From Glossina fuscipes (taxonomy: Eukaryota; Arthropoda; Insecta; Diptera; Glossinidae): a stretch of DNA of 64,000 nucleotides. The DNA lies in assembly GCF_014805625.2 (NCBI RefSeq), contig NW_023998415.1:21313630-21377629 (forward strand). Direction: 5' to 3'. Made by a program: the position numbers and the translations under genes. A model generated the notes under the pieces. That model did no database searches. It worked only from the letters and a program-made list of their open reading frames with translations, and was not told the origin of the DNA. Positions 1-64,000 of the stretch are shown in pieces (position 1 is the first letter of the stretch; the number at the start of each line of letters is the position of its first letter).

Positions 1-270
1 AACCTCCATGACTCCTCTGGTCTGCTGGCGATTGCACACATGAACTATCAAATTATAAGGCCCTGTGGGTCTCGCGGTGGAGGCGTATTCATTGTTGCAT
101 CAGAGGGTATTAAGTTAAATCTTGTTTTTAAAATTTCTGAACCTGGTGCTTTTGCGTCCAATTTAATTGAATTTTCTGAAGGCGACACTAAAATTCTCGT
201 TCGTGTAGCCTATTTACCTAGCAGGGAGCTTGCCTCCTTTGAAACCAAACATAGAAGAAAAAAGAAATAG
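1..270 (+). pseudogene. Endonuclease-domain fragment of a non-LTR retrotransposon
   Basis: The frame is open from base 1 to the stop at 268-270, so the fragment is cut by the window edge and no start is called. Its translation has the layout of the middle of an APE-type endonuclease: a leading LHDS-like segment, a cluster of the form RPCGSRGGGVFIV, and a strand of the form EGDTKILVRVAYLP. Glycine-rich RGGGV followed by a conserved YxP strand is typical of R1/jockey-like endonucleases. No second half of the endonuclease and no reverse transcriptase follows, so this is a dead 3'-truncated piece. It could belong to the same broad family as the reverse-transcriptase relic near 37.8-38.5 kb. This rests on family pattern only. 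Confidence 0.6.
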
Positions 271-1179
271 TCGTCTGTTCATGTGGATCGTCTTTGTTAC
301 CAAGTGTCAGTTTATGGTTGACGACGTCGAATAGCGAGTTCACAGTTGGTAACAAAACACACGCTTTTTTCAAGGTCGACAATCAAATTGGTGCAGAACA
401 TTGAAAGCGTAATATTTTTATGAAATGCATATATTTAATACCGTCAATGAATATATACACTATCTAATCTCACGAATAAGAGAAATTCCAAAACATTGAG
501 AAGAGCAAGTAATCGCAATAAACGGGTGTTATCAGAGATAACAAAATACATAGATTTTCCAATATTTTGTTCAAAATTAAGATAAGGAGCTTCTTTGGGA
601 CTTTTTGTGTATACGTTACCGATGACAGCAGTAACGCTGTTAACTAGTAGTCGTTTGTATAACGACTTCCCATTAGTTGTATGAGCAAAATTCTGTTAAT
701 GGTTTCTTGATATGACGTCGCATTCTCTCAAACGTTTCCAAAACAGAAACATATACTTTTCTGTGGTTTTGTGTGAATATGCGCTATGGTATGCTTATAA
801 GCGTGTATATACAAAAAAAGGAGAAAAATTGAAGAATTCTACATTTCATATTCGACAAATGCTTTGATAAATTTCAATAAAAATTTTCGTATCAGGAAAT
901 ATGAAGAAATTTTTTATTATTAACAAAAATATGTTGTAGTTTGTTATATTCATATTTGTGTTATTTACTAATTTTATTTATATATTTATTAGCTTTATTT
1001 GCTCACACATATATATTTGACATATTTTATCGAGTTTTCCATATCACACATGAGTTATTCTACGCGGCGTCTATTCATATTATACCATCATACTAATCGC
1101 GGAAGGATGGGGTGTATATTCATTTTGTCAAAACGTTTGCAACGCCCACAAGGAAGCATCAGAGAACCCACAAAGCATC
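271..1179. other. AT-rich intergenic DNA, nothing recognised
   Basis: No coding potential, RNA gene or clear repeat was recognised. The open frame beginning at 999 lacks codon bias and runs into the dispersed repeat that follows. Confidence 0.5.
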
Positions 1180-1910
1180 AAATTCTAAATCGATTAAAGC
1201 ATGTCCGTCTGCCCATCTGTTTAATGTTTTGTTGTAAACATTTTCGTGGGCGCAAAAATGAAGCTAACGACATCAATTTTGGCAGATAAATTAGAACTTC
1301 TTGTACTCAGATTGGTATTTGAAAACGAGTCAAATCGGTCGAAGGACATGCACACAACACCACATAACCTGAGACCACCGTTGTCTTTCAAAGGGAATGA
1401 AAAATTGGTTTTTCGCTCATTACTCATAAACTGTAGCAAATAAATGTAGAAAAATTTGATGGCGCATTCTACGAGCGATGCTTTAGCATCTGTGCACAAA
1501 AATTGACCACGCCTACCCAATATTGTAGTGTATAAAAATTTAATTATTTTTTCCGATATCTTTATAGCACAAATTCTTGGCCAGTTACAGCCTTCGAATG
1601 CACCTAAACCTGTCCGCCTGTTCGTCTGTTCATCTGTCTATTTGCGCAAATTTATAGTTATTTGTGGTAAACATTCTCCCGTTAGCTATAATAAAGATAT
1701 CGCCTAAAAACTTGCAAAAGAATTTGGAATTGACCTAAACTTTTCAAAGGACATGTCTACAAGCCCATACGCCTCAACTACGCCAACTACATACTATAGA
1801 GCAAGAGAATTTTGTTCTTTTACTTCTTTTATCTTTTTTTTGGGCTAAACGGTGATGGGTATAAAAGATTCGGTGCCGACCAAATTTAATTTTCTTACTT
1901 ATTATTGTAT
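1180..1910 (+). repeat. Dispersed repeat, copy 1 (two internal sub-repeats)
   Basis: This stretch shares several blocks, in the same order and orientation, with 22,775-23,010: a GTCCGTCTG block, a block reading TTTCGCTCATTACTCATAAA near 1,411-1,430, and a terminal block ending TTTTCTTACTTATTATT near 1,890-1,907. Internally it looks like two related units of about 430 bp: a GTCCG...CTGT block, then GTAAACATT, then AAGGACATG occurs near 1,203-1,350 and again near 1,611-1,755. It resembles the non-coding repeats with runs of GTCTGTC that are common in tephritid introns. No transposase is visible, so the class is unknown. Confidence 0.5.
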
Positions 1911-2629
1911 TGTTTATATTCTAGAATTAAACAATTACATAAATGATTGATGAATTGTTTTTTATTTTCGTGCAACAAGACTCTCAACGTAAAGTCCAGC
2001 AAGTACGGTCAACTCTCGCTGCAGTCATCTTCCGCGGTAAACCAATCGTTCGTTTTCTCCATAATCTTATCCAAAATTAGTTCCCTAATACCTCACTCAT
2101 GTTTATTTTCATTATATTCTGCTACGTCCATTTCGTATTGCAACCGCTATAATTTAAAAATTTGCCTTCGAAATTTTTCAGCTCTGCACCAGTTTGAATA
2201 CTATTAGCAACCTCATTACTCAAGGGCTCTCTGCAAAGATAAGATCAAAGTGACAACATGTGCGCGTTTTATGAGAACAATACCATCCATGATAAATTTC
2301 GTAGTGCAAAAATTTGCATTAACTTATTCACTACAAAATCCCTCAACAAGGGAAGACAAAATTTGGGAGTTTCGCTGCGCAGATATCAGTATTTCTGATG
2401 TTTAAAGATATAAAAAAAAGTTAAGTAAATTTTCGGCAGTCAGTGTTGTTGACTTATTTAAACAAAGCCGTAATATTTAATAATAATAAATACCTTAAGT
2501 AGACGTAATTGTAATAATTCGTAGAAATTTTGAGAGAGGAGTCGAGGTTACTTTTCATTTTATAAGGAATTTACAAACGTACACATATGCGTACAGGTAT
2601 CGTTCGTGGTTGTTTTTACAAGTTTGTAT

Positions 2630-2809
2630 TTATAATTATTATCATTGTTATTACATTTAATTTAGCCAGAGGAAAAGATTCTAAGACTAAAGTTTTAAAA
2701 CAGTAGCGTCTCAGGCCGCTTTGTTGAAAACTTTACAGCACTTGAGATAGGAACCCACGACCGTTCGGTTGTTAATCAAGATTCATTGCCTACTCGGCCA
2801 CTCAGGAGG
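2630..2809 (-). repeat. tRNA-derived SINE, copy 1 (minus strand)
   Basis: Read on the minus strand it begins CCTGAGTGGCCGAGTAGGCA, a tRNA-Ser/Leu-like A box. A B-box-like GGTCGTGGGTTC follows, then a body ending in CTTTAGTCTTAGAAT, a CTCTGGCTAA motif and a TAA/TAATAATTAT tail. It aligns block by block with the plus-strand copy at 28,088-28,259, with more substitutions and small gaps, so it is older. No target-site duplication was found. Confidence 0.7.
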
Positions 2810-2849
2810 ATATTCGTTAACGAAATGCATAAATTTTTACGATTTTATG

Positions 2850-3750
2850 TGCCAGGTTGCAACGAAAACGAAAAAGGAAAAGCGAAAATTTCGTTGAGAT
2901 CGAAATTGTTACAGGGAGCGAAAATATTGACAATCCAGACGTAGAAAATTTGGAATTATTATCGGATATGGAAACTGAAAGTGGGCGAAAATACAGACCG
3001 CTTAGGACTGGGGAAGAATATTGGGTTTCCGTTTAAAGTGTTCAGTATCGTCATCGGAAAGAAAGACCCACTTTGGGAAGTCACGATGAAACCCCAGTTG
3101 ACGAAAATATGAAGCAACCACGATGTGCTACACTTTGGTACGTTGGAAAGGATAGCTGATTTCCTGGAGATCTATCACCTCTTTTACCTACCCATGAAAT
3201 TAAAATAACACCATACTCATATTCGATCCAAATATTTACCAACGATATTTTTATAATGTAAGGAATCTTTCAATACACCATTTCTTGCGGAGAGGACTCA
3301 TTCAACATAAATGTTTCTAAAAAGGCTTCATTTGGACGCCCTATTATTGTTGAAACAATGTCTCTAAAACGTTTTGAAGAAATAAAGAGATGCCTCTATT
3401 ACAAAAACAGCGGAATACCAAGTGGCTGTGAAAATAGTTTTTGAAGGATTCGTCCACTATTAGATATGTTATCGGAAACCTTTGCAAACGCATCGAAAGC
3501 GGAAAACTATTTGTACACACTCTATCCACATCAATAAAGCATCTGAAGGCAAAGAATATATTCATCGTGTGTGCTATAAAAAATATTAAATATATATATA
3601 TTAAGCTTTTTGTAAAAAACATTTGCAAAAGCTTGCGAAGTTTATCTTTTATGGCGATATTCTCTCAAACTATCACATTCCTGAGGTGGCATGATAATAA
3701 TTCACACGAGTTCTTCTTATGCCGGAGGGGAATCTAATGATAATGAACAA
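2850..3750 (+). pseudogene. Decayed piggyBac-like transposase
   Basis: Short translated segments in shifting + frames fit a piggyBac-derived (PGBD) transposase. First comes an acidic N-terminal part (2,890-3,000), then near 3,335-3,410 the signature MSLKRFEEIKRCLYY, then after a stop a stretch reading RIRPLLDMLSETF (about 3,449-3,487), then a SIKHL segment that fits the SIKQY motif. In intact family members these occur in the same order: a MS-RF-I-R-LH-F block, then the RPL-D-L block, then the catalytic-site region with SIKQY. Several in-frame stops and frame changes show it is dead. No terminal inverted repeats or TTAA flanks were identified. Similarity is by eye. Confidence 0.5.
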
Positions 3751-6700
3751 AGATGGGAAGAAGAAGTAATACGTATCGATAGAATATGAAAGTGTGAAGA
3801 TAAATACTGACATAACTAGCAAGGACACCCACTATTAATTAGTTAAGATTAAGAAATGGTTAGACTTGGAAGCCTCCTTCGTCCAAATTAGGAAACGCAA
3901 TATATTTGCTTGGACATATAAAGAATCTGAAGCTGAACAATTTCAAGTTTGGCTTTCCAGAACAATGTTTACTAAATTTTTTAAATTTTGTAATTTAGCA
4001 TACACCCGCTATGGGAAAATGGTCAAACAAGAGATGCTGATGCACCCAAGCCGGAAAATTCCCACGATATTCACCCGCATCACGTCAATACCTTAAAAAA
4101 ACCTTTCAAACAAGCTGAACAAATTTAAATTCGTCTTTCCAGATACAAATTTTTTCATCATTTAAAATGTTGACCTACCCAGAAGTGTCATTTCATGGCA
4201 CTTTTGACTGTTGAAAGGGTTACTCCAGCCAATAAAAACAATTGATTTAAAGCGTCAATATCATAACGATAAAAACAAGTGAACGAGTCAAGAGATGAGA
4301 TACACTTGTAACTGTACGTGAACAACCGCTTAAAGAAACCAAAAGCTGCACTAAAAGTAGCCTCAAAATCAGACTGGACGGTATAGAACATTATCTCCAA
4401 AAAAAAGGAAGTGGAAAACGCTCCAAGAAGTCGGACGAAAACTTATGTAAAATGAAATCAGTTCAGTAGTCCCAAATATGGATGTTTTTTTGTGTGATTT
4501 TTTATAGTTTTCCTCACCATTTGTTGGGTCGTGAATTGCCTTTGATCAAAATGAATAAATTGTATTAAAAAAGTTAACTTTTTCGTGCCATAAAAAAATC
4601 GTCCCTGAAGAGATGAAAAATAATTTATTTGGATTATTGCTTTGCTTATTTCCTTTCAGTCGACTCATATAAACTCACGAAATAACACTATCGGAAAAAC
4701 TGATTAAAATAGAGTGCAGACTCGAAGCAAATAGTCGTAAATCGACCCCCCGTGTTCCACTTCAATCTTTCATATTTTTTATAAGTTGCAAAGTTACATC
4801 CTTATATATATCAGAAATATTCAATCTAATCGGGACTGCTTTGCTCGAGTAATGTATTTTAAAGTCATTTAGATTAAGGGTCGAACATTTTTTTTTTTGC
4901 CAAAAGCAATCACAGCTAGCCAGTCAGAACTAAAGGTTAACCAAAAATATATAGAAAAGCTTTTCTTCCCAATTTATCTTTGTAAATTTTATTAAATTAA
5001 AAGCACAAAAACACCCATTAAAAATTTTATTCTTTTTTTCCCCTTAAACTCGTTGCAAGTTACTAAAACTTTTATAAAAAGCTATGAAAAGAATAGACAC
5101 AACACGTAACCAAAACACAAATTGAAGAATCAGCTGCCAGTTGCGTCTGCACCCTACCGCTACTGAATGGCTAATAAAACGTTTGCAAAATGGCACGATA
5201 AACAATAATTTCATTCGCGACACATTAATTTTGCTGACATATATGTAATCACAGAACGGCGAAACAATTTTGTTATTGTTTTCAAAAGAGCAATCACTTA
5301 ACACATCTACGACATATGAACTACACCGATTCAAACTCAATGTTGTAAAATACCGTAAGAAGTATTACACAATTGTGATATCCCAAAAACGTCCTTGTTT
5401 ATTTAGAAAATATTAATAATTATTATTATTTATTTGTATAAACTCAACTAGATAGCGGTAAAGTAGAATGAGCGCTACCAACTAAGACTATCTACTCTAA
5501 AAAATACACTAAACCGTTATTTCAGTCATTTTATAAATACAAATAATTTGGAATCTAATTTACAGATAAGCATATTAATTATGTATAGCGTTAACTAGGT
5601 TTTATTTTCAACTTTCGACCGTTTCTACTATATGTACGCACCTAAGGTGGCCAAACTGTTCTCTAAACCTGTCAAATTAGGCGTAAACTAAATTACTCAC
5701 GCTTTGCGTTAGTGTTGGTGTTCTAATTTAGTATAATTATTTGTTGTTTATAACAGAAAATAGCTATAAATTGAAAATCGTATAAATTTCTTAGAAAATT
5801 GTTTACTTATAAATAATTGAACCAAAATAAAAAAATTTAAATTTATAAAAAATAGCTAAATTAATTCTTTTTTTTTTTTTTTGCATTTTCCTTATCAATT
5901 ATTCCTTACATCATCTTATACCGGTAAACCGCAAAGGATCAACAAATAATAAAAATGCATCACTCTACTGACTATATTGGTCAAAAAGAAAAGTAAATAA
6001 CATGGTATTATATACATGAGCAATATATGCACATCGGGCGGCATGGTTCCTTAATGCCAACATAAAGGAGCGGTTCTATAGAAAATTTGGTATTCCTGAT
6101 GATAAGTAACTTCTTGTTGTAATTGAAAGAAAAAATATAAGAAATAAATCCGCTTTTGTGAAAACTAAAAAATTGAATTTCTGTTTTCAGAAGCTTATTA
6201 AAAAGAACAAATTTTATTTTAAAAAACTATACATCCTTAAAAATTAATACATGCACTTACTATCGCTTCTTACGCGGAATGTCATTTTCAGCATCACAAT
6301 CTATCACGTGAGGGCTTCTAAACACGTATGAAAAACTATTACAAAATAACCCAAAAATTTGACTCTACTTAAGACTGTGCTCCATTTGTGGACAGTAACA
6401 TCTTCATGGCAAAAGTTTTAGTTGATGCGCCAAATACACATAATTCTTTGTCTCCGCCTATGCCCGCCTCTAAATTCGTCAGCCCGACCCCATGAAAGAA
6501 CCTCTTGTTTTACCATTTTATTGCACCGATACAAAATATGATAGTTAATTTTTTGTTTTTATATACTTTTTATTTTTATGTTCCATAGAATTATTTCTAT
6601 GATAAAAAAATTGAGTTCTTATTACTTTATGATAAAAATAGGTTAAGAATCTACATCCCAGCGAATTTTTGGTTGTTAATTTGCTGAATAACAGAAAAGA

Positions 6701-7011
6701 AGAAGAAGTTTTGTACCTAATATTAACCTCTTAAAAACGCGAAGAAGATGACTTGTTTTTACAGCCGTTTCAATCGTTGTGTTTCTCGTATTTTCTAACT
6801 TTTACAATCCCTCTTCTGGAAAGTGTTACAGAATATTGAAGTCCACCTATGTTCTTACCACGAAGTTTGGCACAAAGCACGATTAATGCAATTGGAGTAG
6901 CCTAAATACTTACCCGTTGTCACCTTTCACATTTAGTCTTTTGAATGCAACTCTATAAGTGAGGAAATGACATGATAAAATCCAGATTAAACTAGATAAG
7001 CATTATTCAAT
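3751..7011. other. AT-rich intergenic DNA, no gene seen
   Basis: This may include the decayed 3' end of the piggyBac-like relic. Near 3,930-3,970 and 4,105-4,155 two related segments share GCTGAACAA and CTTTCCAG blocks, suggesting a degenerate tandem duplication of about 180 bp. Poly-T/A runs occur at 4,890 and 5,869-5,882. The open frames here (for example 5,044-5,340 minus) show no family features and look random. The promoter of the NUDT9-type gene should lie at the right end, but no convincing core element was seen. Confidence 0.45.
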
Positions 7012-8001
7012 ATGTCCACAGCAATTTTAACTTTGATTCCAGGCATTTTTAGACATGTCACTTGTCGCAACAATGTCTACCCAAGGACGCAGACTCTCCG
7101 ATTTCCCGTTCCAGATGATTTTGTCTTTTGGACAATGCCGTATAATGATTACATGCCTCCCATATATACAGCTTCGCACATTAGAGGACAATCCTGGGCA
7201 GATCCTGATATAGGAGCGCCACTTTTTAAACCCCGATGGAATTTTCAAGATCGTGATGTTAATCGGCTGTCCCATATGGGGAAATACCAAATTGACTCTT
7301 CTGGCTATCCTTTGAATCCTATAGGACGCACTGGGCTGCGCGGTCGTGGTTTGTTGGGTCGGTGGGGACCCAATCATGCTGCTGATCCCATCGTCACACG
7401 GTGGAAACGCGACAAAAATGGTTCTGTTATCAAACATAACGTCAGTGAAAAGTAACTTAAATCGTTTGGAAAAGGCACAGCATATTTATATAGATATATT
7501 TTCATGCGTCTTCTCTTTTAGGAATATACTACAAATGATAACTATACAAAGACATGATAACAGAATGTGGGCTATTCCTGGTGGTATGGTTGATCCAGGA
7601 GAGAAAATAACTACAACACTCAAACGGGAGTTCATGGAAGAGGCTTTAAACAGTTCAGGTGGTGGGCAGATTACAAAATAGATACAACAGGTTGAGGCAT
7701 GACAACATCCAGTCTTTTAATTGCAGGAAATCAAGCAATGATAGAAGAATTTTTTGCTACCGGTTCGGAAGTGTATAGGAGCTATGTGGACGATCCGCGC
7801 AACACCGATAATGCCTGGATTGAGACAGTTGCCTGCAATTTTCATGACGAAATGGGAACTAAAGTAGGTGCTCTCCAATTATCGGCCGGCGATGATGCAA
7901 TGAATGTTAAATGGTGCGACATTGATGGCAATATGCTCTTGCATGCTAACCATGCGACCATCGTCGAACATGTTGCTAAGCGCCTTAAAGCGCATTGGTA
8001 A
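7012..8001 (+). CDS. NUDT9: NUDT9-type ADP-ribose pyrophosphatase, 3 exons
   Basis: Predicted Nudix hydrolase cleaving ADP-ribose to AMP and ribose-5-phosphate; NUDT9 is mitochondrial or cytosolic. Exons by splice signal and phase: 7012-7451, 7522-7658 and 7727-8001, giving 283 aa (NUDT9 is about 300-350). The start is the only Met upstream of the conserved N-terminal domain, which shows [10 protein letters not shown] and the hallmark [20 protein letters not shown]. The Nudix box lies around residues 168-190 ([21 protein letters not shown]) and matches the degenerate NUDT9 box, with the EE pair present. After it come [12 protein letters not shown] and a C terminus in KAHW as in the family. 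Introns are 70 and 68 bp. Retaining intron 2 would stop the frame at 7,679-7,681 just after the Nudix box. A candidate poly(A) signal is at 8,415-8,420. Confidence 0.9.
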
Positions 8002-9509
8002 ATCCCAGGTCTGGAAATTTCCTCTAATCACCATTTATTAAGTTAAGGATTGTTGTATTAATTTTGTTCGTTTTATTTGTAATATTCAGAAATACGTTTA
8101 AGAGATTAGTTTCTTTCCATCAGCGTTGGAATTAAAAAAGTGGTCTCGAAAATTAAATCTTACCGAATATGGTGATTAAATTCCTAAAATAAGATTTATG
8201 ATCTCTCAATGAAATTTTTTGTGATAATTTAGATATGGAACTTCTCGAGAGAAAAAATTGTTGTAGTAGATATTTGTCTACAACTCACCTTAGGTTAGTT
8301 CAACTTCGTATAGTTAGAAATACACTGGACACGAGTAGTATTAAGATAGCGCTATGTTAAGGAAGTAATTCTTGCAACAATTATAATAATACATTTTCAC
8401 GCTTTATATTATCGAATAAATATAGAACTCCTTGAAAGTATTTGTACTTGTACATTTGAGTGATAAAAACTCTTCGGCATTTCAGGGTATTAAGCGATAC
8501 TTTCGCAACCGATTTGTGGAAAATCTAATTCCCATCTATAAGACATCGCCTATCACAAAATTTATGTCTCGCTCGTTTGACGCTAGTTTCCTGATTTCAC
8601 TCTTATATTTTAAATTACCGTCTCATCGGGCACATTGATAATTGGTTTTGAATTTCGTAAGAATCGAGGAACAGCAGTTGCAAGCTTAATAAGAGAAATG
8701 GTTCTTTGAAGTTTCTCTATCGCAGCACACCATATGAGAGTTAAAATGTGCTAAGCATGAGGAATTGATTTGTATTCATGTTAAGCAATTTTTTATTTTT
8801 TTAAAATTTCGATTCAAATTTCAGCTTCTATCAAATTTAACGGGAATGAGTCTGCAAATAGCTCTAATTGCACTCCGCAAGTTAAAAAAATTATGCAGAT
8901 AAACTGTAAGTGATCATGCAGATAATGACGAAGACGATGCGAACTGAACTGCAATTTGAAAGTCAGGGCTAACGCGCAAATGCAAGTCTACAAATCTTTT
9001 TGCGCCCCTTCGAAACACCCAACTTGGCTACGAAAATCCTGTTGTAAAAAAACAAAATAACGAAGGCGGATAATATATAGTATAATCCCCAATGTTGTTT
9101 TGTATATTCAATCTGAGTAAATTTGAAACACGTGAATATTGTAAACGACGTGAAGCGCTAAAACGATTATATGTTACAGAAATGGATATGTCTACTGTCC
9201 TTTGTTTTCTAATAATAATTCATTCATTTTTTTGTATTAAAATATGTGGAAAAGTAATCTGAGCGTCAATATATCCTGTACATACATAAATCCCGTATAA
9301 CAATGGTTAAGAACGGTTAACTTCGACATGCTTGATGAAACAACAACAGCAACAAAATAAAGGGATAGAAGACAAACAGAATTTATAGCGGAACAAAATA
9401 ACAGAACGTTGGCGTACTGTCTACTCGCCTGAAGGACATGCTTTAATTGAAATAACAAAATGGCCACCATTTCTAAGGAAATATTACTCATGCATAAACT
9501 GTGTTTGTG
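8002..9509. other. Intergenic; 3' flank of NUDT9 gene
   Basis: Contains the AATAAA candidate at 8,415-8,420. The frames at 8,432-8,638 (+) and 9,237-9,491 (-) have no recognisable features. Nothing else is supported. Confidence 0.4.
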
Positions 9510-10050
9510 GCAAGATTTCTATTCGATCATTTTTGTTGATTTTATTCTCATCTGAAAGTTGACGTGTACGAAATTCCGCCAACTTCAATTCACTGTAATT
9601 CTCTCTGTATCCATTATTTTTATTGAAGCCCTCTAAACGTTTGTCTTTGATATCCAATTGCTACAATTGTGCCTTCAATTCGTTCGAAGTGTATAATTTG
9701 CCATTTTTATTGTAATTCAACATTCTGGGTATTTTGGAACAGCTGTTGTTCGAATTGTGTGTTTTTCTTTTGAAATGTTTTATATCTTTTGCAAGCATTT
9801 GTTTACATTGGAGCTGCATAGTGCACTTTTAACCCTTCTAACTCTAAATCTATTTCTTTAGGGATTTTCCGATATTTATTTAACTTGCTTGTTAACTGAG
9901 CCTTTTCACTTATTAGTATTTGAATAGTACTTAGAGTGTGAGGTCTGCCGTTATTATTTTTAAAGTTTTTAGATAATGTTGTTACTAAATTTTCATGGAT
10001 AAATATGTCTGGAAAAATAATTAATAATGTCGGTATTTGACGATAAATCT
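9510..10050 (-). pseudogene. Possible decayed coiled-coil coding segment
   Basis: On the minus strand, after a plausible acceptor (TTATTTTTCCAG near 10,010), there is a Lys/Glu/Gln/Leu-rich reading: about 70 codons containing ISEKAQLTSKLNKYRKIPKE, then a frame change near 9,825. It continues with MLAKDIKHFKRK, one in-frame stop near 9,660, and then LKLAEFRTRQLSDENKI. The heptad-like Leu spacing and the stop and frame change suggest a broken coiled-coil protein or transposon-encoded coiled coil rather than a living gene. I do not recognise the family, and AT-rich DNA can mimic such composition. Confidence 0.3.
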
Positions 10051-10759
10051 CATGTTTTGGACTCTATTATATTACATAGATGTTTTAAACTTGCATTGCC
10101 GGTATTGAATTGTGAGTCTGAAGGAGGTCTCTACGACATACCTTATGCCTTAGTGTTCTTACTTTTCTATAGGAAAAGAATGTGACAATTTGACATAAAA
10201 TAAATGGAATATTAATACTTTCTCAATTTGCTTATTCCAGTTTCCTTTCTATTCGGCTTACTATTTAATAACAACACGTCGAGAATTTTTCTTGATATTG
10301 AGAGCAATACGCGTATAACATCTCTGTCTTCGTAATGATGCAGAGAGTGAAGAATCGTTTATTTTTTATTTGGTTCGGGTACTAAAATAATCGTTATTCT
10401 TTTTTATAATTATTTCTGTATTTGCTTTGAATGGAGTAGTTTTCTTTTTGGCACGTTCGAATTATTTAATTTTCTCTCTTAAGAGATATAAAATATTAAT
10501 AACTTTGGAGAGTGGCTTTGTGGGGAAACAATCAGGAAACTAAACTTATTTTGTATAATCCCATGAAGACAGTTAATTTAATTACAATACATTATTGTAA
10601 AGTGCAAGTTTTCATGTATTAACATACGCACACACATATATATATATACGTATATATATATATATATACACGCGCGTTTGAAACAATAAGGAATATAAAA
10701 CCTAACCAATACTAAATTATATTCAGATCTGATTTCTAAAAACGAGTTGTGTTATAAAA
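10051..10759. other. Intergenic, 5' flank of PA2G4 homologue
   Basis: AT-rich, with a short CA/TA microsatellite at about 10,630-10,672. The core promoter of the downstream gene must lie here; no distinct TATA or Inr was identified. Confidence 0.4.
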
Positions 10760-11259
10760 ATGGCTGACTTTGAAAAAGAGGAAAAAACAATTGCTGAAGA
10801 TTTGGTTGTGACCAAATACAAATTAGCGGGTGAAATTGTTAACAGTAAGTAGAAAATCTATGTTATTATGAAAAAAAAAAAAACATTCATTGCTTGGCAT
10901 ATGAAGCAACCAGACTGCAATATCCAATCGATTGAAAAGCCACGTTTCTGCCGTTGTTTAACATGGCCGCACGAACATAACCTAAATTTCATGTGTGTTT
11001 GATATATTTGATATATTTTGTGTCATTATAAAAAATAGGATATAAATATAAAATTCAAAACTTCGCACAGGTTAAATCGAAGACATGTATAAGTCGTATA
11101 ATAAATCTGTCCACTAGATACCTATTTAACTGCCGGTGTTTTTGAGTGGGAAAATATGCTTGCATATGAATGCCTAGGTACATGCGTATGTGTTGAAAAT
11201 AATGCCACGCAATTAAAAACAAAGCCATTCTGCTATTTGGTTGGCTTATATCATTAAGA

Positions 11260-11309
<50 letters not shown>

Positions 11310-11312
11310 ATA

Positions 11313-11345
<33 letters not shown>

Positions 11346-14300
11346 CTATATATATACATGTATTTTAATATTTATCTCAACATTTGCCTCTTATTAGGAA
11401 CATTGAAATCTGTTATTGATCTCTGCGTTGCTGGAGGCTCTGTGCGCGATATATGTACAAAAGGCGATGCCCTCATCACTAAAGAGACAAGCAAGGTACG
11501 TGCTTTTGTATAGTTTTTTATTTTGCATTTATTTATATCGATTGCATTGGGTTGCAGGTCTATAAAAAGGAAAAAGATCTTAAGAAAGGTATTGCATTTC
11601 CGACATGCTTGTCTATAAATAATTGCGTTTGCCATTTCTCTCCGGCTAAAAATGATCCTGATAATACATTAAAAGACGGCGACGTCGTTAAAATGTACGT
11701 AGATTTATACGTGCGTGTTCGTTTGTGTGTCAACTATAATTATTTATATAGCTAAGTATTTTATTTTGAATAATTACAGAGATATGGGAGCTCATATTGA
11801 TGGATTTATTGCTGTTGCAGCTCATACGGTGATTGTCGGTGCATCCGCTGATAACAAAGTAACTGGTCGTAAAGCCGACGTGACCCTTGCCGCTTTCTGG
11901 GCTGTACAAGCTGCCTTAAGGTTACTAAAAGCTGGAAACAGTGTAAGTAGTAGTTAGATTGACAAAGTGCTCTTTCATTATTTGTCGCTGTGCAAGAAAC
12001 GGATTGTTTTCGATGCATCTGTTATCAAAAACATCTCAACACTTGCAAAAATTAAAGCAGCAGTTTATTTAATGGAGTTTCAGAAATATAAAAGAAATTC
12101 CTTAAGTGAGCTGAATACAATATTATTCATAGTTAAACTAATGTTTCGATATAATCCGCAAACCAGTACTATAGATTAATAACTTAAAATAAAGTCTTGA
12201 CTACCAAATATCATGAAGAACTATCGGAAAGCCAATAAATTATGACCTTGTTTGCAATATTAGTATGATGGTGAGCGCCAGTTTCTGATTGCCCATCTAA
12301 AATTTATTTTTAGAATTATACCATAACGGATGCAGTGCAACAAATTAGTGAGTCGTATAAATGCAAACCTATTGAGGGTATGTTGAGCCATGAATTAAAA
12401 CAGTTTAAAATTGACGGTGAGAAAACGATAATTCAAAATCCCAACGAGGCACAACGTAAGGAACATGAAAAATGCACCTTCGAGACACATGAAGTCTACG
12501 CTATTGATGTGATTGTAAGTACCGGTGAAGGTGTTGGCCGAGAAAAAGATACCAAGGTGTCCATTTACAAGAAAACCGATGAGAATTACATGTTAAAATT
12601 GAAAGCCGCCCGTGCTTTATTGGCCGAGGTATGTTATTAAAGTAAAAAATGCATAATTAATAAAACAATCGGCCAATGTCCATGATTAAGACAACGCGCT
12701 TGAGGGATTGAAACTGAAAAAGCGTGAAAGTATAGTGATTTTAGATCGCTTCCTTTATGTCTATAGAATGACATAATTGGCATACTTTCGCTGCGATTTT
12801 GGTTAAAACCCGAAGATTGTAAGATTATGAGATCTGAGATGTCGGTCGATGTATTAACTTTCTCAAACTTTCTTTGATAAATTTTACAAGATCTACTATT
12901 AACGCTCGTAATTTGGTTTCTCTTTTCTTTCGCTTTCCCGTTTATATTGAGCAGGTAAAAACAAAATATGGTAATATGCCGTTCAATATTCGCAATTTTG
13001 AGGAGGAAACAAAGGCTCGCATGGGTGTTGTAGAGTGTGTATCCCACAAAGTCATTGAACCATTTCAAGTACTTCACGAGAAACCAAGTAAGTGAAACTT
13101 TCAGATAAATCTTTCTATAGCAAGGCTTAATTTCGTATTGAATTTGATTATACGTCTTTACGACCAGACACCTTGCTAGACTAAATTTATTAGAGTAATG
13201 AAAACATTTTCGAATTCATGAAATTTGAGTTCCATGAAATAATTTTATAACTCACATTATTAACTAATGAGTAAAGAATGGACAGTCGAGGAAAGATCAA
13301 AAATGTCCATTCATAAATATACGGCAATGTTAATAGCTATGTTATCTCAATCTTTCGATTTCCACGATCAACAAGTATATTCGCAAAATTATTTTATTGT
13401 GCAAAAATTTTCCCAACAAAATAATTTGAAGTAGGGGCCTTGGTTAGATAATTATAACAATTGAATTAGCGGACATATCATATTATATTTATGAGACTTA
13501 ATGTATTTCCGACACGATTTAAATGCTTACATTTCGAACTATAACGCGAGCATTTCATTAATTCATTAATATTTGCGTTAGACATAATCTAATATGTAAT
13601 CATAGATATTGAGCAGGCATATATATCTTAATAATGTTAGCAAATTCAAATTTCTGAAAAATTCATATATCCTTTTGTCGATATACAAAAATTTGCATCG
13701 CAAATTGAGTAATTTTTCAAAAACTGTTTCGTAAAAAATGCGATTAGAAACAATACAATACATTTTCTACCCGGTAGATGCTCTAAAGCATTGTAGATAT
13801 CAAATAATTCGTTTCGTAGGATCTCTTACAGTTAGCAAAAGTCTTTTTAAATAGTACGCTACGCAATATTGCTCAAGTATTAATGTTTTGATTCCGTTTT
13901 CATCCGAGCGAATGGGATCGGCCAAATCACGGCGGATAGGATTTGAATGAAAAGAATTTAAAATCAGCCACGGTAACGACTTTTATAGTAATTATAGAAT
14001 TGGAGTAAATTTGAGGAAAAATAGAAAGATTTGAAAAATCTTTTCGCTCAGTCAGACTACAGATCTCGATCGGAAATTCGCTATAAATTATTCTCACAAT
14101 TATTCTATAATTAATAGATCATTATATAATCATTAGCCTAAAGAAGGTAAGTATTTCTTTAAGAAAATAGGTACGCCCGATTCTAAACTTTTGCTTTGAT
14201 AAATGGCCAAATTTAACAAAGAAGTTTAGTTAGGAATTTCATATGAACTCGGAATAGAAAAACGCTGCCTTTTTGACTCTAGGACTTATAGATCGGTCGC

Positions 14301-14718
14301 GAGAAGGATATGTGAATTTTATCATCTCTCAATATTTCGCACTTTTCATTATACTGAACATTATTTATTATCAATTTTTAGGTGAATATGTGGCTCAATT
14401 CAAGCACACTGTTTTGCTAATGCCAAATGGCGTCAATTTAGTCACAGGTCTGCCTTTTGAAATTGAAAAATTTGAAAGTGAATTCAGCATAGTTCAGTCA
14501 GAACTGAAGGTAGGTAAAAAAAGTGAAGTATATTTATAACCTACTGACTCTAATGTGTAATTTTTTTCGGTTATTAGGAATTAGTCGCCACCCCACTACA
14601 GCCCCCCAAGAAAGTTAAAGGTCACGCTAAGAAGAAGGCTGCCTCCGCAACCGGTTCAGACGCTGTCAACGCAACAAAAGTGGATGCCTCACCGGCTCCC
14701 GTGGAGACCAAGGCTTGA
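10760..14718 (+). CDS. PA2G4: PA2G4/EBP1 homologue (proliferation-associated), 8 exons
   Basis: Homologue of ErbB3-binding protein 1: a methionine-aminopeptidase (M24) fold without peptidase activity that binds ribosomes and RNA and affects growth. Coding exons: 10760-10844, 11398-11495, 11558-11694, 11780-11942, 12314-12628, 12955-13087, 14382-14509 and 14578-14718. Every junction is GT/AG and in phase, giving exactly 399 aa (human 394). Diagnostic segments in order: [12 protein letters not shown] (exon 1), KGIAFPT and NNCVCHFSP (exon 3), HIDGFIA and VTGRKADV (exon 4), [12 protein letters not shown] and [10 protein letters not shown] (exon 5), RMGVVEC (exon 6), [14 protein letters not shown] (exon 7), and a Lys-rich tail [10 protein letters not shown] (exon 8) matching the nucleic-acid-binding tail of EBP1. 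Intron 1 holds a long (TA)n. Exon 6 ends in phase 1 before a 1.3-kb intron. Confidence 0.95.
11261..11356. repeat. (TA)n microsatellite in PA2G4 intron 1
   Basis: About 95 bp of nearly pure TA, interrupted by TC, GTA and ACA, ending about 40 bp before the exon-2 acceptor. Likely length-polymorphic. Confidence 0.9.
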
Positions 14719-16248
14719 AAATATCTACTGCCTGCCCCCTATAAGGTTTTATTAAATATCAGCGAAAATAACAAATTTACAGATGAAGCAATAATGTAAA
14801 AAGAAACTGAAAAACGAACATGAATGTATTGTGAATGAAACACTTCTTGTATTGTACACCGCATAACTTTCTCCCCTTCTCTCTATTGGAAGTCCTTACC
14901 AATTAATATAACAGCAACTCGTCAAGAACAATTCTCAAAACAACAGTGTTCCTTCCCAGCCGAAGTGATTCCCTTCTACCATCATCATTACTCATAAAAT
15001 CAATAGAGAAACATTTTAAACAAACTGCTCTCTGCAACATTAGCAATTATTATTAAATTGATTGATTTTAAAAATGTATCCCTTATATCTATCATCTCTA
15101 CTTAAGACTGTTTGCGTTTAGCTTTGATTCGAAAAATTCTTCTAAACGTTGCCTTGTACGAACTTCATTTTGTTATTTAGCGTACAAATGACAGGATTTT
15201 TATTTTTTATTTTTTTTTTTTTTTATTTAGATAAAGACTTCCAAACGCAGTTGTTTCGTGTATTTTATTTGTTTGGTTTTTTGGTGGATTAGTCGAACGC
15301 TGCAAGAGGAAAGATTTTGTAATGCATGATATATGTTCGGGCTCGTAACTTTCTTTGTAGATGATCATCGCAAAATTTGAAGCATGAAATGCTCTTTTCA
15401 TTATTTTGTTTTTATTCAATTTTAAAATCAAAAGATAAACTTTGAATATGAAAAAAAAAAAAAAAAAAAGAAGAAGATGATTGACGTCGTTTTGTTTCAG
15501 TTTTTTTTCTTTTTATTGTAATATTTAATAAACAGTCTCTCTCATTCAAAATAGAAGAAAATAGTGTATTTGTATGTAATAGATGTGTTTATAAAATCTA
15601 TATCTGCTGTTGACATTGCATTGAAAGTGCATACATACATATATAGATAGCTTATTTTCGGAACGTTGTTAGAGTAGAAATATACGAAGGGAGTTGGCGA
15701 TGGAAACATAGGTTCATTATATCTATGATGGAAAAAAAGATTTCGTCGTTTTATGTACGTATGTGTCTACGGGGTAAGCTATACTAATTTGTATCATAGT
15801 TTAAATATGAATATCCGCGGTTGTTTTTATCTTTCATTCTTTAGAACTAGGATTTTAAGGGGGAGGGGGCGGCAAATCGCTTAAGAGGTTAATCTGCCCA
15901 AAGCTTAATAATGTGAACAGAAATGAATAATGCTAACGGTGTGCGCTTCTAACTAGATATTCGTACGAGTGTACGAATGTTTGAAAGCATCCTTAACGGT
16001 TCAGCGCTTGTCTGTATTGTAAACAAATTCCAATTTAATTTGTTGTCTATTTTACTTTGTTCGAACAGTAAGTTAATTTGTTTTTGTTTTTTTTTTTTGG
16101 AGTTCGGTTTATAAAGAAAGCAACATAAAGTAACACTTTTTCTAATTTTGATATTGCTGTTATTATCAATCATATCGTGTTATGTTAGTATTCCTACAAA
16201 AGCGAAGTGAAATAACGCATTTTTTTTTAAAATCCGTCCTTTGCTAAT
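14719..16248. other. Convergent 3' flanks of PA2G4 (+) and Usp47 (-)
   Basis: About 1.5 kb between two convergent stop codons. A + strand AATAAA at 15,527-15,532 would suit an 810-nt PA2G4 3'UTR, and an ATTAAA variant lies near 14,750. On the minus strand TTTATT near 15,410 could serve Usp47. Poly-T/A runs occur at 15,208-15,223 and 15,449-15,469. The small open frames here are not supported. Confidence 0.5.
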
Positions 16249-19200
16249 TTAAGATAGATCGTCAATCATTGTGGTGTTGGCATCTGGCGGTGGCATGACC
16301 GTTGTGCTATTGGTGCCAGCAGCAGGAGGGTCTAAGTAAATTTTGAGTGCCCGTTCACGCCGAGGAGAAAATCTAGATGTGGATATACATCCCAGACGAT
16401 CAAGACGGGATTTTTCTTTAGCACTCCATTCTCTACGTTCTTCGTTTGTTAGTTCCTTGGCAGTTGTTGTTACATCCCTAAAATTAGTAGAAAAGGTCCT
16501 CTTAAATTTGTATTTTTTCTGCAAAGCTTACCGCGTGTTAACCTACTTGTAAAAGTACATATTTCCGGTGACCGTGCTAATTAATGGATACTTGTCGACC
16601 GTGGCGGGCATTGAGATCCAGCTCATAGCATTATTTATACTCAAAAGGGAAACATTAGTATTCGGGAAGTAGCCATTTACCTAAGTATAATAAAGATTTT
16701 ATATCGCAATGGAAGCGATAAATATGTCTCTACTTACCTTGGTATAGGCAATATTTTCTTCTGGTATGCCAGACAATTTTGATAAAGCATTCTGTATTTC
16801 GCTGTGCTCTGCAAGAAATGACGTATAAAGATTTGATAAAATTTGTACTACGGTACTAGGAAAATTACTCACTTTCCAAAGCAATCTCTTGGAATCGCCC
16901 CAATTCCAATGTATCGGGATACCAACGACGCACAAATATGACTAAACCATCCTCCCCAATGTTTGGTGAAACTCCGTCTTCACATTCTTGTATAATGAAC
17001 TTAAGCAAAAGAAAACTTATTTTTCATATATATATATATAAAAAAATCAAACAATATTGTTATTGCTACCTCCATTGAAGCTGATGAAAGCACATCGCTG
17101 CCCATAGTTTCATTATCGGCGTATATTCTAATAGGGCTGCGACCACCCTTAAGCCATAACCGACAATTGTCTAATGTGAGCGTTTTATATTTAACGCCGT
17201 CAATGCGTTGCAGTTTGGCTATTAATGCTTTCTTAGCTACTATGACTGGCGTAGCGTCCGTATAAATCCATTCGCAGATAAAGGCGACTCGTGCCGTATC
17301 GTTGTTAAATTCCGACAAGCGCATAAAATAAATTTTTGCTCGATGCTCCTCTGGCAAAAGCTCTTTGCCCAACTCTACGCTCAATACTTCACCCTCGCTA
17401 AAGTAAACCAGCGACTGAGACATGCTGAGGAGTTTCTTGTCATGTTTATGATGAATTTGAAAATATTTTTGCGGGACGTTGATAAGGCGCTCTATATGTC
17501 TCTTAAGAACACTTAATTTCATGTGGGAATCAACAAGGATTTTATATGAACGCATTGGTTTACGAGCAACATCTTCGCCCGAGTCCAGGTCACTATATGG
17601 ATTATGGTGTCTATTGGAGAGAAGAGTGGCTGTGTCCATAACGTCAAGTTTGATCGCGTGAAAGAATTGTGTCGCCTGTGGATCAACGACTGGTTCGCTT
17701 TGGCTTAATTCATAGCAGGCACTGTAGAAGGCATTGACGCGGTTGATAGAATCCTGGCGATTCTCATCTTCGGGACTTGATAATTGAGGCGAATGACTAG
17801 TGCTAGAAATTTGGCTGTCGCCACCTCCCCGATTTTGTAAGTTTTCAACTAGAGTACGATCGCCATCGCTTAAACTACTATCCTCAGAATTGGATTCATG
17901 CCCAACAGCGAACTTTAAGGCCGGCGTGGTAAGGATATTGCCACCAAGGTTATCAAGATTATGTGAAAAGTTAGCGGGTTGTGCTGAGTCTCCGGATGCA
18001 CGTGAGTCGTAGATTTCGGTACAAGCACTGGATCCATCAGGCACCGCATCTCCAGCTGGGGTTAGCTGATCTTGCCTTGCTGATATACCGTCATACGGTA
18101 TATCAATTATCTCTAAGTTCGTCGCATCCGTACTGGGTACATTCAAAAATAAATATGTGATATCCTTGAACCGTGAACGAGCTAATTTCTGTAGATGTTG
18201 TTGTGTTTCAGTATTAGGTAACAGATCGCAGGCAGCAAAAGCCTTCTTATGACGTTGAGTAGTTGCCACAAGTAGATGTTCTTCACTTACATTCAAACGC
18301 GTGGCTATTGAGCGCTTCAATATGGGATTGTTTTCTAAGGCTTGGGAATATACGAAAAATGGTCCGTCCATTTCCATTGTAGATAGATTGACCATGAAAA
18401 CATACCACGTTGCACCATCCGGCTCATAAATTTCAAACTCTTGGCCATCAGCTCTATATTCCAACAAAAATTCTATAGGGTCATCACCAGCATTTCGAAT
18501 TTCATTAAACAAAGTGTTAGTGGTGTTTTCAAACGATCGTATTATGCGCTCAGCTGCGGGATCATAAGCGACAAGGCGGCAGTGTGTTAATGGCGCAAAT
18601 TGCTCTACACTCAGCATTTGATATGCGGACTCTAAGACACTATTAAGATCGAACTTTTGCGTAATATATACTCTAGTCATTTTTAGTTTCCTTAGTTCGG
18701 GATTGTAAAAGTAAACACGTGGCTTAATATGCTCCGGTAACGCTAAATCCGAAATGGGACGATGACGAGCGTTGCTGCTAGAAGCGCTCCCGCCACCACT
18801 TCGTGTTATTCGCAATTCTTCTTCGTGTCCAAGTTTCTCAGCGAGCGTTTTAATGTGTGCTGGAAAATCGTCAACCCTTAAAACCTTTTCATTACGCTTT
18901 GGATCGATTTGCCGGTACATCAACATGTAAGCATTTGTACTTGAACTATAAACGCTGGAATAATAACCTTTGCTGGAGCCACCGCCGAACGATTTCTGTA
19001 TATCATCTTGTGTTATCTGTTGTAGCATAGGTAAAATATAAAATGAAAATTAAGCAATTGAGTACTGTTTGGACACATACCGGTGTGACTGACTGATCAT
19101 TAAAACAATACCATTCACTGTTCTCAAACTCTTTAATGTAAGCATAGTAGTGACCTCCGGACGCACTACCCGAATGAATCATAATCGCAAATAATTCGTA

Positions 19201-21375
19201 TGCGTATTGATTAGATCCATTTTTGGCATGCTGACTACTGTTAATGCGATTGCGATGATCCGTGCTTGAACTCATATCGATGCCCTCGTCCTGGTCCTCG
19301 TCGTTCATGTCGATTACGTTGTAAATAGAGTTAGTCGTAGTTATGCCACTGCTCCAATTATCTTCCTCCATAGCAGAGCCGCTGTCCGTTGTGCTACAAT
19401 CATCCGTTGTAGCTGATGATCCATTCGGAATGCTACCGTTCGTTTGAGCCGATTCATTCCCCCCAGACGTTATAAAGGTGCTTAAATTTAGCACTTGTGG
19501 AAAAGTAACTCTACGAACAAACAATACGCAAAACATACTGTAATTGCATGCCATATATATATATATATATATATACTTACTTGTCGTTCAGTTTGAGGCG
19601 ATGCATTGTTTGATAATCGAAATCGAATCTTTTCAAATGTAAAGTCAATATATATGGGAAATTTTTAAATTTTAATCCTTTATGAGCATCACATTTTTTG
19701 TTACATTTCTCACAGAAGTATTGATTATTGCCATCTAATGTCTCTGGCTGTACAAAGGCTCGTAAAGCTTCTTCAATGCTGCCATAAGCAGCTGTGCTCC
19801 CAAAAGGTCGTACTGGCAAAGGTATATCAAGGAAGGTATCGGCTCGTGTTTTCTCCGTATTGCAGTCGAAGCACTTTACATAGTCAATCATTTTACCTTC
19901 GTAAAGATTGGCTATAAGATTAACCTGTTTGGTATTTTTAAATTTATGCTCGAGAGCATCGAACATAACCCGGCACAGTTCCTGAATGTCGTGTTGCTGC
20001 CATGCTTCCGATGAATTCCAACCGAAGCTCCGAGTTAAATCAGTAGTTTCGACAGCTGACTTTTTCGATGTCTGAAAATTAGTGTTAAGGAAATGTTCGT
20101 CACAGAAATTAAATTCGGTGGCGGTCAATAAATCACATTATCAAAATTAAACAACTTAGTTCAGTTATTCACGTTAGGAAGCTCAATATATTCACCTGCA
20201 AATTGAGAAAGAGTTTCTGCAATTGATAGGGAATATTTTTGGCCTCGTGATCGTTGTCGAATTCCCAGCGATAGAGCGCGTTCCGAAATTCCGGCGTCAT
20301 AAACAGAGCTTGCAGAAGACTATTAAGGTAACATGTCATTGCCTGATTGACCAGACCTACGTAACCATTGTTGCTTGATATTCCAGCAGCGGCAGGGGAA
20401 AGTGAAGGCAACGAAGATAAACGATATTTTTTTTCAGCCTCAATTAGGGTATCTGATAAGTCGCGATAAACTCCATATTGACTCAAATTGAAGTTCGGCG
20501 ACGATGTGTGCGCGAGAGAGAGAGGCGCGCCACATTGCATGGGTTCGGTCTCTGGGGGACTGGCTGATGCGCCCAATGCTAAGTCATCATCCGACAACGG
20601 ATCCGGTTCAGACATGGGACTAAGGTTTAATGAATCTGTATTTGTGGCATTCGTTACGGTAGTCATTGACGATGGTGGCGAAACATTTGCATCGTTCGTT
20701 GGAATATGCATCCCTCTTGAATTCAGAACAGGCATATCTTCATCTGAATGATTTATGGAGCCATTAGCGCCATTAGTCACGCCACTACTTGCAATATTAT
20801 TTACATTGTTATTATCAATATTGCTGCTACTACTGGTACTGGTACTGATATCGACACCGTTGTTATTTATACTGATATTGTGGTCATTAAACATAATAAG
20901 GCTTTTTGGTGCTGCGCTTCCATTGGGCAGAGCATGAGCAGAATTACCCATAGCTATATCATAACGGAACTTTACGTTTCCGTCCCATTTGCCGGCGGGA
21001 AATAAAATAAAGTAATTCTTTTCTTTCTGCTCAAAGCCCGGCACATTATACAATAGTTCCGGTTGATGATCATTCAAGTAAACCTTTTGCGCAAGCATTA
21101 ATCATTAATTGATAAATAAATAGAGTAAAGTAAGTAGAGGCGAAGCACAAAAACATAACCTACCAAGTCAGTGCCGGAATTTGGTTGTAAAATCAAATCA
21201 AATTTGTCGTAACGATATTGGGTCTTTATATCGGCAATTACTTTTCCCACTGTATAGGGGGGTCGTACCACAATATTAATTTTCCTTTGCTCAGAGTCGG
21301 GCGTCTTGTCATGCACAACGCATTGTATTGAATTCTCGTGATCAAGTTGAACCATAGCGTTACCGTCCGGATAAT
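16249..21375 (-). CDS. Usp47: USP47/Ubp64E-type ubiquitin-specific protease, 9 coding exons (5' end unresolved)
   Basis: Cysteine deubiquitinase of the USP47 family; human USP47 acts on DNA polymerase beta and on signalling and repair targets. Exons, 5' to 3': 21375-21164, 21083-20196, 20071-19581, 19510-19081, 19016-17070, 16999-16873, 16808-16738, 16680-16547 and 16477-16249. All are in phase and give about 1,502 aa from the Met at 21,353-21,355. The first exon opens in phase 1, so a further upstream exon probably exists. Cys box: [19 protein letters not shown], with Cys about 315 (codon 20,331-20,333). His box: [13 protein letters not shown], His about 644, followed by WYCFND. Zinc-ribbon cysteines CFDC and CEKC are present. 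Next come ubiquitin-like repeats and the conserved C terminus [16 protein letters not shown] Ser/Asn-rich low-complexity stretch of about 200 residues precedes the protease, longer than in human. Introns are mostly 70-130 bp. Confidence 0.93.
19511..19580 (-). other. 70-bp Usp47 intron made largely of (TA)n
   Basis: The intron between the third and fourth coding exons begins GTAAGTA, runs straight into about 12 TA repeats, and ends TTCGTAG. Repeat length change would alter a near-minimal fly intron. Confidence 0.7.
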
Positions 21376-22774
21376 CTGTAGACGATAATAAGAAATCGAA
21401 GAAAATCTTAAAAAATTTCATTTAGGAATTTCTTCGATGCGAACGCAATGTGACACCACTACTAAAATCAATGAACAATTCTGGCGGGTGACGCACATTT
21501 CTCTTACATCCTCCATTAGTTTCGATAAAGAATAATCAAACGAAGGCCATCTTTCACAATTCACATACACGCGCTTATGCGCATATATATATATATATAT
21601 ATAGCTCTGTATATAACCAGAAAAAATGAACTTTGAGTTCGGCGGACAGTTTATGGCTATTTGCAAACAAAATATTTGCGCATATTTGTGTTACAATTAT
21701 TACTCGACTTTTCCATATATAATTGTATATGTATATGTATATGTAAATTTATAAAAATGTATTTATTTAAGATATACTTTCAAAAACGATATGTCTACGG
21801 GGACGGCACTACAACTACTAATGTTGAATAAGGGACGGACGGACGCTAAGTTAGTGCAAATTACGGCAAAGAATTTTATATAATTGCGAACGCATTTATT
21901 ATATAGTTCTGAAAGTAAGCACGCAGGACGTGTAGCAAACAAGATATGCAGAAATCAGATTAAGCTTATTTGCCATCTGTAGAGGAGCAAGACTTTGTTG
22001 CTTCAACAATCAGTCATTGCTTGTGCACTTCTTATGTAATCGCGTAACAATTTTTGTTAACAAGCGTTCCAACGATCATGAAAACAATATGTTATATAAC
22101 GTTCGCTCCTATCTCAAATTTTAAGCAAAAAATTCAAAATTCATCCGCATCTAAATTACGTTTTACGCTATTGAAATTAAATATCCCAGATATATATATA
22201 TATATATATATATATAATGTATGTATGTGGGCACATAGGCAATGAAATGTGATATCGGTTGAATATGTTCGTTTTAGCAAAAACGGTTTGTCGAGGTATT
22301 TGAAAAAATTCGATTCGTGGCCAAACGGAACTTTCCTCTAGTGTCATACCTTATCCAAGTTTAAACACGACAAGTTGTAGTCTAATGTTCCATCAATCAA
22401 ACAACAGCGAAGCCAAAGGAAATACAGTTAGATTTACGGTAACCTATATTGGGATCCTCTGAGCTTGAATGACGAATAGAACATTGATTTTTCCCAATAG
22501 GAAACCTATATTCACATTCAAATAAATCATAAATATAATCCTTGCTGCTTTCGATCATCCTACGAATTACAAGTAAGATAAGAAAATCAATCTTGAAATT
22601 TGGGAATTGTGGTTTCTTGCGCTTCTCATGTATGGTACGCGTGATGCTTGTCAGGCATTCTGGGCGGCTCCTTTCATATCTAGGGCACCGAAGGATGAGC
22701 ATATATTTATTTTATGGAAATAGTCGCAAATATCCCGAAAGAAGGATGCCGGGATTAAAAAGATAAATCAATTT
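21376..22774. other. 5' flank of Usp47 and AT-rich DNA
   Basis: The missing 5' exon of Usp47 should be in this interval or beyond. A minus-strand ATG near 21,517 begins a short open stretch with a nearby GTAAGA, but its phase does not fit the exon at 21,375, so it is not called. (TA)n runs lie at 21,583-21,602 and 22,189-22,216. The minus frame 22,397-22,702 begins with LRCPRYERSRPECL, which faintly resembles the C-terminal cysteine region of R1-like retrotransposons. That is too weak to annotate as an element. Confidence 0.4.
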
Positions 22775-23010
22775 AGGTATGTCCGTCTGCTTGGTGGATG
22801 GAGACGGTCACAGTCGAAAGTAAAGTGAGACAACCTCTGCTTTCTTAAGCCAAAAATTCGTATTTTGCTCATCGCTCATGAACTGCAACAATAAACAATT
22901 ATTTGCATGTTCCATCTTAAAATAATGTTGGTGGGCATAAGGAATTCGACCACAGCCGAATATGATTTTCTTACTTATTATTATTATTATTATTATTATT
23001 GCTTGATCGT
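22775..23010 (+). repeat. Dispersed repeat, copy 2 (internally deleted)
   Basis: Shares with 1,180-1,910 the ATGTCCGTCTGC opening, the block TTTTGCTCATCGCTCATGAA (near 22,863) and the terminal block with GATTTTCTTACTTATTATT, which here expands into an (ATT)n microsatellite. The middle of copy 1 is absent. Confidence 0.5.
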
Positions 23011-25374
23011 TGTTCATAGATTTATTCTATTTTTTGTTATTTTTTCGAATGAACGTCAGATCTAAGTGCAAGGACTTACCTTGCATTTTAAGGATAGTAA
23101 GGATTTTCATCATACCGCCTTAGCCATCATTACTTCGGAGTGCTTATAAAATTGCTTTACATTTGTTTATTGCGCATGCATGAGAGCATTCAGGCGCTAC
23201 ATTAACGTTCGCCCATTTACTCTGTATGTGGTATATGTACGTGCGTTCATAGTTTACCGGTAACAGTTGCTGCTTTTTGTTTTATTTGACTATTCTTTAA
23301 ATAATTTTGAACACAGGAAGCAAGAGTGCTGTGTTACTTTGCTAAATGAAAATAGTTGGCTTTAGGCCAAAATGACACAGACGACGACGACGACGACAAC
23401 GACAACGACAACGACAACGATGATATACTCAGCGAGCGGCTGGCCGAGGGCATGCATGTTTCATATGAATGGAAAACAAGAGCAATATGACGATTGCATT
23501 AATATGAACCTTTTTGGATGAGAAAGCTTGCATCAAGAGGTCTCCCCATCTATCAATTATACTTAGCTGCCGTAGTTAGTTAAAGGATTATGATCCTTAT
23601 TATGCGTATATTATCGAATGCAGATGGATACGTTTCTATATATATATATATGCGTATGCATACATACATATTTGCACACATTTTGTTTACAGCATATTAT
23701 TAAGTATTCTGATCATGTGTGCCGACGATATGCAAGCAAATATCCATAAATATGTAGTCAAAGAGAAATTAGAAAGCAACCGAAGATTACTTTCCGAAAT
23801 TGGGGAAAAGAAAAAGAGTAATGAAAATTGGACAAATATGCAATTAAGCGATTTTTAAAGAATTTTCTGAAAATATTTTTCGAAATGAAATTCTCAAATT
23901 CAATTAAAACGATTACTCAATTGTTCGATTCTAGCGAGTCAGATGTATAATGCAGCATTAGGTTTTCTTTCTTTCGTTTCTGCTGGAGTTATTTATATTT
24001 TTACTTGTGGTTATGGTTATTTGTATTTTCACTTATATATATAAATATATATGTATAAATATATATATATATATTTTCAACTTAGAAAGTCTATATCCAC
24101 ACACTATGTCCGCACACACACACACACACACACCCATATATATATATATGCAGCAGCACACTGCCCATGTTGCTATTTTTATAAAACTAAATTAAAAAAT
24201 AAATAAGTAAAAGAGAATTCAATTCCTTGGCTAAAAATAAAAGCACAAACAAAAGGCGAGAATCGAGACAGAAGTCAATTTTATTTAAAATTTATTCTCA
24301 ATCAATCTTCAAATTATTCACTATATATAGTTTAGTTGTGCACATTTGAAAAGGATCAAAATAAAATTCAAAATAATAATAATTCCTTTCATATATATGC
24401 ACACACAAACGCATACATATACGTCCGAGTAGATGTAAAGGGAAAGCATATTATTTAGAATGTGATTACGAAAGTGGGACGCAAGTAGGCATTCGAAAAA
24501 CCATGCACATTAATACAACTGAACAAGTGAACATGTCCGGATTGAGGGTATTTTACCTTTTTCTTTTTAGCTGCTTGGTGACTCGCTTCCGAACAATATC
24601 AACAATATAATAATACTAGTAAATAAAACAAAACAAAAAACTACAAAAAACTACAAAAAAAAAAAAAAAAAAAACAACAAAAACAAAAAACAACCCGATT
24701 ATATGGCGCTTATTTTCTTTTTCTAATAAAAAAATATATTTAAAGAAATTTTCAAATGCTTAATATTTTTGGACCGAGTTTTTTGTTTTTTTTTTTTTCT
24801 TTATTTTTTTTGATGGGCGCTTCAATTCGGTCGGCAATATCTTGCTATACGCTACAGTTACAAATGTAAAATTTATTCACGCGCTTACTAACCGATCCGA
24901 TAGCGTTTAAAGGTGACACTTAAGCGTTTCTCGAGAATTTTCACAAAATTTCCTCAACAATTTTCACGAATTCTCCTCAAAAGAAACGTTTGACGGTCGA
25001 TCGATTCTCTTTTATTTCAAATTCGAAAGAGAAAAAGAAAATACAAAAGAGCCGTTATTTGTGCGTATTTTGGTTGGACTTTTCTTATTTGGCGCTGTTT
25101 TATGTTTTATGCAAAATTTTCTATTACTTTATTTATTTATAAATATATAATGCTTATCAATAACAACTGCGGATTACATTAGCAGCCTCCTTTCTCTTCA
25201 TATTAAGTGATATTCCGATAGTAATAAACGTTATGAACATAAATTTATTATTAAAAAAATGATCAAGTCCAAATTTGATTGATATCGAAATGCTGCATTA
25301 ATAGTAATCACTTTTAATATTCGAGTTTTGAACAATGAGTGAGCGTGGAAAGTGGCCGTCTATGAGTTCACATA
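23011..25374. other. Intergenic, microsatellite-rich
   Basis: Holds (GAC/AAC)n at about 23,380-23,420, (CA)n at 24,114-24,133, poly-A/CAAAA runs at 24,620-24,700 and poly-T at 24,780-24,812. No gene was recognised. GAA/TTC clusters near 24,925-24,985 do not keep the spacing of a heat-shock element. Confidence 0.45.
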
Positions 25375-25652
25375 TTTTTTTTTTTTTTTTTTTTTATGTG
25401 GCCAATTATTTGGGAAATGTCGTCTATTCGTGTAACACGATGACAGTCAGAGAGAAGAGAGCTGAGAGAAAAAAAGGGGAGAGATGTTGGCCACAGCCTC
25501 ACGTGTGTGTGTTCACAAACGATAAATGTTATCCCTCTACCAACTGGGAATTCGCTGCGGCTATGACCAAAGACAGCCCTACCGCATTCGAGATTTGAAC
25601 CCGCGAACGTTAAGTTGGTAGTCGCAATTCTCGCCTGCTCTCTTACTCAGGC
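25375..25652 (-). repeat. tRNA-headed SINE of a second type, with poly(A) tail
   Basis: Read on the minus strand it starts GCCTGAGTAAGAGAGCAGGC. A B-box-like region GTTCGCGGGTTCAAATC follows, then a non-tRNA body containing AATTCCCAGTTGGTAGAGGG, and it ends in a 21-nt poly(A) (25,375-25,395). The head is clearly related to the head of the SINE at 28,088, including GGGTTCAAATCTC and ATGCGGTAG/GTGCGGTAG. The body is unrelated, and the tail is poly(A) instead of (TAA)n. No clear target-site duplication was found. Confidence 0.6.
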
Positions 25653-28071
25653 TATTCATCTTTAATTTTTTTTGTGATTAACACGTTCGCGGACGTGAAT
25701 GCTGTAGCAATCAAATTTTTATTTCATTTTATATAACGTTAATACGTTAATAGTAATTAGTTAAAAAGTTGGATCTGTATCATCGCATATTTTATGATAT
25801 TCCTTATGTATGCCATGCCGTTATAAAATATTTTTGGATATCACCAAAACAAGTTTCAAAATAGATTGACAAACGTTTTTTCCCCATCCTCACTGAAATG
25901 TTTGTTGCCCGTAAACATGGGCACTTTGTGCCGTAGAGGTCATGTACTCTAAAAGATAAGAATGCATGAGTAAAAGTGATTGCAATAGTTGATTAGGTGA
26001 AGAATTACTTTGTAAGCGGAATGAAGCGGAAGCTTATGTCAAGTAAACAAGGGTAGGTTAAGAAGTTTTATTAGTTTCATAACTCTTCAGGGTTCAAATA
26101 GTTACAAGAAGCCTTTTCCATTTGTATTGTGGCATATATGTGAAATTTGGAAAAAAAATAAAAATTAAGTTTTTTTGAATTTTTTAATCGAAGATTTTTT
26201 TAAGAATTTTTTTTTGTTTTAAATTTTACTACGCTGTACGTTTTTAAAATTGTTTGCAAAATTTTTTACATATTTTCAAATGATGATGATGATGGCGGAA
26301 CTCTCTTAACTGTATTATATGTAATCTTTCGCTCTCAAGGCGAGACACTAAGTTTGCACAGACTTCAAAGACATCGTCATTTGTAAGTTTATTGTTGGTT
26401 AGGCGTTCTTAACCCCGTTTAGTGTTTCTTTTACCCATTACAAATGAATTGACATGGATGTCATACGTGTCTATGTCTACAATAAGTTTGGAAGTTTGAA
26501 ACCTAAAAAAATAAGATCATCATTAATTTTCTTGCGTTTACAAGGCTAACAATAGAGCGGATTACGTTTAAATATGAACAAAACGTGCTATCTTTTTTGC
26601 CTGAAAGCTCTGTTAATTGGTACTCGTACTTAGCTATACGCATAGAAATGTTAAATGGTTTTAATCAGCGTAAAATTCCGAGCCAATTTAGTAATGTCGT
26701 CTTGGTGACTCTCTTCCCTTCCTCGCTCTGTCTGCGAAATCGAAGGAGAAAATTTTGGAAACTTGACAGACACCGGTGTTAATTTGTTAGCTACAGGCTT
26801 AGTTTGAAGATAAGTGTGATCCGCCTACACTCACATCCACAATAGATTCGAACAAGTATTAATAGAAATTTTGTAGACCAACGATATTATTATTAATATT
26901 GTTTGTTTGTTAACTAAGATTAAAGTAAGTCTGGCTTAAAAATTAAATTGATAATTAATAATAGCAAATATGTATAATAATAATGTATAAAAATAATAAG
27001 ATTGCAATGTCTCTTACAGGGGAGCATGTAAGCAATTATAGACGCCCACACAATCCTAGCTTTACAGAAAATCTTAAGTACACTGCATATAACATTGTAA
27101 AGTAGGTAATCATCGAACAATTTGAGATTGAAATCCCACCTCCATTGCACACTGGTCCAGTTCATACTATATATCAGCAGCAATATCCTGACACTGGAAT
27201 TACAAACCCATTTATAACAACAATGCATTATTACAAGTGTAGATGGTTTTAAATTTGATAGTGAATCTGCGCATATTAACAACGGGCTTAATACTCGTCG
27301 TCAAAAAAAGTGTTAATAAAAAAAGCACCTGGAATATGCATGGTATCTGTGGTCGCATAATATAAGTTTCATTATTCATTTAAATTTAATGGACGGAAGT
27401 TTATCACACAAGCAGTATTGCGGAGTATGTGTATCAAGTAATGTGTTATGAATGAAGATTAAATTTCTAATTATTCATTAAATTGATAAATTGTATTTGA
27501 AAAGTTTAGGCAAATGTAATGATATCCTGTACCACGCTTGCGTTTACCATAAGAATGCCTCGGAGACAGTTATTCACCGCCACTTAGAGCTTATTTTTCC
27601 AGACATAGTCAAGATTTCCGTATATGTAATCAAGCGCATTTTGGCTTCGACCGTAACAAAGGCCGAGAAAAAAAATAGCTATAAAATGAACATGAGCCTC
27701 CCCCATTTTGGGGTGGCTTTATCCCTTTACTAAAACGGTAAATTCCTACCTCGACTCAAGAGGATATGTATACGCTTTATCATATATCTTTGTTTGTTTG
27801 TCTTTGCAGGACGCTTTATCACGAAGAGCAAACATATTCTAAAATGATTTCTCACCTTGATGAGGCTAAATCTGAAGACCAAATAAATTATCCCGTGAAT
27901 CGACAAATGGAATAGGCTCTGAATTCTCTTGTGCAAGGCTCAAAAAGTTAGCGTAATCGAGCTCGTTCGCAAATACTAGAAAATTATACATATATGATTA
28001 ATGCACAGTGTGTGAAGATGTGTTTCAATTCTCTTCATCTATATTATTAATGATTAACCATTCAAATAAAT
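25653..28071. other. Intergenic, no supported gene
   Basis: AT-rich. The 81-codon + frame at 27,491-27,733 has balanced composition but no recognised family, start context or splice signals. The minus frame 26,920-27,282 is hydrophobic and low complexity. Nothing is called. Confidence 0.4.
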
Positions 28072-28087
28072 TAAATTAAAACATATC

Positions 28088-28259
28088 CGCCTGAGTGGCC
28101 GAGTAGGCAAGAGTCTCGACTAGCAACTTAATGGTCGTGGGTTCAAATCTCAAGTGCGGTAGAGTTTTTAATAAAGCCGAAAGCCTTAGATGCTAGTGCT
28201 TTAAGACTACTTTAGTCTTAGAATTTATTCTCTGGCTAAGTTTATAATAATAATAATAA
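28088..28259 (+). repeat. tRNA-derived SINE with intact target-site duplication
   Basis: Body starts CGCCTGAGTGGCCGAGTAGG (A-box region). The B-box region is TCGTGGGTTCAAATC, then CAAGTGCGGTAGAG, a body with CTTTAGTCTTAGAATTTATT and CTCTGGCTAA, and a (TAA)n tail. It is flanked by a perfect 16-bp duplication TAAATTAAAACATATC at 28,072-28,087 and 28,260-28,275. That shows target-primed insertion and a young copy. It is not a functional tRNA: acceptor and anticodon arms do not pair and there is no discriminator end. Confidence 0.85.
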
Positions 28260-28275
28260 TAAATTAAAACATATC

Positions 28276-30293
28276 TGTTGTGAGGTGTCGCACGTCCTCT
28301 TAAAGCATGCGGATCCTAGAAACAGTGCGCATTCATTTTAGATTAGTCAGGAAATAAGGTAAACGCTAAGTGTATATGACGTGTGAAAATGTGTCAAATA
28401 AGAGACTTTAAATAGACTCTACTTTTGCACTTATTTAACAAAGGGATAAAAGAAATCGTTTTGACAATATGTAACGTTTTCTTGTAAGCAAGTCTTTAAT
28501 AGACAAAAATTATGTTCATTTAATGTTATGTTCGGCTTAAATTATTTTCAATTTATTGGGTAGTCAAGAATGAAATTTAGAAATAAGAGATTGTGTGCAA
28601 TGTTTTATAGTAGGCATTTAATCCATTATCTTCAAATTTCATCCTTGGCGATCCAATATAACACACTTTCTCATTACTTTTTGCGATCAAAAATGTCAGC
28701 ATCCGTTGCCCACTGATATGGTGGTAAATGTAATTCTACCTTGCAAATGGGCTAATAATCCACGTTAAGTAAGTTTTAAGAAAATGTTGATTTCGTGATC
28801 ATTTATTCATAGTTTCAATAGAAAGAAATCAAAAGTTTCGCTTTTAACGCTGATCGGCAATGTATGGCCAATACGATTTATTTATGGCCATTTTTGCATG
28901 TTACCTCTATTTGTCCTCCCCCATCCCTCCTCGCTCGCAAGCGTAAACGTAAGAACTATTCTTTGAAATTGCGCACAGAGAAACAGTTATGAAGTAATAA
29001 TTATTTGATTATGGGACTATGTTTGACCTATCTTATAGAAATTATGCAGTTTTTAATAAGCTAAAGAATTTATTTAGGTTAGCAAATAATTCACTGTTCC
29101 ATCAAAGAAAAAGTCTACTTAGCATACACAAACTGCAAATAATATTCTATACGGATCCCCCAAGAGAATATTTTTCTAAAGATAATTTCTTAGTTCTTAG
29201 ACTTTTCTTTTTCGCTTCAAACACAATATGCAATTAATACCGATAATAAAATAAAAATATAGTTAATAATAATAAAATAGGCAGAGAGTAGGGCAGGGAA
29301 TAGGGAGTTTCAAAATTATTCTCATATAAAAATTAATATTAAACTCATGTAAGTTATAAATGTTTAATGTTAGATATGGGATAAATTCTAACATTTTTTT
29401 TTCACCTTTTCAAGTAAGATAATTTTACTGGAAAAGAAAGTAAATTTTTACCAGAGAAGGTGAACGGCCATGTGCACTTGTATATATATATCTAGATTTT
29501 ATAAGGCATAAATGAAAAAATGTCCAAACACTTATATATATATATATATATACAAATATATATTTATTCACACGCACTTAACACACATTCGTACATATTT
29601 TTGTCAAATCAATTTCCAAATTATGCAAAACTAGCGCAATCCTGTAGTTTTGGCAAATGAGTTATATCATCGATATGAGATTCTTAATTATATTTGGTAG
29701 TGTTTGTTTTGTAAAAATGTGTACACTTTTATTGGTAAAATATTAGAATTAAAAGATTTCACTTAGCAAGTTTAACAAATTGATGTTAATGCGATTTTCT
29801 TAGTTCTCAAAAGTCTCACGTCGCCTTACCCATATCTTTGATCCGGTATTTCTTTTTTTGCAATAAATTTTCAATGTCAGTCCTTACGTTCTATTGGCTG
29901 ACAATTGCAAAGTACAACTTGATTCAATTTTCTATTTTATTGATTCCAAAAACCAGAAAATATTGAATATGCTAAGCACACTTTTTTCTTTTTGTTTAAT
30001 TTTTTTATTTACTTATTTTTTTTTTTGCATATATTCACAATCTAACAAACATCTTCTTTTTTTTTCATTCGTGTAGTTAATTCGCCTTTGCCAGGCATTT
30101 GACATTTCAGCTGTCAAGTTATTCTCCTTTTTTCGATGACTTTTCATGCTTTCTTTTGTTTACGAAATTATATTTATGAAATATAAATAATGGCAGAAAA
30201 ACGTTTCGTATTTATTTACTCTTGTATATATGTAGTATGATTGATATAAAACCAAATGGCAACTAGGTATATGAAAAATGTCATTTCTGTCTC
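28276..30293. other. Intergenic between SINE and DnaJ-1 promoter
   Basis: AT-rich DNA with TA runs at 29,477-29,493 and 29,531-29,552 and poly-T near 30,008-30,025. No gene was recognised; upstream regulatory DNA of DnaJ-1 may be at the right end. Confidence 0.4.
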
Positions 30294-30330
30294 GAAATTT
30301 CTAGAATACGAAACGTAGTGCTTATAAATA
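30294..30330 (+). promoter_or_regulatory. DnaJ-1: Heat-shock element plus TATA box of DnaJ-1
   Basis: A perfect three-unit heat-shock element GAA-nn-TTC-nn-GAA occupies 30,294-30,306, with a further GAA at 30,310-30,312 slightly off register. Seventeen bases after 30,306 comes TATAAATA (30,323-30,330). HSF trimers bind such inverted GAA units, and in fly heat-shock promoters the elements sit just upstream of TATA. Start of transcription would be near 30,355. Confidence 0.75.
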
Positions 30331-30354
30331 CGAGTGGAAAAGAAAAAACTCCTT

Positions 30355-30672
30355 ATTATTAACAAACAAATAAGCCAGATATAACCGTCGGCGGATTTTT
30401 CTCGAAGAAGACAAAAGAGCAATTTGCGTTTTGTTTGTAATTCTTTCTTTACATATAAGAAAATTTGATTTAAAAGAACTAAGTGAGCAAAAGAGCAATT
30501 AATTAATAATTATATTAATTGATTTTTATCGCAAAGCAAGTCTGAACGAGAAGAGAAACAATACAAATATCTAAAAGATTGTAAGGGGTCGCAGAAAAAA
30601 TATTAAATATTTGGCAAACATTCGATTTTCCTTCTTTTTTTTTTTTTTTTGTTTTTGCTTGAGTCGTGAAAG
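30355..30672 (+). other. DnaJ-1: Non-coding first exon of DnaJ-1 (start approximate)
   Basis: Placed between the expected start 25-30 bp after TATAAATA and a consensus donor AAAG/GTAAGT with GT at 30,673-30,674. It is A-rich, as in heat-shock gene leaders that support translation during stress. The matching acceptor TTTTTACAG ends at 31,538, making an 866-bp 5'UTR intron and leaving 27 nt before the ATG. The 5' limit is inferred. Confidence 0.55.
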
Positions 30673-30747
30673 GTAAGTGTTGCGGTAAACCTTTGATATT
30701 TTTTTATTTTGCCTAATGAGCAAAACAAAATTGGCTGGATAGTATAG

Positions 30748-30809
30748 GAAATTTCATGAAAAATGAATGAGTTCTGTGTGCTCTCTTTGCAAAGGGCGAA
30801 TTTCGCGAA
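30748..30809 (+). promoter_or_regulatory. DnaJ-1: Intronic heat-shock elements in DnaJ-1
   Basis: A second perfect GAA-nn-TTC-nn-GAA trimer lies at 30,748-30,760. A TTC-nn-GAA pair follows at 30,802-30,809, with another GAA at 30,798-30,800 one base out of register. Both sit in the 5'UTR intron. Confidence 0.55.
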
Positions 30810-31565
30810 AGGAAATTAATCAAATTATCAAATAAAAGTGTTGTGGGCATTACGTGATTTTTGCTTAAATGCACTTATATATGAATACATACATACACAC
30901 GATTATCAAAAAGTAGTTTTTTGCTTTCGTTATTTGAAGTATGAATGTATGTATGTTTGTTTTATTTAGTAACGAGAGAATCGCCGCATATATTGCAAAT
31001 GTGAGGAAACGAGACAAATCTTGGATTTGAACAAATCAAGCAGCTCACTGGGCATAATTGCTTTTTACATCTCGAATATTCTGGGAAGTTTTGATATGAA
31101 AAAAAATAGGTAAACGTTGACTATGTACTTTTTGAGAAATGCATTTCTTTATCCATTTGCAATACCTTATGACTACTGGTAAATGCCATAGGTTTATCGT
31201 TTTATTCTGGGTATAATCCTTGTAGGTCTTTTATGGACTTAGGAATCAATTAAACTATGGTGGATTTTCCGTTTTTACATAAAGTGATTTGTGTTTGTCC
31301 AAGTGTCCAAGTTTATTAAAGAGATATTATCTATATTTTTTATAAAAATCATAGACATCTTCACGTCTTTATGAGCATCTTAAGTCATATTGGGCAGGTT
31401 TCACATTCCTCCACCCATAGCTTTCTGTTTTTGCTTAGCATTAAGAATATGAAAAAACTTATCCTAAACTGAACAAAAGAAAAGAACAAACTTTCTCTTA
31501 CGTATTAACGCAAATTTTTTTTAATTTTGTTTTTACAGTGGTTTAGTGGTTAGTAAAATAATAAG

Positions 31566-32579
31566 ATGAGTAAAAATTTTTATGAGACTCTTGGCATAAA
31601 ACAAACTGCCAACGATGATGAGATCAAGAAGGCGTATCGCAAATTGGCGTTAAAATATCATCCGGATAAGAATCAAAGCCCACAAGCTGAGGAACGTTTT
31701 AAGCTGATTGCTGAGGCTTATGAGGTGTTGTCAGATAAAAAGAAACGCGATATTTATGACCAATATGGCGAAGAGGGTCTTAAAGCCGGAATTTCGGGAT
31801 CAACAGGCGAACCAGGTAGCAATTATACATATCACGGTGACGCGCGTGCCACCTTTGCGCAGTTTTTCGGAAATTCCAATCCTTTTGGCGCATTCTTTGG
31901 TATGGATGACCCTATGTTCGGACAGCAGACTATTTTCATGAGTGATGATGACCTCTATACCGGCATGAGTGGTGGTCCTGGCGGCGCGTTTCGTTCACAT
32001 TCGTTTAATGCTCCACCAAATCGCAAACGACAGCAACAAGATCCTCCTATTGAACACGACCTCTATGTCTCTCTCGAAGAGGTTGATAAAGGCTGCGTAA
32101 AAAAAATGAAGATCTCACGAATGTCAATGGCAACAGGTCAATCCCGTAAGGAGGAGAAGGTTTTGAATATAACAGTAAAACCGGGTTGGAAATCAGGTAC
32201 TAAAATTACTTTCCAAAGAGAAGGTGACCAAACTCCCGGAAAAATACCCGCTGATATAATATTCATCATTAGGGATAAGCCGCACTCATTGTTTAAGCGT
32301 GAAGGCACTGACATTAGATACAATGCAAAGATCAATCTTAAGCAGGCATTGTGCGGAACAAGTGTTCATGTGCCGACATTGCAGGGCGACAGAATTCCAG
32401 TGAATACACAGGGTGAAGTAATAAAACCCAACACAGTCAAGCGTATAAGTAATCGAGGATTGCCTTTCCCCAAAGAGCCTTCCCGACGTGGTGACCTGCT
32501 TGTCTCATTTGACATCAAATTTCCCGAAACGCTACAACCGCCAGTTAAGGAATTACTTAACGAAATACTCCCGAATTAA
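31566..32579 (+). CDS. DnaJ-1: DnaJ-1, Hsp40 class B co-chaperone (DNAJB1/B4 type)
   Basis: Co-chaperone that delivers clients to Hsp70 and stimulates its ATPase in cytosol and nucleus. Single coding exon, 337 aa (human DNAJB1 340). The J domain is about residues 4-68, with the essential HPD at 32-34 (YHPDKN) and helix [13 protein letters not shown] Gly/Phe-rich linker of about 70-150 includes [18 protein letters not shown]-terminal beta-barrel domains I and II start near [12 protein letters not shown], with [36 protein letters not shown] and the ending [13 protein letters not shown]. There is no zinc-finger CxxCxGxG region, confirming class B. The ATG is the first after the 5'UTR acceptor. 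Regulation by HSF is suggested by the promoter. Candidate poly(A) signals are at 33,088-33,093 and 33,124-33,129. Confidence 0.96.
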
Positions 32580-35500
32580 ATCTTTTTCCATTTCTGCTTT
32601 AACATTTAGTGCATATATATATTCTAAACAATCGAGTGGCGGGAGGATTAAGTATGCCTATACATACTTAATCATTATCCACCGGTTAAACAAATATTAG
32701 CAAATTGTAATCGATGGGGGGATCATTACAAAGTTTTTTAACAAATAAGATTTCTTTCGGTTTTCACTCCTTCCCCTTCTAGCGATGTTATCTACGTAAC
32801 ATCTCCATTTTATCTATGCAAATTTCTTTCCAATGCTACTGTTGTAACTTAATGTATTATTTACTTTTAGTTATGTATTTTAGGCTATAAATTAATTAAA
32901 AAAAAAAAAAAAGGGAAAAAAGCATATATAAAAAAATGTATATAAATTGTGGCGCAGAACAACCAACGCCGTTGTAATGCAAAATTATTCATTCGATAAA
33001 CTTACGCTAGGATAAAATGCATCGTTGATCATTTTGCAAAGCACTAAGAGATTTGTATTCTATGCATATGTATGTATTTGATGAAAAAATAAAAAGAAAA
33101 GAGACTGAGTGATTGGAAATGTGAATAAAATATAAAAAGTGAAAACAATACAATTTCTTCGCTTTTCTGCGCAGAAGTTTTGGTGGGAAAATGCTAAAAC
33201 TCGTCCGAATTATTAATAAAAAAGCGCTGATTATAAATAACTTTCGGTAAGCCGATCGTCGATATCGACAGATTAGATATTTTTTTTGGGGCTTATTGCA
33301 TGCGCTGTTGCGGGCGAGAGGCGAAGTAGAGGAACTGAAAGTCAAGGTATTTGAGTCGAAAAGAACAGCATCGAATATCGGTTGTAGTTAGGTATTTTTT
33401 GCTTTGAATGCTTTAAACGGCCAAGATTACTACTACTCCGGCATTTCGAATACATATTTTATTTGATTCGTTTCATTTTAAATCCCCATGCCCAGAGCAT
33501 GAAGGATTGTTTATTCTTTTACGTTGATGTCACTAAAGGAAATGGAAAATGCCCACTAATTCTTCTGTGCCATAAGAGTAGAAGGTGCTGCATTTTTTTG
33601 TCGGCATTTGTTCAATCCTATTCAGATATTTTGATGAATTCTTACCTAGGATGGGAAACATCTGTAACAATCTAAAAAAGCGTCATTTTGATAATGTTGT
33701 TTATTCTATTGACTTTTTGCGTTTTTTCGTACATATGCATACACTCGCATATATGTGTTTACCATAGTGCATATTCACTTAAAAACATGGACGTTTGTTT
33801 GCCTTTGCCGCATAACATTTTTCGAATGGCTGTTAATTAACAGAACTGCTACTTTTTTCATTGATAGCAGAACCCTACCCAAAAGACGCTGAGAATTTTA
33901 CGCATGACCAAACTAAACGAACTAAACGCTACAAGGTTGAAAGTCCGTTAGGTTTTTAGTTTTTTTTAGTTTTTTCGCTGAATATGAAAATTAAACTTGA
34001 TTTTCATTTAAGTGATTCACGATTTCGTCGTTTATTTCTAATTAAAGAATTAGAATTAAGTTTTGTATAAACCAAGTGATAATACATTCGTAAGCCCAGC
34101 CATATCGGCGTTAAATCCATGATCAACAATAACGCATTGGTAATTACAGTCTTTACCTTTCAAAGGCAAATCGGAAGCGCTCAGGGTCTATTGAATCATC
34201 TTATTGAAAGTAAATCATAAAGCGGCCGAACTACAGATGGCTGCCCGAAATAGTTATAATCGGTAACGTTTAGTAGAATGCTGCTGTCAGTGCCATAAAT
34301 TGGAAGTGAGAAGCAATCCGGACAATAAGTGATAGGCGCATTTAATAATTGCAGCAGGCGAAAAAGAACGAAGCTTTTCCTAATAGAGTTATTGCTCGTA
34401 CCTCTCCTATTTTGAACTGTCAGTAGACATGCACCCAGTGGTGTAGCTAAGCAATTTTAAAAGGGGAAAAGAAAATGTTGAAATCAATTTATGTTTAACT
34501 TACCACTTCGCTTAGCTACTCATTGCAAATTTAGCGCATGTATTGAGTGGAATGTGTAAGCGTTCTTCTGCGAGCCGCAATAGTGACGCGATTGCAATTA
34601 ACTACAAACTTTGATATTTGGATAACGAGTACTCATTGCGAATTTTCGGGGGCAAAAATGGGAAATTTTTTTTAGTCGACTATTTTGGGACAAAATCGTA
34701 GCCCTCTCTTTCTTTTTCTTATCGTACTCATTACAGAGAAGTTGTGTTAAGTTCGTTAAAACGATGGTAAACGATAGAAATGGACATCGGGGACGTACGA
34801 TTGGCAGGAATGTTCCAGTAGTTTCTGCTCTTAGGCACAAGTAGTGAAAACTAGAAGTCATTCTTAAAGTATTTTTTATTTTAGAGTAAAACGTATTCTA
34901 TTCCACTGTTGCTCCGCGGAGGCAATTCAGCGAATAAACTTTAGCGGCGTTACTTGATAATCATGTTTTTTCAACGAAGAGATACAATGTCATTGAGAGC
35001 GATTTACTTAAGCCCACATGCATTCTTGCCGCTCTTGTGAATCTTGTAAATAAGAAGTTATTTTATGTCATATGCGAAACAAATCCTAGAGCTCAATAAC
35101 TTTAACTTTTGATGCGCAATTCATACGGAAAAAGCTCATTACCTTATACTTCTTTCGGTTAACGCGTCACGTTGCTCAAGTAATTTTGTGACAAAGCGTC
35201 GATGTGTTTTTAACACAAAATAATATCGCCGAGCAAAAAGCGAGTTTAATTTGATGTTCCTTGTCGACATTCAAAATGTGCCTTAAAGTAAACTTTCTTC
35301 CCGGTTTTAGTTTCAAAAGGGTGCAAACTTTTGATTTGTTGTGATTGTGTTGGGCAACATAACACAACGTTTGAGGCAAGAGACATAATTTAGGCGCCTG
35401 TTATAACAAACAAACTATAAGATCAAATTTGCGGGCTACCGAGAAGCGATCCTAGCTGCCTTAGATCGTAACTTAGTTACGATTGACGTACAGTGGTGAG

Positions 35501-36296
35501 AGCTATAGCGAGTGTTCATAATTCCCACGCTGCAGTATACTCTCTGTTTCGCTCTCCACACTTCTTTGCGAAGATTACGGTGTTTTATGTAAAAGTAATA
35601 TCCGCTAAATGATTGGACAGAAGAAGGAAGAAATTAAACGAAAACGTTAAGCAATTTTGAGTATAACTATTAACTATAATCGATGGATAGAAATAAAAGT
35701 CAGAGAAGTAATTTTCATCATTTTAATCAATTAGTTTTATTTGATCATATTCATCAAAATGCGTTACTTTTCCTTGCATTTTTATTTTCTTTAAATTTAT
35801 TTTATTATTATTAATTTTCATAAATTGTTGCTATTGAGAATTCATTCATTTTCCTTTCCTTTTTTTGTTTTTTTTTAAATTTTTTTATTTTTTTTCTTTT
35901 CGTTATTTTTGTATTTTTCCTGTTCTTCTTCTTTTTTTTGTTGTAATTGTTAGTGTTTTGTTTGTTCTTATTTCATATGTGAGTGAATTTATTAATTTTT
36001 GTTATTAAGTGACTTAGTGTTGGTGTCTTTCTGTATGTCTCTGTTGGTGTCTCTGTGTGTGGTTGTGTATACGTGTGTATGCTTGTATGCATGTGTAGTT
36101 TATTAAATTAATTATTTATTTATTTTTTATTTTCTTTTTATATATAAATTTAAATTTTTTAACTACATAAGTAGACACAATTTGAAAATTCAGATTATTT
36201 TTTTTATTTCATTATTTTTTGTGTCCAACACCTGTCTTGCAGTTAATGTTAAATTCCAATTTTCTTTTCCGTTTTCTTATAATCTTTCTTTTTTTA

Positions 36297-36333
<37 letters not shown>

Positions 36334-37280
36334 GTTTTGTTTTTATTTTTACTTAATTGTTTTATACTTAACTTTTAATTAAATGTTTCGATTCGTTTAC
36401 ATTCAACATAACATACATTCACAGTAGATGATTAGCATTAACATGTATGTATCTGTGTGTGCGCGTGCGTGTTTTGTGTGTGCGTATTTGTGTTTGTGCT
36501 GGGATGATGAGGAAGGAATCGGATCGTGGATGGGCCCGGCAAGGGGAATGGGTAGAGGAAGGGAGTGGGTAGGGAGAAGGGTATGAGAGGAATGGAAGTT
36601 TGAGTGCTAGTGCTTGAGTTACATGAAATTTCTTCAAATATTCTATTTTTGCTCTTTATCCATTCATCGTGTTTGTTAATTTGCTTTTTTCTATTTTAAT
36701 TTTTAATGCGTATATTATCCTTTTTATTTGTTTTTGTTTTGGTTTTTTCGTTTTTTTTTTGTTTTTAATTTCATTACTGTGTAATAGGAGAAGAAAGTAG
36801 CTGGACCGAGAAGCGGTGTAGTGGCTTTTGTTTGTTCTTTTCCATTTTTCTGCACCTCGCTTTCAAAGATTTTAAAGAACACAAGAATATTTGATTGTTA
36901 AGTTTATGATATTGCGCGACAAATGGTTAGTTTATTTAACGTAATTGAATATGATTGTTTTACATTTGCAAATATTACAAGTATATATATATATATATAT
37001 ATATGTAATGTACACAAACACCTACATACACACATACGTACATATAAACATAAATACATCCAAGCGAGCAAACAAACATACATACGTACATACATATACG
37101 GGTACGTACGTAGATACAAACATACAAATATACACTCACACAGACCCACACGCACAATGTAATGCGTAACGGTGGCCCTGCTGTAGAGAGTGGTCGACGA
37201 AGCGCGTGTGGCACGCAGTTTTAGTATGATGGCGCTAGGGATGGCGAGTCAGGTATGCGGCAGGGACGGGTCGGCAGTAT
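32580..37280. other. DnaJ-1 3' flank and intergenic DNA
   Basis: No further gene is recognised. From about 35,750 rightward the + strand becomes markedly T-rich, with TTTTATT and TTTTTGTT runs. (TA)n lies at 36,296-36,319, a GTGTGCG/TATG-rich patch at 36,040-36,095, and TA plus CATACA repeats at 36,979-37,140. Confidence 0.45.
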
Positions 37281-37379
37281 ATCTTGAAAGTTTCTACCTC
37301 CAGCGCGCTTAGCAAAAAAAAAAAAAAAAAACTGATCCATGCTATAATTTTCCAACTATTGTCTAATGAACGGATCAAC

Positions 37380-38500
37380 GTATACATAAAACTGCTAGAC
37401 GGACCCAGCTGGGAATCCGGCGCTGTTCAAGTGTCGTTTCGAGCATTTCGAACAATATCGGGTCCTGCTAACAGTGTGGTATGCCACACCATACGACATG
37501 TTGAGCAAACATGCGATGGCTCAAAGTCCATTAACGTATTGACGCCAATAAACTGTTTCATTGCAGACATAACGTAACAGACCAAGAAGTTTGTGTCATA
37601 GATCCAGGCATATAAGCAACGGTAAACGGCGTCCATTAGAGATTAGCCTACGAAGTAGCTATGAAAGCACTGAAATCCATATGTCAGTCGATCTGGCCAA
37701 GTTTGCTTGTATATATATGGTTAACACTTTCGTTCCGCAAACAATATTATTTGATTACATACCGAGGAATTGTGTGGATGCGAGGAATATAAAAGCAGCA
37801 GGAGCGATTAAAGGAGCAAATACGATCGCAAACAAAGTAAGTTTACGCCAACAGACGTCCATCTTAGATGGCATCTCTAATTATGCAATAATGATAGCCA
37901 TTCTTTCTATGGCAAGTCAAAATATTTGTATGTCTATAAGTCGATCGATGGAAATGTCAAGCACTCGATTTCCCGTCAAAATCAAATAAGCCAGCTAGCG
38001 ATCCGTCAACTTTTCGAGCTATCTGCTTGCTCGATATAATAGGTGAAGTTCGTCCACTCGAATATCAATGCCATCAAAGTAGTAAGTTTTTGGAGCCGGC
38101 TCAGCCAAAGAAAGGAAACACGCTGCAAGGTGCAATGATGCTCGATCACAAAAATGCTTTCGAGTTTGCCAAGCAGCGATGAATGAACTCACATTACCAC
38201 ATTATTTAGTGAACATTATCGACAGTTATTTTGCGGGTAAAACGCCTCATTACTGGAATAGTATCGCAACGATAAATTATATTATGTTACACCGAAGGGT
38301 GATGGTATGCAATACTAAAAAAGACAACTTTAGATAGCTTAGCAATTTTTGTATTGCTCTAAGCATGTCTGCCGATCTCTCAAATCGCCTTTGCCGAGAT
38401 GCGTAATCAACATACTCTGCTACAAATTGGGCAAAAACATTGAAAGTCTTGCAGGCAAGTTAATATGGCAAACGAACGAGTTGGGAGGAAGACGGATGCG
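37380..38500 (+). pseudogene. R1-like non-LTR retrotransposon reverse-transcriptase relic
   Basis: In shifting + frames the order of reverse-transcriptase landmarks is kept: LDGISNYAIMIAI (pattern PDGIPN-A-K-A, about 37,867-37,905), then after one stop ASDPSTFRAICLLDIIG (about 37,992-38,042; pattern PSSYRPICLLDTLG). Next comes MMLDHKNAFEFA (about 38,138-38,173; pattern LVTLDIKNAFNSA), then in another frame AAMNELTLPHYLVNIIDSYF (about 38,175-38,234; pattern ALNKLGVPSYLLNVISSYF). This series is characteristic of the R1/LOA side of the non-LTR tree. The YADD catalytic block was not found, and several frameshifts and stops make it inactive. The stretch from 37,380 may be its upstream linker. Confidence 0.65.
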
Positions 38501-40416
38501 GTAAAACATAAATTGAGAATGTATCGGATTTCGAAGTAAAATATTGTGTTTCTTGCCTATTACTCATAGGCTGTAACATGCACAACGATGAAAATTTCCA
38601 CGTGTGTACTTGAATGGGAACAACGCCAAGGTTATGTTACGGCTCGTCCTATTTATTGATGAGTGGTTATAGAGGACTCTGCAATGGCCAAATATAATTT
38701 CGTTACTAGTGAATATATCGCGGTGTTCCGACAAAAGGCAAACAAAACTTATTGTGAAATGTGTTAAATTAATTAACAGAATACCACTACATATAAGGAT
38801 GAGAGAGCCAAAAATTGTATAGCAACCAAGTGCTTTCATATGATTTTATTTATTTATTTGTTTTACTTTTTCGTGCAAATCTACGTACGTACGACCTGTT
38901 CTTGTTTGCAGTTAACAAAGAATACTTGTGCTATGCGCGGATATGCGCGGATTTGTGCATAATAATATGCCTTCGTAGTGTACACAATAAATAGTCATAA
39001 TGAGTATTTTTTTCATTTTTTGTTCATCTGTAAGGTGGAAACGACGAGCATTTCTTATGTTGTTGCTTGTTATCTCCAATGCGTTTACTTATGACAATAT
39101 ACATTAAGTAACAACTATCGCAAGAAAACATCAAAACCTGATTGATTGATTCAAGTGAACTTTCTCTTTCATTTGGTTCTGGCGTTTCGTTTTGGGAAAA
39201 TTTCTCGATTCTATCTCAAATTGTGTTAGAGCGTGCGTGCGGATTGCGTATGTGTGCGTGAAATAGTTATGTTTTATCGCTGATTGAATAGCCTGTGAAA
39301 GCAAGGGAGAGAAAAAGAGAGCGAGAGAGAGAGAGAGAGAGAGGGAAGGAGGTCGAGCTTTGCATTTGATGGCTTACATGTGTTACATGTGTGATGTGTT
39401 TGTGTTGCGATGCGTTGGTGGCGTCTGTCTCTCTGTTATTGGCTGTTAAGTTTTCTCTATATTTTAATTTTCTTTTATTATTCTGTTCGGTTTTTCAATT
39501 TTCGTTTCTCATCTGTTCTCGGTATTCTCTGTTTTTTCGCCTTTATTTTCTATTTCTCTTTTGATAAAATTGTATGTTTGTTGTATTTGCATTTAATTAA
39601 TTACTTGTAAGTGTGTAAGTATGTCATGTCAATGATTTCATTTATAACTTTGAACTAATTATTATTATTATTATTATTATTATTGTTATTATCATTATTA
39701 TGTCAATCTGTTTTAAATTTGCTTTTCATTGAAATTTACGTTAAATTTGAATTTTTGGCCTTACGAACGCTATTAAGTGTGTGAATGTTTGTATATATGT
39801 TTATATATACACATTAATATTTTCTTTTTTTTTTTTTTTTTTTTGTATGGGGATTTCCTTAACCTTTTTACTAAATTGTATGTTTTTTTTTTTTTTCAAT
39901 TACACATACATACATTTTTGTTTAAATTTTCATTTTCTGTTTGTATATAAAATGAATACATCATCATGTGTATCAAAATCTTTTCAGAGACAAATGCAAA
40001 CGACCGGTTTTTGTTTTCTTATTTTTTTTTTTTTTTTGTTTTATTATTAGTATTATTATTATTTTTGTTTTGTTTTTGTTTTATTTTTTTTATTTTTTCT
40101 TACTAAATAACAATATTTTTAATGACGTTTGAGTTGAAGATGAACTAAAAACAAAACAAATGGAAAACTAAAAACAAATAATTGAGCTACATTCGCTATA
40201 TTGAGGCGAATCTTAGTTATACCCGTCACCTAAGAGAATGTCAGTTGATTAAACCGAATAATGCTTACACTGTTCATTTAATTAAAGCGGACCATAGTTT
40301 TGAAGAAATTTTTGATTTTCTTTTAGAGATAGTTTCAGTCTTTCGGTTTTTGAAGATTTGTCGAAAATTTTATTTTCAGACTTGAGCTCTCTGGCAATTA
40401 ACAACAACACGCTTAC

Positions 40417-40455
<39 letters not shown>

Positions 40456-41230
40456 CATTAACAAAGTGAAGGATAGACCGACCGATCGACCGACCTATGA
40501 ATAGAATTGGCCAAATTGGCATAGGCCTGCAAGCAGGATTGCCGATGTTAATTGGTTAAATGTTATAAAGAATATGAAGAAATTAGTGCATCCTCCGGCC
40601 ATGGTGTTGGGTACAAAAACAGGAAACGCATCGATTTCAGATACATTCACGTACGTAATGATTGTTATTGGTATGTTCTTGTGCTTGTTCGTATTTATTA
40701 ATCTTTAAATTCTGTATTAAAATGAAAATTAATTTGCTGCTAGTTTTTCTTAAATTTATATTTGGCTTAAGTTGTTTGTTTGATTTGGTTTTTTTTTGTC
40801 TTTTTTTTTTTTTTTTTGTTTTTTCTCGTTCTCATTTACTAGGGAAAAGGGAAGAAGTAAACGGGACTTTGCAACGCTACATGCATAGGAAATGTGTATG
40901 TTAAAGCGACTCTGCTCTGTTTTTATGGATTTTTTGATTTCGATCGAACAAAAGGAGATCCTTTGCAGGAAACAGTGGCTGGAATTAGACGTATATACAT
41001 ATGCCCGTATATGTATACATATGCCTATATATATATATGCCTGTGTTTGTATTGTTGTCTTGTCTCTCATCAAGTTTGCTTTATTCTTATGAATGCTTAA
41101 CACGGATTTCATTTCGGGAGGTGATTGTTAAGTATATTTTTTGTTGCCGTTTTTTTTTTTGTTTTCTTTGTTTTTTTGTTTTTTTTTTTTTGTTTTTTTC
41201 TGTTTTTCTTTCTTAACAAAAATAGTTTCA
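38501..41230. other. T-rich intergenic DNA with microsatellites
   Basis: (GA)n at 39,321-39,343, (ATT)n at 39,660-39,700, many poly-T runs and (TA)n at 40,425-40,452. No gene is seen. It may be intron or 3'UTR DNA of sif on the minus strand. Confidence 0.45.
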
Positions 41231-41549
41231 TTATATGATTTATTTGAATTCCTATTTTGCACCGTCTTTGCGGGACGTTGTCTGGGCATCGCTTAAATTA
41301 ATCATGTCTCGTGGTTTCCACACCGGGGACCCTATAAAAAAATGAAAGAAAAGAAATATGTGGAAATAATATGAAAAAAATGTTTTTTGATAAAAATTTT
41401 TTTTTTCATATTATTTCCACATATTTCTTTTCTTTCATTTTTTTATAGGGTCCCCGGTGTGGAAACCACGAGACATGATTAATTTAAGCGATGCCCAGAC
41501 AACGTCCCGCAAAGACGGTGCAAAATAGGAATTCAAATAAATCAAATAA
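41231..41549. repeat. Near-perfect 319-bp palindrome (150-bp arms)
   Basis: Left arm 41,231-41,380 and right arm 41,400-41,549 are reverse complements with a single mismatch (41,235 against 41,545) around a 19-nt spacer centred at 41,390. Most of the spacer is itself self-complementary. Outside 41,231 and 41,549 similarity stops at once. Each arm carries a polypyrimidine tract, an AG acceptor and an 80-nt open exon ending in TAG. Confidence 0.95.
41252..41331 (-). CDS. sif: Candidate alternative terminal exon of sif (short C terminus)
   Basis: On the minus strand a tract of the form TTCATTTTTTTATAG is followed by an 80-nt exon opening in phase 1 and reading (G)SPVWKPRDMINLSD, then AQTTSRKDGAK and TAG. 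The sif exon 52,247-52,031 ends in phase 1 with a single G, so the junction would read DASG-SPVWKPRD. Vertebrate TIAM proteins end with a conserved VIWVRRED-like motif followed by a short basic tail, and PVWKPRD aligns with it. I infer that this is the short, ancestral TIAM-like ending. The exact mirror copy at 41,449-41,528 on the + strand would be its inverted duplicate. This isoform would have 667 aa within the window. Confidence 0.5.
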
Positions 41550-42615
41550 AATTGAAAGTGTAAAAAAAGTAAAAGAAAAAAACAAAAACAAAATGATGTA
41601 TACTCCTCGGAGCAGGTTTCCGTCAATGTATAAAGCAGAAATTTGTAGGTGTGTCGATTAGTCGTGCGGACACTCATCCTTGCAGCGGAATTACAAATGA
41701 ACCCAATATATGCGCTTCTCTTTAATTCAATTTTATATTTGAGATGTTTTAAAGTCCCCAAAAAAAAAAAAAAGGAATTCATAAAACTATTTAAAAGGTA
41801 ATGCGGTTTTTTCTTTAATTTTTTTATTTATTTATTTTTTTTTTTTTGTTTTTCTCAAGCAAATACAAATGAAGTATTTGCTGTTTCAAATTTAAATTGT
41901 AAGCATCATTGAAAAGAACAGAGGGTATCGCAATTATAAAATAACTTTTGGGCGATTGAAGGTGGCAGGAAATGAGTGCCAGAATAGGATGTATGGGCAT
42001 CATTCGTTTGCTGTTAAGTTTTATAAACGGAACGACAAACGGTATAAATAATCATCCATCAATAATAATTGCCAATGGATTCGTAAAACGTAAGATAATT
42101 TTTTCATAAATACAATAAAGAATCTTAAGAAGTCTACAATTAAAACTAAAAAGAGAAAAAGAAGATGAAGAAGAAACTATTGTTAGCTAGAGGAGTTTTA
42201 ATGAAATGGAATATGATTTGATCTTTTATTTTTTAATTATAAGATATAGCGAGCGAAAACGTGCAGGTTTTGGTTTATCGTTTAGGTTATGGCTATGTTT
42301 GATTGATGCAATAAAGTTAATGTATTATTTGAAATAAAATAAAAATGTATTTGAAATGATCAATGAAAGCATGACGAAACGAAGAAATAAACATTTTTTT
42401 TTTTTTTTTTTTTTTTTTTAGTAAAAAGAATTGCAGCTAAAATGTTGACATCGCTTGTTACGGAAAATGAGCATATTTTTGTCAAATTTTAAGGCGACAA
42501 TATTTTTATATTATTTTGTAATTTTATTAAATGTTCTTTTTTTTGGTTCGTTTGCGTTTATTATTTCATTTCAATTTTTGTTGCGATTGTCTATTGTTAT
42601 TCTAGTTAGAGAGAC

Positions 42616-42646
<31 letters not shown>

Positions 42647-44743
42647 TGTATACTTATTGATTGCGCATTATGCCAACATTTTCTTTCATCGTTGAAATGA
42701 TGGAAAAAAGTAGACAAAAGAAAAAGAAAAGAAAAAAGCAAAACTTAAACTTAAACAATTAGAATTGAACTATGCCGGAGAAGAAGAAGGGGCAGTAGTA
42801 TATAGTAACGAATGTCTCAAATAGAAGACATGTGAAGTAATAAATAAAAGGGAGCAATTTTTAGCTACAAATCGATTTAATCGGGAGAGTTAATCGATAA
42901 ATGAAACAAGACTTTGCAAGTCGTTAAGTTAACTTTTTCTTCGTAGGATCTTTTGCGACAAGAGAGTACAAATATATATATGTATACACATATATATATA
43001 GAAATATTTAAGTATATACTGTATATATATATACATTTATATTCAATTGCATTTAGCCGGAGAAATGGTGTTACACAGAAGTCATTAAGCAATAAACGAG
43101 GCGAAGGTAAGGAGAATTATTAAAATCTATGTTAACCGTAAACAAACGTATGTGGAATTCTTTTATCAAATAAAACTCATACGCAACAAATGTTTTTTTT
43201 TTGAAATTTTACGCAAATGCAAAGTTTACGCAATTTGTTAGATAAGTACATAAATGTTTTCCGCGGGAAGTCTTTACAGGATTGATTCAAAATGTATTGC
43301 TAATTAATAGGAATGCATGCACAATTAATGGGATCTCTGAACAATACTTCTCGATAATTGTAAGGATTTATCATCATTTATATTTAATATATTCGGTTGT
43401 CGGGATGGGTTAAGTTTCCTTTTTTTAAATAGATAAGCAAAATGATTTTTGGTTATCATTAATCCGTTTGTGTATAATAGGCTTTTCTCATCAATAGATC
43501 ACAATTCGTTCGCCTAATATATGCAGCTCGTGAATCGTACATTCGTATCAAGCTATGGTATATATTTTTAAATACACTTTCATACAATTTGGCAGCAACT
43601 TAGAAATGAATTTACTGATCAAAATTCATGCTTCCATGCTGTAATTGTGGGCGAAAAGCGCTTTCGCTTTATGAAGGAATTCTTAGTTCTGCGGAAATTT
43701 TATTAAGAGAGAACGAAATTCGAATTTTTAAACTTTCGGATGAATAATTTGACAATTTTCAATGTGGGAAAGTGGAAGCAGGACTCGATTTAGATGATTT
43801 TTGAATTCATCTTAGTGGGTTGGGTGTAATAAGAATACATTTAAGATTAAGTTTATTATTTTCTTTAACAAAAACAATATTGAGGTTGTCAACAGATGTG
43901 CCTGCCTATATGATTTAGTAATTAAATGCATCCTTCAATCCTTTAACAGAGCTTTGCATATTACTTAGGTTTGCATATATTTTTTTTTTTTCTTAAAATT
44001 GACTTTAAAAAAAACTACCTTATTAGATTTGATGTTTCATTACAATACGATGGCAGTTGTTGGGATACGTAGCGGTCATAGTCGATAAACACTAGACATT
44101 ATTGTCCAGGTTATTCTTATTACATTTTTTCCTAACAATCAATCTGTTCACGGCAGATAGAATCAAGTAGGTTTTGTTGTTTGCAAATGTAAATTAGACT
44201 GAAAGTTCATTTATACACATTTCGCTTAAACTAGTGTTTCCTTGGTTCGTTTAAAGTTGAAGATTAAATTAAAAAAAATTAAACTAAAATATAAAAATAT
44301 TGAGAGAAAAGTTTATGATTTGCTGGCATAAAGGCAAGACAACATAACGTATGTAAGCATACATATAATGTAGTAAAGAAGAAGAAAGCGTGAATGGTGT
44401 GATATATACAAAGGTGTGCTAGTGATGACAAAGAGCTTTCTTTTTTTACTTATTTATTTATTTCTTTTAATTTCAAATTATTCGAGAAAAAAATGTGAAA
44501 GAAATCGATGGTGTGGTGAGTGGTGATGTTTTAGAAACGGTACATCAGGCGTTGTCTACGAAAACGGAGAGAGTAAAGAGAGAGGTAGAGAGAGAGAGAG
44601 AGAGAGAGAGGAGAGGGTGTGTTAACCATAAGACATAATAATTGCGTTGCATTTTGCACAAGGTGCTCTGATCAAATATCAGTTTGAGTACTATGGTTTA
44701 AATAGAGAATTGGGAGCTTTCCATACACAAACAAACACAAACA

Positions 44744-44747
<4 letters not shown>
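41550..44747. other. T-rich non-coding DNA, 3' side of sif
   Basis: Poly-T at 42,393-42,419, (TA)n at 42,615-42,648 and (GA)n at 44,587-44,610. The open frames here are low-complexity shadows. No gene is called. Confidence 0.45.
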
Positions 44748-44793
<46 letters not shown>

Positions 44794-44803
44794 NNNNNNN
44801 NNN

Positions 44804-44850
<47 letters not shown>
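44748..44850. repeat. (CA)n microsatellite containing a 10-N assembly gap
   Basis: CA repeat on both sides of ten Ns at 44,794-44,803. The true length is unknown; the gap was probably set by the assembler because reads could not cross the repeat. Confidence 0.95.
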
Positions 44851-44853
<3 letters not shown>

Positions 44854-47800
44854 CATACATACGTACGTACATACACACACAGACGCAGAGCGTACACGCC
44901 CGCGCGCATACACAATTAACTGAGTACGAATTTGTTATACATTTGAAGTAAACAAAACACATTCTTAGCTAATTATTTAATTATATAACAAATTAGATTT
45001 TAGTATTTGAATTTAAAATTGTTTTAGTCGTTATTGCAAGCGATGCCAACTATTCACTTACATACATCTACGTAAGTAAATGTATGTAATATGTAATTAT
45101 AGTAGAAATTAAAAAAAATCAATAAAAAAATATATAAATAAATATGATTATTTATCACAAGTTTTTATAAAAAAAAAAAAAAAACAAAAAACAACAGAAT
45201 AACGATAGGGAGGTTACATTCGGTTTGAACCAAATCTTCGCATATTCACCACCTATAGTATAAGTTATTTTGGATATATGCTTTATTGTTGAAAAGATTC
45301 TTAATGCCGTAGTATATACACTTATCGTAGTGGGGACTTGACATCTTTTACCCTCTATATAATATGATGAAAGTCAAAGCACAGAAGTTCATATGTTAAG
45401 GAAGAAATTTTTTGCTACTATTATTGTTATTATTATTATTATTATTATTGTTATTGTTTTCCGACATAATCTAAAGCAGATATAGGAAAATGCAATACAC
45501 AGTTGTTATAACTGGTATCGCGTGTAAGTCATATTTCTTCAGAAATTATTGGTGTTGTATGTAGAGAGGGGCTGAGGTATATTTTGTGTTTTTTTTCTGG
45601 CGAGCTCATGGAAGACATCCAGACCGAAGATATCAGATCGCTATAAAAAAATTATTTCGCACTTAATTAATTAACTAATCGGGATCTTCTCTCTTTCAAT
45701 ATATGTAATTAACCAAGGTAAGAGACCATTTCACTTCGAATATAACATAACAGATTTGGAAGGTGGCTTTAAATAACGGTCTAACTAACCACTTTGCAGT
45801 GTGGTCTGGGTAGTGCATTGGCAATCGTTCAAACTCAAACTCGATTTAAGGCATCTTGTCTTCGCAAACATGATAATTTTATATGATTGCTCTACGCAAC
45901 TATCAGTAGATCAAGATATGCTCTCTCCATGATAGTTCTGTATGGCAATTAAAAATCAATATAAAAAATTCATTTTTAAATTATATCATCAAGGATTTGG
46001 GCAAGAAGGCAGGACTTATAGAGAGATTTTCAAACCTCAAGAAGAAAATATGAAACAAACGGTTGTGGTGGTGGTGGTGGTGGTGGTGGTGGATATTATT
46101 AAAACTTTAACAGCAACAATGTACACAAAAAAATTGTTACTTGTTTATATATATCATTCTGATTGTTGCCATTTTACTATTACATGTATATAAACATAGA
46201 TTTCAAAATGTTATTAATAAGATAAATTAATAAAAGATAAACTGAACGCATTAATAATAGTATTACAAAATTGTTGTTGTTGTTGTTGTTGTTGTTTTTG
46301 TTGTTGCTATTCTGTAAATGCCACTTTAAAATTTTACGCAAAACATATATGTAAACTTATTGTTAAGTACACTAATATACATATACAACCATATGCATGA
46401 ATTGAAGAAAGATTCGTGTTATAAAAATAATTAAAAAAAAAAACTTCCAACTTGAACTTCTCGGACATATTGAAATGCATAGAATTCACTTGCTTTTCTT
46501 CTTTGCTCTTTTTTTTTTTTTTTATTATATAAGTCTATAATTATAAGGTATAATGCAAGTATTTTTTTGTGTGCAAGCATTCTAAGTATAATTTGAACGA
46601 TTTAAGAACGATTACGAAAAATTCGCAATAATTGCTATAAATCTTTGTCATATGTATTTCATCTTGTTCTCACGCTTGAGCATATACGTGCATGTATTTA
46701 TAATAATTAGTTTTAATCATTATTTAAATATTTAAAATTCTCATCAAAATTGACGTAAAGTTTGGCGAAAAAAAAAGAAGAAAACTAAAAGAATCCATAG
46801 TATTTGCTTAAATATATTTGCTTAATATGTGTATGTATGTGTTTTTCTTGTCGTTGTTATTGTTGTTGTTGTTCTCTTGTTTATTTCATTATTTATTTAT
46901 TTATGTTTTCTGAAAACTATTTTCACCTAAGATAATCAATCACCCAAAAACACATTCGACTTTCGTTCTGTGTGCATATATATGTGTATGTACAGAACTG
47001 TGCACAGATATGCATATGTTTTGTTTGTAATGCTTAACTTACCTTTCAAATAATTAAGAGTACATGTTCAATGAAAGCATGTGTGTGCCTGTGTATATGT
47101 GTGTATGTGTATGTGTATGTGTATGTTTGTGTTTGTGTGCGCACATATTGATTTATGATGATTTTCATTTGATTCATTTGACAAGTGGAGACAGCTGGCT
47201 AAGTGTGCTGAAGAAGGGAATGCGATAAAGGCGGTTCGGGGTGGCGGGGGGAAAAGATGTCAAAGATCAATGGGCGAGAGAATATTCAGTTTTCTAATTG
47301 GCTTATGTTAGTTATATCAATTTCTTATCTTTTTTCTATATATGTTTGTTTAATGCATACGGTTTGGTTTTACATTTGTTGTTCTTGCTGTGATTGTTGT
47401 TTATTTGTTAGAATTATTGACTTTTGATTATTTTTGATTTTCATTTATTTATTGTTGTTAGAGTTTTTTGTTGTTTTGTTTTTTTGTTTTGTTTTGTTTC
47501 GTTTTGTTTTGTTTTGTTTGATTTGAATATTATTAGTAATTTTGATTTTATTGCTTTGAAGCCGTACAAGTTATTTTTGATTTAATTAATTGAACTGTAA
47601 CTGACTGATGATGCTTGTGCTTCGCTGTATTATATGCTGACAAGTCCTTGGAAAAGTGCTTTTCTTTTCAAATAATCTCTTTTCTTTTTCTTTTTCTTTT
47701 TCTTGTTCTTGTTCTCTTTGTTTCTTTTGCTGCAATTAAATAAAGCATTCACCTAATTGCCTTTTTACCAGAGTAACGATATTTATCATTTATTTACTTT

Positions 47801-48141
47801 TACGATACGATATCCATTCGGTAAGTTTTATCTTGCATATCGTTTCTCGTATGCATACAAATACAATTTCAGGCTAAAATTATAGAATTTTCAATCATTT
47901 GGGCGGGCGTGCATTCATTCATTCATTTATCATAATTAATAATAAATCTTCGTCCCTAAATTTCGTTACGGCTTTGTGCTTCTAATTTAAATGCTACCGT
48001 CATTGCAATGGCAATGGCAATATGCATTGCATTCTTTAACGTTTAACAATAAATTGATATGCTTCGTGAGTCATTTACCTACTATATCAAATTCAAATGT
48101 GCCTCTTGATTTTGCTTTAAAGAATGGTTGGTAATAATAAA

Positions 48142-48172
<31 letters not shown>

Positions 48173-49397
48173 GCCTTCTCAGCAAGGACCCATCCATATG
48201 TATTGTAAAGGAATGTGTGCTCTTTATTTTATTTTAATATTTCCTAATAAAACATAGTGCTCTGTTGTCTGATTAAATCTTCTTTATTTTTGGTTGGGTA
48301 TTAAATTTTGATTTAATTACGATTTCGTTTTTAGTTTTCTTATGTTTCTCTCTCGTATATATTGGTTTTGTTTATCATTTTGCTTTTATTATTTGTATTA
48401 ATTTATTTATTTATTTATTTATTTATTTTTTTTTTGCACTTTAAGAGGTATTGAAGTGAATTGTTGCGATTTTGGTTTCGCGTTTGAGTAAGTTTTCCTT
48501 AAGCTTTGACTTCGAAGTCAAAATCCATTTTCGTCCTCTTACTTTCCACTGATCATGTTCTTCAATAAATAGAATTATTTGCGCTTCATTTATTTATTAG
48601 TTTTTTCTTTGATTGATGTTTGTCCTTTAAAATGTAATTGTTGTTGTTATTTTTGATGTTCTTGTTGTTCTTGTTGTTCTTGTTGTTATTGTTGTTGTTT
48701 TTATTGTTATTGTTTTTATTGTTATTGCGATGTTATTTATTTCGTTTAGGGAAATTATGTTTATAAATTGCTAACACTCTTTCAATCTTATGACGCTTAA
48801 GGTTAGTATGTCTGGTTTGTTAGTTTTGCTTGTGTATTGCATATCAACGTACGTTGATATAATAACTAATTCAGCTACATTTCTATTTCCATGTATGTTG
48901 AAGGTATGTACATATCTTAGGAACAAGAGTGCATTGTGTAATGTCTTATGTCTGAGTCGTTAAAATTTGTTTTTCTTTTAAACATCAATTCTCGTTAATG
49001 AATTTCATTTAAATCCTATTTCTTTAATCTAGAGGTATACGTACGTATATATATATATACGCTTATTGTGTATATGTGTACGTACTAATCTTTCTATTTT
49101 ATTTATTTATTTATTTATTTATTTTTTTTTTAGTAAGTAAGTGTTGGTATTATTGTTTTTGTTTTGCGTACAACCTTATGAAATAATAAAGGAGATGATC
49201 ACCGATTACATTCAGATGATTGATGGTTTGACCCGTTTCCAAATGCCGCTAAACGTAATGAGGGATTAGCCATAGTGACATCAAGTAGACTGTTAGCTGC
49301 AATGGTGCCCATAATTCTTTTAGAAAAGCTTCCACTTCGGCTATACTACGATAAATAATTTTAATCGATGTTAGTAGTAAGCTATGTGGCGGCAGTT
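44851..49397. other. T-rich, microsatellite-dense 3' flank of sif
   Basis: Contains (ATT)n at 45,420-45,450, (GGT)n at 46,064-46,092, (TTG)n at 46,271-46,295, (TTTTG)n at 47,465-47,520, (ATTT)n at 48,400-48,428 and a perfect 20-bp palindrome at 48,841-48,860. No coding region is recognised. On the minus strand this sequence is A/CAAAA-rich and could be long 3'UTR or intron of sif. Confidence 0.4.
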
Positions 49398-49601
49398 TTA
49401 AACATGTATTTCATAGTAATCATTACAATCGATGCATCCACCGCTTCCTGCCGTTTCGTTTACATGTCTAGTTGTGGAGGTTTGTTGATGTTGCGTGTCG
49501 TATAGACTGGTTTCGTATGGTTCTCCGTATGCATTGACTGCGACAGCGCCACGTGGTATCTTTTTCCGCGTACGGCTTTGTCGTACGCGGCTCTTATGCT
49601 A
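49398..49601 (-). promoter_or_regulatory. sif: Candidate stop-codon readthrough module of sif (leaky UAG, stem-loop, 66-codon extension)
   Basis: The long sif ORF ends TCC-TAG-CAT (TAG at 49,599-49,601 on the minus strand). After an 8-nt spacer (49,591-49,598) comes a perfect stem, CCGCGTACG pairing with CGTACGCGG (49,582-49,590 with 49,566-49,574), closing a 7-nt loop. The same frame then continues for 66 sense codons to TAA at 49,398-49,400. The extension is basic at first (HKSRVRQSRTRKKIPRG), then Tyr/Thr/Gln-rich, and ends CIDCNDYYEIHV. The 8-nt spacing and structure match known viral and insect readthrough sites. Function is inferred. Confidence 0.55.
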
Positions 49602-49737
49602 GGATGGTTTCTTCTGATATAAACAATCGATGCATGTTGTATGTTCTGGCGCCGAAGAGCTCATTTGGTAGGGACGGTCGTGGGGACATTGCGATTCATG
49701 CTGCAATAATCGGCCAGTATTATAATAGCAGTGCTCG

Positions 49738-49770
<33 letters not shown>

Positions 49771-52700
49771 GCAGAGTTGCCCATCTCCTGTCTATATTGA
49801 GCGAACGTATTTTCGGCGGATTGTGAACGTATCGGACCTGCGCTTAGATCCATTGTATTAATTCCATAAACGCGCTCTGGAGAAATTCCGTAACGATAGT
49901 GAGACGAGCTTGCATGGCTATCCCGTGAAAGTGATCGTTCTAAAGATTTGGTACTACTATGTCTTGCTGCTTCTGGTCGTCCACTCTCACGGCCATCACG
50001 TCGCGTCACAGTAACTGGAACAAAATGATCGCTACAAGTACGATTATCATAAATTGGATAATATTTATAATAGGTTTCAGTCTGCTCCTCATAATCAAAA
50101 CTGCCATGGGCCGATAGGCTGCGTTTGCGTCCAACGTCTGAGCCGCGTTCAAGAGGACGTAAATCGAAGCTGCCCCGAGGCGATTTGAGCGCTGGTCGTG
50201 GTATGTCGAGATTTGGCTCCGAGCTGCGGCTGTCAAAACTACTTCTCGGTGAATGACGAAGGCACAAACTGAGACCACCTGTTCCACTTCCATTGATGCC
50301 CGTTCCACTGAATCTCTCAGGGGACAAATACTCTACGCTATTATGAGGTGATATATGTGGAGATAATGATTCAATGCTGCAATCATGTGTGAGTGTAGGC
50401 TTTTTCAAACAACTACGATCGGGACTTTTTGATTTTGATGGGCTTGATGGTAACTTTAATATACTGGCTGACGGACTCGATGAACGTTTGAGTATCCCAC
50501 CGCCACCCTCAGACGCTCTGCGAGAGCTTTGTGTCCGGTGACCATTAAATAAACGATCTTGTGAAGAGTCTCGACTGGAATTAACACTTAAACGCTTGCC
50601 TTGTTCACTTAAGCTAGTGCGCGGAGATTTTATCTTAATTATGCGTACTGGTGAACTACCCTGAGATTTAGACCGATCTGGTGAAATGTATATGCTCTGA
50701 CGTGGAGATTTAACCAATTTTGATTTATCACTTATCCTTCCTAAATTGCCTCCCTTGCCATTTAAATTAGTCTTCGATGGCTTTTGTAGTTTTTCCGTTG
50801 ATTTAGATTTGAAAACTTTGTCTACTTTCTTATCGATTATTACATGGTAAGAAGAAGTGGAAGCTCCATCTTCTGATTCGTCCTCTGATTTTTCCGAAGT
50901 GCCTGTGGTTGTACCGGATTCTGATTCCGTCGCTATAGCACGCGGCGGCGATTCGATATCAGCAACCACTGTCTGCTGGGTATTCTCTACGACGGTCTGA
51001 GGTTCGGGTGAAAGACTTGAATCATTTTGTTGCTGGTCTTGAGGGTCCATTTGTAAGTCATTTGATTCTAATGTCTTTTCTTTCAGATTAGCCATGTATG
51101 CCTCAATGTCGCAAGTGGTATCTGTTAGATTATCCTGCGCGAGCTCACTTAAATGTTTATCCATATACCTTGTGCCGCTATCACCGTTTTGTTGCTCACT
51201 CGGAAAACTGTGACGCCCAGAAGCTCTTTTGGTTGATTCTTTTGACGCAACATGCACAGCTGGAGCCTGTTCAGCTGTGCTTTTGCTTTTAGATTCTTTA
51301 TAGAACATTTCAATAACTTCTATATCTTTTTTGGGTGATTGTCTAGGTGAAAACCTGTTATTCACATGCATGCTATTATCGGATACAACAGACACAGTGT
51401 CACTGTCGTAGTCATGCCGAGAAGAGCTAGCGCTAACAGTTGTAAATAAGCTACCACTACCACCTAAACTTAAATTAAAAGCAGCCGCCAATGTAGCTGC
51501 CTTTAAGTCCGACTCTAACGTTAGTTCATCGGGGTCGTGGGCAGACTCTGCAGTAACGGATTCGATTTCTGAGCATGCACTATCTTCTTGGGGAGGAGGA
51601 GATTGTATTGTATCTTTTGAAATTGAGCTACTCTTACCTAAATCTTTCATAAGAATGGGTTGATAAGTTGATGGCGGGTGTGACGACTGTATGAGTCGCG
51701 CCTGACTTCCTGTACTGCCAACGGATAATGTTGAAGTTGTGCTGCGGAAATGATGAAAATTCAGTTTTTCAGAATCTGTTTTTATACTTACGATTGATAC
51801 AATACCTTAAAGTAAGATGATTGGGTGTACGACCAAGCGAGGGTTTCGTTTTAATGGTGCCGTGTTGAAATTCTTCCTCACCTTCGGATTTTGTGCCCGG
51901 GTCCATACGTTCGGTATCACTCTGTTGTTGGTGTTGGATGTTGTCTGACGAAAAGTAACAGGAAAAAAAAAAGAAAAGAAAGACTCGAGTAACATAATCC
52001 TCTCATTATCTATATTACTTATGCATTTACCGGATGCATCACCCAGTGCTTTACTACGCAATTGAAATTGAACTGGATGTAATTGCCCCAGCTGGTGTTC
52101 GTGAGCATGAATTGAAGTAGAGGGCACATCGTCGGCTTCCTGGCTACCTGAGATGTTGTCGTAGTCGATATTCCCAGCCGAATGGCGTTGAGATCCAGAC
52201 TTCTTTTTGGGTTTACCCAAGGTCTGTGAGCCTTGCATAATGGTTATCTATTGAGCAGGTGTTGTGTCATAAAATTTGCATGAGTTATTATAAAGTAATG
52301 TGAAAAGAAGTACGAACCTGCTGCTTTGGACGCTCCAAAGTTTGGGAGTTACATACACCTTGGGATGTTAGACTTGATATTGAAGTGGAACCCCCGAAGT
52401 TTTTCATAGGAATGGACATGTTACGTACGCTTTCGCGTATAATTTGCCGTATAGTCTTTAGGAATGCATTACGAAAGTCGGCAGTACTATTCGACAGCAC
52501 ATATACCTTCTCAGAGCGCCGTTGTAATTGTGAACGCAGGTGTATCAATTCCCACAAAAAATGCGAGTCCATATCTTTTGCTGAGGATGCTCGCACCTGA
52601 ACTTCCGTTACTGGTATTAATACCTGATAACGTATTATCTCGACTTCATTTGGAGCATTTTTGCTTGACACTCCCTAAGATTAATCAAATTATGAGTTTA

Positions 52701-55700
52701 CGTATGCAATTTATGTAAAGTTAAAGGGAAAATAATAATAGAGAGTGCGTAAGAAAGAAAGCCTTACCATAAGCTTTTTCTTTTGCCGTAAACGCTCTTT
52801 ACATAGAAACACAACCGCTGATTTGAAGACGAAACACATTGCATGTAGCTCTAGACCTTTCTTAATTTTACCCAAAAAATCGGAAATATTCAACCATTCG
52901 ACACCGCCATAATACAAGAGGTCACCTATACAGTAACAATAAATTCTAGATCAGATTAAAAAATATTTCGATCATAGTTATGAAGATAGATGATCTTACC
53001 GGGACTCAAGTCAATTGGCTGCTTGCACGATTTTTGATGTTGCCGGAATAAATGATCGAAAATAGCACCATACTCCTCATGAATCCTTTGCATTTCATTA
53101 ATATGCTCAGCAACTTTTTCCATACCCTTTAAGGCCTCTGCAATTGCAACAATTGAAGCAGGTTCTACATTTACAGTTTAATTTTCAATGAGCACTTACC
53201 GCATAAATGTAAATGTTCGTCAGCTCGTGAGTCAGTTAAATTACGTAACTGTTGCAATAACAACGGATACTTAAGTATGCGCTGTATTGGCTTTATTAGA
53301 TACGATTCCAAAGTACAACTATGTTGCTGCTTGGGATTACGAGCGGCTAGGAACTCTTGCAATGCATGATTTCCTTCATCTGAAATGATCGTGTTATCAA
53401 GATCAGTAACGTTAATCTTAGTTCGATTCAATCTAATTTCATAAGACTAATTACAACAACAATATTAGATAACAATTCACATGCCACCGTCTATAAAATC
53501 TCATTCTTTGTGTTCTTATATTAAAAATGAGCAAATTAATAATAAACATAAAACGCAATTCTTCAACGATAACTTGATAATTAATTAACTCAATACACCC
53601 AGAATGCCCTTAACACTACCCAAAGTCTCTCGAGTAACTCGATTAACAAATTTATCAGAACCAACTTACATCATTCGTTTTTAGCAAAAAAAAAATACTT
53701 CCCATAACATTCTTCTTAATACTTCAATAACTTGAGCACGAAATACGATTTGTGCGGCTTTGAATTGTGGCAGTTAGTTATGCGCGATCTGTTTGTTTGC
53801 GCAACAACCGGGCATGTACGGAGGACATGCAATCGAAGGGAAGAATATGTATATGAATCAATTATTATGATTTCATATTGATATGTACGTAGAATGATCG
53901 AGTTTATAATTGAAATATAATATAAAAAATGAATAAAATAATAAACATTTGTGTGTTTGTGTGTGTGTATGTGTGTGAACACAGAGAATGAGTGAATAAG
54001 ATTTTCGTCACAATATTCGATTATTGGGGATTTTATATAGGAATATGTTTGTATGTACTTACTTGGATGCAGAACCTTTTGTGCTTTACTATGACTGGCA
54101 CAAAACGACGAATAGAGTTTAAAATGATTTACATAGTATAGGAAAGCAGATCCGATTGCAAATAGGACATTCTGAAATACACATTACATCATATCAATTT
54201 AATGGCAAACTTTTCTGCTCTAATTTCACCGATCTTAAATACCCATCGCTTTATAATCGACATTTACTTTAAACTTGACATAATATAAAATATATATACC
54301 TATTGGATTACTTAGGTCCGCTTAGGTCCGAACGTAGCTGACAATGTGCTCACATAATACTAGATTCTTAGACATTGAATAATAAAATGTCTATTTTTCT
54401 CTTATAGAATTTCCAAACCCACTATTGCACAATCATGCAAGCTTAATTACATCGTCTGATGTTTGCACGACCTCAAGTCTCTTTGGTTCGTTAAACTGAT
54501 ACGATTTGTTTTGTGATTACAGTAAACGAATCAAGATGAAGTGGTAACTTTAATCCATTCGATTAAATATGAAGACAACTATTATTTTATGCGTAAAGGA
54601 TGGTTTATGATGCGAAATGGCGCAGAAAGCCAACAAAACTTTGTTAAGGTAATCGCAGAAAATTCACATTTCGCGTAAGAACGATTGCGCGTGCAGCTCT
54701 TTATTTTAACATAGGAAGATTACTCTTGAAACATATATACCGAAGTTGCTTGTTGTTTGCGATAATGAGAAGTTCTAGTTTTATCTTATTATTATTATTA
54801 TCATTATTAATAATTTATTTAAAGTAATTAATTTAAAGACTAAAGTCTTAAAACATTTGCTTCTAAGGGTATCGGATTTATTGAAAGCATAATGCATAAT
54901 GTGACATATATATATATATGAATATATATGTATATATGTATATATTTTGGGAAAAGTGATTCGATGATGAAACTCAATTATTTTGCTTGATAGTGTGCTC
55001 CTAATTTAAAAACTAATTTTATTTAAATACTAATAAACTCTGCAAACATCTGCGACATTATGTCTAACCAGCTAAAGCTTTTCAATCAAAATACATTAGA
55101 TATTGATGTAAATAAAACAATGTTCAATATAAATTCTAAAGAAATTATTAAAAGATGATACGAATTATTCTGCGTATCAAGCATCAATTCACAACAAACG
55201 AATTAAGATAAATTGCACGCTCGCTTGTGTAGCAAAGCTATTTACAGTCATGTTTGTTAAATTAAATTAATATAAATAATGAAATACGTTTAATTCACAA
55301 GATCGATGCTTTTTAAAAGAGAGTCACTATGTAATCTATATTCTACGATAACGTATCAAAATTAAATTTAATTCACTATAGTCAACACAAAGTTTTTAAA
55401 AGTATAAGCGACATTGTCCAATACTGAATAACGAACGTTTGCCAATATCTTGGCAACGACGTAACCGCAACCGTAACCGCTTGGCGATGGGTGTGAAAGT
55501 GATGCGCAATTATCTGAATTGATTGATATGTTTGGATTCGTACTTACACGGAATTGACTAGAGTGTTCGAATTTATGAAAATCTGGTTCAAGGTCTAGAG
55601 CTTCTTCAAGATTTTGTAGAAATTGTCTTTGGAATGTCACGATTTCATGAATATTGCCAAATAAAGCGTTAATTTCAGCACTAGAGAGAAACGTTTCACG

Positions 55701-56006
55701 TTTCAGAGGCTCCAGGTAGTTCTCCAGTAGGTTATTTAAATGCTGTAAACGAGTCGAATGGTTAAGATTGAAGAGCAACGAATGGCGTATAATTTTCGCC
55801 GTCTTTTTACCTTGACGTAGGTTTTTTCAGTATCAACCAGTTCTAAAATGACCTTGCGCAGCTTTTCGGCATCTGTGAGTTGGCGTGAGGGCGTAAGGGC
55901 CGCATTCGAAACTGACGATGTAACCGAACCAGTTGGACTCGCCTTACGGGTTTCCTGAGGTGAACGACAAAATCCAGTAACCTTGAGAGGCGAGGCGATG
56001 GTATAG

Positions 56007-56039
<33 letters not shown>

Positions 56040-56497
56040 ATGATCGTGGTTGTGGTTATGATTATAATAGTAGTAGTAGTAATAGTAGCAGTAGTAGCAG
56101 TAGTAGTAGTAGTAGTAGTAGCAGTAGTAGTAGTAGTAGCAGTAGTAGTAGTTGTAGTTGTAGTTGTAATTGTAGTTGTAGTAATAGTGATGATTGTGTA
56201 TACGCATTAAATGTCACGTGTGTGATTTTAGGCCCAATAAAAAAATGAAGGACGCGGGAGTATGAAGAGAGAATAAAATGAATTTAAAACGTTTAAAGAG
56301 TGCGTCGAGAAAGAAATGAGGATTGTACGAGTTGGGTGCTTGACTGCATGAATGTGCGTATTTATGGGCTTGTGTGTAATAAATATATTAGTTAAAGTTT
56401 ATATATAGTTCGTGTCTTCCTTCTAGCGGATTTCTTCAATGCAAGCATTTGAATAATTAATTCATGAGTGCTTTAAAGAAAGTAGGTACTGCACATT

Positions 56498-56570
<73 letters not shown>

Positions 56571-58071
56571 CGCATACCTCTCTATACAAATAACGACGAT
56601 ATACGTTTATGCACATAAATACGCCTACGCCTAGGCCATTGTTGTTTTGATATATTTGGTGCATTAAAAACATTTGACAGTGATAGTTGACACAATGGCA
56701 ACCACAAAATGTTTGTGGTTGGTGTGTAAAATATATGCACATACGGAGACGCACAAATAAACATTTGTACGCATATATACAATGTCTGCTGGGTTTTTGA
56801 TATTATTGCATACAGTCAGTCGTTTATAACTTGAGGGAACTGAGATCTATCATATCTAACTACGGTTATCTATGTGTGTGTTTGTGTGTGTGTGTGTGTG
56901 ATATGTGTTATGGATGTTAGTGTGTTTGTACGCTTTTGTATGTTGTTGCATGTGAATGCGGCTATATGTTGCTTGCAATATGCTAAATGTGGCTTAGTTG
57001 GTTGTGTATTATTATTATTGTTGTATGTGTTACGATTGTCTTGTTTTTTAAGAATATCCTTGATTTACATAAGCAGCTTTTGCCTTGATGAAGTGACGCT
57101 ACATACTCTCATATTTCTTACATATTTTCTGCTCTTCGTATTTCCCTTTCCTTCCCTCTCTCTCTCTCTCTTTCACTCTCTATCATTCATTTTGCTGCGA
57201 TATACGTACGTCTGTCCGCCTTAGTTTTGAATCAACAATAGAACAATCCAGATTTTACTAAACTTAAATTTGCGCCTTACTGGCTGCGTACGAGTGAATA
57301 TGTGCCAGTGTGTGTGCTAAAACTATTGGCAGTGTCTTCAATTTAAAAGGATTCCCGCAAAAGTTTACATGAAGCATAGGGAACAATTTTCTTTTTCCAT
57401 TCATATATAAATGTTTTGGGTACGCAGGCATATCTGTTCGTTCATACATATTTTTTACACATATTTTCATAAATTTTTTATTACATATTCTATAATATGC
57501 GCTATACAAAAAAATTCAGATATGTAAACGTATTACGTCAACGTCGAAAATTAAATTTTTAAGTTATATCTTTCATAAAATGTGCATGCCACACCCATTC
57601 CATGTGCACAATTAAAATTTTTAATTGCTTTAATTTCAAAATAAAAAATGTTATTAAAGAAGACGAATTTGACTTTGTCGATAGTCTGCAAGTGTGTTGG
57701 AAAAATTTAAAAATAAAACCAAATTTCCTTCATGCTGCCCGCATACGTACGTAGAGAGACTATTGTTGTGAAATTTTCGGACAATTTAGAATAAGATTGT
57801 TTTCAACTAAAAAACATTTTGGACATACTCCCTGTACATATATATCCAAAGTTCACTTTAAAGTGAATGCAACTGTTATTGCTGCTGTTTATTTTGTAAT
57901 TTGTTGCCTTCCTCTGCGATATGCATATATTGTCTGAGTGAGTAATTTGGCGGGTGCTGGTGGTGGATTGAAGGTTCATATGTGCTCTTATGTGAAATGT
58001 TTGGAAGCGTTTATATATCTATCTATTTAGGTGTATATGATTGCGTGCGTGCGTGTGTCTGCATGTGTTTG

Positions 58072-58127
<56 letters not shown>

Positions 58128-58178
58128 CGCGTTTTAAATGGAGGTGAATATGTGCGGTCACGTGTGTATGCGTGCGTT

Positions 58179-58215
<37 letters not shown>

Positions 58216-61200
58216 TTGTGTGATGTGATGGTACCAAGAGTTTGTGCATCAAGTATCATTAAATAAAGTGGGTTTCTGCCTTCAGCGATAAGTGCTCTTG
58301 GCAAAAGTTCCAAGCCAAAAGTGCATTTCGTAAGTTTTTATCCTTCATTACTGTTATGCATTTTAGTTTTTGTGCTCCTTTGTTTAAGGAACACTAGAAA
58401 GCAATGTTCGTTCGCATAGGTCACAACAATAGTTTTTTTTTTTTTTTTTAAGTTTTAAGACATGTAAACTCACAACGCAAACTTTTGCGAGCATCCACTA
58501 AACACTGTTTATTTTTTATACATCTTAAGGTTTATTTTTTATTCTTCGTATTTTTTTTTTTTTTTTGTTTTTTTGTTTTCTTTTTTCTTTTTTCTATTTT
58601 TTTGTTTTTTTTGTTTTTCTTTTTTACAGACAGTAAAATTGTATACAGTATCGTATAATGTATTGTGTGTGGTTCGGACAGGTAGATGGTTGAGGATGTT
58701 AGCTGGTTGAACGGCGAAGGTAAGTGTACAACCAAGTTAAACATGCATAGGTTGAGAATTATGGTCAAGTGCCGGCTTTTCTATTAAGAGTTAGGGGTGC
58801 AAACTGACTGTGACGGGAAGGTTCTGATTCGGTACGTGGCACAAAGAACTCAAATGAATGAATGAGAAGCTAAGAATGCATAAATAATAAAGTTAGTTGG
58901 GCTGAATCGTAAAATATATGCATAGGACACACTCTGAAATGGGTCATAGTGCGTACAATGAATATGAGAAAATTTTGTTTTCATTTTTTTTCGTTGCTTC
59001 TCAATTTTTTTTTTTTTTTACATTTTTGTTCCTTCTTCTTAGTCAGTTGAAGGATGTGGTATTTTTGTAGTGTGTTGGATGATGGTGCTTTTTTTTTACT
59101 TGTAGTATTGTTTAATGTCTGCGTTTACCTGTGCAATTGTTTCGCTTACCTGCTCGGCAGTTTTGAGTAAATTTTCAATTTCAAAACTGCTAGTTCTAGA
59201 GGTTGGCTTGGTAACCGCTGCAACACCCATTTGAGACGAAATTGGTTCGACAAATGATGGAGCGGGGGAGCTTTCTGCTTCCGGCGAGTACAAGTCTTTA
59301 CCGGTGCCATCTTGAAATTCAAAATTTAAAAAACAAAAACAAGCATAACTGTATTAACTGCGTTAACTGCATTCGTTTTATAATAGTTAAACTACAATTT
59401 GACTAAACTATGATTAACATCTATATGTATGAATTATATTGAATAGGCCGACGTTGTTCATTGAATAAAACACATATTTTACTGAAAAAGGAATAAAAAA
59501 AAAAAAAAATGTATAATCGTAGAAAGAGGTATTTATTGCGATCCGTCCAAATGTGTAACGTAAAGCTAATATTTTCAAGAGAGCGTTGAATATTTTCAAA
59601 GTTTATGCAAGAACGTTGAAAGCAATTTTGAATAAAGTGCAATTAGTTGCGGTGATCTGTTGATCTAGAGTGGGTAATTGCTATGAAAATTTCTATATAG
59701 AAAATTAACACCTTCATGTCTTGTGAAAACGAATGATTTATTTTGAAGAAGCATTTTGAACTCACCAACATGTTGAGTTTAATTGCTGTAGTTATTGCTG
59801 CTAGTGTACCTTATTAAATACTTTTGCTCCTGTTTATACTCATTAAAGTGCAATTACTTGCGTTCACTGTTATATTAAACATGGATGTACAATAGCTGCC
59901 TTAAGGCTGCCTTCTTAGTCAGCACGTAAGCAATGTTTTCTACATTTAAGTCGTACCTCAGCGTTATGGTTCGCTTTAGGCGGACAAGAATACATACTGA
60001 TTATCAATATCCTCCGTTATAAGCCGATTTTAGTACTTTAATATATTCCCGGTTGACCATATATTGTTGATGCAGACTTTTTTTTTTTGCTTCAATTTTA
60101 AGCAATATTTTAATAGAATACAACAGCGTTTATTCGAAGAAAGTAAAGTTTATTTAAAGCATTCTCCATCGTTGCTAACCACTCTTTGCATTCCTCCTGC
60201 ACATATCAAAGTCTCGACTGCGCTTATTGAACTAAATCTTACGAAAACCTTTAGGTAAGTACCCAGTCATCGATTGAAGCAAGTCTTGATTAGCAGGAGT
60301 AATGTTAACGCACTTCGGCTCGGAACTTTCAATGTCTTTTTGTTGAGTTTTTTAATAGCAGATCGAGCGTGGCCATACTGAGTAATTAGTGTCACGTGGC
60401 CTTTGGTGATTGGCTTAATAGCATTAATGATTTTCGGTACTAATGAGGTTTTCTAATGATGTTTTCGTTTAACTCGTGCCCAGCTCATATTGCAATGCAC
60501 TTAGCAGATTACCTCTAACGGGGCCGTCGTCAATATTCGGGCTTGTCGTCTATGTTATAACGCAAGCATTTCTCATTCCACTGCATAAATTAGTAGCATT
60601 TTGTCTGCAAATTAGACAGGAAAAAGGAACGCTTCCCACTAACAGCGATTTTTAAAATGTCTATGTTTTATATATTGAGTGCACTTTGTCAGAGTGTTGT
60701 AAAGACTAAGGACGATACTTTAACATTAATTTTATAGAATACAGTGTTACCTGTACGCTCTCTTGAAAATAAAAGCTTAACAAGATATTATACTAACTAT
60801 CAAACGGCGTGAAGAGTTTAGCGTATTGTTTAAATGCAAATAAGAATATAAAGGGATAGTAAGATTAAGAGCACTTACTCCAGCCTGGTGCGGGTACGAT
60901 AAGGCCCGAAATCATTTCTTCGCTCATAACGGGGGGGTCCGTTGGTGGGGGTGGACAAACTAATGAATCGATCATATCGTCGGTAACGCGCATTATTCCT
61001 GCTAGATCTGGTGGTTCGGTACGCGATGAACTGACCGAGAGAAAATATTTTGAATTAAAGTCGTCATCCACATAATTAAATTAAACTTTACTGAAGAGAA
61101 TATTTTAATACTCACCGCATCATCATGCTTAGAGATTGTTCTTCTTGCAGTACACTCTCCAAGTACATCATATCAAGGTCTGAGACAATGGCTCCATTGA

Positions 61201-61230
61201 TGACCATTATTTCATCTCCTTTGATAATCC
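49599..61230 (-). CDS. sif: still life (sif), TIAM-family Rac guanine-nucleotide exchange factor, 3' half (13 exons)
   Basis: Rac-specific GEF that, in flies, acts at synaptic terminals on actin. Partial: the 5' exons lie beyond the right edge. Exons: 61230-61116, 61030-60879, 59310-59150, 55954-55811, 55742-55548, 54171-54063, 53379-53200, 53137-53000, 52925-52768, 52674-52318, 52247-52031, 51944-51806 and 51741-49599. All are in phase; 1,401 complete codons in the window before the stop. Domains in order: second half of the PDZ ([14 protein letters not shown]), a Pro-rich linker with [11 protein letters not shown] domain ([37 protein letters not shown], the CR3 helix [19 protein letters not shown]), PH domain ([34 protein letters not shown]), then a 750-residue Ser/Pro-rich disordered tail with SPR repeats and about 11 Ala encoded by GCT/GCC. 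An alternative short ending is at 41,252-41,331. Exon 55,954-55,811 follows a long trinucleotide array. Confidence 0.93.
54787..54889 (-). repeat. 5'-truncated tRNA-derived SINE (tail only) in a sif intron
   Basis: On the minus strand it reads TTTCAATAAATCCGA, then TTTTAAGACTTTAGTCTTTAA and a (TAA/TAATGA)n tail, matching the 3' half of the SINE at 28,088-28,259. The tRNA head is missing, as expected from incomplete target-primed reverse transcription. It lies in the sif intron between 54,172 and 55,547, in the same orientation as sif. Confidence 0.6.
56008..56188. repeat. (TTG)n then (TAG)n trinucleotide array in a sif intron
   Basis: About 30 bp of TTG followed by about 120 bp of TAG/TAT/CAG-type triplets. 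On the transcribed minus strand it becomes (CTA)n then (CAA)n, ending about 50 nt before the acceptor of the exon that opens the DH domain. Open frames through it are artefacts. Confidence 0.9.
56501..56568. repeat. (TA)n(CA)n compound microsatellite
   Basis: About 28 bp of TA followed by about 40 bp of CA, inside the 3.2-kb sif intron. Confidence 0.9.
58070..58211. repeat. (TA)n(TG)n microsatellites
   Basis: TA then TG at 58,070-58,127 and TG at 58,177-58,211, separated by degenerate GTG/GCG sequence; inside a sif intron. A long T-rich stretch follows at 58,548-58,622. Confidence 0.85.
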
Positions 61231-61299
61231 CTGCAAGAGACGATAATAGAATGAACAGGAAAACTTTAGCATTGCAGAGTACATCTTTCACACACACAC

Positions 61300-61342
<43 letters not shown>

Positions 61343-62657
61343 TATACGGTCTATAAAAATTTCAAATGTTTAAAAAAACGTTAGTTTCGAAATTCGTCCT
61401 CCCTTCGTTTCTGTTGCTCTTTGGTTATTGCTTGCTATGGACAAGCTGAAAAGCGTATGCATTGAACAGACATTTGAGAAAAAACAAAACTAGACTTGAT
61501 TATCAAGCTGCTGGATAATTAACAAAAATGGGTAAGCAAATGGATATGAAAAAATTGAGTATAAAGCGAATACAAGATATCTTTGCTAGTATGGTATACG
61601 TGTAGCTTAGTTTTTTGACTCGCATGATGATTGCGTTTCACAAAATGTAAAATATTTGGTTTAACGTACACTACTACTATATATACAGTTTTAGAAGAGC
61701 AAAGCGTAGTTAATGTTACCTTTAATTGGATAATACTATGTTATAGGATACTAATGTTAGAGGATTATCTTTACTGGCTCGCGTCAGAGTAAGATGAAGG
61801 ATACATAAAATAGTCTTTATATCCTAGATGACTTATGACGCAGGGGTATACTAGGTTTGTGCAGATATATACAAAACCCAAAAGAACTTGAGATAAGTCC
61901 ACCTATTATTGTACCGAAAATGATTCTGAATCGAACTAAGTTTGTCTGTCTCACCGTTCTGATGTCTGTCTACCTAATTATTGTTTTGTTTTGCGTTCAT
62001 TTTACGGAGATATTTTGATGAAATCTTGTCCGGATCGGATCGTATATTTGACCACTTTTCCTATATGACATCTTATTTTAAAAAGTCATTACATGTGAAT
62101 TAAGCGAATTAAGCAAAGCGATATAGGGTATTCAATTGTGCACGGTTGCCGACTATAATGTTTTCACTTGCTTCTATTCTTTAAAAATTTAAAATCATCG
62201 TTAAAATTTATTAGAAGCATAGGCGGAAGAGCGTGCAACACATACACAAGCATATTGTGTTTCAAAAAGATGTCAACTATTGTCCTTTTTCTAGCGAAAA
62301 TTATTTCTATATTCTTTTAAATGCATATGGGCGCATAGTTTATTCATATTGAATATATACACAAATACATTTTTCTTGGGTGTACCTTTTAAAATGCTTA
62401 CAAACAAGTGCATAAACATACACATAAAGGAACACCCTAAATTTGGCTAGTGTTTGTATTTTATTGTTGTGGAGCAAGTGTGCATTGTTTGACAATATAT
62501 AGATATACGTTGTGTGCGTTTTTCTTTTTTATCTCTATATGCTCGACAAGTACGTCTATTGTTATATGATTCTTTTATAGCTTAGTTAATAGAAAACGAA
62601 ACAACATAACAAAAGGTAAAAAAAAAAAAACAAAACTATCAAAGCAAAGAAAAGAAA

Positions 62658-62688
<31 letters not shown>

Positions 62689-63894
62689 AAAAGAAAAGAA
62701 AAGAAAAAACAATATAACACAATATCTACACGAATTCTGTACTTTTATCTGTTTTGTCAATTGTTGTTAGTTTTTCCTTTTTCCTTTTATCGTAAATACT
62801 GGAAACAAACAAAGGCACAAATGTATAATAAATGTGTAGTTGTCGGCCCACACAAAATGCTATACCTATACCTATACCTATACCTATAATATTTTCGTAG
62901 AGATGACAAGACGGTAAGATTTCTTGCATTCATATTTAACCTTCGTGTCACGCAGTCGACAGGTTGCCTAAAATTAAGTGAGATAGGTGTTTTGATATTC
63001 AAATGAATTAAACGTATCAAACAAAATATATTTAAAATCGGGTTTTAAGGGCTTTTAAGGTCTCATCGATATATATAATTTGTAGCCTATTCGTCGGCAT
63101 TATATTTTCAAGGATATTTGTCATCATTTTAAATAAGTCCATTCAATAACTTTCACGGCTTCGCATTTCAATCCGAAACGCTGATGAAAGGAAAGGCATA
63201 TGAGAAATGAAAGGAAACCAGGTTGCTTCATAAAAACTTTATGGCACCTGTGGGTATCTTATATGAACGAAAATATTCTTTTGGTAACAATCAATCAAAT
63301 ATCCTCATTAAAAAGCTCTTAGCAAATATATTATAACACTATTCAATGCCAAGTGGAGGACGGGGAGGCATTTTAATAAAAATTATGTAAATATATTACT
63401 TCTGGGATATCTCACATGGAAATTGTGATAGCGAATATGATCGTTAAAGTATATCCGAAAGAGGGAATTGTATTCGTTACGTAATATCTCATTTAAATAA
63501 TTTATTGAGATGCCTGCAATTAAAATATTTTGTGGCAATTTCGTTTAAGAGTAATTTATTTACTCTATACTCGTCAGAATGAAATTTAATTTGTAATCAT
63601 TTTTTAGCAGCTCCACTGCTGATATATTTAGCTTTTATGATTCAAATAAAGAAATCGACTACCTACAGTGCACTGCCGCATATCCTTAGCGGCTATATGA
63701 ACGGCTGAATGGCGTATAAATATTTGAATACATTGGGCTAAGGAAAGAGGGGAAATTTTGCTTCTTCATCACTGTTTCGTTGTTTTCCGTTCAATTTTAT
63801 TTATGTTTTGTTCTTCTATTCTGTACGGTTCTGTATCGTTCTGTTTTGTTTTGTGCTTTTCTGCGCTGTTCTCTTCTTTTCTCTTTTCCTATCT
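61231..63894. other. sif intron (5' side), repeats only
   Basis: Should be intron DNA upstream of the exon at 61,230. It holds (GA)n at 61,304-61,340 and 62,659-62,684, (CTATAC)n at 62,860-62,888, and around 61,790-62,070 a degenerate repeat with GTCTGTCTCACC and GGAGATATTTTGATGAAATC blocks resembling the dispersed repeats at 1,180-1,910. No further sif exon (start of PDZ) was recognised. Confidence 0.5.
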
Positions 63895-64000
63895 TCTCTT
63901 CACTTCGCTTTGCTTCATTTCATGTCACGTCTCGTCACTTTACTTCACTTCACTTTATTTCATTTCACTTCACTTCACGTCACTTCACTTCACTTCACTT
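63780..64000 (+). repeat. Degenerate pentanucleotide array grading into (TTCAC)n
   Basis: From about 63,780 the sequence is built of TTCTG/TTTTG-like 5-mers, then TTCTC, and from about 63,900 nearly pure TTCAC with CGTCAC and TTTAT variants, running off the right edge. All units share a 5-bp period. Confidence 0.8.

Follow-up and report, generated by a model that had tools for sequence, protein, structure and literature searches.

Conserved stop-codon readthrough genes number several hundred in insects, and the end of the dipteran gene still life (sif) raises the question whether translation of this gene, too, can run past its stop. Behind the UAG that closes the long sif tail the same reading frame stays open, and a GC-rich hairpin stands a few nucleotides downstream. 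A preliminary description of this DNA had read the arrangement as a site of programmed readthrough that yields a minor, C-terminally extended isoform. We examined the stop, its RNA surroundings, the frame behind it and the related proteins in a window of 64 kb (the whole stretch of DNA that was analysed; all positions refer to it). Judged by sequence comparison, sif very probably ends in a conserved and functional readthrough site. The coordinates of all features are collected in Table 1.

The host gene is the dipteran sif, a Tiam1-type Rac GEF gene, and lies on the minus strand. Pfam searches with the sif exons returned RhoGEF (1e-44) and PH_Tiam1 (2.9e-66), that is, the RhoGEF (DH) domain together with the Tiam1-type PH domain by which sif/Tiam1 Rac GEFs are recognized, and the Tiam1 DH-PH structure 1foe matched the upstream exons with an E-value of 1.6e-113. 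The last coding exon is made up of a split first codon followed by 713 full codons; the limits given for the upstream exons are bounds of open reading frames rather than of exons, with the junctions judged by eye. The queried tail of the protein is most similar to the Lucilia cuprina 'protein still life' (63% identity over 63%, same last residue). Only part of the putative PDZ domain of Sif, expected before the DH domain, falls inside the window. In the Lucilia relative the Pfam match to PDZ (E 0.0015) is under the curated cut-off, and the same stretch matched five PDB chains, with harmonin as the best (E 2.4e-5) and the PDZ domain of Tiam1 not among the five. Elsewhere the window carries exons of a ubiquitin carboxyl-terminal hydrolase with a USP47 C-terminal domain (17001-21101, minus strand), an open frame of 340 codons with a DnaJ J domain and C-terminal domain (31557-32579, plus strand) and, within a long CA/TG dinucleotide repeat, 10 N bases at 44794-44803 that are likely an assembly gap.

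Table 1. Features of the sif 3' end and of the proposed readthrough extension, with positions in the 64-kb window
Feature	Position	Strand	Evidence or remark
Upstream sif exons, including DH and second PH domains	51769..61369	-	ORFs
Last coding exon of sif	49602..51741	-	ORF; acceptor cag/CACAAC at 51741; long tail
13-nt repeat ATGCATCGATTGT	49623..49635 before the UAG (encodes CIDC); 49437-49425 in the extension	-	only two copies in the window
UAG stop, proposed readthrough site	49599..49601	-	sequence; 4/4 homologous proteins end here
8-nt spacer CATAAGAG, purines 6/8	49591..49598	-	sequence
Hairpin of 9 perfect pairs, arms CCGCGTACG (49590-49582) and CGTACGCGG (49574-49566), 7-nt loop ACAAAGC (49581-49575)	49566..49590	-	folding, sequence
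66-codon readthrough extension HKSRVRQSRTRKKIPRG...GGCIDCNDYYEIHV	49401..49598	-	open frame; homologues P0005, P0006
Conserved block 1 RQSRTRKKIPRG, residues 6-17, polybasic	49548..49583	-	identical in 3/3 sequences
Conserved block 2 C[IV]DC[NH]DYYEIHV, new C terminus	49401..49436	-	10/12 columns identical in 3/3
TAA closing the extension	49398..49400	-	sequence

Most of the outline drawn in the preliminary description was borne out by the letters around the stop. The sif tail does end in UAG with C as the next base, which is the leaky context of conserved readthrough genes; the 8-nt spacer does lead to a perfect 9-bp hairpin, the arms being exact complements; and all codons from the UAG to the TAA are sense codons. 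None of these 66 codons is an ATG in the window, and the arrangement is thus that of readthrough genes, an in-frame open frame after the stop without a start codon of its own. Openness of the frame was compared with dinucleotide shuffles, 2000 for each stretch: 66 codons remained open in 41 of them for the 400 nt 3' of the stop, in 73 for the extension itself and in 15 for 800 nt, and because of these counts openness alone is only mildly unusual. Codon usage is best in frame 0 among all six frames of the extension, but the signal is modest: the window has 242 open stretches of 60 codons or more, counting real exons, and 33 of them score above the extension while one ties with it. The description of the surroundings as AT-rich held only in part. 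The G+C content is 22% from 201 to 400 nt past the TAA, 40% in the 200 nt directly behind it, 44% in the sif exon and 46% in the extension.

The hairpin stands out from chance more than the openness of the frame or the codon usage do, with statistics that flatter it because the site was picked for its hairpin after the fact. In total 101 perfect stems of at least 9 bp (loops of 3-12 nt) were identified in the 64 kb and only two have a GC fraction of at least 0.6, namely the stem behind the sif stop, with 0.78 the highest of all 101, and one other with 0.67. Its third pair has a pairing probability of 1.0 in four folding windows. The 42 nt from the UAG onwards fold with -16.4 kcal/mol (z -4.99), which was equalled by 0 of 200 shuffles; over a folding window of 101 nt the signal is weaker (z -1.65, 9 of 200 shuffles equal). 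With the peptide held fixed, 5000 synonymous re-samplings and 5000 codon permutations were folded: 29 and 40 of them, respectively, folded as well as the real sequence, and 58 and 43 had a stem of at least 9 bp. By this measure the hairpin exceeds, at about the 1% level, the structure that coding for the peptide would bring with it. Two more pairings were predicted in the vicinity on the minus strand. A GC-rich helix of 6 bp (49647-49652 with 49546-49551) would enclose both the UAG and the hairpin, and a second pairing (49632-49635 with 49596-49599) takes in the G of the UAG.

The 66-residue extension was searched against 5.77 billion proteins, with candidates limited in length to 0.55-1.75 times the query. 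Two candidates shared words with it and both are homologous: P0005 (65 aa, E 3.0e-4) and P0006 (50 aa, E 1.9e-2). The comparison with both starts after residues 1-5 of the extension, and in all three sequences similarity is concentrated in the two blocks at its ends. The first block shares its letters in part with the hairpin: it takes in the last part of the 5' arm, then the loop, then the 3' arm. The second runs exactly to the terminal stop in all three sequences, with GCVDCHDYYEIHV as the C-terminal end of P0005 and P0006 and GCIDCNDYYEIHV as that of the extension in the window. The linkers between the blocks comprise 37, 40 and 25 residues in the three sequences and are unalignable, in frame and free of stops; the linker of P0005 has a Gln-rich run. 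A frame that is kept across a variable linker is not expected of non-coding conservation. On the evidence of these alignments, two protein-conserved blocks on either side of such a linker are a coding signature, and the tail behind the stop would be under selection as protein. Conservation after the stop was thus found at both ends in both candidates, these being two relatives and proteins only.

With the main-frame end of sif as the query, four of 734 candidates were relatives at E-values up to 10. They come from Lucilia, Musca, Drosophila and Condylostylus; two are named still life, one 'dentin sialophosphoprotein-like' and one is hypothetical. When compared by eye, all four dipteran Sif proteins end at the position of the UAG, which marks the stop as old; this conservation is one of position in proteins and not of the codon, and the four relatives are not known to be the source genomes of P0005 and P0006. 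Both of these were predicted as separate open reading frames with an M start one codon before RQSRTRKK, at the position of Val-5 in the window, and the M is presumably the reading that an ORF caller gave to an alternative start codon there. That they were called as separate frames suggests a stop between them and the main frame in those genomes as well, and we infer that P0005 and P0006 sit behind sif in their own genomes. Functional readthrough is typically recognized by just this combination, an old stop followed by a coding tail that is conserved. The earlier proposal of a C-terminally extended Sif that arises beyond a real stop is thereby upheld at the level of proteins, with both ends of the extension conserved in two sequences and the end residue of the main frame shared by four of four relatives.

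Other searches with the extension returned nothing of this kind. Among long proteins (804-2558 aa) six candidates were compared and none carried the extension at E-values up to 10, although most annotation would in any case end a protein at the UAG. DNA of relatives was also looked for among viral and bacterial/archaeal contigs, in which fly sequence would be contamination; of the 2, 16, 79 and 40 pattern matches none was confirmed as a relative. Nothing credible was found for the extension in the PDB (best E 0.14 and 1.8) or in Pfam (E 0.064, below the cut-off).

Both conserved ends of the extension suggest candidate functions. Lys and Arg make up eight of the first 17 residues, and such a polybasic start may suit a nuclear or membrane-binding signal. 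The extension ends in E-I-H-V in the window and in both relatives. C termini that resemble class-II PDZ ligands are frequent by chance, at an estimate of roughly several per cent of all C termini, and this end gains weight because it is kept in three of three sequences. The motif fits the class-II ligand X-hydrophobic-X-hydrophobic as defined in the available part of PMC7138185. Peptides of this type are ligands of the Tiam1 PDZ domain, which belongs to class II (PMC5623046, excerpt). The DYYEIHV end of Sif probably binds a class-II PDZ domain, as far as its sequence tells. For polybasic tails there is a precedent in fly ribosome profiling, where functional nuclear localization signals were found in some readthrough tails (PMC3840789, in the sections available). 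The 13-nt repeat listed in Table 1 links the two C termini: when the extension was shuffled 2000 times, a 13-mer in common with the preceding 200 nt arose only twice. At the protein level C-x-D-C precedes the stop in three of the four relatives, with C-x-E-C in Condylostylus, and it recurs in the extension of the two other sequences.

These features can be combined into a translational switch, by which a small pool of the neuronal Rac GEF would be fitted with a polybasic patch and with a ligand for class-II PDZ domains. We put this forward as a tentative idea that we ourselves hold to be rather doubtful. If it is true, and if the PDZ domain of Sif is of class II like that of Tiam1, the tail could dock on Sif's own PDZ domain or on that of a partner, and in doing so relocate or gate the activation of Rac at synapses or membranes. 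Through the repeat of C-x-D-C the two isoforms would have parallel C termini, each with partners of its own.

The conservation of a coding tail behind the stop would likewise be accounted for if alternative splicing bypassed the UAG, with an acceptor at the stop or right behind it spliced to a donor farther upstream, so that the extension became an alternative last exon. From the UAG to the conserved block there are three AG positions (the TAG itself, CATAAG and CATAAGAG). The consensus of a splice donor is MAG/GTRAGT; the last exon has 107 GTs, of which three are level with 7 of 9 matches. Two of these (51365 and 51168) match at least one of the acceptors in phase, and by our own reading the donor of the previous exon so matches the last acceptor, whereas the third, TAG/GTAAGA at 51637, matches none of the three in phase. 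These scores are simple consensus matches and do not come from a trained splice model. The 20 nt before the candidate acceptors contain only 40-45% pyrimidines, compared to 70% at the real acceptor of the last intron, and all four homologous proteins end at the stop. A splice bypass is therefore possible on paper, with poor acceptors, and we regard it as weak and improbable. The donor-like site at 51637 (minus strand) could in its own right serve another sif isoform.

Editing of UAG to UGG by A-to-I conversion, the alternative named in the preliminary description, would place a Trp at the stop and let the extension be translated from edited mRNA. ADAR enzymes prefer U before and G after the edited A, and UAG fits this preference. 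The stem, which was supposed to help, leaves out the U and A of the UAG, and in a 404-nt fold these two bases are unpaired (probability of pairing 0.03 and 0.02) with only the G paired (0.97). When the 41 nt around the UAG were paired with 3 kb on each side, the best duplex reached -24.7 kcal/mol, a value equalled or surpassed by 27 of 40 control sites from this exon, which leaves editing very unlikely. Chance would offer another account, an unselected open frame and a fortuitous hairpin in a 3' UTR, since comparable frames occur in about 1-4% of shuffles and the codon-usage scores are modest; against it stand both ends of the extension, identical with two diverged sequences through a variable linker that keeps the frame, and we find this account scarcely credible. 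Finally, the conserved peptide could belong to a separate gene or exon that adjoins sif here, for example a small protein with a non-AUG start, as the prediction of P0005 and P0006 as stand-alone frames with an M start might be taken to mean. The extension of the window has no in-frame ATG, by which an independent ATG start is excluded in this fly, and it lies in the frame of sif without a further stop from the UAG to the conserved block; this, too, is highly improbable. A reading of the stop as selenocysteine was set aside, the codon being UAG and a relevant Rfam match being absent (four weak matches over 48500-52500, none at the gathering score and none relevant).

Under readthrough of the sif stop, ribosomes would mostly terminate at the UAG and give ordinary Sif, while a minority would insert an amino acid at UAG-C by means of a near-cognate tRNA. 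By analogy with known cases the 3' C and the hairpin would favour decoding of the UAG, and the hairpin, 8 nt downstream, would meet the mRNA entrance of the ribosome while the UAG occupies the A site. Readthrough would add 66 residues, composed of the polybasic block, a fast-evolving linker and the C-terminal block ending in DYYEIHV. The extended isoform is expected at a low rate; the readthrough event, this low rate, the stimulation by the hairpin and the PDZ and polybasic functions are what we infer from the features above. No report of sif readthrough was found in the main texts of the literature searched. To our knowledge sif is a new readthrough gene, and it may already be present on published Drosophila lists. 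What began as a guess from sequence has in this way become a conserved isoform of a Rac exchange factor that can be put to the test, each end of its extension having a candidate function.

In comparison with its own family, sif shares the DH-PH_Tiam1 architecture common to the Tiam1/still life Rac GEFs, from which it differs in that the frame of the window extends past the annotated C terminus, the four retrieved homologues being without the extension. With the conserved readthrough genes of insects it has in common the old stop position, the 3' C, the in-frame coding tail, the conserved blocks and the low-complexity linker, and also a long host gene with nervous-system biology. The testable defining features of these genes are all present at sif, conservation of the stop being established for its position only. 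Unlike most of them sif uses UAG, UGA being the commoner stop. The accessible sections of PMC5100048 state that a 3' C is favoured in insect readthrough genes and that RNA structure is predicted in 10% of the D. melanogaster candidates. There TAG is commoner among the structured candidates, a tendency that is not significant in Anopheles (P 0.18), and the sif site fits this subclass of TAG with RNA structure. Many longer readthrough extensions have conserved regions separated by low-complexity stretches of variable length, according to the part of PMC4528330 at hand.

The closest cellular parallels are Drosophila dfr/vvl and headcase, in which a stable stem-loop lies directly 3' of the stop as it does in sif, and in dfr the stop is also UAG (PMC13170385, here and below in excerpt). 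The stem-loop just 3' of the dfr UAG promotes readthrough and its deletion lowers it, with the stability of the stem being important and its sequence not; predicted stem-loops elsewhere raised readthrough in six of six tested cases (PMC13170385). The folding energies over 42 and 101 nt given above place sif with dfr in having a stable stem-loop near the 3' side of the stop. The two differ in size, with a perfect 9-bp stem in a hairpin of 25 nt in sif and a stem-loop of about 50 nt in dfr, and the sif hairpin is under the search threshold of 35 nt applied in PMC13170385. They also differ in spacing: the stem starts at +12 in sif (8-nt spacer) and at about +9/+10 in dfr (5-6 nt), where displacements of 3, 6 and 9 nt each brought readthrough down (PMC13170385). 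The wider spacing of sif speaks against a strong effect, unless a shorter, stiffer stem has another optimum.

The spacing of sif is that of Moloney murine leukaemia virus gag-pol, in which UAG is followed by a purine-rich spacer of 8 nt and then by structure (PMC8310308, in the portion available). The retroviral parallel drawn in the preliminary description stood for the UAG and the 8-nt spacer and not for the pseudoknot: within the next 100 nt there is no complement to the sif loop longer than 3 nt, and 453 of 500 shuffles do as well. In contrast to the virus, sif is a cellular gene in which no pseudoknot was detected, and its compact combination of a UAG, 8 nt and a 9-bp hairpin is suited for testing whether, and in what way, a simple stem free of pseudoknots stimulates readthrough in a cellular gene.
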